Positions 1 through 64,000 of a stretch of DNA of 64,000 nt are shown piece after piece. Under the pieces are notes generated by a model. That model did no database searches, was not told the origin of the DNA, and was given only the letters and a program-made list of their open reading frames with translations. Numbering within the stretch: the stretch's first letter is position 1; the number at the start of each line of letters is the position of its first letter. This stretch comes from Thermodesulfobacterium geofontis OPF15 (GTDB taxonomy: Bacteria > Desulfobacterota > Thermodesulfobacteria > Thermodesulfobacteriales > Thermodesulfobacteriaceae). Location: positions 1,426,001 to 1,490,000 of the forward strand of contig NC_015682.1 of assembly GCF_000215975.1 (NCBI RefSeq), read 5' to 3'. The position numbers were made by a program, and so were the translations under genes.

Positions 1-229
1 TTCTGCAGAATCTTCACAAAGGATTATCACTATATCAAGTTCATTATAGGGTATATTTTCAATAGACTTTGGATAATGAGAGGGAAGGATTAACGTTTAA
101 TGCTGGAGAAGAACCTGCAGAATAAATTTCTACTTGCTTTCCATACAACTTAGCAAAATATTTAACATATCCTTCTGCCATTTGACTTCTTGCTGAATTT
201 CCACTACATATAAAACCTATTTTGATATC
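1..229 (-). pseudogene. Remnant of an arsenate reductase / low-molecular-weight phosphatase gene
   Basis: Reading the minus strand from about 229 gives DIKIGFICSGNSARSQMAEG, then a YSAGSSPA stretch. This is the P-loop CX5R (CSGNSAR) and early core of the ArsC/low-molecular-weight tyrosine phosphatase fold. A stop codon lies immediately before Asp and no ATG is in frame, so the normal start is missing. After the VNP of the family (near 78-92) the frame shifts. It resumes as SHYPKSIENIPYNELD, with about 15 expected residues absent. The loss of start, the internal deletion and the frameshift together indicate decay. The 5' coding end is on the right; the left window edge cuts the 3' part. Confidence 0.7.
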
Positions 230-260
230 CTAATTAAAATTTTATCAAAAAAAATTTAAA

Positions 261-289
261 TTGTAAAAAACAAAATTCGGGATTATAAT
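261..289 (+). promoter_or_regulatory. Putative sigma-70 promoter of the small exported protein gene
   Basis: TTGTAA (261-266) and TATAAT (284-289) are separated by 17 bases. They lie 40 bases upstream of the ATG at 330, with an AAGGAGGAGG ribosome site between. Assigned by consensus only. Confidence 0.5.
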
Positions 290-329
290 TTAAAAGGCCA
301 AAAATATCAAATAAGGAGGAGGTGAAAAG

Positions 330-641
330 ATGAAGAGATTTGTAGCCTTTTTAGTTGGAGTTTCTCTTTTAGGCTTATCTGCTGTTTATGCTAAAGGTCC
401 TCAAGGTGGACCAGAAAAAGCTGGTCCTAAACCTTATCAAGGAGCTGGAATAGGTAAAGAGGTTAGCAATGCCACTAAGGAATTAAAGGGACAGGAAGAA
501 AAAAAAGGATTTGGGCAAACTGTTAGAGAAAGAGCACGTGAAAAGTCAAGAATTCAAGAACATAAAGAGCTAAAGAAACAACAAAAAATTCAAAAACAAA
601 TCAAACCAAAAGCTGGTACTGGCAATGCAACCTCTCAATAA
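330..641 (+). CDS. Small exported basic protein, function unknown
   Basis: A 103-residue protein. It starts with a clear Sec signal peptide: MKR, a hydrophobic core to about residue 20, and a likely cut after VYA. The mature part is Gly/Lys/Gln/Glu-rich, with GPQGGPEKAGPKPYQGAG first and then a charged, probably helical KERARE-like segment. I see no catalytic motif or cysteine and recognise no family. The start is supported by a strong AAGGAGGAGG ribosome site. The gene stands alone between a decayed arsC-like gene and the HARP gene. A periplasmic or surface-associated polycation is a guess; the export signal is what the sequence shows. Confidence 0.7.
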   Translation: MKRFVAFLVGVSLLGLSAVYAKGPQGGPEKAGPKPYQGAGIGKEVSNATKELKGQEEKKGFGQTVRERAREKSRIQEHKELKKQQKIQKQIKPKAGTGNATSQ

Positions 642-728
642 TCTAATTTAGATAATTTTAAAACATTAATAAAACACTCTAATCTTTTAGGCATACTTAG
701 TTATTTCTTAAAGGTTAATTATCGATTC

Positions 729-756
729 TTGACTTAAATTTTTAAATTTTTAAAAT
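729..756 (+). promoter_or_regulatory. Promoter placing transcription start at the ATG of the HARP gene (leaderless)
   Basis: TTGACT (729-734), 16 bases, then TAAAAT (751-756). Only six bases separate the -10 from the ATG at 763 and no Shine-Dalgarno sequence is present. The expected transcript would therefore begin at or next to the start codon. Confidence 0.5.
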
Positions 757-762
757 TATGTT

Positions 763-1344
763 ATGGAAAAGGAAAGGCTTGTTCCTGATACAAGTGTATT
801 TACTAATCCTAATGTTTACACACAATTTGGAAAAAATCCTTCAGAAGCTTTTACCAATTTTCTTTTAATGGTTGCTGAGTTAGAAGGTGATGTTGCGGTT
901 TATATTCCTACCTCGGTTTTTGAAGAATTAAAAAGAATGCTAACAGATCTTAAACTTCCTCCGAAAGCTCGTTCAGTCTTAAAAGTAAAATCTCCCAAAA
1001 AATATGAGCTTTATATACCTGCTTTTTTAATGTATGAATTTATTGAAGAATTAAGAAATAGAATTAATAAAGGTTTAAGAGTTGCTGAGGAAGCTGTAAA
1101 AGCATCAACTTATAAAAAGCCTGAAGAAGTTTTAAAGTTTTTAAGAAAAAGATATAGAGAAGTTTTAAGAGAAGGAATTGTAGATAGTAAAGAAGACCTG
1201 GAATTAATTCTTCTTTCTTTAGAACTTGATGCAATAGTTCTTTCTGCTGATAAAGGAGTTTTAAATATGGCAGATAAATTAGGATTAAGATATTTAGAAC
1301 CAAAAGATATAAAAGATACTTTAGAAGGTTTTAAACTTTGGTAG
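763..1344 (+). CDS. Protein-only RNase P of the HARP type (PIN domain)
   Basis: This 193-residue protein matches the family first annotated as RNA ligase partner and later shown, for Aquifex Aq_880, to be a minimal protein-only RNase P that removes tRNA 5' leaders. Visible PIN features are the N-terminal PDTSVFTNP (Asp9), the middle helical arm (about 60-135), and DSKEDLE...LSADKG near the C-terminus. Asp141, Asp145 and Asp163 are the likely remaining metal ligands. Length equals that of the Aquifex enzyme. The gene is monocistronic and convergent with lptE, whose stop abuts this one. Whether the genome also has rnpA/rnpB cannot be seen here. Family call is firm; in vivo RNase P role is inference. 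Confidence 0.88.
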   Translation: MEKERLVPDTSVFTNPNVYTQFGKNPSEAFTNFLLMVAELEGDVAVYIPTSVFEELKRMLTDLKLPPKARSVLKVKSPKKYELYIPAFLMYEFIEELRNRINKGLRVAEEAVKASTYKKPEEVLKFLRKRYREVLREGIVDSKEDLELILLSLELDAIVLSADKGVLNMADKLGLRYLEPKDIKDTLEGFKLW

Positions 1345-1887
1345 CTATTTAATTTCTAATTCTTTAAACATAATATCCTGTAGGATAAGTTCTGCTAAAT
1401 CCTTAGCTAAAATCTTTAAAGCCTCTTCTCTTCCAGGATCAAGAACATTTGAGGTAACTTCAATAGGAACGCGATATATCTCATATCTACTTAATTTGCC
1501 CTCTAAAATAACTTTACCTTCTTTTTTTTCTATAAGCTTATACTTTCCTTCAAATTCAATTTTTCTTTCCTTAGTTTGAATAAAGGTTTCATAAGCTACA
1601 GGAACTAAATATACTTTCGTTATTTCTCCTTTTAATATTAAGTCAGCTCTTGATTCATCATATACAGGCATTAAAAATTTCCCCTCAGCTAATTTATGTC
1701 TTAGTTCATAAGCGAGCATCTCTCCTAAGGCAGTTTCTGAAGTAAAGTTTTTCCAAGGGGCAATATAAACAGTTTGCCATTCAGGCTTAAAATAGGAAGG
1801 TCTTTCTTGAAATTGGTAACCACAGGAAAAAAAGAAAAAACTAAGAAACAACAAAATTAACCAATTTCTTAGGCACAAATACCACAT
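1345..1887 (-). CDS. lptE: LptE-like outer-membrane LPS assembly lipoprotein
   Basis: A 180-residue lipoprotein. It has a hydrophobic signal ending in FFFSC, with Cys as the lipidated residue, followed by GYQFQERP. The GYxF start, then [27 protein letters not shown] and an ILKGEITKV strand, are typical of LptE. LptE plugs the LptD barrel that inserts LPS in the outer membrane. The start overlaps the last 47 bases of leuS, as in many proteobacteria where lptE follows leuS. Divergence within LptE is large, so the call rests on lipobox, length, GY motif and context. Confidence 0.82.
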
Positions 1888-4429
1888 TTTTTAAATTCTT
1901 TCCCTCCAAATATTTTTTTATTTTTGGACGCTCTTGAGCTAATCTTATAATTTCTTCCTTAGAAAGCTCAACAGGAACCTCTATCTGATCTCTTACTTTA
2001 CCATTAACTTGAATTACAAGAATAAAGATATCTTCTTCAATAAGAGCAGGATCATATTCAGGAAATTTCTCTAAGGAAATAAAAGTTTTATGCCCCAATT
2101 CCTCCCAAAGTTCTTCTGCAATATGAGGACAAATTGGAGAAATAAGAAGTAAAACCTTATCAAAACATTCCTTTAAAACTTTTTTATTTTTTTCATCTTC
2201 TGTAGAAATCTCTTTTAAAGTATCCTCTAAAAGGTTTAAAAATTCCATAATAGCTGCTATAGCTGTATTAAAGTGGAGCCTCTTTTCTAAATCTTCTGAA
2301 ACTTTTTTAATGGTTTGGTGAAGTTTTCTTCTCAATTTTAAAAGATTGTTGGGAAGATCTTTCAAATCTTCCTCTTTATAAGAGACTTCTTTTAATTTTT
2401 CTGCATAATTTATAACCAAATTATATAATCTTTTCAAAAATCTAAATGCTCCTTCAATTCCGTGATCACTCCATTCAAGATCTTTTTCTGGTGGAGCTGC
2501 AAAAGCTATAAATAATCTAACTGTATCAGCTCCATATTTTTCAATCATTTGATCTGGATCAACAATATTGCATTTGCTTTTAGACATTTTTTCAAATTTT
2601 CCAACAATAACCTCTTTTCCACATCCATCTTTTAAACATTTTCCTTCAGGAGAAACCTCTTCTGGATAAAGCCAGCCATGAATAGGACATTTATAGGTTT
2701 CTTTTATTACCATCCCTTGAGTTAATAGATTAAGAAAGGGCTCATCTAAATCAAAATAGCCAAGATCTCTCAAAACTTTTGTAAAAAATCTGGCATAAAG
2801 TAGGTGTAAAATAGCATGCTCTATTCCACCGATGTATTGATCAACAGGAAGCCAATATTTTATATCCTCTTTATTAAAAGGTTCAGGATAATTGGGACAG
2901 GCAAATCTTGCGAAATACCAAGAAGATTCTACAAAAGTATCAAAAGTATCAGTTTCTCTTTTTGCTTGAGAACCGCATTTTGGACATTTAGTATTTACAA
3001 ATTCAGAAAGATTAGGAAGAGGCGACCTTCCTGAAGGATCTATTTGAGCATCTAAAGGTAAGATTACAGGAAGATTTTCTATTTTTTCCGGAACAATTCC
3101 ACATCTTTCGCAATAAATCATTGGAATAGGACATCCCCAATATCTCTGACGAGAAATTCCCCAATCTCTTAACCTATAAGTAACTTTCTTTTTACCAAGT
3201 CCCTTTTCTTCTAAATATGCTGTTATTTTAGCTTTACCCTCAATACTGTCTAATCCTGTAAAGATGTCTGAATTAACCATAATGCCTGGTTCTTCATAAG
3301 CACTTTCCATCTCCTCAGGAACTAAATCTTTATCCTTAGGTTTAATAACAACTTTAATAGGAAGCTTATATTTTTTAGCAAATTCGAAGTCTCTCTGGTC
3401 ATGGGCAGGAACACACATTATAGCACCTGTTCCATATTCCATTAAAACAAAATTAGCAACAAAAAGAGGCAATTTTTCAGCTGTAAGAGGATGAAAGGCA
3501 TAGGTTTCCAAAAAGAGACCTTCCTTTTCAGCTATACCAGCTTCTATATCTCTTCTTTCTTTTCTAACTTTTTCTATAAAATTTTCTAATTCCTTTTTTA
3601 ATCCTTTTTTCTCTGCAATTTTTTTAGCCATTGGATGTTCTGGAGACATACAAACGAAAGTCGCACCAAAAAGAGTATCTGGACGAGTAGTATACACAAT
3701 AAGGTCTTCTTCTATTTCAGGAATTGGGAATTTGATTTCTGCTCCTTCACTTTTTCCTATCCAATTTATTTGCATGGTTATAACTTTTTCAGGCCAATGT
3801 CCTTCAAGTTTTTTAAGGTCTTCTAAAAGTTCTTCAGCATAAGCTGTAATTTTAAGAAACCATCCTTCCATTTCTTTAAGGGTGACCTCTTCTCCGCATC
3901 TCCAACAAGCTCCATTTTCTACTTGCTCATTTGCAAGAACCGTGTGACAAGAAGGACACCAATTTACTAAGGTTTTTTTTCTATAAGCAAGACCTCTTTC
4001 ATACATTTCTATAAAAAAACGCTGTTCATGTTTGTAATATTCAGGATCACAGGTTGCGAATTCCCTACTCCAATCATAGCTAAAACCAAGTTTTTTTAAT
4101 TGATTCCTCATATAATCTATATTTGAATAGGTCCACTTAGCTGGATGAACTCCGTGTTTAAGGGCTGCATTTTCTGCAGGAAGTCCAAAAGCATCCCAAC
4201 CCATAGGATGTAAAACATTATATCCTTTCATTCTCTTTACTCGAGCTAATATATCTCCTAAGGTATAGTTTCTTACATGCCCCATATGAATTCTACCTGA
4301 AGGATAAGGAAACATCTCTAAAACATAATATTTAGGCTTTGAAGGATCTCTTTTTACTTCAAAAATTTTATTTTCTTCCCAAAGTTTTTGCCATTTAGCT
4401 TCTATAGAAGAAAAATCATATTTTTTCAT
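1841..4429 (-). CDS. leuS: Leucyl-tRNA synthetase
   Basis: An 862-residue class I synthetase that charges tRNA-Leu in the cytoplasm. The HIGH motif reads HMGH at residues 48-51 ([14 protein letters not shown]) and KMSKS is at 614-618. Between them are a zinc knuckle (CPSCH...CWRCG), the CP1 editing domain ([12 protein letters not shown] and the [12 protein letters not shown] signature) and a second Cys-rich insert. Length is normal for bacterial LeuRS. A good GGAGG ribosome site precedes the ATG. It is 32 bases downstream of icd and overlaps lptE, suggesting an icd-leuS-lptE transcript. Confidence 0.97.
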
Positions 4430-4461
4430 AGATAATCCTCCTAAACTGCCTTTACAAAAAT

Positions 4462-5685
4462 TTATTCTTCTTCATAAATATTTTTTATTATAGCATCTGC
4501 AAATTCAGAACATTTAACTTCTTTTGCTCCTTCAAGCTGTCTTGCAAGGTCATAAGTAACTATTTTTTGTTGAATAGTTTTAGAAAGTGCTTTCCATATA
4601 AGATCTGCTGCCTCTTTCCAACCGATATATTCGAGCATCATTTTTCCAGAAAGAATAAGTGAAGAAGGATTCACCTTATCAAGTCCTGCATATTTTGGAG
4701 CAGAACCATGAGTAGCTTCAAAAATAGCATATCCATCTCCTATATTAGCACCTGGCGCCATACCTAATCCACCTACTTGAGCTGCAAGGGCATCTGAAAG
4801 ATAATCTCCATTTAAATTAGGAGTTGCAAGAACACTATACTCTTCAGGTTTCAAAAGTGCCCATTGAAACATAGCATCTGCAATTCTATCTTTTATTACT
4901 ATAATTCCTTCTGGAACTCCATTAGGATATTTTTCAGGAACCTCATTTTCAAAAACGGTTTTATCTGGAAATTCCTCTTTAGCTAGTTCATACCCCCAAT
5001 TTCTAAAAGCCCCTTCTGTATATTTCATTATATTTCCTTTGTGAACAAGAGTAACACTTGGGTAACCATTTTCTAAAGCATATTTTATAGCTTTCCGAAC
5101 AAGTCTATAGGTCCCAAATTTACTTATAGGCTTAATTCCAATTCCAGAATCTTCTCTTATTTCTTTTCCAAAATTTTCTTTTATAAATTCTATAAGTTTT
5201 TTGGCTTCCTTTGATCCCGCAGGATATTCAATTCCTGCATAAACATCCTCTGTATTTTCTCTAAAAACTACCATATTTACTTTCTCTGGATACTTAACTG
5301 GAGATGGTGTTCCAGGGATCCATTTTATGGGTCTTACACAAGCATAAAGATCTAATACTTGTCTTAAAGTAACATTAAGACTCCTAAATCCACCTCCAAC
5401 TGGTGTAGTAAGCGGACCTTTAATAGCAACCACACATTCTTTTATAGTTTGTAAAGTTTCTTCTGGTAAGTAATTACCTGTTTCTTTATAAGCTTTTTCA
5501 CCTGCTAAAATTTCTTTCCAGAGGATTTTTCTTTTGCCATTATAAGCTTTTTCAATCGCTGCATTTAAAACTTTTAAAGTTGCTCTCATTATATCTGGAC
5601 CAATTCCATCTCCTTCTATATAAGGAATTTCAGGATCATCTGGAACATCAAGAGAAAAATCACTTCTAAGTCTTATTTTTCCCAT
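4462..5685 (-). CDS. icd: Isocitrate dehydrogenase (NADP type)
   Basis: A 407-residue protein that decarboxylates isocitrate to 2-oxoglutarate. Visible motifs are [13 protein letters not shown], the substrate loop [17 protein letters not shown] (the Ser that kinase/phosphatase modifies in E. coli lies in this type of loop), [15 protein letters not shown], and the NADP-binding [22 protein letters not shown] and the [11 protein letters not shown] segment match dimeric bacterial Icd. No isocitrate lyase or AceK is nearby. First gene of a minus-strand run with leuS. Coenzyme choice is inferred from family similarity. Confidence 0.94.
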
Positions 5686-5741
5686 ATTTTAAAAAACCTC
5701 CCCTAAAATTTATCCTAAAAATCTTAATCCAAGTAAGAATT

Positions 5742-5770
5742 TTGACAAGATAAAAAACTCCCTATATAAT
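5742..5770 (+). promoter_or_regulatory. Near-perfect sigma-70 promoter with an almost leaderless downstream gene
   Basis: TTGACA (5742-5747) and TATAAT (5765-5770), both exact consensus, are separated by 17 bases. The predicted start is near 5777, leaving only about seven bases before the ATG at 5784 and no room for a Shine-Dalgarno sequence. Confidence 0.75.
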
Positions 5771-5783
5771 ATTTTAAATAATT

Positions 5784-6464
5784 ATGGATATTGCAAAAGA
5801 AATTAAAAAATATCTTATCTACCTAAATGAATTGGGATTTAGTTATATTCCTGCTGATGAAAATTTTAAAAAATTATTGAAAAATAATACCTATTTCTCA
5901 GAAAATAATTTAGAAAAAATTAAAAATGCTATAGCTAATTGTGAAAAATGTCCTCTTTGTAGAGTAAGAAAACAACCTATATGGGGTGAAGGAGATTTAG
6001 AAGCAAAACTTATGCTTATTACTGAGTTTCCAGATAAAGACGAAGATTTTTATGGTAAACCATTTGTAGGAGCTATGGAGGAACTTCTAGAGAAAATATT
6101 AAAAAGTATAAATTTAACAAGAAAAGACTTTTTCATTACCCATGCTGTTAAATGTAAGACCCCTGGAGGTAGACCTCCTGAATTTGAAGAAATTTCAGCT
6201 TGTAAAACCTATCTTCTTAAACAGATTAAGTTTTTAAATCCTAAACTTATTTTAGCTTTTGGATTTACACCTCCAAAAATCTTTTTTGATAATAACCCTA
6301 CCCTCTCTTCTATCAGAGGACAGCCTATAAAAATTAAAGATTCTATCATTCTTTTTACTTATCATCCTAATTATATGCTTAAAAACCCAGCTGTAAAACG
6401 TTTATTATGGGAAGACTTACAAAAATTTAGGAAATTTTATGAACAAATTTTTAAAATTTCTTAA
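5784..6464 (+). CDS. Family 4-like Fe-S uracil-DNA glycosylase
   Basis: A 226-residue base-excision repair enzyme that removes uracil from DNA. Iron-sulfur ligands fit the family pattern: CEKCPLCR (Cys53, Cys56) and Cys124/Cys140 spaced by 15 residues. Other landmarks are GKPFVGAMEELLEKIL, VKCKTPGGR and YHPNYMLKNP (His194; usual HPAALL). Two motifs deviate. The usual GEAPG reads TEFPD (80-84), keeping only Glu and Pro. The Asn of the usual TNVVKCRPPGNR is His120. Roughly 50 extra N-terminal residues precede the first Cys, which is common in bacterial homologues. It overlaps the nfeD-type gene by 26 bases. Confidence 0.87.
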   Translation: MDIAKEIKKYLIYLNELGFSYIPADENFKKLLKNNTYFSENNLEKIKNAIANCEKCPLCRVRKQPIWGEGDLEAKLMLITEFPDKDEDFYGKPFVGAMEELLEKILKSINLTRKDFFITHAVKCKTPGGRPPEFEEISACKTYLLKQIKFLNPKLILAFGFTPPKIFFDNNPTLSSIRGQPIKIKDSIILFTYHPNYMLKNPAVKRLLWEDLQKFRKFYEQIFKIS

Positions 6465-7740
6465 AATTTTTTTCCTAATTAGCTATTTTCTTTGTTCTTC
6501 AGGTTTTTGTAAAGAAAATAAGATTTTTTTAGTTAAAATCGATGCTCCTATAACCCCAGTTATTGCTAATTTTTTAATATATAGTATTGATTTAGCTAAT
6601 AAAGAGGCTTCTCAAGCTTTAATCATAGAATTGGATACTCCCGGAGGATTAGTTGAGTCTACAAGAGAAATTGTGAAAGAAATTTTACAAAGTAAAGTTC
6701 CCATTATTGTATATGTAAGTCCCTCAGGAGCAAGAGCAGCTTCAGCAGGAACCTTTATTTTACTTGCTTCCCACTTAGCAGCTATGGCTCCGGGAACACG
6801 TGTAGGCGCTGCTCATCCTATAGAACTTACAGGAAAAGCCGACGAAAAGGTGATGGAAAAAATAACTAACGATTTAGTTACTTGGGCTAAAAATCTTGCC
6901 CAAATGAGAAAAAGAAATGAAAAATTTGCTGAAGAAGCTGTGAAAAAAAGTAAAAGTATTACAGAAACAGAAGCTCTTAATTTGGGAGTTATAGAAATAA
7001 TAGCCAAAGATTTGAATGAACTTATCCAAAAGGCTCATGGAAAAAGTGTTATAATAGATGAACAAAAAATTTCTTTAAATTTAAAAAATTGTGAAATAAA
7101 AGAAATTAAAGAAGATTTAAAAACGAAGATCTTGAAAATTTTAACTAATCCCAATTTAGTATATTTACTTTTAATGCTTGGACTTGCTGGTCTTTATTTT
7201 GAATTTTCTCATCCAGGAACAATTTTCCCAGGGGTAATAGGAACAATTTGTTTAATTCTTGCCTTAGTAGGTTTAAGTATTTTACCTGTTAATTATGCAG
7301 GTTTAGCTTTAATTATTTTAGGTGGAATCCTTTTCTTTTTAGAATTACAGATAGCTTCACACGGACTCCTTGCTCTTGGAGGAGGTATTTGTCTTCTTTT
7401 AGGATCTCTTATGCTTTTTGGGAAAAATCCTCCCTCTCTGAGAGTTTATCAACCCTTTTTATACACAGTAATTCTAACCATTTCTGCAGCTTTGGGAGGT
7501 ATTACTTATTTAGCTATAAAAACACTTAGAAAAAAACCTGTTTCGGGTAGAGAAGCCCTTATTAATAAAATCGGGAAAGTAATAGAAGATGTAGGACCAA
7601 AAGAAGGTAAGATATTTGTAGAGGGTGAAATATGGAAAGCTGTAGCTGATGAATATATTCCAAAGGGAACAAAAGTAATAGTAATTGAAAAGCAAGGATT
7701 TGTTTTAAAAGTAAAACCTTTAAAAGCGCAATTTAAATGA
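6439..7740 (+). CDS. NfeD / 1510-N type membrane-bound ClpP-class serine protease
   Basis: A 433-residue protein with signal or anchor segment (6-22). A ClpP-like protease domain follows, with ELDTPGGL at 65-72 and GARAASAGTFI carrying the probable nucleophile Ser102. Lys141 (MEKITNDLV) is the likely general base, as in Pyrococcus PH1510. Next come about four to five membrane helices (232-360) and a C-terminal OB-fold NfeD domain (IGKVIEDVGPKEGKIFVEGEIW). The family cleaves membrane proteins such as stomatin. No stomatin/SPFH gene is adjacent here, which is unusual since they are commonly paired. The start lies inside the glycosylase gene and the stop overlaps the next ATG by four bases. Confidence 0.88.
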   Translation: MNKFLKFLKIFFLISYFLCSSGFCKENKIFLVKIDAPITPVIANFLIYSIDLANKEASQALIIELDTPGGLVESTREIVKEILQSKVPIIVYVSPSGARAASAGTFILLASHLAAMAPGTRVGAAHPIELTGKADEKVMEKITNDLVTWAKNLAQMRKRNEKFAEEAVKKSKSITETEALNLGVIEIIAKDLNELIQKAHGKSVIIDEQKISLNLKNCEIKEIKEDLKTKILKILTNPNLVYLLLMLGLAGLYFEFSHPGTIFPGVIGTICLILALVGLSILPVNYAGLALIILGGILFFLELQIASHGLLALGGGICLLLGSLMLFGKNPPSLRVYQPFLYTVILTISAALGGITYLAIKTLRKKPVSGREALINKIGKVIEDVGPKEGKIFVEGEIWKAVADEYIPKGTKVIVIEKQGFVLKVKPLKAQFK

Positions 7741-8252
7741 AAAAAATTATTTACCTCTTTTTGTTTTTATTAATCTTTAATAAAGCTTCTTATGGTTTAG
7801 AAAATTCTACTAATAATTGTAAAACCATAAATTTCGATTTAGAAAACAATGAATTTTTTATTGAGATTGAAGGATTTTCCGCAAAACCTGTAAAAAAGGA
7901 ATCTATCACCTTTCTGGGAAATATTGTAATAGAAAAAAGAATCTATAAGAATTCAAATAAAAAATTAAAAGTCAGTTTATATAGAGGAAAAAATCTTATT
8001 AACAATTGGAAACTTTTGCTTTTTTCTCTAAGCGGCTTTTCTGAAGAAAGTTTAAAAGATTTAGAAATAGAAAATTTTAAAGCAAAAGTTTATGAAAAAG
8101 AAAATTATAAAGCAGTTATTTTACCCTTATTAGAAAGTGAAAATATGGGATTAGTAATTATTTTTAGCTCTGAAACCTTAACCTTAGAAGAAATGATAGA
8201 TCTAATAAAAAAATTTCCTATTCAAAAATTCTATTTATCCTCTTGCTCTTAA
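7737..8252 (+). CDS. Hypothetical exported protein
   Basis: A 171-residue protein with an N-terminal hydrophobic signal (about 3-18, MKKIIYLFLFLLIFNKAS). The rest is lysine- and glutamate-rich, apparently all beta with short helices, and ends in a Cys-Ser tail. I recognise no family or active site. ATGA overlap with the NfeD-type gene argues for co-translation with it. Its 3' end overlaps the convergent ybeY-pdxJ reading frame by 18 bases. A periplasmic partner of the membrane protease is possible but is only suggested by position. Confidence 0.7.
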   Translation: MKKIIYLFLFLLIFNKASYGLENSTNNCKTINFDLENNEFFIEIEGFSAKPVKKESITFLGNIVIEKRIYKNSNKKLKVSLYRGKNLINNWKLLLFSLSGFSEESLKDLEIENFKAKVYEKENYKAVILPLLESENMGLVIIFSSETLTLEEMIDLIKKFPIQKFYLSSCS

Positions 8253-9446
8253 AATTAACTCTTTCATTTCTCTTACAGCATCTTTAATTCCTACAAAAAG
8301 AGCTCTTGAAACAATGCTATGTCCTATACTAAACTCTTCTATCTGAGGTATAGCTGCAACAGGTCCTATGTTTTCATAATTTAAGCCATGTCCAGCATGA
8401 ACTATAAAACCGAGATCTTTAGCTAATCTTGCAGAAATTTCAATTTTATTAAGTTCCTCTTCTCTTTTTTCATCTGTTTCAGCTTCTGCATACATTCCTG
8501 TATGAATTTCTATGATTTGAGCACCTGTTTTTTTAGCAAGTTTTATAGCTTTTTCATCTGGATTTAAAAATAAGCTTACTTTTATCCCTGCTTCGTTAAG
8601 TTCTTTAACTGCTTTTTTAACCTCCTCTACCCTTCTCTCTAAATTCATTCCTCCTTCTGTGGTAATCTCTTCTACCCTTTCTGGAACCAAAGTAACCTGA
8701 TAAGGTTTTATTTCTTTTGCAAATTTAATTAGATAATCATCTATAGCCATCTCTAAGATAAGTTTAGTTTTTATAATCTCCTTTATAATTCTTACATCCC
8801 TTTCTTTAATATGCCTTCTATCAAGCCTTAAATGAACAACAATTCCATCAGCCCCTCCAAGTTCTGCAAGTACTGCAGCATGAACAGGATCAGGATAACA
8901 GGTTCTTCTTGCTTCTCTTACAGTTGCTACATGATCTACATTTACTGCCAATTTTGCAGGCATATATTCCCTCCTTTTAAGAAAATTTATAAGTTTCTTC
9001 TTATCTTTTTTAAAGGCAATTTTATTAAGTAAGTTTAACTCATTTTTTAACATAAGAAAAGGTGAAAACCATCCCCTTTCATGGTCATAATCTAAAAGAT
9101 GAAAAAGTCCATGAGTAACTAAAGCAAGAAGATAATTTTTAAAATCAATTTCATAAATTTTTGATTCCTCTTTTGCTTTCTCAACAGATATAATAATTTC
9201 TCCCAAAATATTAGAAATCAAAGGGCTTTCCTTAGCAAATGGAAAGGCTAAAACATTAGTAGGATATGGTCTTCCTAAATATTGAGTATTGAGTTTTTTA
9301 ATATGTTTATTATCTGTAAAAACTAAAGATATTTCCTTATGGAAGAGTTTTAAATATTTTAAGGCTTTTTCTATTCTTTTTTTTAATTCATTGATTTCTT
9401 TTTGGGAAATAAGTTTTTTAGAGGTAAGATGTATTAAAATTGGCAT
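8235..9446 (-). CDS. YbeY endoribonuclease fused in frame to PdxJ (pyridoxine 5'-phosphate synthase)
   Basis: One 403-codon frame without a stop. Residues 1-160 are YbeY, the rRNA-maturation metallo-RNase. PYPTNVLAFPF and THGLFHLLDYDH (111-122) give the HGxLHLxGYDH zinc signature, with Gly replaced by Asp. Residues 162-403 are a complete PdxJ, which forms pyridoxine 5'-phosphate: NVDHVATVREARR, EIHTGMYAEA and VHAGHGLNYENI are all present. Codons 156-162 (K-R-R-E-Y-M) also spell AAAGGAGGGAATATATG, a strong ribosome site and ATG at 8963. PdxJ could therefore be made alone (242 residues, the normal length) as well as fused. The start overlaps the trmI stop (TAATG). Confidence 0.9.
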   Translation of the reverse strand: MPILIHLTSKKLISQKEINELKKRIEKALKYLKLFHKEISLVFTDNKHIKKLNTQYLGRPYPTNVLAFPFAKESPLISNILGEIIISVEKAKEESKIYEIDFKNYLLALVTHGLFHLLDYDHERGWFSPFLMLKNELNLLNKIAFKKDKKKLINFLKRREYMPAKLAVNVDHVATVREARRTCYPDPVHAAVLAELGGADGIVVHLRLDRRHIKERDVRIIKEIIKTKLILEMAIDDYLIKFAKEIKPYQVTLVPERVEEITTEGGMNLERRVEEVKKAVKELNEAGIKVSLFLNPDEKAIKLAKKTGAQIIEIHTGMYAEAETDEKREEELNKIEISARLAKDLGFIVHAGHGLNYENIGPVAAIPQIEEFSIGHSIVSRALFVGIKDAVREMKELILRARG

Positions 9447-10213
9447 TATTTTTCAAAGACTTTTTTAGCAAATATTAAATATCCTGTATGAGCAACCATT
9501 CTGTCTTCTGGACGAAGTCTTTCTGGATTAGTTTTATAATGTCTTAAAAGTATTTCTACAACCTCTATTTCTATAAAAGGGCATTTTTCAAGTTCTGAAA
9601 GGCATTGAGAAACTTGATTAGCTGTAGGAACCAAAATACCAAGTGGATGACCACCTTTTAAAGCTTCCCAAGAACCTTTAATGAGTACCCAAGGTGTTTT
9701 TACATCTAAAAATACTGCATCAACTTCTTTTTCTTCAAAATTTTCTAAAACTTCTACATTTTTAAAAATAACTCTATGCAAAAGCCCAAGTTTTTTTAAA
9801 TTTTTCTTTGCAACTTCCTGAAATTTTAATTCCTTTTCATAGGAAATTACTTTTCCTTCCTCCCCTACTATATAAGCAAATGCTGAAGTAAGAGCACCTG
9901 AACCTCCTCCACATTCAAGAACTATTTTCCCAGGACCTATGTTGAGTTTTAATAGAATATATCCTATGTCCTTAGGATAAATTATTTGGGTTATTCTTTC
10001 TATTTTTTTTATAAAGTCATAGATTGTAGGCTTTAAAATATAAAATTTTTCTCCCTTTTTTCCATAAATAACATCTCCGTAAGTTTTTCCTATTAAATCT
10101 TTTAAATTTAAAAAGTCTTTATGAGTATGAAAATCTTGGTCTTTTATTTCAACAAGATAGGATTTTTCATCTGAAGTCAAAAGTAAAACATAATCTCCTT
10201 CTTTTAGAGACAT
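9446..10213 (-). CDS. trmI: tRNA (adenine-58-N1)-methyltransferase TrmI
   Basis: A 255-residue Rossmann methyltransferase making m1A58 in the T-loop of tRNA, a modification important for tRNA stability in thermophiles. Residues 1-75 form the small beta domain (EGDYVLLL...KTYGDVIYGKKG). Then comes IIYPKDIGYILLKLNIGPG and the SAM motif LECGGGSGALTSAFAYIVG. VFLDVKTPW is the motif IV (family VxLDLPxPW) and GILVPTANQVSQ follows. Length and domain order match TrmI of Thermus and archaea. It is the second gene of the run M18 peptidase-trmI-ybeY/pdxJ, with a 6-base gap upstream. Confidence 0.92.
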   Translation of the reverse strand: MSLKEGDYVLLLTSDEKSYLVEIKDQDFHTHKDFLNLKDLIGKTYGDVIYGKKGEKFYILKPTIYDFIKKIERITQIIYPKDIGYILLKLNIGPGKIVLECGGGSGALTSAFAYIVGEEGKVISYEKELKFQEVAKKNLKKLGLLHRVIFKNVEVLENFEEKEVDAVFLDVKTPWVLIKGSWEALKGGHPLGILVPTANQVSQCLSELEKCPFIEIEVVEILLRHYKTNPERLRPEDRMVAHTGYLIFAKKVFEK

Positions 10214-10219
10214 TTATGA

Positions 10220-11611
10220 TTAAACTTTTAAAAAAGTTTTAAAAGCTTTATAAGTCATATATAAATCACCTTTATGAGCAATTTCAAATGGAGAGTGCAT
10301 AGAAAGTAAAGGGGGACCAGCATCAACTATATCCATACCATAGGAGGCAAAATATTTAGAAACTGTTCCTCCACCACCTTCATCTACTTTTCCCATAGAA
10401 CATACTTGATAGATAACTTTATTTTCATCCCAATTTTTAAGAAGCCAAGCTAAAAATTCAACGTGAGCTTCATTTGCCATATACTTACCACCATGACCTG
10501 TATACCTACTTACTGCTATTCCAAATCCAAGCTTCGCATCATTAAGTTTATCATGAACTTCCATATAATTAGGATCAATTCCTGCTGTTACATCTGCTGA
10601 TATAGCTTTTGTTTTAGTCATTATATTAAAAAAGTTATCTGCAGTAGAAGAAAGACCAGAATTTTTAATTAGATTATATATAATTCCTTCAAAAATTCTA
10701 CTTTTTGCAGATGTATTACCTTCAGAACCAATTTCCTCCTTGTCCATAAATAAAATTAAATTAGTATACTCTGGGTCTTCTACTTCTAAAAAGGCTTTTA
10801 AAGATGTAAAAGCACAAATTCTATCATCCTGTCCATATCCCCCTACAAAGGATCTATCAAGTCCAACTTCTCGAGCCGAACCAGCTGGCACTATATATAA
10901 CTCTGCAGATACAAAATCTTCCTCTTTTATTCCATATTTTTTGTAAATAAGTTCTAAAAATTTAAGTTTTACTTTTTCTTTTACTTTTTCATCTTTCCCT
11001 TCAACAGGAATACCTGCTACCAAAACATTCAATTTTTCTCCCACAATAGCTTCTGAGAGTTTCTTTTCTGCTTGAATTTTTTTTGCAAGATGGGGAAGTA
11101 AATCACAAATTGTAAAAACAGGATCTTCTTTGTTTTCACCTATGACTATTTTAATTATTCTTCCATCTTTTTTAGCTACAACCCCATGTAAAGCAAGAGG
11201 TTGAGCTACCCAATGGTATTTTTTAATTCCTCCATAGTAGTGAGTTTTTAAAAAAGCTAAATCTGTGTCCTCAAAAAGAGGATGAAGTTTTAGATCAAGT
11301 CTTGGGGTATCAATATGACTAACAATAATCCTTAAGCCTTCTGTAATTGGTTTTTTACCAAGTTTCCAACAAGCTAAAAATTTGTTTTTATAAATAAAGT
11401 ATCCCTTTTTAAAATCATTTTCTTTGAAGCCTTCTTTTTCAAGAAGTTCCTTCCCAAATTCTACAGTTTCTCTTTCAGTTTTAACTATTGAGAGAAATTC
11501 TATATATTCTTTAGCTATTTTTTCTAAAAGGTTTTTTTCCTCTTCATCTATTTCTTCATAAACGTGTTTGGCTTTATAAGTTAGTTCTTTTTCAAGTTCT
11601 TCTATTTTCAT
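10220..11611 (-). CDS. M18 family aminopeptidase (aspartyl aminopeptidase-like)
   Basis: A 463-residue cytoplasmic dimetal aminopeptidase. Zinc-site motifs in order are SHIDTPRLDLK (His and Asp neighbours), GGYGQDDRICAF (bridging Asp), DKEEIGSEGN (catalytic Glu-Glu), DVTAGIDPNYMEVHD and YTGHGGKYMANEAH (last His). The KYHWVAQPLALHG and REVGLDRSFVGGYG segments are typical of M18 enzymes. It most resembles the bacterial aminopeptidase 1 branch with a longer N-terminus. Substrate preference, acidic or broader N-terminal residues, cannot be told from sequence. Head of the trmI-ybeY/pdxJ group. Confidence 0.92.
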   Translation of the reverse strand: MKIEELEKELTYKAKHVYEEIDEEEKNLLEKIAKEYIEFLSIVKTERETVEFGKELLEKEGFKENDFKKGYFIYKNKFLACWKLGKKPITEGLRIIVSHIDTPRLDLKLHPLFEDTDLAFLKTHYYGGIKKYHWVAQPLALHGVVAKKDGRIIKIVIGENKEDPVFTICDLLPHLAKKIQAEKKLSEAIVGEKLNVLVAGIPVEGKDEKVKEKVKLKFLELIYKKYGIKEEDFVSAELYIVPAGSAREVGLDRSFVGGYGQDDRICAFTSLKAFLEVEDPEYTNLILFMDKEEIGSEGNTSAKSRIFEGIIYNLIKNSGLSSTADNFFNIMTKTKAISADVTAGIDPNYMEVHDKLNDAKLGFGIAVSRYTGHGGKYMANEAHVEFLAWLLKNWDENKVIYQVCSMGKVDEGGGGTVSKYFASYGMDIVDAGPPLLSMHSPFEIAHKGDLYMTYKAFKTFLKV

Positions 11612-11699
11612 ACCCTTCCCTTTTTAAAAATTCTAAATTTTAGCAATATATAATACCATTAATTTTGCCTTTTAACAACGAAATCTTTTTCTTCTAAAA

Positions 11700-11729
11700 G
11701 TGACATTTTTAAGTTTTTTTGTTTATAAT
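11700..11729 (+). promoter_or_regulatory. Promoter of the antiporter locus, leaderless geometry
   Basis: GTGACA (11700-11705), 18 bases, TATAAT (11724-11729), then only seven bases to the ATG at 11737. There is no Shine-Dalgarno sequence. Confidence 0.5.
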
Positions 11730-11736
11730 ATAAAAC

Positions 11737-12924
11737 ATGGAAGTCCACGTAATTTTCCTTTATCTTGCCATTCTTTTATTTTTTGCAAGGCTTACAGGAA
11801 ATATTTTTGCAAAATTTGGAATTCCCTCTGTTCTTGGTGAAATTTTTGTTGGAATTCTTCTTGGACAAAGTGTTTTTGGAATAGTTCCTCTAAATGATAT
11901 AATAAGGCTTCTTGCTGAAATGGGCATAATATTACTACTTTTCCATATTGGTCTCGAAGCAGATTTAAAACAATTGAAGCGAGTAGGCTTTTCAGCTACT
12001 ACTGTTGCTATTACAGGGGCTTTATTTCCTATGATAGCAGGGTTTTTTGGTTTCCTATTATGTTTTTAAATATCCATTTATCGCAGCGCTATTTATTGGT
12101 GGTACACTTACCGCAACCAGTATCGGAATAACTATGAGAGTGCTTGAGGATATTGGAAAAATAAGGGAAAGATTTGCTCAGATTGTTTTAGGAGCTGCAG
12201 TTTTAGACGATATATTTGGAGTTATTCTTTTAGCTTCGCTTTTTGAATTCTCTAAATATCAAGAAATAAATATAAATGCTATAATGTTACTACTTTTTTA
12301 TATTGCAACTTTTTTCTTTTTTGCTCCTATTATTGGTAAAATTCTTGCATACATTGTAAGTTTTATATCTAAAAGACTCCAAACTCTTGATTTTATTCCT
12401 CCGGTGGTTGTTGCTATAATACTTCTTTTCGCTTATGCAGCTCATGAAATAGGTTCCCCTGAAGTTCTTGGTGCTTTTCCTGCTGGTATAGCTTTTTCAA
12501 GAAGATTTACAATTCCCTTTGCAGCAACTTTTCAGACAGATGAAGAATTTATTCATAAAATTGAAGAAACTTTAAAACCTCTTATATGGCTTTTTACTCC
12601 TATTTTTTGTGTTTATGTAGGATTGCAAATAAATTTAAAGGTAATCAATCTCGCTTCGTTAGATTTTTGGATATTAAGTTTTGTTTTGCTTTTTATCGCA
12701 ATTGTAACTAAATTATTTGCAGGATTCTTTATAAAAGGTGACTTAAAAGAAAAGTTAAGTGTAAGATTTTCAATGCTTCCAAGAGGTGAGTGGGTTTAAT
12801 ATTTGCAGAATTTGGAAGAATAAGCAAAATTTATAACGATGAGCTTTATGCAGTCATCATTTTTGTAGTAGCTCTTACTACTCTTATTTCGCCTATTGTG
12901 CTTAAGCGTTTGTGGGAGGAATAA
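11737..12924 (+). pseudogene. Kef/NapA-type (CPA2) cation:proton antiporter, interrupted by two frameshifts
   Basis: Three frame segments together make one CPA2 antiporter of about 395 residues. Segment 1 (11737-about 12045) has GIPSVLGEIFVGILLGQSVFG and LLLFHIGLEADL. Segment 2 (about 12047-12790) has GGTLTATSIGIT, GAAVLDDIFGV (the ion-binding Asp-Asp) and SPEVLGAFPAGIAFS. Segment 3 (about 12790-12924) has GLIFAEFGRISKIY...LTTLISPIVLKRLWEE. The first break sits in a six-T run near 12040 and is repaired by removing one base. The second, near 12790 (PRGE/GLIF), is repaired by adding one base. The rest of the coding sequence is well preserved, so recent loss or sequencing error are both possible. 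Confidence 0.85.
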
Positions 12925-12929
12925 AATTT

Positions 12930-13003
12930 TGGAGATGAGGGGATTCGAACCCCCGACCTCCGGAGTGCGATTCCGGCGCTCTCCCAAGCTGAGCTACATC
13001 CCC
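12930..13003 (-). tRNA. tRNA-Ala (anticodon CGC)
   Basis: The minus strand folds as a full cloverleaf. The acceptor GGGGATG pairs with CATCTCC, including the G3:U70 wobble that identifies alanine tRNAs. A GCTC/GAGC D stem follows. The anticodon stem is CCGGA/TCCGG with loop ATCGCAC (anticodon CGC), and the T arm has loop TTCGAAT. Discriminator base is A; CCA is not encoded. It lies five bases from the end of the antiporter remnant. Confidence 0.95.
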
Positions 13004-13007
13004 TTTA

Positions 13008-13289
13008 TTATTGGGTAGTAGCTTGAAACTTAGCTTGATTAAATTTTTGGAAAAGTTTAGATATTTTATTAGCTGCCTTTTTCCAATGAAAAATACCTTT
13101 ACTTACACCCTTATGAAGCAAACTTTGAGCTAATCTCAATTGGGCTTCAGCCTTTTCTAAATCACCAGCTTGTAAATAATTTAAAAATTTTTTAATTTCG
13201 GTTTTTACTCTACTTTTAAATGCCCTATTTCTGAGTCTTCTTTTTTCACTTTGCCTTAAAGCTTTTTTAGCTGATTTGTGATGTGGCAC
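13008..13289 (-). CDS. rpsT: Small ribosomal subunit protein bS20
   Basis: A 93-residue, very basic helical protein of the 30S subunit. The opening PHHKSAKKALRQSEKRRLRNRAFKSRVKT pattern and the C-terminal GVSKGIFHWKKAANKISKL are diagnostic of S20. The start is GTG with an AAAGGAGGAG ribosome site. tRNA-Ala lies five bases downstream on the same strand, so the two may share a transcript. Confidence 0.96.
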   Translation of the reverse strand: MPHHKSAKKALRQSEKRRLRNRAFKSRVKTEIKKFLNYLQAGDLEKAEAQLRLAQSLLHKGVSKGIFHWKKAANKISKLFQKFNQAKFQATTQ

Positions 13290-13444
13290 CCTTCTCCTCC
13301 TTTTTAATATTGATTATTTCTAAAATTTAATAAGAAGTTTTAGTTTTGTCAAGCATTGTTAAATTCAATTTTTTCAAACTCTTGACTTATCTATCAATTC
13401 CTATATTTTAATAATGTACTTTAAATCAAAAGGAGGTTAATATT

Positions 13445-15424
13445 ATGGAACCAAAAGTATTAGCTATTTTAGGCCAAACCGAATCTGGAAAGGCTACCTT
13501 TTGTGAAAACCTTTGTAAATTATGTGGAGAAACTATCAAAACACCTAAAAAGGAACCATTTTATTATTTAAAGATCTACGGGCTTAAATACAAAAATAAT
13601 CCTTTTTATCTTCTCAATACACCGGGAGATGAAAATTTTATGGGAGAAATTAAATGGGCATTAAAGGTTGCTGATGCTGGTATACTTTTAGTTGATACTA
13701 CCTCTGTTTTAAAATATCATAACCTTCGTGTATTTGAATTTGCAAAAGAAGAAGGAGTTCCTTTATTTGTATTTTTAAATAAAATTGATGACCTTGAAAA
13801 ATCTAACATTGAAGAAACTTTATCTAATTTAAATAACACCTTAGAGATTTCGCATATCCCTATCACATACGCTTTCAAACAATCTAACTCTTTTTCTCTT
13901 ATAGATCTCATTGAAGAGAAAGTATTTATAGAAGAGGGATTAAAAATTAAATACCAAGAATTACCTGAAAATTTAAAAGATAAAATTATAGAAATGAGAG
14001 ATAAGCTTATGGAATCCGCAGCTGAAAGCTCTGATACACTCATTGAAAAATATTTAGAAGAAGGGAAACTTGAAAAAGAAGAAATTTTAAATGGACTTAA
14101 AGAAACTGTCAAAAAAGGAAATGTAAATTTTGTTTTTACAGGCTCTGCTAAAACTGGAGCAGGATTAGTGGTATTTCTTGAATATATGTTACATCTTCCA
14201 CCTTCCTATAAATTAAAATTAGAAAAAGAAAATATAACTCCCTCCAATGCTATCGGATTTATCTTTAAAAATTATATAGATCCTTATGCAGGAAAACTTT
14301 CTTATGGAAGAATCTTTGTAGGCAATTTTACTTCAGATGGAGTAGTATATACTTCTGAAGGAAAAGAAGAAAAATATACTCAAATATTTATTCCAAAAGG
14401 AGATTACTTAGAGCAAGTTAAAGAAGTTAATGAAGGAGAAATAATTGTATTTTCAAAAGTTGAAAGCCTTACAACAGGAAGCACTTTTTCCAATGCACCT
14501 ATTTCTGTAAGCTTTAGTGTACCTGAAATGCCATTTCCAATGATTACCATGGCTCTCCATCCTGAAACAAGAGCTGATGAAGACAAAATAAGTGGTGCTA
14601 TTTCAAAAGTAAAAGAGGAAGATCCATCCATTGTATTTAAAAGAAACGAAGAAACAAGAGAACTTTTAATTTCTGGTGTAGGACTACCTCATATTGAAAA
14701 AACTGTAGAAAAGCTCAAAGAAAAGTATGGAGTTAAAGTCAAATTAACTACTCCCAAAATACCTTACAGAGAAACTATTAAAAAACCTGTTCAGAGTGTA
14801 ATTTATAGACATAAAAAGCAAACTGGTGGAAGAGGACAATTTGCAGAGGTACATTTCCATATCTTCCCTTTAGAGAGGGGGAAAGGATTTGAATTTGTGG
14901 AGACCCTAACTGGAATGAATGTTCCCAGAAATTATGTTCCTGCTGTAGAAAAGGGAGTTAGAGAAGCTATGGAAAAGGGTCCCTTAGCAGGTTATCCTGT
15001 AGTTGATGTAAAAGTTCAGTTTTATGATGGAAAATCTCATGAGGTAGATTCTTCAGATCTTGCTTTTAAAATTGCTGCCTTCCATTGTTTTAAAAAAGGA
15101 ATAGAACAGGCAAATCCTGTTCTTTTAGAACCCTATCTTGAATTAGAAATAATAGTGCCTGATGAAACTGTTGGAGATGTGGTAGGGGATTTAAATGCAA
15201 GAAGAGGAAGGGTTTTAAGTCTGGAGAAAGAAGGGAAACGTACTAAAATAAAGGCTCTTGCTCCTATGGCAGAACTCCAAGGTTATGTAATTACCCTTCA
15301 AGGTATCACTGCTGGAAGAGGTTATTTCATAGCTAAATTTTCTCACTATGAAGAAGCCCCTCCTTTTATAGCTGAAAAAGTAATTGCCGAAAGTAAAGAA
15401 GCCCAAGAAAAGGAAACTAAGTGA
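13445..15424 (+). CDS. Elongation factor G-like protein with degenerate GTPase domain
   Basis: A 659-residue protein with EF-G domains II to V intact in outline: NAIGFIFKNYIDPYAGKLSYGRIFVG, the domain III SFSVPEMPFPMITMALHP, domain IV GGRGQFAEVHFHIFPL and domain V EPYLELEIIVPDETVGDVVGDLNARRGRV. The G domain is reduced. The P-loop GQTESGKA (10-17) ends in Ala instead of Thr, and only about 40 residues separate it from NTPGD (58-62). The switch I/RGITI region is therefore absent and the catalytic His of DTPGH is Asp. NKIDD (G4) remains. Similar EF-G-like paralogues occur in many bacteria with unknown role. Strong AAAGGAGG ribosome site; overlaps mogA by four bases. Confidence 0.88.
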   Translation: MEPKVLAILGQTESGKATFCENLCKLCGETIKTPKKEPFYYLKIYGLKYKNNPFYLLNTPGDENFMGEIKWALKVADAGILLVDTTSVLKYHNLRVFEFAKEEGVPLFVFLNKIDDLEKSNIEETLSNLNNTLEISHIPITYAFKQSNSFSLIDLIEEKVFIEEGLKIKYQELPENLKDKIIEMRDKLMESAAESSDTLIEKYLEEGKLEKEEILNGLKETVKKGNVNFVFTGSAKTGAGLVVFLEYMLHLPPSYKLKLEKENITPSNAIGFIFKNYIDPYAGKLSYGRIFVGNFTSDGVVYTSEGKEEKYTQIFIPKGDYLEQVKEVNEGEIIVFSKVESLTTGSTFSNAPISVSFSVPEMPFPMITMALHPETRADEDKISGAISKVKEEDPSIVFKRNEETRELLISGVGLPHIEKTVEKLKEKYGVKVKLTTPKIPYRETIKKPVQSVIYRHKKQTGGRGQFAEVHFHIFPLERGKGFEFVETLTGMNVPRNYVPAVEKGVREAMEKGPLAGYPVVDVKVQFYDGKSHEVDSSDLAFKIAAFHCFKKGIEQANPVLLEPYLELEIIVPDETVGDVVGDLNARRGRVLSLEKEGKRTKIKALAPMAELQGYVITLQGITAGRGYFIAKFSHYEEAPPFIAEKVIAESKEAQEKETK

Positions 15425-15912
15425 TAAAAGTTGGTATTTTAACCCTTAGTGACAAAGGAAGTAAAGGAGAAAGAGAGGATCTTTCAGGTAAAATTTTAAT
15501 AGAACTTTCAGAAGCTGAAAATTGGAATGTTATAAAATATGAAATTATTCCTGATGAAAAGGATCAAATTGTAGAAATTTTAAAAAATTGGGCTGATAAA
15601 GAGAATCTTGATTTAATCATTACTACAGGTGGAACAGGAGTATATCCAAGAGATGTCACTCCTGAAGCAACTAAAGAGGTTATAGAAAAAGAAATCCCGG
15701 GAATTCCTGAATATATAAGATATATAAGTTATCCTATAACTCCTATGGCTGCACTAACAAGAGGTTTAGCAGGAGTAAGAAAAACTACTTTAATTATAAA
15801 TCTTCCGGGAAGCCCAAAAGCTATCAAAGAGATATTTCCTAAGTTAGTTCCTATTATTAAACATGCCATAGAGAAAATAAAAGGAGATCCCAGTGAATGT
15901 GCAAGAAATTAA
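15421..15912 (+). CDS. mog: Molybdopterin adenylyltransferase (MogA/MoaB family)
   Basis: A 163-residue protein that adenylates molybdopterin before metal insertion. Signatures are VGILTLSDKGSKGEREDLSG, TTGGTGVYPRDVTPEAT and INLPGSPKAIKEIFPKLVPIIKHAI, all in family order. The start is GTG inside the end of the EF-G-like gene. Its last 20 bases contain the ribosome site and GTG start of selD. Proximity to selD and to the formate dehydrogenase, a molybdenum or tungsten enzyme, fits a role in maturing it. Confidence 0.92.
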   Translation: MIKVGILTLSDKGSKGEREDLSGKILIELSEAENWNVIKYEIIPDEKDQIVEILKNWADKENLDLIITTGGTGVYPRDVTPEATKEVIEKEIPGIPEYIRYISYPITPMAALTRGLAGVRKTTLIINLPGSPKAIKEIFPKLVPIIKHAIEKIKGDPSECARN

Positions 15913-16954
15913 ACTTACCCAAATGACTAAAGCTTCAGGTTGAGCAGCAAAACTTCCACAAGAGTTTCTTGTGGAAATATTAAAAGATCTTGAAATACCC
16001 TCTCATCCCTATTTAATCCAAAGTTTTGAATATGGTGCCGATGCTGCTATTTTTAAAATTAATGAAAACACTGCTCTTATCTTCTCAGCAGATTTTTTCA
16101 CTCCGGTAATTGATGATCCTTTTGTCTTTGGGCAGATATCTGCTGCTAATGCCCTATCTGATATTTATGTATGCGGAGGTAAACCACTTTTGGCCTTAAA
16201 TCTCATCTGCTTTCCTAAAAAGGGTATACCAAAAGAAATACTTAAAAAAATTTTAGAAGGTGGACTTTCTAAAATAAAAGAAGCTGGAGCATTTCTTGTG
16301 GGTGGACATAGTATTGATGATCCAGAACCTAAATATGGCTTAGCTGTTGTTGGAATAGCTCATCCAGAAAAAATTATTAGCAACAAAAATGCTAAAGAAG
16401 GCGATTTACTTTATCTTTCTAAACCCATTGGTTTAGGAATACTTGTCACTGCTTATAAAGGAAATCTTTTAGATGAAAAGAGTAATATCTATAAAGCTAT
16501 GATAAAAACTATGACAGAACTTAATAATAAAATAGCTGAAATTTTACTTGAACTTGATATAAAAGCAGCAACAGATATTACAGGATTTGGACTTTTAGGA
16601 CATGCCTTGGAAATGGCAATTGCAAGTAAAAAAGATTTAATTATTTATGCTCATAGGGTCCCCTATTTTAAAGAAGCAAAAGATTTTATTGAAATGGGGA
16701 TTATTCCAGAGGGAGATTATAACAATTTAAATTATTGTAAAAAAAATGTAGAAATCCATCCTGAGGTTTCAGAAAATGATCTTATTCTACTTTGTGATGC
16801 CCAAACTTCAGGAGGTTTTTTAATAGCTGTGCCTCAAGAAAAACAGGAAGTTTTTGAGAAAAAAGCAATAGATGCAGGACTTAATAACTTAGCTCTTATC
16901 GGAGAGGTTAAAAACCCAGAAGGTCACTGCCCCACTGTAAGAGTATATCCTTAA
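15893..16954 (+). CDS. selD: Selenide, water dikinase (SelD), selenocysteine-containing through in-frame UGA
   Basis: SelD makes selenophosphate for selenocysteine synthesis. Reading from GTG at 15893, after AAAGGAGAT, gives MNVQEIKLTQMTKASG, then TGA at 15941-15943, then AAKLPQEFLVEILK. The protein continues in frame for 353 residues including Sec17. UGA sits exactly at the catalytic Cys17 position of E. coli SelD, with Lys20 conserved. Downstream FGQISAANALSDIYVCGG, FLVGGHSIDDPEPKYG and ATDITGFGLLGHALEM are typical. A conventional gene caller would start at 15971 and lose the catalytic N-terminus. Starts within the end of mogA. Confidence 0.95.
15954..15976 (+). promoter_or_regulatory. Bacterial SECIS hairpin of selD
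   Basis: TTCCACAAG (15954-15962) pairs perfectly with CTTGTGGAA (15968-15976) around the loop AGTTT. The loop starts 20 bases after the UGA codon and has G at its second position. Known bacterial SECIS elements place the apical loop about 16-37 bases downstream with G among its first two bases. Confidence 0.85.
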
Positions 16955-17080
16955 TTTATAAAATTTTCCAATATATATTTTAAAAATTTATTAGCAAAAT
17001 TTATTTGACTTTTTCTTTTTCTAAGAAAAATTCCACTCCTATAGAACCAATTTTTGATAAAAAACAAAAAGGGAGGAATT

Positions 17081-18346
17081 ATGGCGCAAGACTACGTTAA
17101 AATGTGGCAAGATTTAGGAATAAATTTAGAAAATCACGATTGTTTGCTCAAGGCTTTAGCTGATATCTATCAGCAAATCTACCTTTCTCAAAAAAACCGT
17201 CCTGAAGGAATGAAATACTTTGATTTTGTTATCTCAGAGGCACATGGGCTTAGAATAAAAGAACTTCTTGAGGCTAAAAAACAAGGAAAAAAGGTTATAG
17301 GAACTTTCTGTGTTTACGTGCCTGAAGAAATGATACTTGCAGTAAATGGAATATGTGTAGGACTTTGTGCAGGAGCTCAAATAGGTTTTGATGAAGCAGA
17401 AAAAGTTTTACCTAAGAATACCTGTGATCTCATTAAGGCTTTTATAGGGTTTAAGCTTACACAAGTTTGTCCTTATACCGAAAGCTGTGACCTTTTAGTA
17501 GGGGAAACTACCTGCGACGGAAAGAAAAAGGCTTACGAAATCCTTGATAAACTTACCAGAAAAGTTTATGTTATGGAAGTCCCCCACAGAAAGACAGAAG
17601 CAAGTAAAGAACTGTTTTTAAAGGAACTTTTTAGTTTAAAGGATAGGTTAGAAGAATTATCTGGGGTAAAAATTTCGGTAGAAAGCTTAAAAGAAGGCAT
17701 AAAAATCGTAAATGAAAAAAGAAAGGCCTTGATGAGGCTTGAAAACTTAAGGGCTTATGACCCAGCCCCTATTTCAGGACTTGATGCCCTTTTAATAAAT
17801 CAGATCGCCTTTTACGATGACCCTGTAAGATTTACCCAAAAAGTAAACGAACTTTGTGATGAGCTCGAAGAGCGGATTAAAAAAGGTATAGGAGTTAAAC
17901 CTAAAGGAACTCCAAGAATATTTATTACTGGCTGTCCCTTTGCCTTACCTAACTGGAAACTTCATCACATAATAGAAACAAGCGGAGCTGTAGTGGTAGG
18001 AGAAGAGTCTTGTGTAGGAAGAAGGTATTATCATACCTTAGTTCCTGAAAACTTTAGCAGTGTAGAAGATGGTATCAAACTTTTAGCTGAAAGATATTTA
18101 AAAACTCACTGTGCCTGCTTTACCCCTAATGCAGAAAGGATAGAAGATATCAAAAACATGGCTAAAGACCTAAAAGCTCAAGGAGTTATTTATTATTCTA
18201 TCCAATTCTGTACCCCCTATCTTTTTGAAGCTTATCAAGTAGAAAAAGAGATTAATCTTCCATTTTTAAAAATAGATACTAACTATAGCATGGAAGATGT
18301 GGGACAACTCAAAACAAGATGTGAGGCTTTTATAGAAACCTTATAA
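17081..18346 (+). CDS. Double-cubane cluster protein (2-hydroxyacyl-CoA dehydratase-like, HgdB/YjiM family)
   Basis: A 421-residue protein of the family whose Carboxydothermus member binds a nitrogenase-like [8Fe-9S] double cubane and reduces small molecules such as acetylene. Cysteines occur in family-like positions: GTFCVYVPEE, CVGLCAGAQ, NTCDLIKAF, VCPYTESCD, ETTCDGKKK, ITGCPFALPNWK, EESCVG, HCACFTPNAER and QFCTPY. The start at 17081 follows GGGAGGAATT; an upstream TTG at 17054 has none. The adjacent ATPase activator 14 bases downstream matches the known two-gene arrangement. A true 2-hydroxyacyl-CoA dehydratase would need a second subunit, and none is present. Physiological substrate unknown. 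Confidence 0.87.
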   Translation: MAQDYVKMWQDLGINLENHDCLLKALADIYQQIYLSQKNRPEGMKYFDFVISEAHGLRIKELLEAKKQGKKVIGTFCVYVPEEMILAVNGICVGLCAGAQIGFDEAEKVLPKNTCDLIKAFIGFKLTQVCPYTESCDLLVGETTCDGKKKAYEILDKLTRKVYVMEVPHRKTEASKELFLKELFSLKDRLEELSGVKISVESLKEGIKIVNEKRKALMRLENLRAYDPAPISGLDALLINQIAFYDDPVRFTQKVNELCDELEERIKKGIGVKPKGTPRIFITGCPFALPNWKLHHIIETSGAVVVGEESCVGRRYYHTLVPENFSSVEDGIKLLAERYLKTHCACFTPNAERIEDIKNMAKDLKAQGVIYYSIQFCTPYLFEAYQVEKEINLPFLKIDTNYSMEDVGQLKTRCEAFIETL

Positions 18347-18360
18347 AGTTTAGACTTTTT

Positions 18361-19119
18361 ATGAAGGTTTTAGGGCTTGACGTTGGGTCTACCTATATAA
18401 AAGTAGCTTTTTTTGAAAAAGGGAACTTAAAGGCTTTAGAAAGGGATAATACTTCTTATCAGCCTTTAGAAAAATGTTTTAGATACATAGAGAAATACCA
18501 ACCAGATCAGGTGGTGGCTACTGGATATGGAAGGAATCTTATAAATACAAATCTTGAAAACTGTATTACTATTTCTGAGATTAAGGCTTTTGCAATAGGT
18601 GCAAAATTTATCCATCCTAAAGTAGGGACTATTTTAGACATAGGAGGGCAGGATACTAAGGTAATAAGCCTTGATGAGAAAGGTAAAGTAGTAAAATTTG
18701 AAATGAACGACCGTTGCTCAGCAGGAACAGGAAGGTTTTTAGAGATAATGTGTAAGGCTTTAGGCTATAAAATTGAAGATTTAAACCATTTAGAAATAGA
18801 AGGCGAAGTTAAAGTAAAAATAAGTAGTCTATGCACAGTTTTTGCTGAATCAGAGGTTATCTCCCTTATAGCCCAAGGGGTGCCAAGGGAAGAAATTCTA
18901 AAGGGAGTTCATCTTTCTGTGGTCTACAAGGTGCTTTCTATGCTTAAAAGAATTCCTATTAGAGAAGATTTAGTTTTTGCTGGAGGCTGTTCCCAAAATA
19001 AGCTTTTAAAAAGACTTTTAGAAAATCAGCTAAAAACTAAGGTTATAACCTTAAAAGAATCTCCCTTCTTAGGGGCTATAGGAGCAGGGTTTTTTGGATT
19101 AAAATCTACCACTTCGTAA
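18361..19119 (+). CDS. ATP-dependent reductive activator (BadF/HgdC/YjiL family)
   Basis: A 252-residue ASKHA-fold ATPase. The phosphate-1 loop is GLDVGSTYIKV (5-15), followed by LDIGGQDTKVI (92-102) and the adenosine motif VFAGGCSQN. Cys119 (NDRCSAGTGRF) and Cys158 (SSLCTVFAES) are the two residues that, in a homodimer, hold a single bridging [4Fe-4S]. The family couples ATP hydrolysis to low-potential electron transfer into a double-cubane or dehydratase partner, here the preceding gene. Its end converges on and overlaps the LysR gene by 21 bases. Confidence 0.92.
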   Translation: MKVLGLDVGSTYIKVAFFEKGNLKALERDNTSYQPLEKCFRYIEKYQPDQVVATGYGRNLINTNLENCITISEIKAFAIGAKFIHPKVGTILDIGGQDTKVISLDEKGKVVKFEMNDRCSAGTGRFLEIMCKALGYKIEDLNHLEIEGEVKVKISSLCTVFAESEVISLIAQGVPREEILKGVHLSVVYKVLSMLKRIPIREDLVFAGGCSQNKLLKRLLENQLKTKVITLKESPFLGAIGAGFFGLKSTTS

Positions 19120-20001
19120 GTGGTAGAAAATGAAATTTATAAATTTTTCTTCTGAAGAAGTTAATTTTTTAACCCTGGGATAGATAAGATAAAATTTTCT
19201 TTTTATAGAAACATCTTTAATCTTAACTATTTTAATAAGATTTAATTTATTTTCCAATTCTATAGCTAATGAGGAAACAAAACCACATCCAAGTCCACTT
19301 TTAACAGCTTCTTTAATAGCTTCAGTGGAGCCCATCTCTCCAATAATATTTAATTTCATAATATCTAATCCCTTTTTTTGCAAATTTTCTATAGCATTTT
19401 TCCAAGTCCCTGAACCTTCCTCTCTTTTTATCAAAGGTATTTTGTAAAGCTTTCCTAAATCTATTTCATCTTCAGAAAAATCAGGAGGTGCTATTAAAAC
19501 TATTTCATCCTCATAACAACTTTTAAATATCAAATCTTTATTTTTAAAAACTGCTCCCACCATTCCAAGATCAAACTCTCCTTTAATTACCTTTTCAACA
19601 ATTTCTCTACTATCACCAACTTTCAAAAAAATAGAAATCTCAGAATATTTTTCTTTAAATCCTTTTATTATCTTAGGAAGTATATATTGTCCTGGGATAG
19701 TACTTCCTCCTATTTCAACCATACCTTTTTTCTCATCTCTATACAATTCAAGCTCTCTTTCCATTTCTTTTAAAAGCTTTATTATTTCCTTACCATATTC
19801 ATAGATAATTTTCCCAGCTTTACTTGGTATTACTTTGCGAGTATTACGATCAAGCAGTTTAACACCAAGTGTTTCTTCTAAATCTTTTATATGAAGAGTT
19901 ATAGTAGGTTGAGTAAGATAAAGGATTTTTGAAGCTTTAGAAAAACTTTTGGTCTCATAAACTTTAAGAAATACTTCTAACTTCCTAAAGTCTATCATCA
20001 T
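19099..20001 (-). CDS. LysR-type transcriptional regulator, possibly selenium-metabolism associated
   Basis: A 299-300 residue regulator with the N-terminal winged helix FRKLEVFLKVYETKSFSKASKILYLTQPTITLHIKDLEE and a periplasmic-binding-like effector domain (from about 90: GMVEIGGSTIPGQYILP). REEGSGTWK and the overall pattern resemble a LysR subgroup reported near selenium genes. That subgroup call comes from memory and position (selD 3 kb away, fdhAB divergent). Two adjacent ATGs are possible. TATAAT at 20012-20007 leaves five to eight bases, so the mRNA is probably leaderless. Target is likely the divergent fdhAB, as is common for LysR genes. Confidence 0.85.
   Translation of the reverse strand: MMIDFRKLEVFLKVYETKSFSKASKILYLTQPTITLHIKDLEETLGVKLLDRNTRKVIPSKAGKIIYEYGKEIIKLLKEMERELELYRDEKKGMVEIGGSTIPGQYILPKIIKGFKEKYSEISIFLKVGDSREIVEKVIKGEFDLGMVGAVFKNKDLIFKSCYEDEIVLIAPPDFSEDEIDLGKLYKIPLIKREEGSGTWKNAIENLQKKGLDIMKLNIIGEMGSTEAIKEAVKSGLGCGFVSSLAIELENKLNLIKIVKIKDVSIKRKFYLIYPRVKKLTSSEEKFINFIFYHLRSGRF
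19105..19127. terminator. Hairpin shared by the 3' ends of convergent genes
   Basis: TCTACCACTT and AAGTGGTAGA form a perfect 10-bp stem with loop CGT. It lies inside the overlapping 3' coding ends of the ATPase activator (plus) and LysR gene (minus). On the minus strand it is followed by TTTT, so it can terminate the LysR transcript. On the plus strand the U-tract is missing. Confidence 0.5.
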
Positions 20002-20160
20002 AAAATATTATACTACCAAATTTTTTTATTTAAAACTTATTTTAATTAATATTTCCAATAAATTGTTTCTAATTTAATTTAAATTTTTTATTTGACTTTT
20101 TTCATAATATTTTTGAAAATTTTCCTTTTAAAGGATCAAAATAAAAGGAGGTGGGGGGGT

Positions 20161-23100
20161 ATGGATATTAGATTGACAAGAAGGGATTTTTTAAAGTTAT
20201 CCATAAGTTCTTTAGTTTTAAGCTCAATTGGAATTAATTTAGAACCTGTTAAGGCTTATGCAAAAGAATTAAAGATTAAAGATGCCAAAGAGACTACAAC
20301 CATTTGTCCTTATTGTTCTGTTGGATGTGGAATTATTGTTTATTCTAAAGGGGGAAAGGTAGTAAATACAGAGGGAGATCCTGATCATCCTATTAATGAG
20401 GGTTCTCTTTGTCCTAAAGGAGCTTCTCTTTATCAGCTGGCAAATAATCCAACGAGGGTTTTAAAACCTTTATATAGGGCACCCTATTCTGATAAATGGA
20501 AAGAGGTTTCTTGGGACTGGGCTCTTGATAGGATTGCAAGATTGGTAAAGTCTACCAGAGACAAATACTTTATAGTTAAAAATGAGAAGGGGCAGGTTGT
20601 AAATAGAGTTGAGGCAATTGCTCATCTTGGTTCAGCTGCCCTTGATAATGAAGAATGCTATATTTTACAAAAATTAATGAGAGCACTTGGTCTTGTTTAT
20701 ATAGAACATCAGGCACGTGTCTGTCACAGTCCATCAGTTCCTGCCTTGGCAGAATCTTTTGGTAGAGGAGCAATGACCAATCAATATATTGATATTAAAA
20801 ATGCTGATGTAATTTTGGTAATGGGTGGAAATCCTGCTGAAAATCATCCTATTTCTATGAAATGGATCCTTAGAGCTAAAAAAGAAAGAGGGGCAAAACT
20901 TGTGGTTGTTGATCCTAAGTTTACAAGAACTGCATCTCAAGCTGATCTATATGTTCCTATTCGTCCAGGAACTGATATAGCCTTTCTTGGTGGTTTAATC
21001 AAATACATCATTGATAATGAGCTTTATTTTAAAGATTATGTAGTTAATTATACAGATGCAAGTTTCTTAGTAGATCCTAACTTTAAAGATACTGAAGATT
21101 TAGGTGGTGTATTTTCTGGATTTGATCCTGAGAAAAGAAAATATGATAAAGCAACCTGGAAGTATCAAGTTGATGAAAATGGAGTTATAAAGAAGGATCC
21201 CACTTTAAAGGATCCAAACTGTGTATTTCAATTATTGAAAAAGCATTATTCAAGATATACCTTAGATACTGTTTCTGCAATTACTGGTGCTCCAAAGGAA
21301 AAGTTACTTAAAGCTTATGAGATTATTGCGGAAACAGGAAAGCCAAATAAGGTAGCGACTGAATGTTATGCTATGGGATGGACTCAGCATACTGTTGGTG
21401 TTCAAAATATAAGAACCATGGCAATTATCCAACTTCTTCTTGGAAATGTGGGAATGGCAGGTGGTGGAATTAACGCTTTAAGAGGAGAATCAAATGTTCA
21501 GGGTTCAACTGATATGGGACTTCTTTTCCATATTTTACCAGGGTATTTACCTACACCAAAGGCTTCCTGGGTAGATTTAAAGACTTATATTGAGAAAAAT
21601 ACTCCTAAAACTAAAGAGCCAAAGAGTTTAAACTGGTGGAAAAATAGACCTAAGTATATAGTAAGCTTACTTAAAGCTTTTTATGGAGATAATGCAACTC
21701 CTGAAAATGATTTTTGTTATAGTTATTTACCTAAGCTTGATGATGACAAACAGTATACTTGGTATGATCTTTTTGATGCTATGTATAAAGGTAAAATTAA
21801 GGGATTCTTTGCTTGGGGGCAGAATCCAGCTTGTTCTTCTGCAAATGCTGGTAAAGTAAGAACTGCACTTTCTAAGCTTGACTGGTTAGTTTGTGTAAAT
21901 CTCTGGGATAGTGAGACAGCCTCATTTTGGAGAGGACCTGGTATGGATCCTAAGAAGATAAAGACTGAGGTATTTTTACTTCCAGCTGCAGCATCCATTG
22001 AAAAAGAAGGAAGTATTACTAATTCTGGAAGAATAGCTCAATGGAGATATAAAGCAGTAGAACCTCCTGGTGAGGCAAGACCTGATGCAGAGATTATAAA
22101 CGAGCTTTATAAGAGAATTAAAGCACTTTATGCAAAAGAAGGTGGAGCTTTTCCTGATCCTATACTTAAGCTTAATTGGAATTATGGAGACAAACATGTT
22201 GATACAAAGCTTATAGCTAAGGAATATAATGGATATTTTACTAAGGATGTTACTGTAGGGGATAAGTCTTTTAAGAAAGGAACTCAGGTTCCCAGTTTTG
22301 TATTTTTACAGGATGATGGATCAACTGCTTGTGGAAACTGGATATATTCTGGTAGTTATACAGAAGAAGGAAATATGATGGCAAGGAGGGAAAAGGTTGA
22401 TATAGCTGGTCTTGGGCTTTATCCGAAGTGGGCATGGTGTTGGCCGGTTAATAGAAGAATTCTTTATAATAGAGCAAGTGTTGATCCTAATGGTAATCCT
22501 TGGGATCCTCAGAGACCGGTTATTAAATGGGATCCTCAAGCTAAGAAGTGGGTTGGAGATGTTCCTGATGGACCACAGCCACCACTTGCAATGGAAGGAG
22601 GAGTATTACCTTTTATTATGAAACCTTCAGGTGTAGGAACTATATTTGGAGCAGGTCTTGCAGATGGTCCATTCCCCACTCATTATGAACCTGTAGAATC
22701 ACCCTTTGAAAATCTTCTTTATCCAAAAGTTAGATTTAACCCAGTTGCAAGAATTTTTAAGGATACACCTCTTGATAAGATTATACTTGGTGCTGATCCA
22801 AAATATCCTTATGTTGCAACTACATATAGAGTTACTGAGCATTGGCAGACAGGGCTTATGACGAGAAATATGCCTTGGTTACTTGAGCTTCAGCCTCAGG
22901 TATTTGTAGAAATGAGCAAAGAATTAGCAAAGGAACTTGGAATTAAAAGTGGAGATAAAGTAATTGTTACTTCTCCAAGAGGAAAGATTTGGGCAATAGC
23001 AATAGTTACTGAAAGAATTAAACCTCTTAAAATTATGGGGCATACTTGTCATGTTGTAGGAATACCTTGGCATTATGGATGGAGATGGCCTGAAGATGGA

Positions 23101-23202
23101 AGTGGTGGAGATAGCGCTAATCTTTTAACTCCACCTGCATATGATCCAAATACTTCTATTCAGGAAACTAAATGTTTTGCAGTAAATATAAAAAAGGCAT
23201 AG
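20161..23202 (+). CDS. fdhA: Formate dehydrogenase catalytic subunit, Tat-exported, cysteine form
   Basis: A 1013-residue molybdo/tungsto-bis-MGD enzyme of the FdnG class that oxidises formate outside the cytoplasm. The start at 20161 follows AGGAGGTGGG and gives a twin-arginine signal (TRRDFLKLS). Then come the [4Fe-4S] motif CPYCSVGCG...SLCPKG and the active-site loop ARVCHSPSVPAL. Cys188 (TGT) occupies the place of selenocysteine in E. coli FdnG. FGRGAMTNQYIDIKNADVILVMGGNPAENHP follows. The C-terminal MGD domain has MSKELAKELGIKSGDKVIV. Paired with fdhB 17 bases downstream; no cytochrome b subunit is adjacent. Confidence 0.95.
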   Translation: MDIRLTRRDFLKLSISSLVLSSIGINLEPVKAYAKELKIKDAKETTTICPYCSVGCGIIVYSKGGKVVNTEGDPDHPINEGSLCPKGASLYQLANNPTRVLKPLYRAPYSDKWKEVSWDWALDRIARLVKSTRDKYFIVKNEKGQVVNRVEAIAHLGSAALDNEECYILQKLMRALGLVYIEHQARVCHSPSVPALAESFGRGAMTNQYIDIKNADVILVMGGNPAENHPISMKWILRAKKERGAKLVVVDPKFTRTASQADLYVPIRPGTDIAFLGGLIKYIIDNELYFKDYVVNYTDASFLVDPNFKDTEDLGGVFSGFDPEKRKYDKATWKYQVDENGVIKKDPTLKDPNCVFQLLKKHYSRYTLDTVSAITGAPKEKLLKAYEIIAETGKPNKVATECYAMGWTQHTVGVQNIRTMAIIQLLLGNVGMAGGGINALRGESNVQGSTDMGLLFHILPGYLPTPKASWVDLKTYIEKNTPKTKEPKSLNWWKNRPKYIVSLLKAFYGDNATPENDFCYSYLPKLDDDKQYTWYDLFDAMYKGKIKGFFAWGQNPACSSANAGKVRTALSKLDWLVCVNLWDSETASFWRGPGMDPKKIKTEVFLLPAAASIEKEGSITNSGRIAQWRYKAVEPPGEARPDAEIINELYKRIKALYAKEGGAFPDPILKLNWNYGDKHVDTKLIAKEYNGYFTKDVTVGDKSFKKGTQVPSFVFLQDDGSTACGNWIYSGSYTEEGNMMARREKVDIAGLGLYPKWAWCWPVNRRILYNRASVDPNGNPWDPQRPVIKWDPQAKKWVGDVPDGPQPPLAMEGGVLPFIMKPSGVGTIFGAGLADGPFPTHYEPVESPFENLLYPKVRFNPVARIFKDTPLDKIILGADPKYPYVATTYRVTEHWQTGLMTRNMPWLLELQPQVFVEMSKELAKELGIKSGDKVIVTSPRGKIWAIAIVTERIKPLKIMGHTCHVVGIPWHYGWRWPEDGSGGDSANLLTPPAYDPNTSIQETKCFAVNIKKA

Positions 23203-23219
23203 AAAAAGGGGGTTAAAAA

Positions 23220-23936
23220 ATGGGAAGAAAAGCACTTCTTATAACACCAGATTTGTGTATAGGATGTAGGGCTTGTCAAGTAGCGTGTAAATCTTGGAAT
23301 GGATTGCCAGCAGAAAAAACAAAGAATAACGGGACTCATGAAAATCCTCCTGATCTTTCAGGAAATACTTATAATAAAATAAGGTTTATAGAAAAATCTG
23401 TTGATGGTGAAGTGAGATGGCTTTTTGTTCGTCAATCCTGTATGCATTGTGGGGAGCCTGCTTGTGTTTCAGTTTGTCCTGTTGGAGCTATGCAAAAGGA
23501 TTCAGAGACAGGGATTGTATTTTATGATAAAAATGTTTGTATAGGTTGTCAGGCATGTAGATCAGCTTGTCCTTTTGATATTCCAAGATATGATAAACAA
23601 GGAAAGGTTAGTAAATGTCATATGTGTATAGATAGGGTTAAAGCTGGGCTTGTTCCAGCCTGTGCCAAGACTTGTCCAACAGGAGCTATAAAGTTTGGAG
23701 AAAGGGATGAGCTTATAGCTAAGGCAAAGGCTGAAGGATATAAGATTATTTATGGTGAAAAGGAATTAGGAGGCTTAGGACAGGTATTTGCTATTAATGA
23801 GGCACCAAGTTATTACCAACTTGCAGAAAATCCAAAAGCACCTGAGAAGGTTGTTGCTCTTGGTGAGATGTTAAGGATTCTTGTTGCTAAAGGAATTCCT
23901 ATTAATAACTCCATAATTAAAGAATTCCTTAGCTAA
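23220..23936 (+). CDS. fdhB: Formate dehydrogenase iron-sulfur subunit
   Basis: A 238-residue electron-transfer subunit with four [4Fe-4S] cysteine clusters: CIGCRACQVACK, CMHCGEPACVSVCP, CIGCQACRSACP and CHMC...CAKTCP. This is the DmsB/FdnH-like four-cluster ferredoxin pattern. It lacks the C-terminal transmembrane helix of E. coli FdnH, so it should form a soluble periplasmic FdhAB dimer, co-exported by the Tat signal of FdhA. Electrons would then pass to a periplasmic cytochrome c. A GC-rich hairpin follows 11 bases after the stop. Confidence 0.94.
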   Translation: MGRKALLITPDLCIGCRACQVACKSWNGLPAEKTKNNGTHENPPDLSGNTYNKIRFIEKSVDGEVRWLFVRQSCMHCGEPACVSVCPVGAMQKDSETGIVFYDKNVCIGCQACRSACPFDIPRYDKQGKVSKCHMCIDRVKAGLVPACAKTCPTGAIKFGERDELIAKAKAEGYKIIYGEKELGGLGQVFAINEAPSYYQLAENPKAPEKVVALGEMLRILVAKGIPINNSIIKEFLS

Positions 23937-23947
23937 GATTTTTTCTT

Positions 23948-23960
23948 GGGGAATCTCCCC
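23948..23960 (+). terminator. Probable terminator of fdhAB
   Basis: GGGGA, loop ATC, TCCCC: a short but GC-rich stem in a very AT-rich context, followed by CTACTTTT on the plus strand. It lies between the convergent fdhB and thioredoxin-like genes. Confidence 0.55.
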
Positions 23961-23966
23961 CTACTT

Positions 23967-24461
23967 TTAATTACAATTTACGTATTTATTTAAAATTTTT
24001 GTCCAGTCTTTTAAGTTTTTATATCCCACTACCCTTTCTACTAAATTACCATTTTGATTTAATATATAAGTTGTAGGAGTAATAGAAAAGTCAGGAAAAA
24101 TTTTGAAGATATCTGAAGGTGCTATCCCTACAATATAAGTAAGATTGCGAGAATTCACAATTTTGGGAAGCAAGGGCATTCCTTCTTTATCAACTAATAA
24201 AGAAATTATTTTGTATTCATTAGATTTACAAATTTGATTAAGCTTATTTAAAGTATTAAGTTCTACTAAACACATAGGACAATAACTTGTAAAAAGATTT
24301 AAAAGCACATATTTTCCTTTAAATTTTTGCAAGCTATATTTTTCTCCTTTATAGGTATAAAAGTCAAAATTTATAACAGATGAAGAATTTAAAGCTGAAA
24401 AAGAAAACAAGCTAAAACTAATAACAAAAGCTAATATAAACAAAAATTTTTTAATTTTCAT
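23967..24461 (-). CDS. Exported thioredoxin-like protein (TlpA/ResA type)
   Basis: A 164-residue protein with an N-terminal hydrophobic export signal (about 5-24) and a thioredoxin fold. GKYVLLNLFTSYCPMCLVELNTL gives a CPMC active site after the expected strand. It is followed by KIISLLVDKEG and a cis-Pro region PDFSITPTTYILNQNGNLV. Members act as periplasmic disulfide reductants, often in cytochrome c maturation, but no ccm gene is adjacent. The ATG has a strong AGGAGGAGG site. It is last in a minus-strand group with lpxK. Confidence 0.85.
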   Translation of the reverse strand: MKIKKFLFILAFVISFSLFSFSALNSSSVINFDFYTYKGEKYSLQKFKGKYVLLNLFTSYCPMCLVELNTLNKLNQICKSNEYKIISLLVDKEGMPLLPKIVNSRNLTYIVGIAPSDIFKIFPDFSITPTTYILNQNGNLVERVVGYKNLKDWTKILNKYVNCN

Positions 24462-24486
24462 GTTAAACCTCCTCCTGCAATTTTAT

Positions 24487-25452
24487 TTAATATATTTTTA
24501 AAAATTTTAAAATAAATTCAACTAATCCTTTAACTTCTATTTCAAAATCTAAAAAATAAAGATTTTCCTGAAAATCAAGCTTTATTCCATCCTTTAATGT
24601 AGTAATATAATTTTCCTTAGGATCAAGTTCAAAACCTTTATAATGATAATGATCCGGAAAAGAAAGCCGTTTTTTAATTCTTAAACCAAGCTTTTCTAAA
24701 ATATCAAAGAATTGTTTATTATTAGCTAACCCACAAAATGCTATAAAATCTTTTTCTTTAAAATCATCCACTTTCTCCAAGTTTTTATTTAAAATTTTCC
24801 AGTTTTTTCTATAAAGTTTAAAAACAGGCTTTTCTTTATAAGAGAAATCAAAAGGTTTATATTCTTGATAAGTTAAAATTATAGCGTCTGCCCTTTCTAA
24901 AGAACTTATAGGCTCTCTTAGTCTCCCAAAAGGGAAAAGCTTATCATCCAAGTCTTCTTTTTTTAAAAGAACAAGATCTAAATTCCTTTTTATTCTTCGG
25001 TGCTGAAAACCATCATCTAACAAAATCAAATTAACTCCCAAATCTTTAAAAGCTATTTCACTTCCCCTTTTTCTATCTTCATCAACTAAAATACTTACTT
25101 TAATACCCTTCTTTTCAAAAATTTTACCAAGTAAATAAGGTTCATCTCCTGCCTTTTCCCAGTCTACTTTAAGTTTTCCTTTTTCCATAACCATAACTGA
25201 TCCCTTACTTTTTCTTTTATATCCTCTTGAGATAACTGCTATATCAAATTGGGAAAATAATTTTTCACATAAATATCTAATAAGAGAGGTTTTTCCGCTC
25301 CCACCAAGGGATAAATTCCCTATGGAAATAACAGGAACAGGAATTTCAAAACTCCTAAAAATATTTTTATCATATAAAAAATTTCTTGTTTCTATAATAT
25401 AGAAGTAAGGATTTATATAGTCTAAAAAATTAAACATTTCCTTTATAGGCAT
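24487..25452 (-). CDS. lpxK: Tetraacyldisaccharide 4'-kinase
   Basis: A 321-residue inner-membrane kinase that phosphorylates the lipid A precursor to lipid IVA. The P-loop is SIGNLSLGGSGKTSLIRYL. Next come ISRGYKRKSKG (typical LSRGYG), AGDEPYLLGK, VDEDRKRGSEIA and LLDDGFQHRRIKRNLDLVLL, then PFGRLREPISSLERADAIILT. All are canonical for LpxK. It overlaps the upstream flippase-like gene by 23 bases. Confidence 0.95.
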   Translation of the reverse strand: MPIKEMFNFLDYINPYFYIIETRNFLYDKNIFRSFEIPVPVISIGNLSLGGSGKTSLIRYLCEKLFSQFDIAVISRGYKRKSKGSVMVMEKGKLKVDWEKAGDEPYLLGKIFEKKGIKVSILVDEDRKRGSEIAFKDLGVNLILLDDGFQHRRIKRNLDLVLLKKEDLDDKLFPFGRLREPISSLERADAIILTYQEYKPFDFSYKEKPVFKLYRKNWKILNKNLEKVDDFKEKDFIAFCGLANNKQFFDILEKLGLRIKKRLSFPDHYHYKGFELDPKENYITTLKDGIKLDFQENLYFLDFEIEVKGLVEFILKFLKIY

Positions 25453-26395
25453 CCTTCATAATTAGCATTAAAAATAAAACACCTCCGATGATTGCAGATA
25501 GGTATTGAGTTATTATTCTCCATAAAATGGCAAATATGCCTAAAAAATCGGCACCTATAAAATTATCAAATATAGACAGAGCGCCTATTTCACCTATACC
25601 ACTTCCTCCAGGAGTTGGACTCATAAAAATAGCATAAAATAAAGGAAGTTGAGCTAAAAAAATTTTTTTTATAAAAGCTTTTTCGTTGAAAGCTTTTACC
25701 AAAAAAACACCTGTCAAGAGCAAAGAATTGTACATAAATAAAGTAAATATAAAAATTATTAAAAAAACTTTTTTCTTTTGTTTAAAAAAGTCTTGGCAAA
25801 GAGTAAAATATTTTGATATGGTGTATTTTACACTTCTTAAAATTTCCTTATTTATAAATTCCGATCCTTTTTTAAAAAACAGTTTCCAAAGAGTAAATAA
25901 TATAGTAGTTATAAAAATAATTATGAAAAGTAGAGAAATTATTTCTTTGGCTTCTTTTGGGTTATTCAATATAGAGTGAATAGTAAAAGGTAAAAATATT
26001 ACATAAAAAAATATACCAGCAACACATTTTAAAGTTGCTATATACATTATTTGATAAATTTCTCCTCCCACTCTTTTTAGAGTATAAAAAAGAAGAAGCT
26101 CCCCTCCTAAAAAATATGGAGTTACTGTAGCTCCAAAACTATTTATTAAAGTTATTATATATCCATATAGAAAAGGATAATTAAGACCTATGGTTCGTGC
26201 AATAATAAAAATCCTTAAGTTATCAAAAGTATGAAAGAAAAAAAGGGTACATAAACTTAAAAAAAGATATTTTTTGTTTATTAAATAAATTATTTGAGAA
26301 AAATTTGAAGGAATACTTTTGTTAAGTACATATAAAAAAGATAATAAAATTATGGTAACAGTAAAAAAAAGACCATATAAAATATTTTTATACAT
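25430..26395 (-). CDS. Flippase-like integral membrane protein (AglD/UPF0104, LPG synthase TM-region family)
   Basis: A 321-residue protein with about eight hydrophobic helices. The family hallmark near the C-terminus, SPTPGGSGIGEIGAL, corresponds to the PxPGGxGxxE motif of the lysylphosphatidylglycerol-synthase transmembrane region and related AglD proteins. An earlier RTIGLNYPF...NSFGATVTPYFLGGE also fits. Members act in lipid or glycolipid handling, but substrates are mostly unknown. Overlap with lpxK suggests an envelope-lipid role here. No soluble synthetase domain is present. Confidence 0.8.
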   Translation of the reverse strand: MYKNILYGLFFTVTIILLSFLYVLNKSIPSNFSQIIYLINKKYLFLSLCTLFFFHTFDNLRIFIIARTIGLNYPFLYGYIITLINSFGATVTPYFLGGELLLFYTLKRVGGEIYQIMYIATLKCVAGIFFYVIFLPFTIHSILNNPKEAKEIISLLFIIIFITTILFTLWKLFFKKGSEFINKEILRSVKYTISKYFTLCQDFFKQKKKVFLIIFIFTLFMYNSLLLTGVFLVKAFNEKAFIKKIFLAQLPLFYAIFMSPTPGGSGIGEIGALSIFDNFIGADFLGIFAILWRIITQYLSAIIGGVLFLMLIMKDAYKGNV

Positions 26396-26487
26396 ACATT
26401 AAAACCCTTAAACTTTTTAAAATTTTTATTACTTTTAAATATTGAATTTTATGGTATTTTTTAAATATTACTATTTTAACCTTAACT

Positions 26488-26493
26488 TATAAT
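26488..26493 (+). promoter_or_regulatory. Putative -10 element of the HIT gene
   Basis: TATAAT at 26488-26493, followed by an AGAGGAGAA ribosome site just before the ATG at 26511. No convincing -35 element was found. Confidence 0.35.
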
Positions 26494-26510
26494 TCTATAA
26501 AGAGGAGAAT

Positions 26511-27005
26511 ATGGAGAGAAAAATTTTATGGGCTCCTTGGAGAGGAGAATATGTATCTGGAAAAAAAGAACCCGGGTGCATTTTCTGTCCTCCTAATAGT
26601 CCACTCCCTGACGAAGAAAGACTTATTCTTTACAAAGATGAAAAAGTTTTAGTAATAATGAACAAATTTCCCTACAATACAGGCCATTTATTAATTGCTC
26701 CAAGAAGACATATAGCTGATTTAGAAGCTCTAACTGAAGAAGAACTTTTAAATATAATGAAAATGTCTCAAGAAGCTGTAAAAATCCTTAAAAAAGTGTT
26801 AAAACCAGATGGATTTAATATTGGATTTAACATTGGAAAAGTAGCAGGTGCCGGTTATCCAGATCATATTCATCTTCAATTAGTGCCTCGTTGGGAAGGA
26901 GATATAAATTTTTTAGCGGTATTAGATGAGGTTAGGGTTATCTCTCAACATTTAAAAACATTATACAGAGAACTTTTTCCTCATTTTCAATCTATAAAAC
27001 TTTAA
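26511..27005 (+). CDS. HIT-family nucleotide hydrolase/phosphorylase
   Basis: A 164-residue protein with the histidine triad [11 protein letters not shown] (HxHxQ form, about residues 122-132) and [21 protein letters not shown]. The N-terminal CIFC looks like the zinc-binding element of AP4A-phosphorylase-like HIT proteins. Members cleave dinucleoside polyphosphates such as AP4A. It stands alone and converges on tyrS with a 4-base overlap. Exact substrate not determinable. Confidence 0.9.
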
Positions 27006-28210
27006 TCTACTTCTAATCTAATAAATTTTTTCTTTCCAATTTTTAAAAAATATTCTCCTGGAAAGAGTTCTATTTCTTCTTGAGTAATAGGGGCTTTGTT
27101 TAAATCTATAGCTTTTTGAGAAATTAATCTTTTTGCTTCAGAACTACTTTTTACCAATCCTTGATCTCTTAAAAATCCTGGAAGCCAAATTTTCCCAGAT
27201 TTAACTTTTATTGTAATTGCTTCTGTAGGCATCTCCTTTTTACTAAAAACTCTTTCAAATTCCTCCTCTGCTTTTAAAGCTAATTCTTGGGAATGAAATT
27301 GAGAAACTATGTATCTTGCAAGCTTTTTCTTTACTTCCTTAGGATGGTACTCCCCTTTTTCTACTTTTTCTTTCATTTCCTCAATCTCTTTTTCAGAAAA
27401 ATCAGTTAATAATAAATAGTATTTCCACATAATATGGTCAGGAATAGACATTATTTTTCCATACATTTCAAAGGGTGGCTCCATTATTCCTATATAATTT
27501 CCGAAACTTTTACTCATCTTTTGAACTCCATCAATACCCTCTAAAAGAGGAAGAGTAATTACTATTTGTGGTTCTTGACCATATTCTTTTTGAATATCTC
27601 TTCCTATTAATAAATTAAATAATTGATCAGTCCCTCCAAGTTCTACATCAGCTTCCAAAGCTACAGAATCATATGCCTGAAAAAGAGGATAAATCAATTC
27701 ATGAATACTAATAGGGATACCTGATTCAAAACGTTTTTTAAAATCATCTCTTTCCAAAATTCTGGCTACTGTATATTTAGCGCAAAGTTTTATTACATCC
27801 TCCACAGTCATTTTAGAAAACCATTGACTATTAAAAACTACCTTTGTTTTATTAGGATCTAAAATTTTAAAAACCTGTTCTTCATATGTTTTTGCATTTT
27901 CTAACACTTGTTCTTTAGTCAAAGCTACCCTTGTTTCAGATCTTCCAGTAGGATCTCCTATCATACCAGTAAAATCTCCGATTAAAAAATAAATCTCATG
28001 TCCAAGATCTTGAAATTGTTTAAGCTTTCTTAAAAGTACTGTATGTCCCAAGTGAAGATCAGGTGCAGTAGGATCAAAACCTGCTTTTATTTTAAGAGGT
28101 TTTTTTTCTTTGTAAGATTTTTCCAATTTTCTTATCAGTTCTTCTTCACTTATAAGATTAACCACCCCCTTTTTTATAATTTCAAGAGCTTTCTTAATTT
28201 CCTCTTTCAC
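27002..28210 (-). CDS. tyrS: Tyrosyl-tRNA synthetase
   Basis: A 402-residue class I synthetase. The HIGH-type motif is [19 protein letters not shown] and the tyrosine pocket region is [21 protein letters not shown] reads [16 protein letters not shown]-terminal S4 RNA-binding domain is visible ([22 protein letters not shown]). The length and the TAPDLHLGH signature place it in the TyrS2/TyrZ type. It overlaps cobA-hemD by four bases in a tetrapyrrole-gene run. Confidence 0.95.
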
Positions 28211-29739
28211 TTTATAACACCTCCTTCATTTTTTGAAAAATAGTTTTCAATTGCTCTAACAAGTCCTTCTATGGTATATTCTTCAGCTTCAATATGAGGT
28301 TCAAAACCAAATTCTTTTAAAGTGGAAGAGGTAATAGGACCAATAGAAACAAAAATAATATTTTTTAGTTGCTCTTTTTCGGCATCTTCAATAAGTTTAA
28401 AAAAGTTTTTTACTGTGGAAGAACTTGTAAAGGTTATTAAATCAACCCCTTCTTTTAGAATTTCTTTTAATTTTTCCTTAGATTCTTCACAAATTTTTGT
28501 TTCATAAATTGGAAGTACTTCCACTTTGGCTCCTAATTCTCTAAGTTTTTCAGGAAGAACTTCCCTTGTCTCTTTTGCTCTTGCTATAAGAATATATTTA
28601 TTTTTAAGATCAAGCTTTGAAAAAGCAGAAACTAAACCCTCTTGGGTATAATCTTTTTCTGGTATTAAATCTGGAAAAATCCCATAATTTTCTAAAACAT
28701 TTTTAGTTGCTTTTCCTATAACTGCTATTTTTACACCTCCTAAAGCCCTCAGATCTTTTCCTTTTTTCCATAAAGTTTTTAAAAATGTTTTTACTCCATT
28801 TTCTGAAGTAAAAACTATCCAATCATACTTTGATAATTCCTCTATCATCTGAAAAACCTTCTCATTTAAAATTGGTTCTACTTTTATGGTAGGAATCTCA
28901 TAACAGATTGCTCCAAGTTCTTCTAATTTTTCAGCCAGTTTACTTGCCTGTTCTCTTGTGCGAGTAATTATTATTTTTTTACCAAAAAGAGGCTTGGATT
29001 CAAACCAATTAAATTTTTCTCTAAGCTTAACCACTTCTCCTATAATAATTATAGCTGGAGCTGTAATACCTTTTTCTTTTACTTTTTCTGCAATATTTTC
29101 TAATGTACCTGTAACAGTTTTTTGGTTAGGAATTGTACCCCATTGGATTACTGCAACAGGAGTATTTGGATTTTTTCCTTCTTCTATCAGCCTTTTAGCA
29201 ATGTAAGGTAAATTCTTAACTCCCATTAAAAAAATTAATGTCCCTATTTTAGAAAGAGCTAAAAAATCTATCTTACTTTCTTCTTTATTTTCAGCCTCGT
29301 GCCCTGTAATAATTGCCAAAGTAGAAGTGTAGTCTCTATGTGTTACAGGAATTCCTGCATAAGCAGGAACTGCAATAGCTGAGGTTATCCCAGGAACTAC
29401 TTCAAAGGGGATATTTTCTTCAACCAAAGCTTCTGCCTCTTCTCCTCCCCTACCAAAGAGAAAAGGATCTCCTCCTTTAAGCCTTACTACTATTTTCCCT
29501 TCTTTAGCTTTTTCAACAAGGAGTTTATTAATTTCCTCTTGTGGTAAAGTATGAGCTCCAGCCTTTTTACCAACATAAATCTTCTCTGCTTCTTCCTTAC
29601 AAAAATCTAATAACCTTGGATTAGCAAGATAATCATAAATTACTACATCTGCCTCTTCTAAAACCTTTTTACCTTTTAAAGTAAAGAGCCCTGGATCTCC
29701 TGGTCCAGCTCCTACTAAATAAACCTTTCCTTTTTTCAT
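28207..29739 (-). CDS. cobA-hemD: Uroporphyrinogen-III C-methyltransferase / uroporphyrinogen-III synthase fusion
   Basis: A 510-residue bifunctional protein. Residues 1 to about 245 are the SUMT domain that methylates uroporphyrinogen III to precorrin-2: [59 protein letters not shown]. From about 253 comes HemD, which closes hydroxymethylbilane: [50 protein letters not shown]. This fusion is known from Clostridia and Deltaproteobacteria. With hemC immediately upstream (1-base gap) it channels hydroxymethylbilane to siroheme, cobalamin or heme. Confidence 0.95.
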
Positions 29740-29740
29740 C

Positions 29741-30658
29741 TTATTCTCTCTTATAAATCTCTTTTAAAATTTCTTCTCCGCCAGCTTTTAGAAGTTTTTT
29801 AGCAAGTCTTTCTCCGAGTTTTTCTGCTTCAGAAATACTCCCCTCATCCCTTAGTTTATAAAATCTTTCTCCCTCTAAATCACTTATAAATCCAATTACA
29901 AAAAGTTTAGAATTTTCAATCCAGCAATAAGCTCCTATAGGTACTTGACAACCACCTTCTAAGGTCTTTAAAAATGTTCTTTCTACCTTTATACAAATTG
30001 CTGTAGTTTCTGAATGAATTTTACTTAGCATTTCTTTGAGTTTTTTATCATCTTTTCTTATTTCTATTCCAAGAGCTCCTTGACCAACAGCTGGGACCAT
30101 CTCCTCTATAGTTAATCTTTTATAGCTAATTTCTATTCCTAATCTTTTTAATCCAGCTTCAGCTAAAATAATTCCATCAAATTGCCCTTCTTTCCATTTT
30201 CTTAAACGGGTATCTACATTTCCTCTAAGAGGTAAAATTTCTAAATCTTTCCTAAGTTTTTTTAACTGGGAAAGTCTTCTCAAACTACTGGTTCCGATTT
30301 TAGAATAAGATGGTAATTCTAAAATATCTTTATAATTTGAAATCCAAACATCGAAAGGAGATTCCCTTTGAGGAATACAGGCTATTTCCAAACCTTCAGG
30401 TATTAGAGAGGGGACATCTTTCATACTATGGATAGCAAAATCTATTTCTCCTCTTAAAAGGGCTTCTTCTATTTCTTTTACAAAAAGTCCTTTTCCCCCT
30501 ATTTTACTTAAAGGAGAGTCTAAAATTTTATCTCCAGTTGTTTTTATAATTATTTTTTCAAAATTAATTTTAGGAAAAAAGGATTTTAATTGTGAAATTA
30601 CCCAATCAGTTTGAGCTAAAGCTAATTTGCTTCCTCTTGTTCCTACTTTAATAACCAT
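29741..30658 (-). CDS. hemC: Porphobilinogen deaminase (hydroxymethylbilane synthase)
   Basis: A 305-residue enzyme polymerising four porphobilinogens. Signatures are IKVGTRGSKLALAQTDWV, AIHSMKDVPSLIPEG, the Arg-rich RGNVDTRLRKW, and VPAVGQGALGIE. The dipyrromethane cofactor Cys is in LEGGCQVPIGAYC. Standard length. Part of the fmdB-hemC-cobA/hemD-tyrS run, separated by 12 bases from fmdB and one from cobA-hemD. Confidence 0.97.
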   Translation of the reverse strand: MVIKVGTRGSKLALAQTDWVISQLKSFFPKINFEKIIIKTTGDKILDSPLSKIGGKGLFVKEIEEALLRGEIDFAIHSMKDVPSLIPEGLEIACIPQRESPFDVWISNYKDILELPSYSKIGTSSLRRLSQLKKLRKDLEILPLRGNVDTRLRKWKEGQFDGIILAEAGLKRLGIEISYKRLTIEEMVPAVGQGALGIEIRKDDKKLKEMLSKIHSETTAICIKVERTFLKTLEGGCQVPIGAYCWIENSKLFVIGFISDLEGERFYKLRDEGSISEAEKLGERLAKKLLKAGGEEILKEIYKRE

Positions 30659-30670
30659 TTTTAATGAAGT

Positions 30671-30889
30671 TTAATGACAGCTACTACAAGTTCCACCTTT
30701 ACAAGTAGAACAAGCTGAACCTAAGGAACTGACAAATTTACTTCCTGATTTAAAAGCTACCTGAGACATTAATTTTTTTACCCTTGAACTTTTACATTTT
30801 TTACAGACAATTTCATCCTCTCTATTTCCTAAGATTAATTCTTCAAAAATTTCTCCACAATCTTCACATTGAAATTCATAAATAGGCAT
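30671..30889 (-). CDS. FmdB-family zinc-ribbon protein
   Basis: A 72-residue protein: MPIYEFQCEDCGEIFEEL then IVCKKCKSSRVKKLMSQVAF, a two-CxxC zinc ribbon of the FmdB regulatory family. The C-terminus carries an extra Cys-rich tail (ACSTCKGGTCSSC), frequent in deltaproteobacterial members. Function in these organisms is unknown; the founding FmdB was proposed as a regulator of formamidase. First gene of the hem run. A second, different family member is at 48018-48254. Confidence 0.88.
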   Translation of the reverse strand: MPIYEFQCEDCGEIFEELILGNREDEIVCKKCKSSRVKKLMSQVAFKSGSKFVSSLGSACSTCKGGTCSSCH

Positions 30890-31003
30890 AATTTATCACC
30901 TCCATAAAATATTCCATAAAAGCCCCTTTTAAAATAATACCATTATTTAATTTCGTCAATGTTGAAAGATTAAAAAGATTTAAAAAATTAAAGAAATCTC
31001 AAA

Positions 31004-32362
31004 TTAGGCTATTTCGGTGGTTTCAAGTAAGATATCCCACATAAATTTAACTTCTGCATTTATATTATAGGCTTTTACTATATCATGAATACCTACGTGA
31101 CAATTGTGACAAGGAGCAATTACTATTTTTGCCCCTGTTGCTTTTATTTGTTCTGCTTTAACTTTGTTGCTCTCAACCCTTACTTTTTTCCAAGGAGACC
31201 CAGCAGCTATTATTCCTCCTCCAGCATTACAACAGAAATTATGTTCCTTATTAGGATACATTTCTCTAAAATCTTCACACATTTCATTAATTAAATATCT
31301 AAGTTTATCACCTGCTCCCTTTTTTCTTACTAAATTACATGGATCTTGTAATGTTACAGGTTCTTTAATTTTCTTTTTAATTTTTAATTTTCCTGTTTTT
31401 AAGAGTTCATAATAAAATTCTGTAGCATGTAACACTTCAAATGGTAATTCCTTATAACCAAGTAAAGGCGGAGCTGCTTTACAAAGAGCAAAGGTTGCAT
31501 GCCCACATTCAGTAACTACTATTCTTTTTGCTCTTAATTTTACTGCTTCTTCAAATACCTCTCTTACAATTCTTTGCATTGTAAAATAATCCTGAACAAA
31601 CATAGACATATTGGCATAGTCTTTTAAGGAATAACTCCAATTAATCCCTGCATGATACATTATTTTCCCTATAATTTGTATATATTGAGGAGCTCTTGCA
31701 GGTTCAGTTCCCAAAGTTACAAATAATACATCAATTCCTTCTTTATTAAAAGGAACTTGAAAATCTTTTATATCTACAGAAGTTTCTTCCTCCATCCACT
31801 GAAGTGAATCAATCCAATCAGGTTGAGGAATCCAAAGTTGTGTCAAGGTAGCAGATAAACTATAATTATAATCCATTAAAATGTAAGGGACTACACCAAG
31901 TAAAAAACAAATCCTTCTTACCTGCCCTATAAGAAATGCTATATCTATTCCAAAAGGACAATACATACTACAACGATGGCACTGAGTGCATTCTGTAAAA
32001 GCAATTCTTGCACAATCTCTTATAAATTCTGGAGAAACCTTTCCTTTTCTTTTTATCATTTCCCAAAGAGTTATTTTTACTTTACTAACAGGAGTGTAAG
32101 TTGGATCTTTATCACGGGATAAATAATGATGACAAGCATCGGAACAAAGCCCACAATGCATACATGTTTCTATAGCTGCCTTTCTTCTTAAAGAAAGTCT
32201 ACCTAATACTTCATTTATTGTTTTTTCTATTTTTTCTGGGGTAAGATTTTTAATTTTCTCATCAATACCAGGATCCTCAACCTTTTCTCTTATATATTCT
32301 GGAAAATACTTACTTACATAAATTGCCTGATTTTCTTTAAATTTGCTTTCCTTTTTTATCAT
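31004..32362 (-). CDS. HmcF/TmcB-like heterodisulfide reductase-related Fe-S protein
   Basis: A 452-residue cytoplasmic Fe-S protein. N-terminal ferredoxin-like motifs CMHCGLCSDACHHY and CTQCHRCSMYCPFG hold two [4Fe-4S] clusters. The C-terminal half carries one full CCG domain (DPCNLVRK...FCCNAGGG...APCHNCH), the HdrB/HdrD signature for a special cubane cluster. Sulfate reducers use such proteins (HmcF, TmcB, DsrK) in membrane complexes that pass electrons between periplasmic cytochromes and the cytoplasm. The membrane and cytochrome subunits expected alongside are not adjacent. HmcF/TmcB is preferred over DsrK on length. Confidence 0.82.
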   Translation of the reverse strand: MIKKESKFKENQAIYVSKYFPEYIREKVEDPGIDEKIKNLTPEKIEKTINEVLGRLSLRRKAAIETCMHCGLCSDACHHYLSRDKDPTYTPVSKVKITLWEMIKRKGKVSPEFIRDCARIAFTECTQCHRCSMYCPFGIDIAFLIGQVRRICFLLGVVPYILMDYNYSLSATLTQLWIPQPDWIDSLQWMEEETSVDIKDFQVPFNKEGIDVLFVTLGTEPARAPQYIQIIGKIMYHAGINWSYSLKDYANMSMFVQDYFTMQRIVREVFEEAVKLRAKRIVVTECGHATFALCKAAPPLLGYKELPFEVLHATEFYYELLKTGKLKIKKKIKEPVTLQDPCNLVRKKGAGDKLRYLINEMCEDFREMYPNKEHNFCCNAGGGIIAAGSPWKKVRVESNKVKAEQIKATGAKIVIAPCHNCHVGIHDIVKAYNINAEVKFMWDILLETTEIA

Positions 32363-32462
32363 TTCTTATCACCTTATTTAGGAAATTTTTAAAATTTTTA
32401 AAATCTTTTAATAAAAAGTCAAATAGATTTTTTAAATAAAAATTATTCTAATTTATTAATGA

Positions 32463-32490
32463 TTGATTTTTTTAAAAAAAATGTTATAGA
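32463..32490 (+). promoter_or_regulatory. Putative extended -10 promoter of the hldD operon
   Basis: TTGATT (32463-32468) and TATAGA (32485-32490) with 16-base spacing and TG one base before the -10. It lies 54 bases upstream of the hldD ATG. Confidence 0.35.
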
Positions 32491-32502
32491 AACAATTTAC
32501 TT

Positions 32503-32535
32503 AGAATTTAAAATCTAAAGAATTTTAAAATCTAA
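32503..32535 (+). repeat. Short tandem direct repeat in the hldD leader
   Basis: AGAATTTAAAATCTAA (32503-32518) is followed immediately by AGAATTTTAAAATCTAA (32519-32535), differing by one T. It lies just upstream of the weak ribosome site of hldD. It could be slippage debris or a repeated operator; nothing else supports a function. Confidence 0.55.
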
Positions 32536-32544
32536 GGGTAAAAA

Positions 32545-33528
32545 ATGAAAAAACCAAAAATAATAGTTACTGGAGGAGCAGGTTTTATAGGATCAAATTT
32601 AGTAGAAACTCTTAACCAAAAAGGGGAAGACCGAATTATTATAGTTGATCATTTAAATGAAGGAAATAAATGGAAAAATTTATTAGGCCTTAAGTTTTTA
32701 GATTATATAGAAAAAGATGAATTTTTAGAAAAAATTGAAAAGGGGTATTTTAAGGATGTTTCCGCTATTGTCCATCTTGGTGCCTGTAGCAATACTACTG
32801 TAAAGGATTTACACTATTTATATTTAAACAATTACAAATATTCTCAAAAATTAGCTCTTTTTGCTTTAGAAAATGAAATTAACTTTATTTATGCCTCTTC
32901 TGCTGCCACTTATGGAGATGGTTCAATGGGTTTTTCTGATGAAGAAGCTTTACTTCCTAAATTAAAACCTCTTAATCCTTATGGCTTTTCAAAACATCTT
33001 TTTGACTTATGGCTTTATTATAATAAACTTTTAAATCAAGTAGTAGGATTAAAATACTTTAATGTATTTGGAGAAAGGGAATTTCATAAGGGTGAGATGA
33101 AAAGTGTAGCTTTAAAAGCTTATGAAGAAATTAAAAAAGAAGGTAAAGTAAAATTATTTAAATCCTATCACCCTGATTATAAAGATGGAGAACAGCTTAG
33201 AGATTTTATTTATGTAAAGGATGCTGTAGAAGTTACTATCTTTTTTTTAGAAAATCCAAAAATCAAAGGTATTTTTAATGTAGGAACAGGTAAAGCAAGG
33301 TCTTTTAAAGATCTTGTTTTAGCAATCTTTTCAGCCCTCTCCTTACCTCCTAATATTGAATATATAGAAATGCCGGAATATTTAAAAAATCAATATCAAT
33401 ATTTTACTCAGGCAGATATTACCAAACTTAGAAAAGTAGGTTATAATAAACCTATGTGGGAATTAGAATCTGCAATTAAAAATTACGTAAATTATTTAGA
33501 AAAAAACTATAACTCCTTTTATGGATAG
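32545..33528 (+). CDS. hldD: ADP-L-glycero-D-manno-heptose 6-epimerase
   Basis: A 327-residue short-chain dehydrogenase that inverts C6 of the ADP-heptose used for the LPS inner core. The NADP motif is IVTGGAGFIGSNLVE. HldD-specific features are LNEGNKWKNLLGLKFLDYIEKDEF, HLGACSNTT, the catalytic ASSAATYGDGS...NPYGFSKHLFD (YxxxK) and LKYFNVFGERE. First gene of an hldD-corC-lnt run with 8- and 17-base overlaps. Confidence 0.95.
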   Translation: MKKPKIIVTGGAGFIGSNLVETLNQKGEDRIIIVDHLNEGNKWKNLLGLKFLDYIEKDEFLEKIEKGYFKDVSAIVHLGACSNTTVKDLHYLYLNNYKYSQKLALFALENEINFIYASSAATYGDGSMGFSDEEALLPKLKPLNPYGFSKHLFDLWLYYNKLLNQVVGLKYFNVFGEREFHKGEMKSVALKAYEEIKKEGKVKLFKSYHPDYKDGEQLRDFIYVKDAVEVTIFFLENPKIKGIFNVGTGKARSFKDLVLAIFSALSLPPNIEYIEMPEYLKNQYQYFTQADITKLRKVGYNKPMWELESAIKNYVNYLEKNYNSFYG

Positions 33529-34339
33529 TGATTCCATATCAGAATTTATAAAACTATTTTTTAAAAGAAAACCAAAACAATTTTCTGAAGTAGAAGAGGA
33601 AATAAAGGAAGTATTAGAAGATTTTAAGGAAGAAAGGATTTTAAGTGAATTTGAAGAAAAGCTCGTTTTGGCTTTTTTTAGTTTAAAAAGTTTAGAAGTC
33701 AGAAATGTGGTAATTCCAAGAAATATATTAGAAGGATTAGACATTTCTTTATCTTGGCAAGAAATTAAAAAAACTATCATTCAGAAACCTCATTCTTTTT
33801 ATCCTATTTATAAAGAGATTTTAGATAATTTTTTAGGATATGTTTCTCTTAAAGATTTAATAAAAGGCTTTGAAGAAAATAATTTTCAATGGCAAGAATA
33901 TATAAAACCACCTTTAATAATTCCAGAAAACATTCCCTTAGTTTCTGCCCTTGAAAAAATGACAGAAAAAAAAGTTGAAGTTGCCTTTGCTGTAGATGAA
34001 CATTCAGAATTAACAGGTATTATCAGATTAAAGGATATATTTAAGGAATTATTAAAAACTGAACAAAAATGCCCTCATCCTGATAAAGAGGGTTGGTTGA
34101 TTTTACCTGGAACCTTTAAACTTAAAGATTTAGAAGAATGCTTAAAAATAAGATTATCTAAAGGTGATTTTGAAACTATCTCTGGATTGATTATAAGTCA
34201 TTTAGGAAGAATTCCTAAAAAGGGAGAAAAAATAAAAATAGGTCCTTTAGAAATAGAAATCATTAAAGCTGATGAAAGAAAAATAGAAATTGTTAAGTTA
34301 AGATCTTTAACCTCTACTGAAGGTGAGAACTCCAATTAA
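33521..34339 (+). CDS. CorC/HlyC-type CBS-domain protein
   Basis: A 272-residue cytoplasmic protein. It has an acidic amphipathic N-terminus (EVEEEIKEVLEDFKEER, as in CorC), VRNVVIPRNILEGLDI, two degenerate CBS motifs (about 80-180) and a C-terminal CorC_HlyC domain (LPGTFKLKDLEECL...GLIISHLGRIPKKGEKIKIGPLEIEII). In E. coli the relative YbeX/CorC neighbours lnt and ybeY. Here lnt follows directly while ybeY lies elsewhere, fused to pdxJ. Roles in Mg/Co efflux or ribosome maturation have been proposed for the family. Confidence 0.88.
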   Translation: MDSDSISEFIKLFFKRKPKQFSEVEEEIKEVLEDFKEERILSEFEEKLVLAFFSLKSLEVRNVVIPRNILEGLDISLSWQEIKKTIIQKPHSFYPIYKEILDNFLGYVSLKDLIKGFEENNFQWQEYIKPPLIIPENIPLVSALEKMTEKKVEVAFAVDEHSELTGIIRLKDIFKELLKTEQKCPHPDKEGWLILPGTFKLKDLEECLKIRLSKGDFETISGLIISHLGRIPKKGEKIKIGPLEIEIIKADERKIEIVKLRSLTSTEGENSN

Positions 34340-35915
34340 TCTAATTGCACCTATCTTTTCAGCCCTTTTATTAACTCTTTCTTTCCCAAAATGGAATTTA
34401 TGGATTTTTGGTCTCTTTTCTTTTGTGCCTCTATTTTTCAGTCTTATCTTTACTAAGGAAAACAAAAATAGATTAATTTTGGTTTTTATTTTTGGAATTT
34501 TTCATTTTTCAACCCTTCTCTACTGGTTAGTATATACCCTTACCAAATACGGAAACCTCAATTTAATCATTTCTTTAGTTCTTCTACTTCTTCTTTCCTC
34601 TTATTTAGCTCTTTATTATGTTTTCTTTTTTTATACCAATTTAAAACTCAAAATATTTAAATCCCCTAATTTTATAAAAGGTATCTTTTTTAGCTTAACC
34701 CTTGTAGGTATAGAATATCTGAGAGGAAAACTATTAACAGGATTTACCTGGGGACAGTTAGGCTATATTTTAAGTAATTTTTCACCTTTTTTACAATTAG
34801 CTGATATATGGGGGATTTGGGGCTTATCTCTTGTTTGCGCTTTAATAAACTACTATATCTTTTTCTTACTATATTCCTTTTATTTTTCTTTTAGTTCTTT
34901 GCTAAATCTTAGATTTTTAATTAATAATTTTTGTTTTCTTATTCTTTTTATTACCTTTTTAAGCTATGGAATCTATAAGAAGAGTTTTTGGGAAAAAGTA
35001 ATTTCTCAAGAAAAAGATTCTATAAAAGTTTCTCTTTTGCAAGGAAATATATCTCAGGAAATGAAAGAAATAAATGAAATTGAGTATTCTCTTAAAATTT
35101 ATGAAAAATTGACTCTTTCTGCTTTAAAAGAAAAGCCTCAAATTATCTTTTTTCCTGAAACTTCTTTTCCTTTCTTTTTTCCTCATGAAAAAGAACCTAC
35201 TCTCAAATTCTTAGCTTTTTTAGATAAAATAACTTTAGAATCTGAAAAATTTAATTATTCACCTATCTTAATCTTCGGCACTTTTAGACTTAAATATAAA
35301 AATGGAGAACCCCTCGTATACAATAGCTTAATTGTTTGGGATGGAAAAGACTTTGTAGATCTTTATGATAAGGAAAAACTTGTTCCCTTTGGAGAATATG
35401 TTCCCTTGGAAAAGTATCTTTCTTTTCTAAGAAGAATAACTGTTGGGCTTGGAATTATTAAACCTGGTTTTTCTAAAAATCTTACTTTTCCTTTAAATGA
35501 TAGAATTATTAAAGTGACTCCTCTTATTTGTTTTGAAAGTGCCTTTTCTGAAATTTTAAGAAAAAGACTTGAAGAAAATCCCCAGCTAATTTTTATTGCT
35601 ACAAATGATGCATGGTTTGGTAAAACTTCAGCTCCCTATCAACACTTTCAAATGGCAATAGTAAGGGCTGTTGAAGCAAGAAGATATACTCTACAAGTTG
35701 CTAATACAGGTATAACAGGAATAATTGATCCAACAGGAAAAGTTATAAAAACAACTCAGCTTGAAAAAGAAGAAATTGTTTATGGAGAAATAAAACCCTT
35801 TTATGAAAGAACTCTTTTTATAAAATACGGAAATATTTTAGGAATTTTAGGTTCTTTAATTTTATTGCTTTCCTTTATTCTAACACTATCTCCTGCCAAA
35901 TTTTTAAATCCTTAG
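34323..35915 (+). CDS. lnt: Apolipoprotein N-acyltransferase
   Basis: A 530-residue inner-membrane enzyme that adds the third acyl chain to lipoproteins. About six N-terminal helices (1-215) precede a periplasmic nitrilase-like domain. The Glu-Lys-Cys triad is Glu279 (FFPETSFPFF), Lys352 (YDKEKLVPFGEYVP) and Cys403 (PLICFESAF). NDAWFGKTSAPYQHFQMAIVRAVE is a further signature. The start is GTG within corC. A final helix (about 505-525) closes the protein. The 3' end overlaps the convergent ubiX by 41 bases. Confidence 0.95.
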   Translation: MRTPINLIAPIFSALLLTLSFPKWNLWIFGLFSFVPLFFSLIFTKENKNRLILVFIFGIFHFSTLLYWLVYTLTKYGNLNLIISLVLLLLLSSYLALYYVFFFYTNLKLKIFKSPNFIKGIFFSLTLVGIEYLRGKLLTGFTWGQLGYILSNFSPFLQLADIWGIWGLSLVCALINYYIFFLLYSFYFSFSSLLNLRFLINNFCFLILFITFLSYGIYKKSFWEKVISQEKDSIKVSLLQGNISQEMKEINEIEYSLKIYEKLTLSALKEKPQIIFFPETSFPFFFPHEKEPTLKFLAFLDKITLESEKFNYSPILIFGTFRLKYKNGEPLVYNSLIVWDGKDFVDLYDKEKLVPFGEYVPLEKYLSFLRRITVGLGIIKPGFSKNLTFPLNDRIIKVTPLICFESAFSEILRKRLEENPQLIFIATNDAWFGKTSAPYQHFQMAIVRAVEARRYTLQVANTGITGIIDPTGKVIKTTQLEKEEIVYGEIKPFYERTLFIKYGNILGILGSLILLLSFILTLSPAKFLNP

Positions 35916-36447
35916 GACTAAAGCCTAAAAATTGAAGAATTCTTTTTACAAATTGGGCAATCAATTCTTCTAAATTTTTTGGTTTATGATAAAAACCTGG
36001 CATGGCTGGAAATATGACCGCCCCTGCTTTACTACAAATTTCCATATTTTTTATATGAATTAAGTTAAAGGGAGTTTCTCTTATAACTAAAATTAAAGGT
36101 TTTTTTTCTTTTAGCATCACATCTGCAGCTCTTTGTAAGAGGTTTCTTGCAGAACCACTTGCAATAGCAGATAAAGTCCCCATGGTGCAAGGTATAATAA
36201 TCATTCCAGAATAATTACTTGAACCACTTGCAGGGGGAGAACTTATTTCATCTTCTTTATATAATTTTTCTGCAAAATTTAATATTTCTTCCACAGGCTT
36301 TTCCAACTCATGATTCCAAACTATTTCTCCTGCTTTAGTAATAATTACTTCTGCAGAAATTCCAAGATTTTTCAGCTCTTTTAAAAAATAGTAGGCATAA
36401 ATAACACCACTTGCTCCTGTAATTCCTACTAAAAATTTTTTTTCCAT
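35875..36447 (-). CDS. ubiX: Flavin prenyltransferase UbiX
   Basis: A 190-residue flavoprotein that makes prenylated FMN, the cofactor of UbiD-type decarboxylases. Signatures are VGITGASGVIYAYYFLKEL, SPPASGSSNYSGMIIIPCTMGTLSAIASGSARNLLQRAADV, and LVIRETPFNLIHIKNM. No ubiD gene is in the window. Its start overlaps the deoC-rnhA fusion by 19 bases. The 3' end overlaps lnt. Confidence 0.95.
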   Translation of the reverse strand: MEKKFLVGITGASGVIYAYYFLKELKNLGISAEVIITKAGEIVWNHELEKPVEEILNFAEKLYKEDEISSPPASGSSNYSGMIIIPCTMGTLSAIASGSARNLLQRAADVMLKEKKPLILVIRETPFNLIHIKNMEICSKAGAVIFPAMPGFYHKPKNLEELIAQFVKRILQFLGFSPKDLKIWQEIVLE

Positions 36448-37550
36448 TTCTCTGCACTCTCCTTAGCAATTTTATCAACCCTTTCATTATAAAAATCACC
36501 ACTATGCGCCCTTACTTTTTCCCATTTTATTTTATGAAAATTAACCAATTTTTCTAATTCTTCCCAGAGTTCTCTATTTTTAACAGGATTCCCTTCTGAG
36601 GTTATGTAACCTCTTTTTTTCCATTTTGGTAACCATTCTGTAATACCTTTAATTACATATTCTGAATCAGTATAAATTTTTATTTTTTTGGGTTCCTTAA
36701 AATGTGAGAGTGCATAAATAACTGCTTTAAGTTCCATTTGATTATTTGTAGTAAAAGGTTCTCCTCCTGTAAGTATTTCTTCCTTTTCTCCTAATCTTAT
36801 TAAAACAGCCCAACCTCCTGGACCAGGATTACCCAGAGAGCATCCATCTACATAAATTTCTATTTCTTCACTTTGAGATTCCTCTTTTAAATTTTCCAAT
36901 TCTTGAAGAATTTCATAACCACTACTTGTTCCAATTACATCAGCTCCTACAGATAAAAAATTTAAGACATCTTTCAAAGTTCTTATCCCTCCAGAAGCCT
37001 TAATTTTTATTCTTTCCCTGGAAAATTTTTTGATAATTTTTATATCTTCTAAGGTTGCTCCTCTTTTTGCAAAACCAGTTGAAGTTTTGACAAAATCTAT
37101 CCCTGTAAAAATAAGAAGTTCCACTGCACTTTTTATCTCTCCCTCTTTTAAATATGCAGTTTCTATAATTCCTTTTAATACTTTATTTTCTGCAATTTTT
37201 CTAATACTTAGAAGTTCCTTTTCAAGTTTTTTATACTCTTTAGATTTTAACCATATTAAATTTAAAACAAAATCTATTTCATCAACTTCCAGTTTTAAAA
37301 GATTTTCAATTTCTGCCAATTTGGTTTCTGTTAAAGAGAATCCTAAAGGGAATCCTGCTACAGAAGTAATTTTAAATTCTAAATTTTTAAAATTTTCTCT
37401 AAGATAAAAAACTAAAGTAGGTGGGATACATATACTTCTAAAGGGGTATTTTTTTGCTTTTGACAAAAAGTCTTCAAATTCCTTATATGATCCCTCTTGT
37501 TTTAAGTAAGTATAATCAATTTTGCTTGCTATATTTTTTATTTTATTCAT
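36429..37550 (-). CDS. Deoxyribose-phosphate aldolase fused to ribonuclease HI
   Basis: A 373-residue single frame. Residues 1 to about 220 are DeoC: VAGFPLG, Asp93 in EIDFVLN, the Schiff-base Lys155 in FVKTSTGF and Lys184 in KIKASGGIR, GADVIGTSSG. Residues 229-373 are complete RNase HI with the acidic quartet Asp235 (YVDGCSLGNPGPGGW), Glu273 (NQMELKAV), Asp295 (YTDSEYV) and Asp359 (NERVDKIA), plus His349. The linker is about eight residues (KEESQSEE). Unlike ybeY-pdxJ, no ATG or in-frame GTG/TTG with a ribosome site occurs at the junction. A true two-domain protein is expected. Confidence 0.93.
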   Translation of the reverse strand: MNKIKNIASKIDYTYLKQEGSYKEFEDFLSKAKKYPFRSICIPPTLVFYLRENFKNLEFKITSVAGFPLGFSLTETKLAEIENLLKLEVDEIDFVLNLIWLKSKEYKKLEKELLSIRKIAENKVLKGIIETAYLKEGEIKSAVELLIFTGIDFVKTSTGFAKRGATLEDIKIIKKFSRERIKIKASGGIRTLKDVLNFLSVGADVIGTSSGYEILQELENLKEESQSEEIEIYVDGCSLGNPGPGGWAVLIRLGEKEEILTGGEPFTTNNQMELKAVIYALSHFKEPKKIKIYTDSEYVIKGITEWLPKWKKRGYITSEGNPVKNRELWEELEKLVNFHKIKWEKVRAHSGDFYNERVDKIAKESAEKWKKNF

Positions 37551-37555
37551 TTAGA

Positions 37556-38659
37556 TTATTTATAAAGTAGGTAAATACGATTGCTTAAAGAAAAGCCCTT
37601 TAATTCTTTTTTAAATTTCTCTTTTGGTAGCTTTGCTTGCACTAAAACCCAATGAGAAGTTCCAAATCCCTCTGGAAAAATCAAAAATTTTAAAGACTCT
37701 ATATCTTTCCAAGTTTTTTCTGAAATTTCATAAAATACCTCGTTTATTCCAAGGGCTACTAAAAAGGAGCCTTGTTGAGTAAATCCAATATTTGAAAATC
37801 CATATTTTTCTCCAAATTCTCTTAATAAAGTAAAATCTACATGAGAGGTTATATCAATCTCTCCTGGTTTAAAATAGGGATCACTTATAGCTTTATGTTC
37901 ATAATAGCAAAGAAGTGTTCCTTTACTTCTTTCTGAAGAATAATAATCTTGTCTGGGATATCCATAATCTATGGTTATTATAAAACCTTCTTCCATTTTT
38001 TCTGAAAGATCTTTGTAAAATTCTTCTATCTTCAAACAAACCTCTGTCCTATAACCATCTTCCCAAAAAGGAAAATAAGGCTCTATTATCCTTAAAATTT
38101 TTTCATCTTCTAATTTTCTTAAAAATTCTTTAATATTCCCATTCTTTTCTACTTTAATACATACTTCATATATCTTATCATCTTTCTTTTGAATCAATTT
38201 TACAGGAAAGGAATCAAAAAGCTCATTTGATAAAAAAACTCCTCTAAACTTGGGTAAATCTCTTAAATTTTTTACCCACTTTATTTTTTCTTTAAAAGCA
38301 TTTAAAGTTTCTTCTTGAATTTTTCTTATAGATGAAAAAGGTTCAATTATTAAGTAATTAAATTTATAGCCTTTTTTTACAGTATATTCTAAGATATCAC
38401 CAGCTAAAAAGCCATGCCCTGCTCCAGCTTCAACAATTAAAAAATCATCTATCTCTCCCAAAATCTCGTACATTTCAATAATTTGGCGAGCCAAAGTTGC
38501 TCCAAAAATTTTACTTATACAGGGTGATGTTATATAATCTCCTTTTTTACCAGGAAGCATACCCCTTGCATAATAACCGTATTTAGGGTGATAAAGAGAG
38601 AGTTCCATATATTTTTCAAAAGTTAAAGGTGACTCTTGGCTTAAAATATTTAAAAACAT
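37556..38659 (-). CDS. MidA/NDUFAF7-family SAM-dependent protein methyltransferase
   Basis: A 367-residue COG1565 protein. Signatures are MELSLYHPKYGYYARG, GKKGDYITSPCISKIFGATLARQI, the SAM motif VEAGAGHGFLAGDIL, FLSNELFDSFPVKL and ITIDYGYPRQDYY, then GEIDITSHVDFTLL. The eukaryotic member dimethylates an arginine of a complex I subunit; bacterial targets are unknown. It sits between cheX and the deoC-rnhA fusion with 4-5 base gaps. Confidence 0.9.
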   Translation of the reverse strand: MFLNILSQESPLTFEKYMELSLYHPKYGYYARGMLPGKKGDYITSPCISKIFGATLARQIIEMYEILGEIDDFLIVEAGAGHGFLAGDILEYTVKKGYKFNYLIIEPFSSIRKIQEETLNAFKEKIKWVKNLRDLPKFRGVFLSNELFDSFPVKLIQKKDDKIYEVCIKVEKNGNIKEFLRKLEDEKILRIIEPYFPFWEDGYRTEVCLKIEEFYKDLSEKMEEGFIITIDYGYPRQDYYSSERSKGTLLCYYEHKAISDPYFKPGEIDITSHVDFTLLREFGEKYGFSNIGFTQQGSFLVALGINEVFYEISEKTWKDIESLKFLIFPEGFGTSHWVLVQAKLPKEKFKKELKGFSLSNRIYLLYK

Positions 38660-38663
38660 TAAA

Positions 38664-39143
38664 TTACTTTTTAACTAAACCAAATTCTATCATCAGATCT
38701 TTGTTCCCATCTATTTGATACAAAAAAACCATTCTGGGAATTTTACTTGGAATTTCTATTTTATGGTCTTTACCTGTAACTATAGATGGAGTTGAAGCCT
38801 GCAAAGTAATGCCAGTTTTTTCAAACTCTCTTCTAAATACTCCACATATTTGATTAGTAAGTTCTCCACCAGCATCAATAACATCTTTATTAATTTCTTC
38901 TACATTTTCTCCAAGAACATTTTTCATAAAATCAAAAATTATCCTTTTATCATAACTAACAATAAAAACACCTTCAAGTTTTTCAGAAGCTAAACCTATA
39001 ATCACTGAAATATCTTTAAGTTCTGTATTTTCCCTTTTAACTTTTGTATCTTTCAAAACAGGAGTTTTAGCTAAGTAGGTACCTATTACCTCTTCCACAG
39101 CCTTCTTGATATAATCTGATATAGATGAAGCCTGCATTTTCAC
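38664..39143 (-). CDS. cheX: CheX-like chemotaxis phosphatase
   Basis: A 159-residue protein of the CheX fold, which dephosphorylates CheY-P. It starts with a helix, YIKKAVEEVIGTYL, followed by GVFIVSYDKRIIFDFMKNVLG. The key helix DAGGELTNQICGVFRREF carries the ExxN pattern (Glu-Leu-Thr-Asn) used by CheX/CheC phosphatases. One such helix is present, as in CheX rather than CheC. Downstream of mcp by 12 bases with an AGGAGG site. Confidence 0.87.
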   Translation of the reverse strand: MKMQASSISDYIKKAVEEVIGTYLAKTPVLKDTKVKRENTELKDISVIIGLASEKLEGVFIVSYDKRIIFDFMKNVLGENVEEINKDVIDAGGELTNQICGVFRREFEKTGITLQASTPSIVTGKDHKIEIPSKIPRMVFLYQIDGNKDLMIEFGLVKK

Positions 39144-39155
39144 CTCCTAAATGTT

Positions 39156-40778
39156 TTAAATCTTAAACTTTTCTACAGCAGATTTAAGTTCTGTTCCTAA
39201 TTTAGCAATTTCTTCAGTTGCTACAACCACTTGTTCAACTCCAATTTTAAGATCTTTGGTAGCATTGGCTACACTTCCTATATCTTTTGCTATAGCTTCT
39301 GCAGTGACACTCATTTCTTCAGTTGCACTTGCTATGCTTTGTATCCTTTCCTGAAGTCTTTCAGAAGCAGATGCTATTTCATTTAATATGTTTGCTGCCT
39401 CTTCAGATAGTTTTACTCCTACCTCAACTTTACCTGACATATTTTCAACCTCTCTTTTTACATCATCTACAGCTTTTCTTATCTCTTTTATAGTCTCAGC
39501 TATCTCTTCTGTTGATTTGCCTGTCCTTTCTGCAAGTTTTCTGATCTCTCCAGCAACAACTGCAAAAGACCTTCCGTGTTCTCCAGCACGGGCAGCTTCA
39601 ATTGTTGCATTAAGGGCAAGAAGATTTGTTTGTTCTGCTACATCTTTTATAAATTCAACTACTGACTCTATAGCTCTTGCTCTTTCTTCAAGTGCACCCA
39701 TTACCTCTTTTAAGCTCTCTGCTACTTTTTCAATAGCTTTAACTTCATTTGCAGTTCTTAAAGTATAATTTTCACCATCTTTTGCTATTTCAGCTGTTTT
39801 TTTACTTTCTTCAAGTATTTGTGTAGTATTCTTTGCTATATCAACTACAGTGGTGCTCATTTCTTCGGTTGCACTTGCTATTTGAGTTGCTTTTTCAACC
39901 TGAGTCTCTATACTTGCACTAAACTGCTTTGTTATAGCAGAAAGTTCTTCACTTGAACTTCCTAAGGTTATAGAAGCTTGCCTAATTTCCTCTATAAGTT
40001 TTCTCATTGAAGATAAAGCTTCTGAAAGATCTTTTGCCATAGTTCCTATTTCATCTTGAGAGACAATATCAATATTGACTGAGAGATCTCCCTCTCTTAC
40101 TCTTGCTAACACTTTTCTTAATCTTTCAATAGGATTTCTTACAGAACTTGAAACACTTATAATTACTGATAGAGAAACTATTGCAAAAATAGCCCCTGAA
40201 ACTATAAGAACTACAAACACCCTTTTTATATACCCTAAGGATCGGTAAGCTTCTTCATCTGCTCTTTTTTTATGGAAATCTACCAAATCACCAAGCTCTT
40301 TTTGCATAGCTCCTATTTTAGGAAGCACCTCTTTTTCATGAATTAAAATAGCTTCGTTAGTTTTCCCATCTAAAGCAAGTTGAATAACTTTGTTGTTACT
40401 CTCTTTTAAACTTAAAATAGCATTAATAGCTTCATTTAGTTCTTTTTGTCCTTCAGCTGATCTTGTAGTCCTTTTCAAAAACTCTAAATGTTCTTTATAA
40501 GCTTCCCTTGCTTTTAAAATTTCATTATAAAATTCTTTTCTCTTTTCTAAATCCTGTGTTAAGAGCATTTTGGCAATATTTAACTGAATACCTGTAAGAA
40601 TTCTCTCCCTCACTTCTTGAACATTATTAATTTTAGCTATTCTTTCATCTAAATCTTTTACATCATTTTTTATGACATACAAACTATATAAAGTATATAG
40701 GGAAACTATAATAACTATAAAAACTATTACTCCGAAACCGAAATAGAGTTTTTTAGTAATGCTCCAATTTTTAAACAT
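39156..40778 (-). CDS. Methyl-accepting chemotaxis protein
   Basis: A 540-residue membrane receptor with TM1 at about 11-33. A periplasmic four-helix-bundle-type sensor domain follows to about 185 ([19 protein letters not shown]). TM2 is at about 188-210 and HAMP ([22 protein letters not shown]) comes next. A long coiled-coil signalling domain has the hairpin tip [39 protein letters not shown]. The C-terminus ends in KSAVEKFKI without the CheR-docking pentapeptide. Ligand unknown; the 4HB-like sensor does not predict one. Confidence 0.95.
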
Positions 40779-40805
40779 TCTCTACCTCCTCTTTTAAAGT
40801 TTTTT

Positions 40806-41288
40806 TTATTCTTTAACTATTTTTTCTATGTCAAGGATTAGTAAAAGTTTATCTGGTAATTGGTAAACATTTTTAATATATTCTTTAGAAAGTCCCTCTA
40901 ATTTATCAGGCACTTTTTCAAGTTTGGAAGGTGTTATCTCTAAAATTTCTCCTATTTCTTCTATTACAAAAGAAATTGGTGCCTCTCCTTCATCTTTTAC
41001 TATTAAATTAAGCTTAGGAGTGACTTTTAAGTCTATTTTTAATTTTTTTGCAAGATCCATAACTGTTACAATCTGTCCTCTTAGGTTCATTATTCCAAGT
41101 ATGTGCTCATCTGAAAGAGGAACAGGGGTAATATCTATTTCTTTGTTAATTTCCATCACTTGACTTGCTGGTATACCAAAAAGAAAATCTCCTATATAAA
41201 AGGACACCATCGTTATAGTGTCAGCAACTTTAATTGAAGTATCTTCTTTTTTCAATATTACTAAATTTTCTTTTTTTACTAATTCCAT
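40806..41288 (-). CDS. cheW: CheW coupling protein
   Basis: A 160-residue adaptor linking receptors to CheA. VSFYIGDFLFGIPASQVMEINKEIDITPVPLSDEHILGIMNLRGQIVTVMDLAKKL is the canonical CheW beginning. VKDEGEAPISFVIEEIGEILEI is the second half. Between cheA (32-base gap) and mcp (27-base gap). Confidence 0.95.
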   Translation of the reverse strand: MELVKKENLVILKKEDTSIKVADTITMVSFYIGDFLFGIPASQVMEINKEIDITPVPLSDEHILGIMNLRGQIVTVMDLAKKLKIDLKVTPKLNLIVKDEGEAPISFVIEEIGEILEITPSKLEKVPDKLEGLSKEYIKNVYQLPDKLLLILDIEKIVKE

Positions 41289-41320
41289 AAAGTTCCTCCC
41301 TTATTTTCTTTTTAAAAACC

Positions 41321-43897
41321 CTAACTTAACAGTCTTTCAATTTCTTCTAATAATTTTTCTCTATTAAGTTTTATTTCATAAGCATTTGCACCTAAATCTA
41401 ATACTTTTCTTCTTACATCTTCTCCTGCAAGGGATGTTACAACTATTATAGGAATATTCTTATAATCTGGACTTGCCCTTACTTCTTTTATAAGCTCAAA
41501 TCCATCCATTTCTGGCATTTCTAAATCGGTAATAATTAAATCAAATTTTCCAGAAAAAAGTCTATTTAAAGCTTCTTTTCCATTTTCGGTAGTTTCAACC
41601 TCATACCCTGCCCCTACTAAATAATTCTTAATCATACCCCTAAAAAAGGGAGAATCTTCAGCAAGAAGTATCCTTTTTACTACTTTTTCTTTTTCTATTT
41701 TCACAATAAACCAATCGGGATCATACATTTCAATTATTTTGTAAATATCAATAAAAAGGGTAGTTTTACCTTCAATAATTCTATGACCTAAAATTCCTGA
41801 TTGAGTATAAATTCCCTCTTCTATTTCTGGAGTAGTTTCTAAAGTTCCTACAATGTTTGTGCAAAGGATACCACAAGTTTTACCTCTTTCTGTAAAGAAT
41901 AAAACATTATAGCTTTCTTGAAGCGGGACTTCTTTTAAAGGTAAGTAATTTTCTAACCTTATTATAGGAACAACTTCATCTCTATAGATAATTATTTCTT
42001 TACCTCCGGAAATCTTTATTTCATTTGCTTTGATTTTGTCAAGTCTTGAAATTAAAGCTATAGGAATTGCAAACCTTTCCTCTCCTACATCAAAAAGAAG
42101 TAAAATTATAGTTTCCTGAGCAGAGGTTTTTATTTTTATTCCTGCTCCCTCATAAGTCTTTTCTATTTCTTCAATACTTATTCCAACAAATTGGGAAAGA
42201 CCCACTACATCTAATATAAGAGCAAGTTTACCATCACCCATTATAGTTGCACCAGAATAAATAGGAATATTTTTAAACCACCTACCAAGCGGTTTAACTA
42301 CAATTTCTTCAGAAGCGAATATTCTATCTACTAAAAGCCCTATAAATCTTTCTCCTGTATTTAAAATAACTAAGTTTCTTTGTTCTTCAGATTTTCCATT
42401 TACTTTTAAAACTTCTGATAATCTTAAAACAGGTATTATTTCTCCTCTAAGTCTATAAAACTCAGTATTCCCAACTTTAAGAAGGTTTTTATCAGGATCT
42501 ACATTAACGAGTTCTTTAAGATTTACCTGAGGGATAGCATAGCGATAATCTCCTGATGTAACTATTAGGGCAGGTATAATGGCAAGGGTAAGAGGGATTT
42601 TAATTTTAATATTTGTACCTTTACCACGAATAGTATTAATTTCTATAGAGCCTCCAAGTTTTTCTATGTTTGCTTTAACTACATCCATTCCTACTCCACG
42701 TCCAGAAAGCTGGGTGACAGTTTCAGCAGTTGAAAAACCTGGTTTAAAAATAAGATTTAATAATTCCTTTTCAGAAGCACGTTCTACCTCCTCATAACTC
42801 ATAAAACCCTTCTCTACAGCCTTCTTTTTTATTTTTTCGATATCTATACCTCTTCCATCATCATCTATTTCTATAACAACTTGCCCTCCTTCTTGATAAG
42901 CTCTAAGAACAAGATTACCTTCTTCAGGTTTCCCAAGCATAACCCTTTCTTCAGGTGTTTCAATCCCATGATCAATAGCATTTCTAATAAGATGGGTAAG
43001 TGGATCCTTAATAGCCTCAATTATTGAACGATCTAATTCTGTTTCTGTTCCCTCTAAATGTAAGTTCACCTTTTTACCTAAAGCTTTAGCTAAATCTCTT
43101 ACAATTCTTGGGAATTTATTAAAAATACTTCCAATAGGTTGCATTCTCGTTTTCATTATAGTTTCTTGCATTTCTGTAGTTATCATAGAAAGTATTTGCA
43201 CACTTCTTGTTAATTCTTCATCCATTATCTTTTGAGAAAGTTGCACCACTCTATTTCTTGCAAGAACAAGTTCTCCAGCAAGATTCATTAGCTGATCAAG
43301 AAGTTTTACATCAACCTTTATGTGAGTTTCTGCAAGTTCAACATGAGGGGAAAGAGGAGCTTCTTTTTCTTCTTTAACTTCTTCTACCAGCTTAACTTCT
43401 TTTTTTTCTTCAATTTTTTCTTTGACTTTTTTTTCAGCTTCTTCTTTCTTTTCTTCTAACTTTTCTTCTCCTATCCTTTCTTTTGGCTTTTCTTGAACTT
43501 TTTTTCTTAGCTTTTCATTAAAATTAGATAGTTCAACTAAAAAATCTAAAATTTTATCTTCTACAGGTTCAGTTTTATTTTCTTCTATGTAAGAAATGAT
43601 GTACTTTATATAATCAACTGCTTTTAATAATATATCTACAACATCTTCTTCTGGTTCTATTAAACCATCTCTTAATTTTGAAAGAATATCTTCAGAAAAA
43701 TGGGCTATACTTTCTAAAGTTTTAAAACCAAAAAATCCAGCAGCTCCTTTTAAAGAATGCATAGTTCTAAAAAGCTCTTTTAAGACTTCAACTCTTCTAG
43801 GATCCTTTTCCAATTCTATAAAACCTTCTTCAAGTTTAGTTATTCCTTCTTTTGCTTCAACTAAAAAGTCTTGCAAAATATCTTCATCAAAATTCAT
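41321..43897 (-). CDS. cheA: CheA histidine kinase with second CheW domain and C-terminal receiver
   Basis: An 858-residue hybrid kinase. The N-terminal Hpt domain has phospho-His47 (LFRTMHSLKGAAGFFG). It is followed by a Lys/Glu-rich linker (about 133-180), the dimerisation domain (LMNLAGELVLARNRVVQLSQ) and the ATPase (LIRNAIDHGIETPEER, DDGRGIDIEKI, GFSTAETVTQLSGRGVGMDVV). Two CheW-like domains follow (about 440-580 and 590-720). The receiver has Asp791 (LIITDLEMPEMDGF) and acidic LLAEDSPF. A CheY-binding P2 domain is not recognisable in the linker. The fused receiver may replace or buffer CheY, since no cheY is in the cluster. Confidence 0.95.
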   Translation of the reverse strand: MNFDEDILQDFLVEAKEGITKLEEGFIELEKDPRRVEVLKELFRTMHSLKGAAGFFGFKTLESIAHFSEDILSKLRDGLIEPEEDVVDILLKAVDYIKYIISYIEENKTEPVEDKILDFLVELSNFNEKLRKKVQEKPKERIGEEKLEEKKEEAEKKVKEKIEEKKEVKLVEEVKEEKEAPLSPHVELAETHIKVDVKLLDQLMNLAGELVLARNRVVQLSQKIMDEELTRSVQILSMITTEMQETIMKTRMQPIGSIFNKFPRIVRDLAKALGKKVNLHLEGTETELDRSIIEAIKDPLTHLIRNAIDHGIETPEERVMLGKPEEGNLVLRAYQEGGQVVIEIDDDGRGIDIEKIKKKAVEKGFMSYEEVERASEKELLNLIFKPGFSTAETVTQLSGRGVGMDVVKANIEKLGGSIEINTIRGKGTNIKIKIPLTLAIIPALIVTSGDYRYAIPQVNLKELVNVDPDKNLLKVGNTEFYRLRGEIIPVLRLSEVLKVNGKSEEQRNLVILNTGERFIGLLVDRIFASEEIVVKPLGRWFKNIPIYSGATIMGDGKLALILDVVGLSQFVGISIEEIEKTYEGAGIKIKTSAQETIILLLFDVGEERFAIPIALISRLDKIKANEIKISGGKEIIIYRDEVVPIIRLENYLPLKEVPLQESYNVLFFTERGKTCGILCTNIVGTLETTPEIEEGIYTQSGILGHRIIEGKTTLFIDIYKIIEMYDPDWFIVKIEKEKVVKRILLAEDSPFFRGMIKNYLVGAGYEVETTENGKEALNRLFSGKFDLIITDLEMPEMDGFELIKEVRASPDYKNIPIIVVTSLAGEDVRRKVLDLGANAYEIKLNREKLLEEIERLLS

Positions 43898-43953
43898 TCC
43901 TTTCTCACCTCCTTACCTTTTCTGCATCTTTATTATAATTAATTTCTTAATTT

Positions 43954-44814
43954 TTAAAATTTAAAACCTCTTTGAAACAACTTTGCTTTACCATTTTTTA
44001 CTACTAAATAAGCTTTCTCTCCAACTATTAGAGGTAAATTATTTTTGATGTGTCCAAAGGAAAAGTTATAACCAATAGGTATATATTTTGGCAAAAACTC
44101 TTCCACTCCTTTTAAGAATTCTAAGGAATTAACTTTACCTATATCACCTATTATTATCCCCTTTATATTTTCAATTCCTAAAGTAAAAATCACTTGCAAA
44201 AATGCCCTTTCAATTCTATATTTTTTTTCATTCGTTTCTTCTATCATTAAAATTAGGGATTTTTCAGTAGGTAAATAGGTAGTCCCACATAAACTTGCCA
44301 AAGTAACCAAATTTCCTCCTAAAAGTATTCCTTCTGCCTCGCCCTCTTTATAAGCAAAACCTTCTAACTCTATATCTTTATTTCCGGCTATTACTTCTAA
44401 TAGATTTTTTAAAACTTCTTCACTTAAATCTGGCAAATTAACAATCATTGGAGCGTGTAGCCCCTTTTTTTTAAATTTTTTATAAAAGTATAAATGCAAA
44501 GCTGTAATATCGCTAAATCCAATTAAAGAGGAATATATATTTATTTTTTTATTTTCGGAAAAAATTTCATCTAAATAAGGAATTAATTTTATAGCTCCAA
44601 ATCCTCCTCTTACCGCCCAAATAAAGTCATATTCTTTTGCTGTAATCAATTCATAAAATAAAAAAGCTTTAAATGAAGGAAAAGATTCTGAAAAATCTAC
44701 AAAAGATTTAAAGGATATATTGTTTTTTCTTAAAACTTTAATTCCTCTTTGATAGCTTCTTATAGAGGGCGGGCTTGAGGGTGAAAAAAGAGCTATTTTT
44801 ATTTCTTTTTCCAT
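43954..44814 (-). CDS. S66-family LD-carboxypeptidase (LdcA/MccF-like)
   Basis: A 286-residue serine peptidase. WAVRGGFGAIKLIPYLD, the nucleophile in LIGFSDITALHLYFYKK, GLHAPM and EGILLGGNLVTLASLCGT mark the family. The Glu region is ETNEKKYRIERAFLQV and the His region is FGHIKNNLPLIVG. LdcA enzymes trim murein tetrapeptides in the cytoplasm; MccF relatives cleave peptidyl-adenylates. No peptide export signal is seen, fitting murein recycling. Overlaps coaX by 16 bases. Confidence 0.9.
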   Translation of the reverse strand: MEKEIKIALFSPSSPPSIRSYQRGIKVLRKNNISFKSFVDFSESFPSFKAFLFYELITAKEYDFIWAVRGGFGAIKLIPYLDEIFSENKKINIYSSLIGFSDITALHLYFYKKFKKKGLHAPMIVNLPDLSEEVLKNLLEVIAGNKDIELEGFAYKEGEAEGILLGGNLVTLASLCGTTYLPTEKSLILMIEETNEKKYRIERAFLQVIFTLGIENIKGIIIGDIGKVNSLEFLKGVEEFLPKYIPIGYNFSFGHIKNNLPLIVGEKAYLVVKNGKAKLFQRGFKF

Positions 44815-45563
44815 AAATAATAAAGTCCTTCTAAAGTTAAATGTGGTTCTATTTTTTCTATCTTTTTAGAATAGGGAGCTATAAATTTAGCGAGTCCTCC
44901 AGTAGCTATAACTTTAGGACTTGTTCCCATTTCTTCTGAAAGTTTTTCTATTAAAAAGTCAGTAAGCCCTATAAATCCATATATTAAACCACTTTTTAAA
45001 GCTGAAATGGTGTCCTTCCCTATAACTTGAGAAGGTGGCTCACTTAAATCTATTTTGGGTAATTTAGCAGTTTTTTTAAATAAAGCTTCTGTAGAAATTA
45101 AAATACCAGGTGCTATTGCTCCTCCTAAATAAGCCCCCTTCTCTGAAACGCAATCAAAGGTTATAGCTGTTCCAAAATCAACTATAATTAAAGCACTTTT
45201 ATATTTTTCCCATCCTGCTAAGGCATTTACTAACCTATCTCCTCCTACTTCACAAGGATAGAAGAGTTCTATAGGAATTTTAACAGTTTGATGATCTGCA
45301 ACTAAAACTTCTCTTGCCAATAACTTTTTCCCCATTTCAACCCACCAATGTAGCACGGGCGGAACTACACAGGCAATGCAAACTCCTTTAAGGTCTTTTA
45401 AAGCTATTTTATAAATATCCAAAAAACTTTTAAGCTTTACTAAAACTTCGTGAGAAGAAACAGGTATCTCAGTTTTAAAACTAAAAGTAGCAACTAAATT
45501 GCCGTTTTCTTCAAAAACACCGCAAACTGTGGAAGTATTCCCTATATCCACAGTTAAAAGCAT
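44799..45563 (-). CDS. coaX: Type III pantothenate kinase
   Basis: A 254-residue ASKHA-fold kinase, the first step of coenzyme A synthesis. Signatures are LTVDIGNTSTVCGVF, CIACVVPPVLHWW, GGDRLVNALAGWEKY, VDFGTAITFDCVSEKGAYLGGAIAPG and ATGGLAKFI. All are diagnostic of CoaX. Starts one base after the prmA stop. Confidence 0.96.
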   Translation of the reverse strand: MLLTVDIGNTSTVCGVFEENGNLVATFSFKTEIPVSSHEVLVKLKSFLDIYKIALKDLKGVCIACVVPPVLHWWVEMGKKLLAREVLVADHQTVKIPIELFYPCEVGGDRLVNALAGWEKYKSALIIVDFGTAITFDCVSEKGAYLGGAIAPGILISTEALFKKTAKLPKIDLSEPPSQVIGKDTISALKSGLIYGFIGLTDFLIEKLSEEMGTSPKVIATGGLAKFIAPYSKKIEKIEPHLTLEGLYYLWKKK

Positions 45564-46418
45564 CTAAATTCCCTCCTTAATACTTTCTAAAAGCCAGCTT
45601 ACCCAATCTTCTTTTTCTCTTCTCTTAAGTATTTTTACTTTACAGTTTTTTAAAATTTCTAAAAGTTCTTTTTCCATATTACTCATAAATCCAGATATTA
45701 AATAAAATTTAGAATCCCAAAAAGAGGAAAGATTAAATAATTCCTCTAAAAGACCTTTGTAAAGATTTGCTAAAACTAAATCTACTTTAATAGGTAAAAG
45801 CTTTTTTATATCTCCTTCTATGACCTCTGCTGAAAGACCATTTAAAATTAAATTATGTTTAGTTACTTTTACACATAAAGGATTAATATCTACAGCTATA
45901 ACATCAGCTCCAAGCTTAGCCCAAAAGAGAGTTAAAATCCCTGTTCCACAACCAATATCAAGAATTTTTTGGGGTTTACCAAAATTTTGATAAAATTCCC
46001 AACTTAACTCAAGGATCATGGAGGTTGTGGGGTGAGTTCCTTCTCCGAAAACTATACTTGGATCAAAAATAAGATCCCATTCTCCTTCATACCAAAGAGG
46101 AGCTATTTTATAAGGTCCTACTTTAAAAGGTTTTAGCACTCTATTTTCATTCCATTTTTCATAGGGCATTGCATCTTTAAAATCCAGTTTAAGCCCATAT
46201 TTTTTTATTAATTCCTCAACAAGCTCATCTTTTGATTTATGAAAAAAAAGAATTCCTATTCCATCTTCTTCCCATACTCCTATTAAGTCTTCATCTTCAA
46301 ATTGATTAAGAGCTGGATGAAAGTTTTTAAAACTGTAAATATATAAAGTTTCGTATTTTTTATACTTGCCTTTTAACATTTTTATAAATTTTATTTTATT
46401 AACAAATTTAAATAACAC
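45564..46418 (-). CDS. prmA: Ribosomal protein L11 methyltransferase PrmA
   Basis: A 271-284 residue SAM methyltransferase that trimethylates ribosomal protein L11. The core is FDPSIVFGEGTHPTTSMILE, LDIGCGTGILTLFWAKLGADVIAVDINPLCV, then VDLVLANLYKGLL (the ANI-type motif). The first ATG (46418) overlaps the M48 gene by 11 bases. A second ATG 13 codons later (MLKGKYKKYETLYIYSF) looks closer to the family N-terminus, and neither has a clear ribosome site. Confidence 0.9.
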   Translation of the reverse strand: MLFKFVNKIKFIKMLKGKYKKYETLYIYSFKNFHPALNQFEDEDLIGVWEEDGIGILFFHKSKDELVEELIKKYGLKLDFKDAMPYEKWNENRVLKPFKVGPYKIAPLWYEGEWDLIFDPSIVFGEGTHPTTSMILELSWEFYQNFGKPQKILDIGCGTGILTLFWAKLGADVIAVDINPLCVKVTKHNLILNGLSAEVIEGDIKKLLPIKVDLVLANLYKGLLEELFNLSSFWDSKFYLISGFMSNMEKELLEILKNCKVKILKRREKEDWVSWLLESIKEGI

Positions 46419-47706
46419 AAGAAAGAAGTAAGTTCAATTCTTTTATTATATTTTCAAGATATAAAATAACTAAAATAAGGGCTAAATTTAAGATTATCCA
46501 TAAAAGTAAAATAATGCGAATTCTTAAAAATTTTTTCTGAATTTTATTAAAAATTTCCTCATTTATTAGAGCATTTTTCAAAAATTCAATTCTTTCAAAT
46601 ATTCCATAATGATGCCAACTTTTTCTATACAATTGCCCTGTAACTTCTCCTATTTTAAATAGGGCTGAAATAATGGGTTGAGGACTTTTTAATATAATAG
46701 CAGAAAGAAAATCTGCTTCCCTTTCAAATTGTCTTAAAAAGAAAGAAAAAATGTATCTTATGTAAATAAAAGCTAAAAAAATAAGTCCTATACCTAAGCT
46801 TATTTCTAATGAAACCGGTAAAGTCTTTTTATTTTTTATAATATCAATTAATTGAGGTGAAAAATAATAGGCTATTAAAAAACTTAGTATTAAAAGCGTT
46901 AACAAAAATAAAGGGAGATTTAAGAGTAAGAGCAAAAGCCAAAAATTATGTCTTTTTTTGAGATGTCCTATCTCATGAGCTACTACTCCTAAAATCTCTT
47001 CTGGAGAAAGAATACTTAAAAGTGGTTTAGAAAAAAATAAATATTTAAAAGGGGGTAAAAAACCTATAATACCTGCTGTATAAAGCTTTTTTCCTAAGTC
47101 ATCTAACACATAAATTTCACTTATTTTAACCTTATTTTTTTTCAAAAAATTTAAAATAATTTCTCTTAAAGCTAAATTGTCTAAGGGTTTTACAGGCCAA
47201 ATTTTAATTATCAAAAAGGGAGAAATAATAATAATGATGATCAAAAAAAGAAAAAACTCTCCCTCAAAATTTAAATTGAAAATATTAAAAATATCTTGAA
47301 AAATAACTAATAGTAATACTGGAAGAATAATACCTAAAAGGATTTTTAAGTAATTAAGTGTAAATCTTAAAAGTAAAAACCTTACTAAGAACATATAATG
47401 CAAAAACCATAAAATTCCTATAAGAGAAGAAAAATAGATTTTATCTAAATAGGTTTTAAAACTAAGAAAACTCAAGTCTATAATATAAAAAATAAAGCTA
47501 AGACCTATAAAAATTTTATCTAAAAAATTAATAAAGTGGGATTGATAAATTTTTTTTCTAACTATTAAAAGCAAAAAAATAAAAAGGAATTCTTTAAAAA
47601 TAAAAAGGGAGACGAGAAAAATTGAGGAAATTTTATAGGAAGTTACAGGAATAAACTCATAAATAATAAAAGCTAACCAAAGATATATAAGATCTTCATA
47701 GATCAA
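46408..47706 (-). CDS. M48-family membrane zinc metalloprotease
   Basis: A 432-residue protein with several N-terminal hydrophobic helices (1-170). The peptidase core is PEEILGVVAHEIGHLKKRHNF, where HEIGH is HExxH. Two further helices follow, then ERE ADFLSA (FEREADFLSAIIL) supplies the third zinc ligand. The pattern fits HtpX/CAAX-prenyl-protease-like enzymes that degrade membrane or misfolded proteins. A large N-terminal membrane domain makes it longer than HtpX. The 3' end overlaps the possible prmA start. Confidence 0.85.
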   Translation of the reverse strand: MIYEDLIYLWLAFIIYEFIPVTSYKISSIFLVSLFIFKEFLFIFLLLIVRKKIYQSHFINFLDKIFIGLSFIFYIIDLSFLSFKTYLDKIYFSSLIGILWFLHYMFLVRFLLLRFTLNYLKILLGIILPVLLLVIFQDIFNIFNLNFEGEFFLFLIIIIIISPFLIIKIWPVKPLDNLALREIILNFLKKNKVKISEIYVLDDLGKKLYTAGIIGFLPPFKYLFFSKPLLSILSPEEILGVVAHEIGHLKKRHNFWLLLLLLNLPLFLLTLLILSFLIAYYFSPQLIDIIKNKKTLPVSLEISLGIGLIFLAFIYIRYIFSFFLRQFEREADFLSAIILKSPQPIISALFKIGEVTGQLYRKSWHHYGIFERIEFLKNALINEEIFNKIQKKFLRIRIILLLWIILNLALILVILYLENIIKELNLLLSCVI

Positions 47707-47834
47707 ATTTTAATACCACCAATACATATAATAATCAAATTAATTCAAATAAATGAACTTTACTTTAATTAGAAACTCCAAAACAATAAAAATATATCAA
47801 AAAATAAAAATATGACAAGTCTTACATTGATTAT

Positions 47835-47987
47835 TTATCTTTCCCACCACTTTTCAAGTTTTTCTATTTTTCTTTTAGTTAAAGTTTCTCCATTAGTGAT
47901 AGTTTCATATCCTTAAATACCCATGACTTGCTCAAGGCGAAAATAATGATTTGGACATTTGAAGTGGTAAAATTATAAATTTTTCAT
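47835..47987 (-). pseudogene. Short gene with two in-frame TAA stops
   Basis: An AGGAGG site precedes ATG at 47987. The frame then reads MKNL, TAA, FYHFKCPNHYFRLEQVMGI, TAA, GYETITNGETLTKRKIEKLEKWWER, TAA (47835-47837). The segments are protein-like (CPNHYF, a charged helical end) and total 51 codons. They suggest a small, recently broken gene of unknown family. It lies in the 311-base gap between the M48 and fmdB genes; I see nothing else in that gap. Confidence 0.4.
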
Positions 47988-48017
47988 TTCCTCCTAAAAA
48001 TTTTTAACTACTATTTT

Positions 48018-48254
48018 CTAAAGAAGTATTTTCTTTTTTTTGTTTTTCTTTCTTTTCCTTTTCTTTTCCTTTTCTTTTCTTGCATAATCTGTAACATACC
48101 ATCCAGTACCCTTTAAGATAAAACTACTTTCACTAATAAGTTTTATTAATTCTCCACCACATTCTTTACAAACTTTCAAAGGCTCATCTGTTATTTTTTG
48201 CCATACTTCAAAGTGCTTTCCACAACTTTTACATTCATATTCATAAATTGGCAT
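48018..48254 (-). CDS. FmdB-family zinc-ribbon protein with slippery poly-Lys tail
   Basis: A 78-residue protein: [50 protein letters not shown]. It is a canonical FmdB zinc ribbon including the GxGWYVTDY extension. The tail is Lys/Arg/Glu-rich, encoded by an almost pure purine tract, and ends KKKKILL. Adding one A to the A8 run near 48034-48041 would give the tail [12 protein letters not shown], more like the Ser-rich ends seen in the family. Ribosome site AAGGAGGTG. Confidence 0.85.
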
Positions 48255-48277
48255 CCTTCTTCACCTCCTTGAAGATT

Positions 48278-48826
48278 TTAAGAATAAATTTGGTCAAAAT
48301 AGTAAAAAACTTTATTCATATGAGGTAAATTTGTGAAATCTTTTAAGGCTTTTTTGGTAAGATTATGCACAAATTTTTCTTCTTCCCATTTATATTTAGA
48401 ATAAAAATTACTCTCATATCTAATAAATCTAACTAAATGGATCAATTCGTGAGTTAAAATATAAAGCAAAAGTTCTTTTAGAAAAGGGTTTTTTTTGTGA
48501 AAAATTTTATTTTTATTAAGACATATAACATAAAAGTCCTTTCTTTTTGATGGTAAATCATGTAATATTTTACCCTTTAAAATAGTTGCAAACCTGTTTT
48601 TAAAAAACTTGTTTTCCTTTAAAATGTATATATCATAAATTAATCTACTAATCTCTCTTTCTGAAAGCTTAAATTTTTCAATAAGATTTAATTCGCAAAG
48701 ATAAAAAATATTTTCTAATTCATAAAAATTATTAAATTTTCTTAAATATGAAGTTACTTTTTTCCCTTGGGATAAGATCCTAACCAAACTACTTGAAGAC
48801 AATAATTTTGCATTTCCTCCAAACAT
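48278..48826 (-). CDS. Hypothetical protein with HExxH motif
   Basis: A frame of up to 182 residues carrying LYILTHELIHLVRFIRYES followed by KWEEEKFVHNLTKKAL. This is HExxH with a downstream Glu-rich helix, as in small gluzincin-like metallopeptidases. I do not recognise the family. The nominal ATG at 48826 lies 73 bases inside pheA. The true start is more likely near or after the pheA stop, perhaps a non-ATG codon before YLRKFNNFYELENIF. Downstream of pheA and upstream of fmdB in the rimP-nusA group. Confidence 0.65.
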   Translation of the reverse strand: MFGGNAKLLSSSSLVRILSQGKKVTSYLRKFNNFYELENIFYLCELNLIEKFKLSEREISRLIYDIYILKENKFFKNRFATILKGKILHDLPSKRKDFYVICLNKNKIFHKKNPFLKELLLYILTHELIHLVRFIRYESNFYSKYKWEEEKFVHNLTKKALKDFTNLPHMNKVFYYFDQIYS

Positions 48827-49830
48827 TCTTTTATCTTCTCGTCTTTAATATGTCCTTCGCAATCTAAGAAAAAAACATATTTCCAAGGTTCATCTTTAGA
48901 GGGTCTGCTTTCTATTTTAGTAAGATTTATTTTTCTTACAGCGAAACATCTAAGCACATCAAAAAGAGCACCAGGTCTATCTGCTACACTAAAAAGAAGA
49001 GAAGTTTTATCATCTCCAGTAGGTTGAACCTCTGTTTTTCCAATAATCCAAAATCTTGTAGAATTTCCTTTTATATCTTCTATATTTTTAGCTACAATCT
49101 GAAGATGATATAATTTTGCTGCTACTAAACTTGCAATTGCACCTACACTTTCATCTACAGCTGCCCATTTTGCTGCTAAAGCTGTTGAAGGAACTGTTTC
49201 AATAGGAACTGAAGGTAATTTTTTCCTTAACCATTTCCTACATTGAGCTATAGCTTGAGGATGGGAAAGTACTTTTTTAATGTCCTCTATTTTCCCAGTT
49301 TGATTCATAAGATGATGAGAAATAGATTCATAAATTTCTCCACATACTTTTAATCCATATTCATAGATAGCATCAAGAGTTGTTGCTACAACCCCTTCTA
49401 TAGAGTTTTCAATAGGAACCACTCCAAAATTAACTCTTTCACTACTTACTTCTTCAAAAACATCAGTTATAGTTTCTACAGGTATAAGTTCAGCAGAGGT
49501 CCCGAAATAATTTAAAGCTGCAATGTGACTAAAAGTTGCTTCAGGACCAAGATAAGCTACTTTTATTTTTTGTTGAGCACTTCTACAAGCTTTTATAATT
49601 TCTGAATAAATTACTTTTAATGCATCCTCAGGAAAGACTTTTTGATTAATTTTTAAAACTTTATTCAAAATCTCTTTTTCTCTCAATAAATCAAAACTTT
49701 CATATCCCATATTCTCTTTAAGCTTTCCTATTTCTTTTGCAACCTCTATTCTTTCTTTTAAAAGTTCAACAATTTGTGTATCTATTTTATCAATTTTTTC
49801 TCTTAATTCTTGAAGTTTATTGTTCTTCAT
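48754..49830 (-). CDS. pheA: Bifunctional chorismate mutase / prephenate dehydratase
   Basis: A 358-residue phenylalanine-synthesis enzyme. Chorismate mutase (AroQ) occupies about 1-90 (LREKIDKIDTQIVELLKERIEVAKEIGKLK). Prephenate dehydratase spans about 92-270 (VAYLGPEATFSHIAALNYFG, GVVPIENSIEGVV, and NSTRFWIIGK with the TRF motif). The ACT domain follows (LLFSVADRPGALFDVLRCFAVRKINLTKIESRP), the site of phenylalanine feedback inhibition. Overlaps ylxR by 14 bases. Confidence 0.96.
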   Translation of the reverse strand: MKNNKLQELREKIDKIDTQIVELLKERIEVAKEIGKLKENMGYESFDLLREKEILNKVLKINQKVFPEDALKVIYSEIIKACRSAQQKIKVAYLGPEATFSHIAALNYFGTSAELIPVETITDVFEEVSSERVNFGVVPIENSIEGVVATTLDAIYEYGLKVCGEIYESISHHLMNQTGKIEDIKKVLSHPQAIAQCRKWLRKKLPSVPIETVPSTALAAKWAAVDESVGAIASLVAAKLYHLQIVAKNIEDIKGNSTRFWIIGKTEVQPTGDDKTSLLFSVADRPGALFDVLRCFAVRKINLTKIESRPSKDEPWKYVFFLDCEGHIKDEKIKECLEEMQNYCLQVVWLGSYPKGKK

Positions 49831-50071
49831 AATTTATCTCTACTTCGTTATTTTTTATTCTCAAAGAATGAAACAGTTTTCTTTTTACCTTCAAGTTTTT
49901 TATTTTAGGAAGGCAGCCCCAACAAAAATAAGCTCCTCTTCCACCCTCTTTTTGAAGCTTATCTAAAACTATTTTATTTTCTTTTATACAAAATCTCAAT
50001 AAGTCTTTTTTAGGCATTTTTCTCTTGCAAACTATACAGGTCCTCTCAGGAACATGCCCTTTTTTAGGCAT
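49817..50071 (-). CDS. ylxR: YlxR-family RNA-binding protein
   Basis: An 84-residue protein: RTCIVCKRKMPKKDLLRFCI and KEGGRGAYFCWGCLPK, the DUF448 signature. It typically sits between nusA and infB; here it directly follows nusA (8-base overlap) but pheA, not infB, comes next. Reported as a nucleoid or RNA-binding regulator in other bacteria. Confidence 0.92.
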   Translation of the reverse strand: MPKKGHVPERTCIVCKRKMPKKDLLRFCIKENKIVLDKLQKEGGRGAYFCWGCLPKIKNLKVKRKLFHSLRIKNNEVEINYEEQ

Positions 50072-51323
50072 TTATCTCTTTCTTAGCTTTTTCAACAATT
50101 TTTTCTACCTCTTCTAAGGGTAGCTTTGTTAATTCAGCAATTTTTTCTATAGGTGTTTCTACAAGAGTTTTCAAATCTTTAATATTTGCTTCATAAAGAT
50201 AACCTGCAATTTCATCAGATAATCCTGTTACTTTAAGTAACCTTAAAAATTCTGGTTCTTGACGTCTCAAATACTGGGTTTCGCTTAAAATGTCTATTCT
50301 CCATCCTACAAGTTTAGAAGCAAGTCTAACATTTTCTCCCTTTTTACCAATAGCAAGGGACAATTGGTCATCAGGAACAATAACTTCAAGAGTTTTATTT
50401 TCTTCATCCACTATAACTTTACTACATTCTGCTGGAGCTAAAGCATTATAAACAAATTTAGCAGGATCAGGATCCCATAAAACTACATCTATCTTTTCTT
50501 TCCCCTCCTTTTTATCAGCTTTTGCTATATTAAGTTCCTCTAAAATAGTAGAAATCCTTGAGCCTCTTACTCCTATACAGGTTCCTACAGGATCAATATT
50601 GGGATTAGTCGAGGTAACTGCAATTTTTGTTCTTGAACCGGGTTCTCTTGCTATAGCAACAATTTTAACTATACCTTCTTGAATTTCAGGTACTTCCTTT
50701 TCAAAAAGTTTTTTAACAAAAGCTGGATGTGAACGAGAAACTATAATTTGAGGCTCCTGTTGTCTATATACCTCTATAACCAAAGCTTTCAATCTATGCC
50801 CTCTAATATACTTTTCTCCAGGTACTTGTTCTTCCTCAGGTAAAAGAGCTTCTGCTCTTCCTAAGGAAAGAATTACTCCTCTTTTGTCAAATCTGTGTAC
50901 ATACCCACTAACTATTTCTCCAATTTTATATTTATATTCATCATATATAAGGTGTTTCTCTGCAAGTCTTAATTTTTGAGAAAAAAGTTGTTTTACAATT
51001 TGAGCAGCTATACGTCCTAAATCTTGAAGTTCCACCCTTTCTCCAATGATGTCCTCAATTTTAATGTTAGGATAAATCTTTTGAGCCTCTTCTAAGGAAA
51101 TTTCTGTCTCCTTATCTTTAACTTCTGCTACCACTTTTTTTAATTTGTAAATCTCTATATCACCCTTTTCTTCATCATATTTAACTTCAATACGGGCTTT
51201 GTTACCAAATCGTTTTTTTGCTGCAGTTCTAATCCCTTCAATTAAAGCCTCAACAACTATCTCCTTAGATAAACCCTTTTCTTTACTTAAACTTTCTATA
51301 ACCCTTTTTAATTCTCCCGGCAT
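50064..51323 (-). CDS. nusA: Transcription termination/antitermination factor NusA
   Basis: A 419-residue RNA polymerase-binding factor. It has the N-terminal domain (EALIEGIRTAAKKRFGNKARIEV) and an S1 domain (GEIVSGYVHRFDKRGVILSLGRAEALLP). KH1 contains the signature DPVGTCIGVRGSRISTILEEL and KH2 contains LAIGKKGENVRLASKLVGWRIDI. A single HhH-like C-terminal domain follows (LKVTGLSDEIAGYLYEANI). Follows rimP by 24 bases in the conserved rimP-nusA-ylxR order. Confidence 0.97.
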   Translation of the reverse strand: MPGELKRVIESLSKEKGLSKEIVVEALIEGIRTAAKKRFGNKARIEVKYDEEKGDIEIYKLKKVVAEVKDKETEISLEEAQKIYPNIKIEDIIGERVELQDLGRIAAQIVKQLFSQKLRLAEKHLIYDEYKYKIGEIVSGYVHRFDKRGVILSLGRAEALLPEEEQVPGEKYIRGHRLKALVIEVYRQQEPQIIVSRSHPAFVKKLFEKEVPEIQEGIVKIVAIAREPGSRTKIAVTSTNPNIDPVGTCIGVRGSRISTILEELNIAKADKKEGKEKIDVVLWDPDPAKFVYNALAPAECSKVIVDEENKTLEVIVPDDQLSLAIGKKGENVRLASKLVGWRIDILSETQYLRRQEPEFLRLLKVTGLSDEIAGYLYEANIKDLKTLVETPIEKIAELTKLPLEEVEKIVEKAKKEINA

Positions 51324-51347
51324 AGATATTCTCCTCTACTTTAAAAT

Positions 51348-51815
51348 TCATTTAAACTTAATTTTAGGCTGTAAATTTGCTTTTTTAATATTATCCAAAG
51401 AAAACTCCCAAACTTTCCCTTCTACTTCCATCTGAACCAAATCTCCTTTTATTCCTAAAATAATACCTGTAAAATTTTTTCTCCCAGAAATAGGTGTTTT
51501 TAAAATAATTTTAGCTTTCTCTCCTTTAAATCTTTCGTAATCTTCTTTTTTAACCAAAGGTCTTTCTATCCCCGGAGAAGAAACTTCTAACACATAGGAA
51601 TGATGAATAAGATCTTCTTTATCTAATATTTTGCTTATCATTTCGCTTATTTTTGCACAATCTCCTACAGTAACTCCTCCTGGTTTATCTATAAAAATTC
51701 TTAAAACCCAACCTCCTCTTTCCCTTCTCCATTCTAAATCCACTAACTCTATATTTTTTCTTAAAATAGGAATTTCTATAATCTCTCTAATTTTATCTTT
51801 AATTTCTTTTTCCAT
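51348..51815 (-). CDS. rimP: Ribosome maturation factor RimP
   Basis: A 155-residue 30S assembly factor. GWVLRIFIDKPGGVTVGDCAKISEMISKIL and YVLEVSSPGIERPLVKKEDYERFKGEKAKIIL are the family signatures. Shares a transcript with nusA and ylxR. Preceded by an extended -10 promoter at 51845-51850. Confidence 0.95.
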   Translation of the reverse strand: MEKEIKDKIREIIEIPILRKNIELVDLEWRRERGGWVLRIFIDKPGGVTVGDCAKISEMISKILDKEDLIHHSYVLEVSSPGIERPLVKKEDYERFKGEKAKIILKTPISGRKNFTGIILGIKGDLVQMEVEGKVWEFSLDNIKKANLQPKIKFK

Positions 51816-51844
51816 AATCTTAAAATTAAAAATTATTTTTTAAA

Positions 51845-51850
51845 ATTATA
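51845..51850 (-). promoter_or_regulatory. Extended -10 of the rimP-nusA operon
   Basis: Minus strand TGATATAAT (TGn plus TATAAT) ends 29 bases upstream of the rimP ATG, with TTGATA 19 bases farther upstream as a weak -35. Confidence 0.5.
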
Positions 51851-51901
51851 TCACAAATATACCAAAAATTATCAATTTTAAAAGTGAAGTTTTAGATTTT
51901 G

Positions 51902-51931
51902 ATTTCTCTTTTACTTAGTATATAGAGAAAT
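51902..51931 (-). terminator. Inverted repeat after the UGA-containing zinc-ribbon gene
   Basis: ATTTCTCT and AGAGAAAT form a perfect 8-bp stem with a 14-base loop, starting 33 bases after the gene's stop. No long U-tract follows, so termination is uncertain. Confidence 0.3.
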
Positions 51932-51963
51932 AGCTACAGGATTTAAATCAGCTTAAAGATCTT

Positions 51964-52173
51964 TTAAAAATTACAACTTAAAGATAAAATTAGGTTTTCT
52001 TTAAGCTTTTCAATTTCTTCTTGATATTCCTTTGCTGGTCTTTCTATACCACAGGTAAGACACCTTACCTTAGCATTAGCTCAAGTTCCTTCTATAACTG
52101 CCTTACCTCCGCAGTATTTACAAATAAGGTGTCCTTTATTATCTTTGTTTTCAAAAAAATCAAACGAACTCAT
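51964..52173 (-). CDS. Candidate novel selenoprotein: 69-residue zinc-ribbon-like protein with in-frame UGA
   Basis: ATG at 52173 follows a GAGGGAG ribosome site. The frame reads MSSFDFFENKDNKGHLICKY, CGGKAVIEGT, TGA (52081-52083, codon 31), ANAKVRCLTCGIERPAKEYQ and a charged helical end, stopping at TAA (51964-51966). The UGA lies between CKYC (18-21) and CLTC (38-41), where a metal or redox residue is plausible. The code after UGA is clearly protein-like and keeps the second CxxCG. A stem-loop (52053-52070) at SECIS distance follows. selD in this window is also UGA-containing. I recognise no family. The alternative is a nonsense-mutated gene. Confidence 0.7.
52053..52070 (-). promoter_or_regulatory. 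Candidate bacterial SECIS hairpin in the zinc-ribbon gene
   Basis: On the minus strand AGGTAAG pairs perfectly with CTTACCT (7 bp) around the loop GTGT. The loop begins 17 bases after the UGA and its first base is G, meeting the published distance and loop-G criteria for bacterial SECIS elements. The stem is inside codons 37-42 of the reading frame. Confidence 0.65.
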
Positions 52174-52328
52174 TTTTTAACTCCCTCTAATTAAAGTATT
52201 TTATAGGTTAACTATTTTTATTTTCTCGTCAAGAGACAATAAATACAAAAGGGAACTATTATGAAAGATATTGAAAGGAAAAACTATTGTGCTACTTTTA
52301 GGATATTCATAAAATTATAAATATAAAG

Positions 52329-53600
52329 ATGAAATCTTCAAAAAGTATACTTATTTCAGCTGGACTTATTGGGAATGTAATTGAGTGGTATGATTTTATT
52401 GTCTATGGATACTTTGCACAAGTTTTTGCTAAACTCTTTTTTCCAACCCATGATCCTGTAGTATCTCTTATTTTAAGCTTTTTAACTTTTGCAGTTGGTT
52501 TTTTAGCTCGTCCTCTTGGTGCTCTTTTAATTGGCTATTTAGCAGATAAAAAGGGTAGAAAACCAGCCTTGGTTCTTTCTATATATCTTATGGCGGTTCC
52601 TTCGATCCTTATTATGCTTCTTCCTACTTATCAAAGTATAGGAATTGCTGCTCCTTTCATTCTTGGAATTCTAAGAATTTTCCAGGGTCTTTCTGCTGGT
52701 GGAGAATATACTACTTCAGTTACTTTTTTACTTGAGCATAGCAACCCTGAGCGCAGAGCCTTTTATGCAAGTATTAACCTTTCAGGAGCTATTCTTGGTA
52801 TTCTTATTGGTTCTTTTGTAGCTACTCTTTTTCATCGAATTTTTTCTATGGAAGAGATTCTATCTTATGCTTGGCGATTGGTTTATCTTCCTTCTATTAT
52901 TTTAATTTTCTTAGGAGTTATTATATTAAAAAGAACCTATGAAACCCCTTCTTTTGTTAAAGAGATCTTGTCTCCTTCCCGGGGATTTCCTCTTTTTACC
53001 GCTATAAAACATTATAAAAAATCCTTAGTCTTAACCTTAGCTTTATCAGCAGTGCAAGGAGTTGCCTTTTTTACTCTTTTTGTCTATTTGTCTACTTATT
53101 ATAATAGAATTTTAAAACTCCCAGCTGACCAATCTTTTTTAATTAACACTTTAGCCATGTTACTTCTTGATCTACTTATCCCAATTATAGCCCTTCTTTC
53201 AGACCGCTATGGAAGAAGGCCTTTTTTCTTAATTTCCCTTTCTCTTTATAGTTTTCTTTCTATAGGACTTGTTAAGCTCATGCTGTCTGCAGTTTTTATG
53301 ACTGTTCTTTTAAGCCACCTTATCTTTGCCTTAATATCTTCTCTCTTTATGAGTATTCTTCCTGCTACCTTAGCAGAGTTATTCCCTGTTAAAATAAGAG
53401 GAACCTCTTTTTCAGTTCTTTATAATATATCCCTTGCTATCTTTGGTGGAACTGTACCAATGGTTTGTACCCATTTTGTAGAAAAACTTAACATTTTAAC
53501 TTTTCCAGGAATTTATCTTTCAGCAATTTCAGCTTTAGCCCTTATTTTATCAATCCTTTTTCTACCTGAAACAAATCCAAGAAAATCTAAAATTAAGTAA
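52329..53600 (+). CDS. MFS transporter, metabolite:H+ symporter (MHS) family
   Basis: A 423-residue, 12-helix permease. IGNVIEWYDFIVYGYFAQVFAKLFFP is the MHS opening. GFLARPLGALLIGYLADKKGRKPAL is the 2-3 loop motif, with RIFQGLSAGGEYTTSVTFLLEH in helix 4 and LSDRYGRRPFF in the 8-9 loop. Relatives carry proline/betaine, shikimate, citrate or dicarboxylates with protons; the substrate cannot be assigned here. TATAAA seven bases before the ATG and no ribosome site suggest another leaderless message. Confidence 0.9.
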   Translation: MKSSKSILISAGLIGNVIEWYDFIVYGYFAQVFAKLFFPTHDPVVSLILSFLTFAVGFLARPLGALLIGYLADKKGRKPALVLSIYLMAVPSILIMLLPTYQSIGIAAPFILGILRIFQGLSAGGEYTTSVTFLLEHSNPERRAFYASINLSGAILGILIGSFVATLFHRIFSMEEILSYAWRLVYLPSIILIFLGVIILKRTYETPSFVKEILSPSRGFPLFTAIKHYKKSLVLTLALSAVQGVAFFTLFVYLSTYYNRILKLPADQSFLINTLAMLLLDLLIPIIALLSDRYGRRPFFLISLSLYSFLSIGLVKLMLSAVFMTVLLSHLIFALISSLFMSILPATLAELFPVKIRGTSFSVLYNISLAIFGGTVPMVCTHFVEKLNILTFPGIYLSAISALALILSILFLPETNPRKSKIK

Positions 53601-53624
53601 AATTTTCTAAATTATTTTACAATT

Positions 53625-56057
53625 TCATAAGTCATACTTTTTATAAAACAGCTTTTTACCAATTTCTACTGTTAAAATATAAAATATGATTACTATCGCT
53701 ATGAAAATGTAAAGTTGAATAGTCAAGGGTTTAAGTTCTAAAAGTTTACCAGGAGGTGTAAAAGGTAAAATAAAAACTATTATAGATATTGCAAGTGTAT
53801 TTAGGAGTAGAAAAATTGAGGGATTGCTATTTAAGAAGAATTTCTTGGTACGTAAAACCAATAAAATAAATATTTGTGTCAAAAGACTCTCAAGAAACCA
53901 GGCAGAACGGAAAAGTTCTATGCTTGTCTTAAAAATGAAAAGCAAAGAAGTAAAAGTTATAAAATCAAATATTGAGCTTATTAATCCAAAAACTATCATA
54001 AATTTTTTAATAAACTCTATATCCCACTTTTTTGGACTTTTTATCCAATCTTCATCTACATTATCAGAAGGTATAGACATCACAGCAGTATCTGATAAAA
54101 GATTAGTTGTTAATACTTGTTTTGGCAACATAGGAAGAAAGGGCACGATAAAAGATGCTCCTGTCATAGAAAATACATTCCCAAAGTTAGAACTAACTTG
54201 CATAAAAAGATATTTCATAGTATTTAAAAAAGTTTTTCTACCTTCAAGGATAGAATCTATTATGGTATGTAAATCTGACTTTAAAAGAACTATATCTGCG
54301 CTTTCTTTTGCCACATCTACTGCATTTTCAACAGATATTGCCACATCTGCACTTCTCATTGCAGCGACATCGTTTATACCATCTCCCATATAACCAATTA
54401 CATAACCTGCTTTTCTAAGTGCAAGAACTATTCTATCTTTTTGTAATGGAGAAAGTTCAGCAAATATAAAAGTATCTTTTACTCTTTTAATGAGAGCATC
54501 CTCAGAAAATTTATTAATTTCATCACCACTTAATACTCTACCTTTAAGCCCAAGATTTTCAGCTATATGCTGAGCTACAAATTTGTTATCTCCTGTAATT
54601 ATTCTTAATTCTATCCCTAAACTTAAAAGTCTATCAATTAAATCTTTTGCATCTTCTTTTAATGGATCATGGAGAATAACGAAACCAAGAAAGATTTCCT
54701 CATTCTCATCTTTAAAATCAATTTTGTCTTTATCAACTTGTTTGTAAGCTACAGCAATTAATTTAAAACCTTGACCACTATAATATGTGTAAAGCTTTTC
54801 AATCTTTTGAATAACTTCTTTAATATTAACAACCTTTCCATCAATTTCTGCATAGCTACAAATTTCTATTACATGAGAATAAGCACCTTTTGTGATTAAT
54901 AGATTTTGCATATCTTTTTTAACAAGAACTGATAATCTTTTTCTGTTAAAATCGTAGGGAAGTTCATCTAACTTTTTAAATTCCGAAATATTGACAGATT
55001 TTAAGCTTTCTTTTATTGCTTCGTCTATAGGGTTTTTATAGCCGGTTTGAAAATAAGAGTTTATACAAGAAAATAGAGCCGTCTTTTCGTCATCTTCATC
55101 ATTTATATTTTTAAATGCAAACACTTTCATCTTTCCTTCTGTCAATGTTCCAGTCTTATCACAACACAGAACATTCATACTACCAAAATTTTCTATGGAT
55201 GCCAATCTTTTTACTATTGCACCTTTGTGAGCCATATATCTTGCACCATAAGAAAGACCCACACTTATTACTGCAGGTAGAAGTACTGGGGTTATACCAA
55301 TTCCAAGAGAAAGGGCAAATAAAAGGGAATTTATTACACCTCTATTATAGTAAGCATTGACTGCGAAAACAATTATTATAAGAATTGTAGCTATTTCAAG
55401 GAGTGTATACCCAAATCTTCTTAAACCTCTTTCAAAGTCTGTTCTTCCTTTACCAAGTCTTAGTCTATCTACAATTTTTCCATATTCAGTATCCTTGCCA
55501 GTTTTTATAACTTCCATAACTCCAAATCCACTTATTACATGGGTTCCCATAAAAAGATTGCTTCCTTCAAATTTTTCAACAGGATATGCCTCCCCAGTCA
55601 TTAAAGATTCATTTACAAATAAATCTTTAACTTTAAGTATTACACCATCAGCAGGTATCATATCTCCTGCTCGCAAGATAACTATATCTCCTGGAACTAC
55701 ATATTCAATTGGTATTTCCATTTCTTTACCATCTCTTATCACTGCTACATAAGTTTTAACCATAGAAAGAAGCTTTTCTATAGTTTTATAAGCACCTCTT
55801 TCCTGCCAAAAATCTAAGAGCCCTCCAAGTAATATGATACTAATTATTATAAAAGCATCTATTTTTTCACCTAAAATAGCCGAGAGTAAAGCAGTAAAAA
55901 AAAGTAGTAAAATATAAGGACTTTTAAATTGATTTATTAATAACTTTATATCTTTAAATTTTCTATCTTCCTTTATCTTATTATAACCATACTTTTTAAG
56001 CCTTTCTTCCGCATCTTTTGTAGATAGACCTAATCTTTCAGAAAGTTCAATTTCCAT
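53625..56057 (-). CDS. P-type ATPase, probably Mg2+-importing (MgtA-like, P3B)
   Basis: An 810-residue pump. The N-terminal cation-ATPase domain is LGLSTKDAEERLKKYGYNKI and the actuator is NESLMTGEAYPVEK (TGE). TM4 is GIGITPVLLPAVISVGL, where the TPxxLP form resembles MgtA. Phosphorylation occurs at DKTGTLTEGKMK (preceded by NFGSMNVLC as in MgtA). The nucleotide domain KGAYSHVIEIC has an ITKGA-type sequence, and the hinge is GYMGDGINDVAAMRSADVAISV. Ten helices are predicted. A P3A proton pump is a weaker alternative. Stands alone with an AAGGAG site. Confidence 0.83.
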   Translation of the reverse strand: MEIELSERLGLSTKDAEERLKKYGYNKIKEDRKFKDIKLLINQFKSPYILLLFFTALLSAILGEKIDAFIIISIILLGGLLDFWQERGAYKTIEKLLSMVKTYVAVIRDGKEMEIPIEYVVPGDIVILRAGDMIPADGVILKVKDLFVNESLMTGEAYPVEKFEGSNLFMGTHVISGFGVMEVIKTGKDTEYGKIVDRLRLGKGRTDFERGLRRFGYTLLEIATILIIIVFAVNAYYNRGVINSLLFALSLGIGITPVLLPAVISVGLSYGARYMAHKGAIVKRLASIENFGSMNVLCCDKTGTLTEGKMKVFAFKNINDEDDEKTALFSCINSYFQTGYKNPIDEAIKESLKSVNISEFKKLDELPYDFNRKRLSVLVKKDMQNLLITKGAYSHVIEICSYAEIDGKVVNIKEVIQKIEKLYTYYSGQGFKLIAVAYKQVDKDKIDFKDENEEIFLGFVILHDPLKEDAKDLIDRLLSLGIELRIITGDNKFVAQHIAENLGLKGRVLSGDEINKFSEDALIKRVKDTFIFAELSPLQKDRIVLALRKAGYVIGYMGDGINDVAAMRSADVAISVENAVDVAKESADIVLLKSDLHTIIDSILEGRKTFLNTMKYLFMQVSSNFGNVFSMTGASFIVPFLPMLPKQVLTTNLLSDTAVMSIPSDNVDEDWIKSPKKWDIEFIKKFMIVFGLISSIFDFITFTSLLFIFKTSIELFRSAWFLESLLTQIFILLVLRTKKFFLNSNPSIFLLLNTLAISIIVFILPFTPPGKLLELKPLTIQLYIFIAIVIIFYILTVEIGKKLFYKKYDL

Positions 56058-56245
56058 AAAAAAATCTCCTTATAAACGTTTAAATAAATTTATTATAGAG
56101 AAATTTTTTGTAAAGTTTATTTTATATTAAAAATCTGAATAGAAAAAATTATAGCAAATTAAGCTAAGATTAAGCATCTTCTAAAGGAAATATTCATCAA
56201 ATAATGTGTTTGATAGTCCAATAGACCTTATTAGTAGGAGATATC

Positions 56246-56281
56246 AAATAAAAATTTTTCTGTAGTTAAAAATTTTTATTT
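56246..56281. repeat. 14-bp perfect inverted repeat in a decay zone
   Basis: AAATAAAAATTTTT (56246-56259) and AAAAATTTTTATTT (56268-56281) are exact inverse copies around an 8-base spacer, just before the cstA remnant. It could be a former regulatory hairpin or the trace of a small mobile element; no target duplication was recognised. Confidence 0.6.
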
Positions 56282-56515
56282 GGAGGAAGCATAGCTTTAA
56301 CTATAAGTCCTACATCTACTCATCTTTTAAATGATGACGAAGAGGTATATACCTACTAATAGATGGTTAGTCTTTGGACCCATTTTGCTGCTATTGCTGG
56401 AGTAGGACCTTTAATTGGACCAGTTTTAGCTGCACAATTTGGATATCTACCCGGTTTTTTCTGGATTTTAATCAGAGGCGTTTTAGCAGGAGCTGTACAC
56501 GACATGGTAATACTT
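56282..56515 (+). pseudogene. Fragment of carbon starvation protein CstA
   Basis: Joined over frameshifts, the plus strand gives [19 protein letters not shown] and [20 protein letters not shown]...[24 protein letters not shown]. These correspond to the [41 protein letters not shown] core of CstA peptide/pyruvate transporters. At least two frame changes occur (near 56355 and 56382). After DMVIL (about 56515) similarity stops abruptly, so only about 70 of about 570 residues remain. The flanks, 56058-56281 and 56516-56790, show no intact gene. A minus-strand stretch near 56600-56710 reads LASGITSFENPFEAELVVNL before a stop, and I do not recognise it. Confidence 0.75.
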
Positions 56516-56790
56516 TTAAGAATTGATTTTCTCTTAGCTCTTGTCAAAACTATGTTAAAAAGATTTATAACCTCTATTGCTTTATTTTCTAAATCCCTTT
56601 CTGAGTAAATCTTCTACTAAATTAACTACAAGTTCAGCTTCAAAAGGATTTTCAAAAGATGTAATTCCACTGGCTAAGAATGTAACTTTTCTAAATTAAT
56701 TGTCAAAAGTACAAAATAAAATGTGATAAGTTACGTAGAGATGGTATAATGTATTAGTTTAAATTTTATATTTAACTTTATGAGAAAATA

Positions 56791-56865
56791 TGGAGCGGGC
56801 GACGGGATTCGAACCCGCGACCTGAAGCTTGGGAAGCTTCCGCTCTACCCCTGAGCTACGCCCGC
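56791..56865 (-). tRNA. tRNA-Gly (anticodon CCC)
   Basis: The cloverleaf has acceptor GCGGGCG/CGCCCGC and D stem GCTC/GAGC. The anticodon stem is GAAGC/GCTTC with loop TTCCCAA (CCC), and the T arm has loop TTCGAAT. Discriminator is T, followed by an encoded CCA (56791-56793). The tRNA-Ala of this window lacks encoded CCA. Confidence 0.95.
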
Positions 56866-56924
56866 TTTATTATAATTATAATTAATTTTAAAATTTTAAC
56901 AAGCAAAAATTTAGGAGGGTTAAT

Positions 56925-58313
56925 TTGAAGGAAAATTACGATGTAATTATTGTTGGTGCAGGACCTGCAGGAATATTTGCTGCCTTAGAAATTATCTCAA
57001 AAAGTAATCTAAAGGTTGCTATAATTGAAAAAGGAAAAGATATTGATAAAAGAACCTGTTATATAGAAAAATTAGGGAAATGTTTAAATTGCAAAGTTTG
57101 CGATATGCTAAATGGTTGGGGAGGAGCAGGTGCTTTTAGTGATGGAAAACTCAATCTTTCTCCTGAGATTGGAGGATTTCTTTTAGATTATATTCCAAGA
57201 GAAGAACTGATTGATCTAATTAATTATGTAGACAGTATATATGTAAAAATGGGAGCCCCCCAAAAAATTTACACCTTAGATGAACTTAATATAGAAAGAA
57301 TTAAAAAATTATGCTCTAAACAAGGACTTATATTTATACCTTCAAAAATAAGACATATAGGAACTGAAAAATGTAAGGAAATTTTAAAAAATTTAAAAGA
57401 AGAAATTTCAAAAAAAGCTGATATTCTTTTTGAAAAATCTGTATCTAAAATTTTAACTTCAGGAAAAAAGGTAAAAGGAGTTCAATTAAAAGATGGAACT
57501 AAAATTATGGCTAATTATGTAATTGTTGCTCCAGGAAGGGCAGGAAGTAGTTGGTTAGAAGTTGAGGCAAAAAGATTAAATCTAAATACTAAAATAAATC
57601 CTGTAGACATTGGAGTTAGGGTAGAAGTCCCAGCTTCTGTAATGGACGAGTTAACCTCTCTTTGCTATGAGCCAAAATTTCTTTATTATTCTAAAACTTT
57701 TGATGATCCTGTGAGAACTTTTTGTGTTAATCCATATGGAGAGGTTATCATAGAAAATGTAGAAGGGGTATGGACAGTAAATGGACATAGTTATAGTTAT
57801 AAAAAAACAGATAATACCAATTTTGCTATTTTATGTAGCACTTACTTTACTGAACCCTTTAAAGATCCAATTTTATATGGAAAAAGTATTGCAAAACTTG
57901 CCAATCTTTTAGGAAAAGAAGTTTTGGTTCAAAGATTAGAAGATATTAGAAAAGGAAGAAGGTCAACAGAAGCAAGAATTTCTAGAAATCCAGTTAAACC
58001 CTCCCTAAAAATTGCTACTCCTGGAGATCTTAGTTTTGTTTTACCTTATAGATATTTAGTAAATATTCTTGAAATGCTCGAAGCTCTTGATAAGATCCTC
58101 CCTGGTGTTAATTCTCCCCATACTTTACTTTATGGAGTGGAGGTTAAATTTTATAGCCTTAGATTTGAATTAAGTCGCTCCCTTGAGACAAAAATTAAAA
58201 ATCTTTTTATAGCTGGAGATGGAGCAGGAATCACAAGAGGTCTTATTCAAGCTTCGGTCTCAGGAGTTATAATTGCAAGAGAAATTGTAAAAAGGAGCTT
58301 AATTTTAGGTTAA
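56925..58313 (+). CDS. FAD-dependent oxidoreductase of the COG2509 family
   Basis: A 462-residue flavoprotein. The N-terminal Rossmann motif is VIIVGAGPAGIFAALEI. Next come the Cys-rich CYIEKLGKCLNCKVCDMLNGWGGAGAFSDGKLN typical of COG2509, VIVAPGRAGSSWLEVEA, INPVDIGVRVEVP, and the C-terminal FAD motif LFIAGDGAGITRGLIQASVSG. Biochemical role of the family is unknown. The start is TTG after TTAGGAGGGTT. It is upstream of dnaN but separated from it by its own promoter. Confidence 0.88.
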   Translation: MKENYDVIIVGAGPAGIFAALEIISKSNLKVAIIEKGKDIDKRTCYIEKLGKCLNCKVCDMLNGWGGAGAFSDGKLNLSPEIGGFLLDYIPREELIDLINYVDSIYVKMGAPQKIYTLDELNIERIKKLCSKQGLIFIPSKIRHIGTEKCKEILKNLKEEISKKADILFEKSVSKILTSGKKVKGVQLKDGTKIMANYVIVAPGRAGSSWLEVEAKRLNLNTKINPVDIGVRVEVPASVMDELTSLCYEPKFLYYSKTFDDPVRTFCVNPYGEVIIENVEGVWTVNGHSYSYKKTDNTNFAILCSTYFTEPFKDPILYGKSIAKLANLLGKEVLVQRLEDIRKGRRSTEARISRNPVKPSLKIATPGDLSFVLPYRYLVNILEMLEALDKILPGVNSPHTLLYGVEVKFYSLRFELSRSLETKIKNLFIAGDGAGITRGLIQASVSGVIIAREIVKRSLILG

Positions 58314-58349
58314 AAATTAAAATTAAAATGCAAATCCTAAATTTTATGC

Positions 58350-58355
58350 TATAAT
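58350..58355 (+). promoter_or_regulatory. Extended -10 of dnaN
   Basis: TGCTATAAT, a TGn extension with exact TATAAT at 58350-58355, lies 34 bases upstream of the dnaN ATG. An AAAGGAGG ribosome site falls between them. Confidence 0.5.
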
Positions 58356-58389
58356 TTTAAAAAATCGCTTCTAAAGGAGGTTTTATTTT

Positions 58390-59511
58390 ATGAATGCAAA
58401 AATTGAAACCTCAAGATTAGAAAAAATATTGAAAAAAATTGAAGGAGTTGCAGACAAAAGAGCTTCTATGGCTGTTTTATCTATGGTCTTGATAGAATAT
58501 AAACCTACGGAAAGCTATCTCCATTTGCTTTCTACTGATTTGGAAATAGGTTATAAAGGAAAAATATTTGCTGAAGTTGAAGGAGAGGAAACCTCCTTCT
58601 GTGTGCCTGCAAGAAAATTTTATGAAATAGTTAAAAACTTTCCTGAAGATGAAATTTATTTAATTAAAGACGAGAATAGATTAGTTATTAAGGATGCACA
58701 GGAAAGAATTGTATATAATTTAGCTATTACAGATAGTGAAGAATTCCCAAGTTTACCTGAATTCATAGAAGAAAATGCTATAGAAATTCCAGGAAAGGTC
58801 TTAGCTGAACTTATTTCAAATACTATTTTTTCTACCTCTAAAGAAGAAAGTCATTTTGTATTAGGAGGTATTTATTTTGAACCTATAAAAGAGGAAGGTA
58901 TTTTAAGAGCTGTTGCTTCAGATGGGCATAGACTGGTTAAACTTGATAGAGAAGTAATAGGAATAGAAAATGTAAATTTTAACGAAGGATTTATCGTGGG
59001 AAGAAAAGCTGCTAAACAAATAGAAGATATTGCAGAAGAAGAATTAATAGTAAAATTGGGGTATATAAACAATTATGTAGTAATATGGACATCAAATTCG
59101 GTCTTTTTTGCAAGAACTATTGAAGGAACTTATCCAGATTATAGAAGCGTAATACCTTCTCATTATGAAAATGTTTTAAAAGTAGATAGAAAACTGCTAA
59201 TGGATGCTTTAAAAAGGGTGTCTCTAATAATACCAGAAAAATTTAAACCTGTTACTTTTGATCTAAAACCTGACGAAATCATTCTTTCTTCTCAAGAAGT
59301 AGAATTAGGAAAAGCTCAGATTAAGCTTAGTGCTATTTATGAAGGAAAACCTCTTACAGTAAATTATAATGCGGATTATATTTTAGATGCTTTAGAAGTA
59401 ATGAATTCAGAAGAAGTAGAAATAAAAATAGGTGAAGAGAGAACTCCTGCTTTAATAACCGGTAGAAGAGACGAAGGTTTTCTTTATTTGGTAATGCCTA
59501 TGATCTTATAA
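58390..59511 (+). CDS. dnaN: DNA polymerase III beta subunit (sliding clamp)
   Basis: A 373-residue clamp in three repeats. VLSMVLIEYKPTESYLHLLSTDLEIGY opens domain 1. FSTSKEESHFVLGGIYFEP and RAVASDGHRLVKLDRE belong to domain 2, and IEGTYPDYRSVIP to the 2-3 junction. The C-terminal LYLVMPMIL corresponds to the YVVMPMRL end that contacts partners. Directly followed by gyrB (5-base gap); no dnaA or recF is between or before them. Confidence 0.96.
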   Translation: MNAKIETSRLEKILKKIEGVADKRASMAVLSMVLIEYKPTESYLHLLSTDLEIGYKGKIFAEVEGEETSFCVPARKFYEIVKNFPEDEIYLIKDENRLVIKDAQERIVYNLAITDSEEFPSLPEFIEENAIEIPGKVLAELISNTIFSTSKEESHFVLGGIYFEPIKEEGILRAVASDGHRLVKLDREVIGIENVNFNEGFIVGRKAAKQIEDIAEEELIVKLGYINNYVVIWTSNSVFFARTIEGTYPDYRSVIPSHYENVLKVDRKLLMDALKRVSLIIPEKFKPVTFDLKPDEIILSSQEVELGKAQIKLSAIYEGKPLTVNYNADYILDALEVMNSEEVEIKIGEERTPALITGRRDEGFLYLVMPMIL

Positions 59512-59516
59512 AGATT

Positions 59517-61970
59517 ATGAAGATTCTCAGTAAAAAAGAAAAGGAATCTCAAAAAAATATGGATTTTACCCAAAATTACGAAGCAAGTAGCATCAAGGTC
59601 CTCTCTGGTTTAGAGGGAGTCAGAGCTCGTCCTGCAATGTATATAGGATCAACAGATATCTCGGGTTTTCATCATCTTTTATGGGAAGTTCTTGATAATG
59701 CGGTTGATGAAGCTTTAGCTGGATATGCTACAGAAATAATTGTAACTCTTCATAAAGATGGATCTGCAAGTTGTGAAGATAATGGTAGGGGGATTCCAAC
59801 AGATATACATCCTGAAGAAGGTATTTCAGCACTTGAGCTTGTAATGACAAGACTTCATGCTGGTGCTAAGTTTGATCACGGTGTGTATAAAGTTTCTGGA
59901 GGTCTTCACGGAGTAGGTGTTTCTGTAGTTAATGCCCTTTCAGAATGGTTAATTGCTGAAGTTTATAGAGATGGAAAAATTTTTAGACAAACTTATAAAA
60001 GAGGAATCCCCGACGGTCCGATACAAGTTGTAGGTGAAACTAAGAAAAGGGGAACCTTGGTAAGATTTAAACCTGATCCGGAAATTTTTGGGAACTTAGA
60101 ATTTGATTTAGAAATAGTTCAAAAAAGAATAAAAGAATTATCTTATTTAAATCCAGAAATCAAATTTTATTTAATTGATGAAAGAATCGGATTTTTTGAG
60201 AAATATCATTACAAAGGCGGTATTGTTGAGTTAGTAAAAGCTCTAAATGCTAAAAAAAATCCTATTCATTCAAAGGTTATTTATATTTCAGGAGAAAAAG
60301 AAAATGTTAAAGTAGAAGTAGCTATTCAATATAATTCAAGTTATACAGAAACTTTATACAGTTATGTAAATAATATTCATACCAAGGAAGGAGGAACCCA
60401 CGTTATTGGTTTTAGAAGTGCATTAACAAAAGCTATAAACAGATATATTTCCGATGAAAAAATTCCTAAACAATTTAAGATCAAAGTGGAAGGTGAAGAT
60501 GTAAAAGATGGACTTTGTGCTGTTATATCTCTAAAAGTGCCTGATCCTCAATTTGAAGGTCAAACAAAAATGAAGCTCGGAAATAGCGAAATTAAACCTA
60601 TTGTTGAATCTATTGTATATGAAGGTTTAATAAAATTTTTAGAAGAAAACCCAAGTGAAGCTAAAAAAATTATTCAAAAAATAACTATTGCTGCTAAAGC
60701 AAGAGAAGCTTCCAAAAAAGCAAGAGAACTTATAAGAAAAAAGAGTGAAATAGAAGAATTTTTAGTAGCTGGAAAGCTTGCAGATTGTTCTGAAAAAGAT
60801 CCTGAAAAAAGAGAACTTTTTATAGTAGAAGGAGATTCTGCAGGAGGCTCAGCTAAACAAGCAAGGGATCGTAGATTTCAAGCTATTCTTCCTTTAAGAG
60901 GAAAAATCTTAAATGTAGAAAAGGCAAATATAGAAAAAATGCTTTCCTCAGAAGAGATAAAAAGTATAATTGCAGCTTTGGGAGCTGGCATAGGACCTGA
61001 TAATTTTAATCCTGAAAAATGTAGATATCATAAAATTATAATTATGACTGATGCTGATATAGATGGAGCACACATTAGAACTCTTCTTCTTACTTTTTTC
61101 TATCGACAAATGCCTGAATTAATAGAAAAAGGCTGGCTTTTCATAGCTCAACCTCCTCTTTATCGAGTCGTAGAGGGAAAAAAAGAAACCTATTTAAAAG
61201 ATGATGAAGAATTGGACAAGTATATTTTAAAAAGAATTTCAGAAGGAGTAAAAGCCTATTTTATAAAAGACTCTCTTAAAGAAAAAATAGAAATTAAAGA
61301 CTTTCGCAACCTCTTCTTAACCTGTGCAAAACTTGATAGAATATTGTTAAATCTCTTCAAAAAAAATTATCCTCCTCAAGTTATCTTACTACTTTTGAAA
61401 GCAGGACTAAACAATCTTTCTTTCTTTGAAGACCTTTCTAAAATGGAATCCTTAGCTAAGGATTGTCAAAATTTAGGTTTCAAAATCTCTAAAATAAAAC
61501 CAAGTGATTATAATCCTAAATACTATGAATTTTTTATATATTCAGAAAAGGAAAGCTTTATTTCAACTCGTATAGGCCCTGAACTTATTTTAGAAAAAGA
61601 TTATAGAGAAGCCTTTAAAATTTTTGAAAACTTAAGACCTTATGTTTTTTATAAATTACAAATTGTTTATAAAGATTCAATTAAGGTATGGGAAAATTGG
61701 ATCTTTTATATAGGGGAATTTTTACAATATTTAAGAGAGGAAGGAAGAAAGGGGCTTTTTATTCAAAGATATAAAGGTCTTGGAGAAATGAATTCTAAAC
61801 AATTGTGGGAAACTACTATGGATCCAAAAAACAGAGTTCTTAAAAAGGTAAGTATTTATGATGCAGAAAAAGCTGATGAACTCTTTTCTATTCTTATGGG
61901 TGAAGATGTAGAACCTCGTAAAGAATTTATTTATCAACATGCCTTAGAATATAGAGAACTTGATATTTAA
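59517..61970 (+). CDS. gyrB: DNA gyrase subunit B
   Basis: An 817-residue type IIA topoisomerase ATPase. The GHKL domain has VLDNAVDEALAGYATEI, DNGRGIPTDIHPEEG and VSGGLHGVGVSVVNALS. The transducer has the QTKMKLGNSE region. TOPRIM has IVEGDSAGGSAKQARDR and IIMTDADIDGAHIR. The C-terminal RYKGLGEMNSKQLWETTMDP is typical. An insertion of about 170 residues (about 575-730), as in proteobacterial GyrB, follows the TOPRIM core. An alternative ATG 14 codons in (MDFTQNYEASSI) is nearer the usual N-terminus; neither start has a good ribosome site. Confidence 0.96.
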   Translation: MKILSKKEKESQKNMDFTQNYEASSIKVLSGLEGVRARPAMYIGSTDISGFHHLLWEVLDNAVDEALAGYATEIIVTLHKDGSASCEDNGRGIPTDIHPEEGISALELVMTRLHAGAKFDHGVYKVSGGLHGVGVSVVNALSEWLIAEVYRDGKIFRQTYKRGIPDGPIQVVGETKKRGTLVRFKPDPEIFGNLEFDLEIVQKRIKELSYLNPEIKFYLIDERIGFFEKYHYKGGIVELVKALNAKKNPIHSKVIYISGEKENVKVEVAIQYNSSYTETLYSYVNNIHTKEGGTHVIGFRSALTKAINRYISDEKIPKQFKIKVEGEDVKDGLCAVISLKVPDPQFEGQTKMKLGNSEIKPIVESIVYEGLIKFLEENPSEAKKIIQKITIAAKAREASKKARELIRKKSEIEEFLVAGKLADCSEKDPEKRELFIVEGDSAGGSAKQARDRRFQAILPLRGKILNVEKANIEKMLSSEEIKSIIAALGAGIGPDNFNPEKCRYHKIIIMTDADIDGAHIRTLLLTFFYRQMPELIEKGWLFIAQPPLYRVVEGKKETYLKDDEELDKYILKRISEGVKAYFIKDSLKEKIEIKDFRNLFLTCAKLDRILLNLFKKNYPPQVILLLLKAGLNNLSFFEDLSKMESLAKDCQNLGFKISKIKPSDYNPKYYEFFIYSEKESFISTRIGPELILEKDYREAFKIFENLRPYVFYKLQIVYKDSIKVWENWIFYIGEFLQYLREEGRKGLFIQRYKGLGEMNSKQLWETTMDPKNRVLKKVSIYDAEKADELFSILMGEDVEPRKEFIYQHALEYRELDI

Positions 61971-61976
61971 ACAAAA

Positions 61977-62522
61977 ATGAATTCAAAATTACTTAAAAAA
62001 AATTTAAAATTAGTTTTATCTAAAAAAGAAATCTCTCAAAAAATTAAAGAATTAGCTAAAAAAATTGAAAAAGATTATAAGGATGAGCCTTTAATATTTA
62101 TTGGAACCCTTAAAGGAGCTTTTATTTTTTTAGCTGATCTAGTGAGAAATATTAAAAATCCCAATGTGGAAATCGATTTTGTAAGGGTTAGAAGTTATGG
62201 ATTTTCGGATACATCTTCTGGTAAAGTAGAAATTACAAAAGATATTGAAGTTTCCTTAGAAGGTAAAAATGTTATCTTAGTAGAAGATATAGTTGATACA
62301 GGTATTACTTTAGAATTTCTTTATAATTACATAAAAACCCTTAATCCTAAGAGTTTAAAAATTTGCGTTTTAATTGATAAAAAAGAAAGAAGAAAAGTAA
62401 GGATTCCTATAGATTATGTAGGTTTCGAAATAGAAAAAGGTTTTTTAGTAGGTTATGGACTTGATTTTGCTGAAAAATATAGGCATTTACCTCACATAAA
62501 AGAGGTTATAAAAAATGAGTAA
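61977..62522 (+). CDS. hpt: Hypoxanthine(-guanine) phosphoribosyltransferase
   Basis: A 181-residue purine salvage enzyme. The PRPP motif is VILVEDIVDTGITLEFLYNYI. IGTLKGAFIFLADLVRNI and EIDFVRVRSYG, then DYVGFEIEKGFLVGYGLDFAEKYRHLP, complete the canonical bacterial Hpt pattern. Follows gyrB by six bases and overlaps the next small ORF by eight. Confidence 0.95.
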   Translation: MNSKLLKKNLKLVLSKKEISQKIKELAKKIEKDYKDEPLIFIGTLKGAFIFLADLVRNIKNPNVEIDFVRVRSYGFSDTSSGKVEITKDIEVSLEGKNVILVEDIVDTGITLEFLYNYIKTLNPKSLKICVLIDKKERRKVRIPIDYVGFEIEKGFLVGYGLDFAEKYRHLPHIKEVIKNE

Positions 62523-62637
62523 AAAGAAATTTGTATGGAATTATCTCAAAAATAGTCCTTGGTATATGTGGGTGATAAGAATTACAGGGGCAATTCTTAT
62601 TGCTTATATTGTAATTAATGCCTTAAAACTTAAATAG
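62515..62637 (+). CDS. 40-residue single-helix membrane protein
   Basis: ATG at 62515 lies inside the hpt stop region (ATGAGTAA). It reads MSKKKFVWNYLKNSPWYMWV, then a hydrophobic helix IRITGAILIAYIVINAL and KLK. Basic ends and one membrane span make it a plausible membrane microprotein. No homologous family is recognised. It ends four bases before the convergent NrfD-type gene. Translational coupling with hpt supports it, but its size leaves real doubt. Confidence 0.55.
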   Translation: MSKKKFVWNYLKNSPWYMWVIRITGAILIAYIVINALKLK

Positions 62638-62641
62638 CTAC

Positions 62642-63856
62642 TTAATGCTCAGATTTATACTTAGGATGTTCATAAAGTACAGGCATACGATTTAACACAA
62701 AACGATAGGTCAAAACTAATAAAGTAACTACACCTGCACTAAGAGCTATCTCAGTCCAAGCTGGATAATATTTTTGAGAGAAAGGTACATACCATTTATA
62801 AGCTATTAAACACACATTTAAACGATTTACTATTACTCCAAAAGCAGTTAACACTGCTCCTAATTTTACAAGCCAAACAATTCTATTTCTAACAGCAGAA
62901 GTAAACATAAGTGCTGGAATAAAAACAAAGGCAATTAATTCAACTGCATACCAAAATCCATAAAATCCTTTTAGATAATGCCACTTTTCATAGTGGGCAA
63001 AATCAAGAAGTTTTAAAATTAAATAAATATAAAGGGCACAGGCTGCAGCTTTTCCTAATCCAATAAGCTTTTTGTTAAAATCTTCTTCATCAAAGTCTTT
63101 TATTTGATGCTTAAAAGCTTTATGAGTAATAGTTCCTTCAATAATAACAATTGAAATTCCTCCAAAGATTGCTGAAATAAGAAAAAAAGGAGGTAATAAT
63201 GCTGAATACCATAAAGGATGAAGTTTATAAGGAACCACTAAATATAAACCACCAAGAGCTGACTGATGTCCTCCAGCAATAATCACTCCAAAAATAGTTG
63301 CCCAAATAACAAGTTTAGCAAAGAAATCACGAGCTCTTTTTAAATCTAACCATTCAAATACTACCGGAGCAAATTCTATAAGACAAATAATTGTATAAAG
63401 GAAGAAATGCCAACCTACTAAGAATAGAACAGAAGAAAAGCCCCAAGACCATATTAATAAATTATATAAATTGTAATATCTTCCCAAATCAAATAAAAGT
63501 GCAAAAATAGCAAAAACATATCCAAGAAGACTTGATAAAGCTACAGGTTTTGCAAAATGGTGGTATTCTTTAAGACCAAATAAATGAATTGCAGTCCCCA
63601 CTGTAAGCCCAGGTGCTGCAAGAGCAATACCTACTAAAATATCAAAACCAATCCAAAAACCCCAGGGGTATTCATCTGAAAGATTTGTAGCAGGACCTAA
63701 TCCATAAATAAGTCTATATACCATAGCATAAATTCCGAAAATTAAAATTATAAGGGCAATCATATTTCCAATAGTGATATTATCTTTTATGAATTCTCCA
63801 AATGTTCTTCCCATAAGAATTTTTTCTCTAAACCAAGAGGTATTATTTCTTTCCAT
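62642..63856 (-). CDS. NrfD/HybB-family polytopic membrane quinone-interacting subunit
   Basis: A 404-residue protein with about ten membrane helices. YPWGFWIGFDILVGIALAAPGLTVGTAIHLFG and LFDLGRYYNLYNLLIWSWGFSSVLFLVGWHFFLYTIICLIEFAPV match the HybB/HmcC branch of NrfD-like subunits, which exchange electrons or protons with menaquinone in hydrogenase, Hmc, Qrc and related complexes. The start at 63856 follows AGGAGAGGGCC; an ATG seven codons upstream has no such site. The upstream partner gene overlaps its start by 14 bases. Substrate complex cannot be settled from this fragment. Confidence 0.88.
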   Translation of the reverse strand: MERNNTSWFREKILMGRTFGEFIKDNITIGNMIALIILIFGIYAMVYRLIYGLGPATNLSDEYPWGFWIGFDILVGIALAAPGLTVGTAIHLFGLKEYHHFAKPVALSSLLGYVFAIFALLFDLGRYYNLYNLLIWSWGFSSVLFLVGWHFFLYTIICLIEFAPVVFEWLDLKRARDFFAKLVIWATIFGVIIAGGHQSALGGLYLVVPYKLHPLWYSALLPPFFLISAIFGGISIVIIEGTITHKAFKHQIKDFDEEDFNKKLIGLGKAAACALYIYLILKLLDFAHYEKWHYLKGFYGFWYAVELIAFVFIPALMFTSAVRNRIVWLVKLGAVLTAFGVIVNRLNVCLIAYKWYVPFSQKYYPAWTEIALSAGVVTLLVLTYRFVLNRMPVLYEHPKYKSEH

Positions 63857-64000
63857 GGCCCTCTCCTTTTTCCTCATTTATGGATTGTTTTTTCTTGCGG
63901 GATTTTGAAATTTGATAATAGGCTCCAAAAACTAAAGGCCAAGCTCCTACCACTTCAAAAAGTTTTACCATAAATAAAAATCTCTCACTATATTCTGGTA
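63843..64000 (-). CDS. C-terminal part of an upstream membrane-associated partner protein
   Basis: The frame enters from the right window edge and reads PEYSERFLFMVKLFEVVGAW, PLVFGAYYQISKSRKKKQSI and ends GEGHGKK at TAA (63843-63845). It shows one membrane helix followed by a basic tail. In HybA/Hmc-like operons the gene before the NrfD subunit is often an Fe-S protein with a C-terminal anchor, which would fit. No cysteine motif is visible in this fragment, so the family is unassigned. Confidence 0.6.
   Translation of the reverse strand, partial: PEYSERFLFMVKLFEVVGAWPLVFGAYYQISKSRKKKQSINEEKGEGHGKK

Follow-up and report, generated by a model that had tools for sequence, protein, structure and literature searches.

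The genome of Thermodesulfobacterium geofontis OPF15 very probably encodes a 69-residue selenoprotein with two CxxC motifs which belongs to the NCBIfam family NF041197 (CxxC_Se_CxxC, dual CXXC motif small (seleno)protein). The probability of this assignment, which is drawn from sequence comparison, is put at about 0.93. The gene is a well-supported new member of a catalogued, functionally uncharacterised family, and its novelty is modest. It lies in a window of 64,000 nt, the whole stretch of DNA analysed here (positions 1426001–1490000 of the 1.63 Mb single-contig genome), where it occupies 51964..52173 on the minus strand with its ATG at 52173..52171 and its TAA at 51966..51964. Translated with TGA as selenocysteine (U), this frame (52173..51964) yields the protein MSSFDFFENKDNKGHLICKYCGGKAVIEGTUANAKVRCLTCGIERPAKEYQEEIEKLKENLILSLSCNF. 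An earlier note on this DNA had described the 69-codon gene and a ribosome site without naming the strand; both were recovered, the Shine-Dalgarno-like site AGAGGGAG at 52181..52188 (GAGGGAG, 5' of the ATG at 52173), and the strand is minus. A plus-strand reading of 51964–52173 was rejected, as there is no coding of the gene there.

The frame contains a single TGA, codon 31 (52081..52083, minus strand), which lies between two CxxC pairs as previously claimed, and it stays open up to the TAA. The first knuckle, Cys18-Lys-Tyr-Cys21, is encoded at 52111..52122 and the second, Cys38-Leu-Thr-Cys41, at 52051..52062, both on the minus strand. Their cysteines are invariant in the alignment, and the OPF15 layout, CKYC-x9-U-x6-CLTC, is likewise kept across the aligned relatives, supporting the proposal of a zinc-ribbon-like CxxC...U...CxxC protein. 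In a small number of members the first knuckle reads CxCG, and these also carry U at the selenocysteine column.

Comparison with relatives strongly indicates that the UGA at codon 31 is recoded. A homologue of the OPF15 protein is present in 29 of 41 genomes of the order, nearly always with a single TGA located at the codon-31 column, and a broader phylum sample contains family matches in 112 of 395 genomes, most of them with exactly one TGA. In every aligned sequence inspected, this column holds U or C, never Trp, and neither TAA nor TAG. Homologues with Cys at the column, for which the earlier note had proposed a search, exist at two loci (L092 and L093) within the OPF15-like subfamily A, and many Cys forms occur in a second subfamily, B. 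Across 26 order sequences, pN/pS (Nei-Gojobori proportions) is 0.38 for codons 18–30 and 0.38 for codons 32–57; the part downstream of the UGA is thus constrained as protein to the same degree as the part upstream.

A candidate SECIS hairpin is located at 52053..52070 on the minus strand, consisting of a 7-bp stem (AGGUAAG/CUUACCU) closed by a GUGU loop at 52063..52060. The perfect 7-bp hairpin with its GUGU loop had been noticed before, along with a distance of 17 nt from the UGA; this distance holds for the loop, which begins at the 18th nucleotide, and not for the stem, which begins after 10 nt at the 11th. The published bacterial model specifies a loop of 3–9 nt with G in its first two bases, a stem of 4–16 bp, a spacing of 16–37 nt and an MFE of at most -7.5 kcal/mol (PMC13188914), and the OPF15 element, whose 48-nt fold has an energy of -13.5 kcal/mol, fits it in loop, stem length, spacing and energy. 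Judged on the OPF15 sequence alone, the fold energy departs from that of synonymous recodings of the same peptide with z = -2.1 and p = 0.02. Among 26 order sequences, all stem pairs are formed (182/182), as against 138 +/- 4 (maximum 153) under a null of 2000 recodings, in which each peptide was written with synonymous codons from its own locus.

All 25 distinct order sequences are fully paired and reveal one compensatory pair: across the 26 order sequences, codon 36 and codon 39 covary at their third positions between A-U (11) and G-C (15) with zero broken pairs, both changes being synonymous. None of 500 shuffles attained the covariation score of the 25 distinct rows, and the pairing is lost when the partner is slid. 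Arg37 is AGG in 26 of 26 order sequences, a codon which makes up 12–38% of Arg codons in those loci, while third positions are freely variable in the codons that immediately flank the stem. In Cys-encoding genes, the stem pairs at the OPF15 position are not kept. The comparison thus strongly indicates that the hairpin (52070..52053) is under selection as RNA, and the SECIS-like character ascribed to it in the earlier note is borne out by the fit to the published model and the order-wide conservation of the stem. Rfam SECIS_1 (RF00031) gave no match in the OPF15 genome and likewise zero in every control genome, and an Rfam scan of the gene region returned nothing usable.

In subfamily B and in relatives outside the order, the best hairpin lies 6 nt further on, with its loop at +24 and usually GGA or GUC. 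Both registers, +18 and +24, obey the bacterial model, but several +24 elements do not individually rise above the synonymous null, and the second register is therefore less firmly established. Within a single orthologous family, the loop is found at +18 in Thermodesulfobacteriales (L048–L074) versus +24 in further families of the phylum (L095–L110), a difference of two codons.

The default reading of a single in-frame stop is that it is an ordinary stop, which would leave a peptide of 30 residues, or the decayed remains of a zinc-ribbon gene, beside an incidental hairpin, and the OPF15 hairpin on its own surpasses synonymous recodings only at the p-value given above. This reading is nevertheless very improbable, given a UGA kept across genera and families, the Cys orthologues, the lack of TAA or TAG at the column, the equal pN/pS on both sides and a stem which covaries at synonymous sites. 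Chance is untenable, since 26 relatives conserve not only the UGA but also the protein sequence that follows it and the stem. Another residue or a stop at the column, absence of selB or selC, and loss of the stem had been named in advance as counting against selenocysteine, and none of these was found.

The OPF15 genome has a complete set of selA, selB, selC and selD, including the three genes that the earlier note had proposed to look for. The tRNA-Sec was detected at 78.8 bits and called tRNA-SeC by ARAGORN, SelB at 393.9 bits over cutoff and SelA at 622 bits over cutoff. SelB was found in 30 of 30 well-completed genomes of the order, and the only UGA carriers of the phylum sample without a detected SelB are two partial genomes, G042 (67% complete) and G113 (76% complete). 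Since roughly 90% of the genomes in the phylum sample have SelB, its presence alongside the UGA has little discriminating power and is consistent with selenocysteine, not decisive. By analogy with established bacterial selenoprotein biology, SelB would bind the hairpin at 52070..52053 and deliver Sec-tRNA(Sec) to the UGA. A UGA followed by a hairpin can in principle also promote read-through with another amino acid, by near-cognate Trp or other suppression, but relatives with Cys and never Trp, the full selenocysteine machinery and a hairpin that fits the SECIS model make such decoding highly unlikely. Selenocysteine at codon 31 is thus strongly supported by the machinery, the UGA/Cys-only column and the fully paired stem.

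The selD gene, located inside the window, is itself a selenoprotein gene as had been stated, with an in-frame TGA at 15941–15943 on the plus strand (...TKASGUAAKLPQEFL...) and its end at 16954; a standard ORF call begins only past this TGA. A formate dehydrogenase-like large subunit (20092–23202, plus strand) carries Cys (ARVCHSP) despite the use of selenocysteine by the genome. In formate dehydrogenase large subunits, selenocysteine often occupies the site that is Cys in ARVCHSP.

The suggestion in the earlier note that no described family has this architecture proved wrong, since the protein matches NF041197 above its curated cutoff and the family bears two published names. With C in place of U, the OPF15 protein scores 44.1 bits against a cutoff of 40 over 51 of 53 positions, and in a genome scan with the TGA left as a stop it scores 35.2 bits; the model also recognises each of the 15 proteins in alignment A2. 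A 2026 review maps NF041197 to the hypothetical protein OS_HP3 (motif RxU), from a 2007 study of an Olavius symbiont, and also to the hypothetical protein DW (motif GxU), from deep-Sep in 2025 (PMC13188914). DW was reported from Desulfosarcina, a member of the same phylum as OPF15 (PMC12013277). The example accession of DW, SMF39960.1, was assigned to OS_HP3 in a 2022 review (PMC9312934), so that the two names overlap. An identity as Lar restriction alleviation protein (PF14354/TIGR03655) was considered and rejected, scoring 19.1 versus 28.6 and 18.4 versus 39.6 bits, below the curated cutoffs, and PriA or primase zinc ribbons also fell below theirs.

Reading of individual loci adds two subfamilies of the same architecture to this picture, both with the identical spacing CxxC-x9-[U/C]-x6-CxxC; the two SECIS registers and a common C-terminal Cys as a candidate resolver are likewise added here. 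Subfamily A is OPF15-like with a GxU motif, and subfamily B carries RxU or RxC and ends in CDRI/L or IIYD. The OPF15 protein shares the NF041197 layout and the exchange of selenocysteine for Cys at the same column, but its subfamily lies near the cutoff of the model, whereas the top scorers (RxU/RxC with CDRI or IIYD ends) belong to a branch of their own that is often represented in the same genome. With its GTU (EGTU31), it resembles DW, a likeness based on the motif and on the shared model, to which the 2026 review assigns DW. OS_HP3 (Zhang and Gladyshev 2007, cited by PMC13188914 and PMC9312934) is likewise a small dual-CXXC selenoprotein matching the same NCBIfam model, but its RxU motif places it in subfamily B. 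About 30 genomes contain two matches, which in the genomes read are one A and one B. In the genomes of loci L092 and L093 and in G036 and G389, subfamily A is present as the Cys form and subfamily B as the selenocysteine form, which shows independent Sec/Cys switching of the two paralogues.

The neighbours of the gene are not conserved between the lineages examined. In OPF15, it adjoins what is, by eye, presumably rimP-nusA, while the neighbours are taken by eye to be dnaX-ybaB-recR in other Thermodesulfobacterium, topA in Thermodesulfatator and Thermosulfurimonas, and mrp in Caldimicrobium. Five genomes from other families presumably have dsrPOJ-like neighbours, and two have selD, again named by eye. 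At loci L105 and L110, selD follows the subfamily-A gene at a distance of about 0.5 kb, with a short ORF intervening; in L110, the subfamily-A gene is itself preceded by coaX. The position before rimP-nusA is not conserved in relatives and therefore carries no functional hint, in agreement with the earlier note. Among the loci examined, there was no recurrent neighbour pointing to a pathway and no recurrent metal-resistance genes. A phage or plasmid origin was rejected, with no tblastn match in phage or plasmid collections. Elsewhere in the window, a cation/proton antiporter-like gene (11737–12990, plus strand) is split over frames at 11737–12069 and 12047–12799 and returns to the first frame for its tail, and is thus frameshifted or mis-sequenced. 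A plus-strand ORF of 81 aa (56363–56608) seems to resemble part of the carbon starvation protein CstA and is probably a gene remnant.

The gene product would be a cytoplasmic zinc-ribbon selenoprotein of 69 residues in which Cys18, Cys21, Cys38 and Cys41 likely bind structural zinc or another metal. AlphaFold2 predicts strands at 24–28, 35–38 and 44–46 and a helix at 51–68 (mean pLDDT 66, core about 79), and places Sec31, at moderate confidence, in the loop that joins the first strand to the second, off the knuckles. In a zinc ribbon, this loop forms the tip of the hairpin, on the opposite side from the metal knuckles. A Foldseek search against solved structures returned no significant match, only sub-significant zinc-ribbon matches (best E 0.22), and with a model of moderate confidence the fold and the placement of selenocysteine at the tip are accordingly tentative. 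The alignment has a weak profile match to eS27 zinc ribbons (best E 9.9e-5) and the model a weak one to Pol III subunit I chains (E 0.22), both of which have the same two-knuckle ribbon plan. These eS27 and RNA polymerase small-subunit ribbons differ from the OPF15 protein in lacking selenocysteine and significant full-length homology, and in being other proteins in another context.

A Cys located 24–46 residues past the selenocysteine is common, though not invariant in the family. It is found in 35 of 42 Sec-type members of subfamily A and 6 of 7 Sec-type members of subfamily B, and 15 of 24 Cys-type members of B have a Cys in the corresponding range, all counts ignoring kinship. In OPF15, this candidate resolving thiol is Cys67 (51973..51975, minus strand), and in many members such a Cys could resolve a selenocysteine intermediate through an Se-S bond. 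Sec31 itself, at the predicted ribbon hairpin tip and not among the metal ligands, may act as an exposed nucleophile or redox group. The predicted placement of Sec31 and the C-terminal Cys counts together favour a structural metal plus an exposed, possibly Cys-resolved selenocysteine, and the specific proposal that Sec31 is an exposed redox group with a resolving Cys stands at roughly even odds.

The main rival to this exposed-selenocysteine chemistry is that Sec31 is a direct metal ligand, such that a soft metal or metalloid would be bound or delivered via the CxxC, Sec and CxxC sites in place of structural zinc and a redox selenocysteine. Five invariant chalcogen residues fall within 24 positions, and for several selenoproteins that are implicated in resistance to metals, selenocysteine has been noted as a possible ligand of the metal (PMC13188914); the position of Sec31 in an inter-strand loop away from the knuckles (AlphaFold2, moderate confidence) and the lack of recurring metal-resistance genes nearby argue against it, and a ligand role appears rather unlikely. 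The most likely function is a thiol-redox or soft metal/metalloid-handling role. A more speculative and comparably doubtful extension of the exposed redox reading is that the family represents a new mini thiol/selenol redox class built on a zinc ribbon and not on a thioredoxin fold, with Sec31 at the tip, a resolving Cys, and a SECIS element shifted by two codons while the UGA stayed fixed.

The gene offers a cleanly supported example of a SECIS element being selected at synonymous positions within a coding region, and with it the range of an uncharacterised selenoprotein family extends across the thermophilic Thermodesulfobacteriales. Moreover, the division into two subfamilies, the Cys that may act as resolver and the tip position predicted for the selenocysteine lead to testable ideas on why a zinc ribbon may need selenium.
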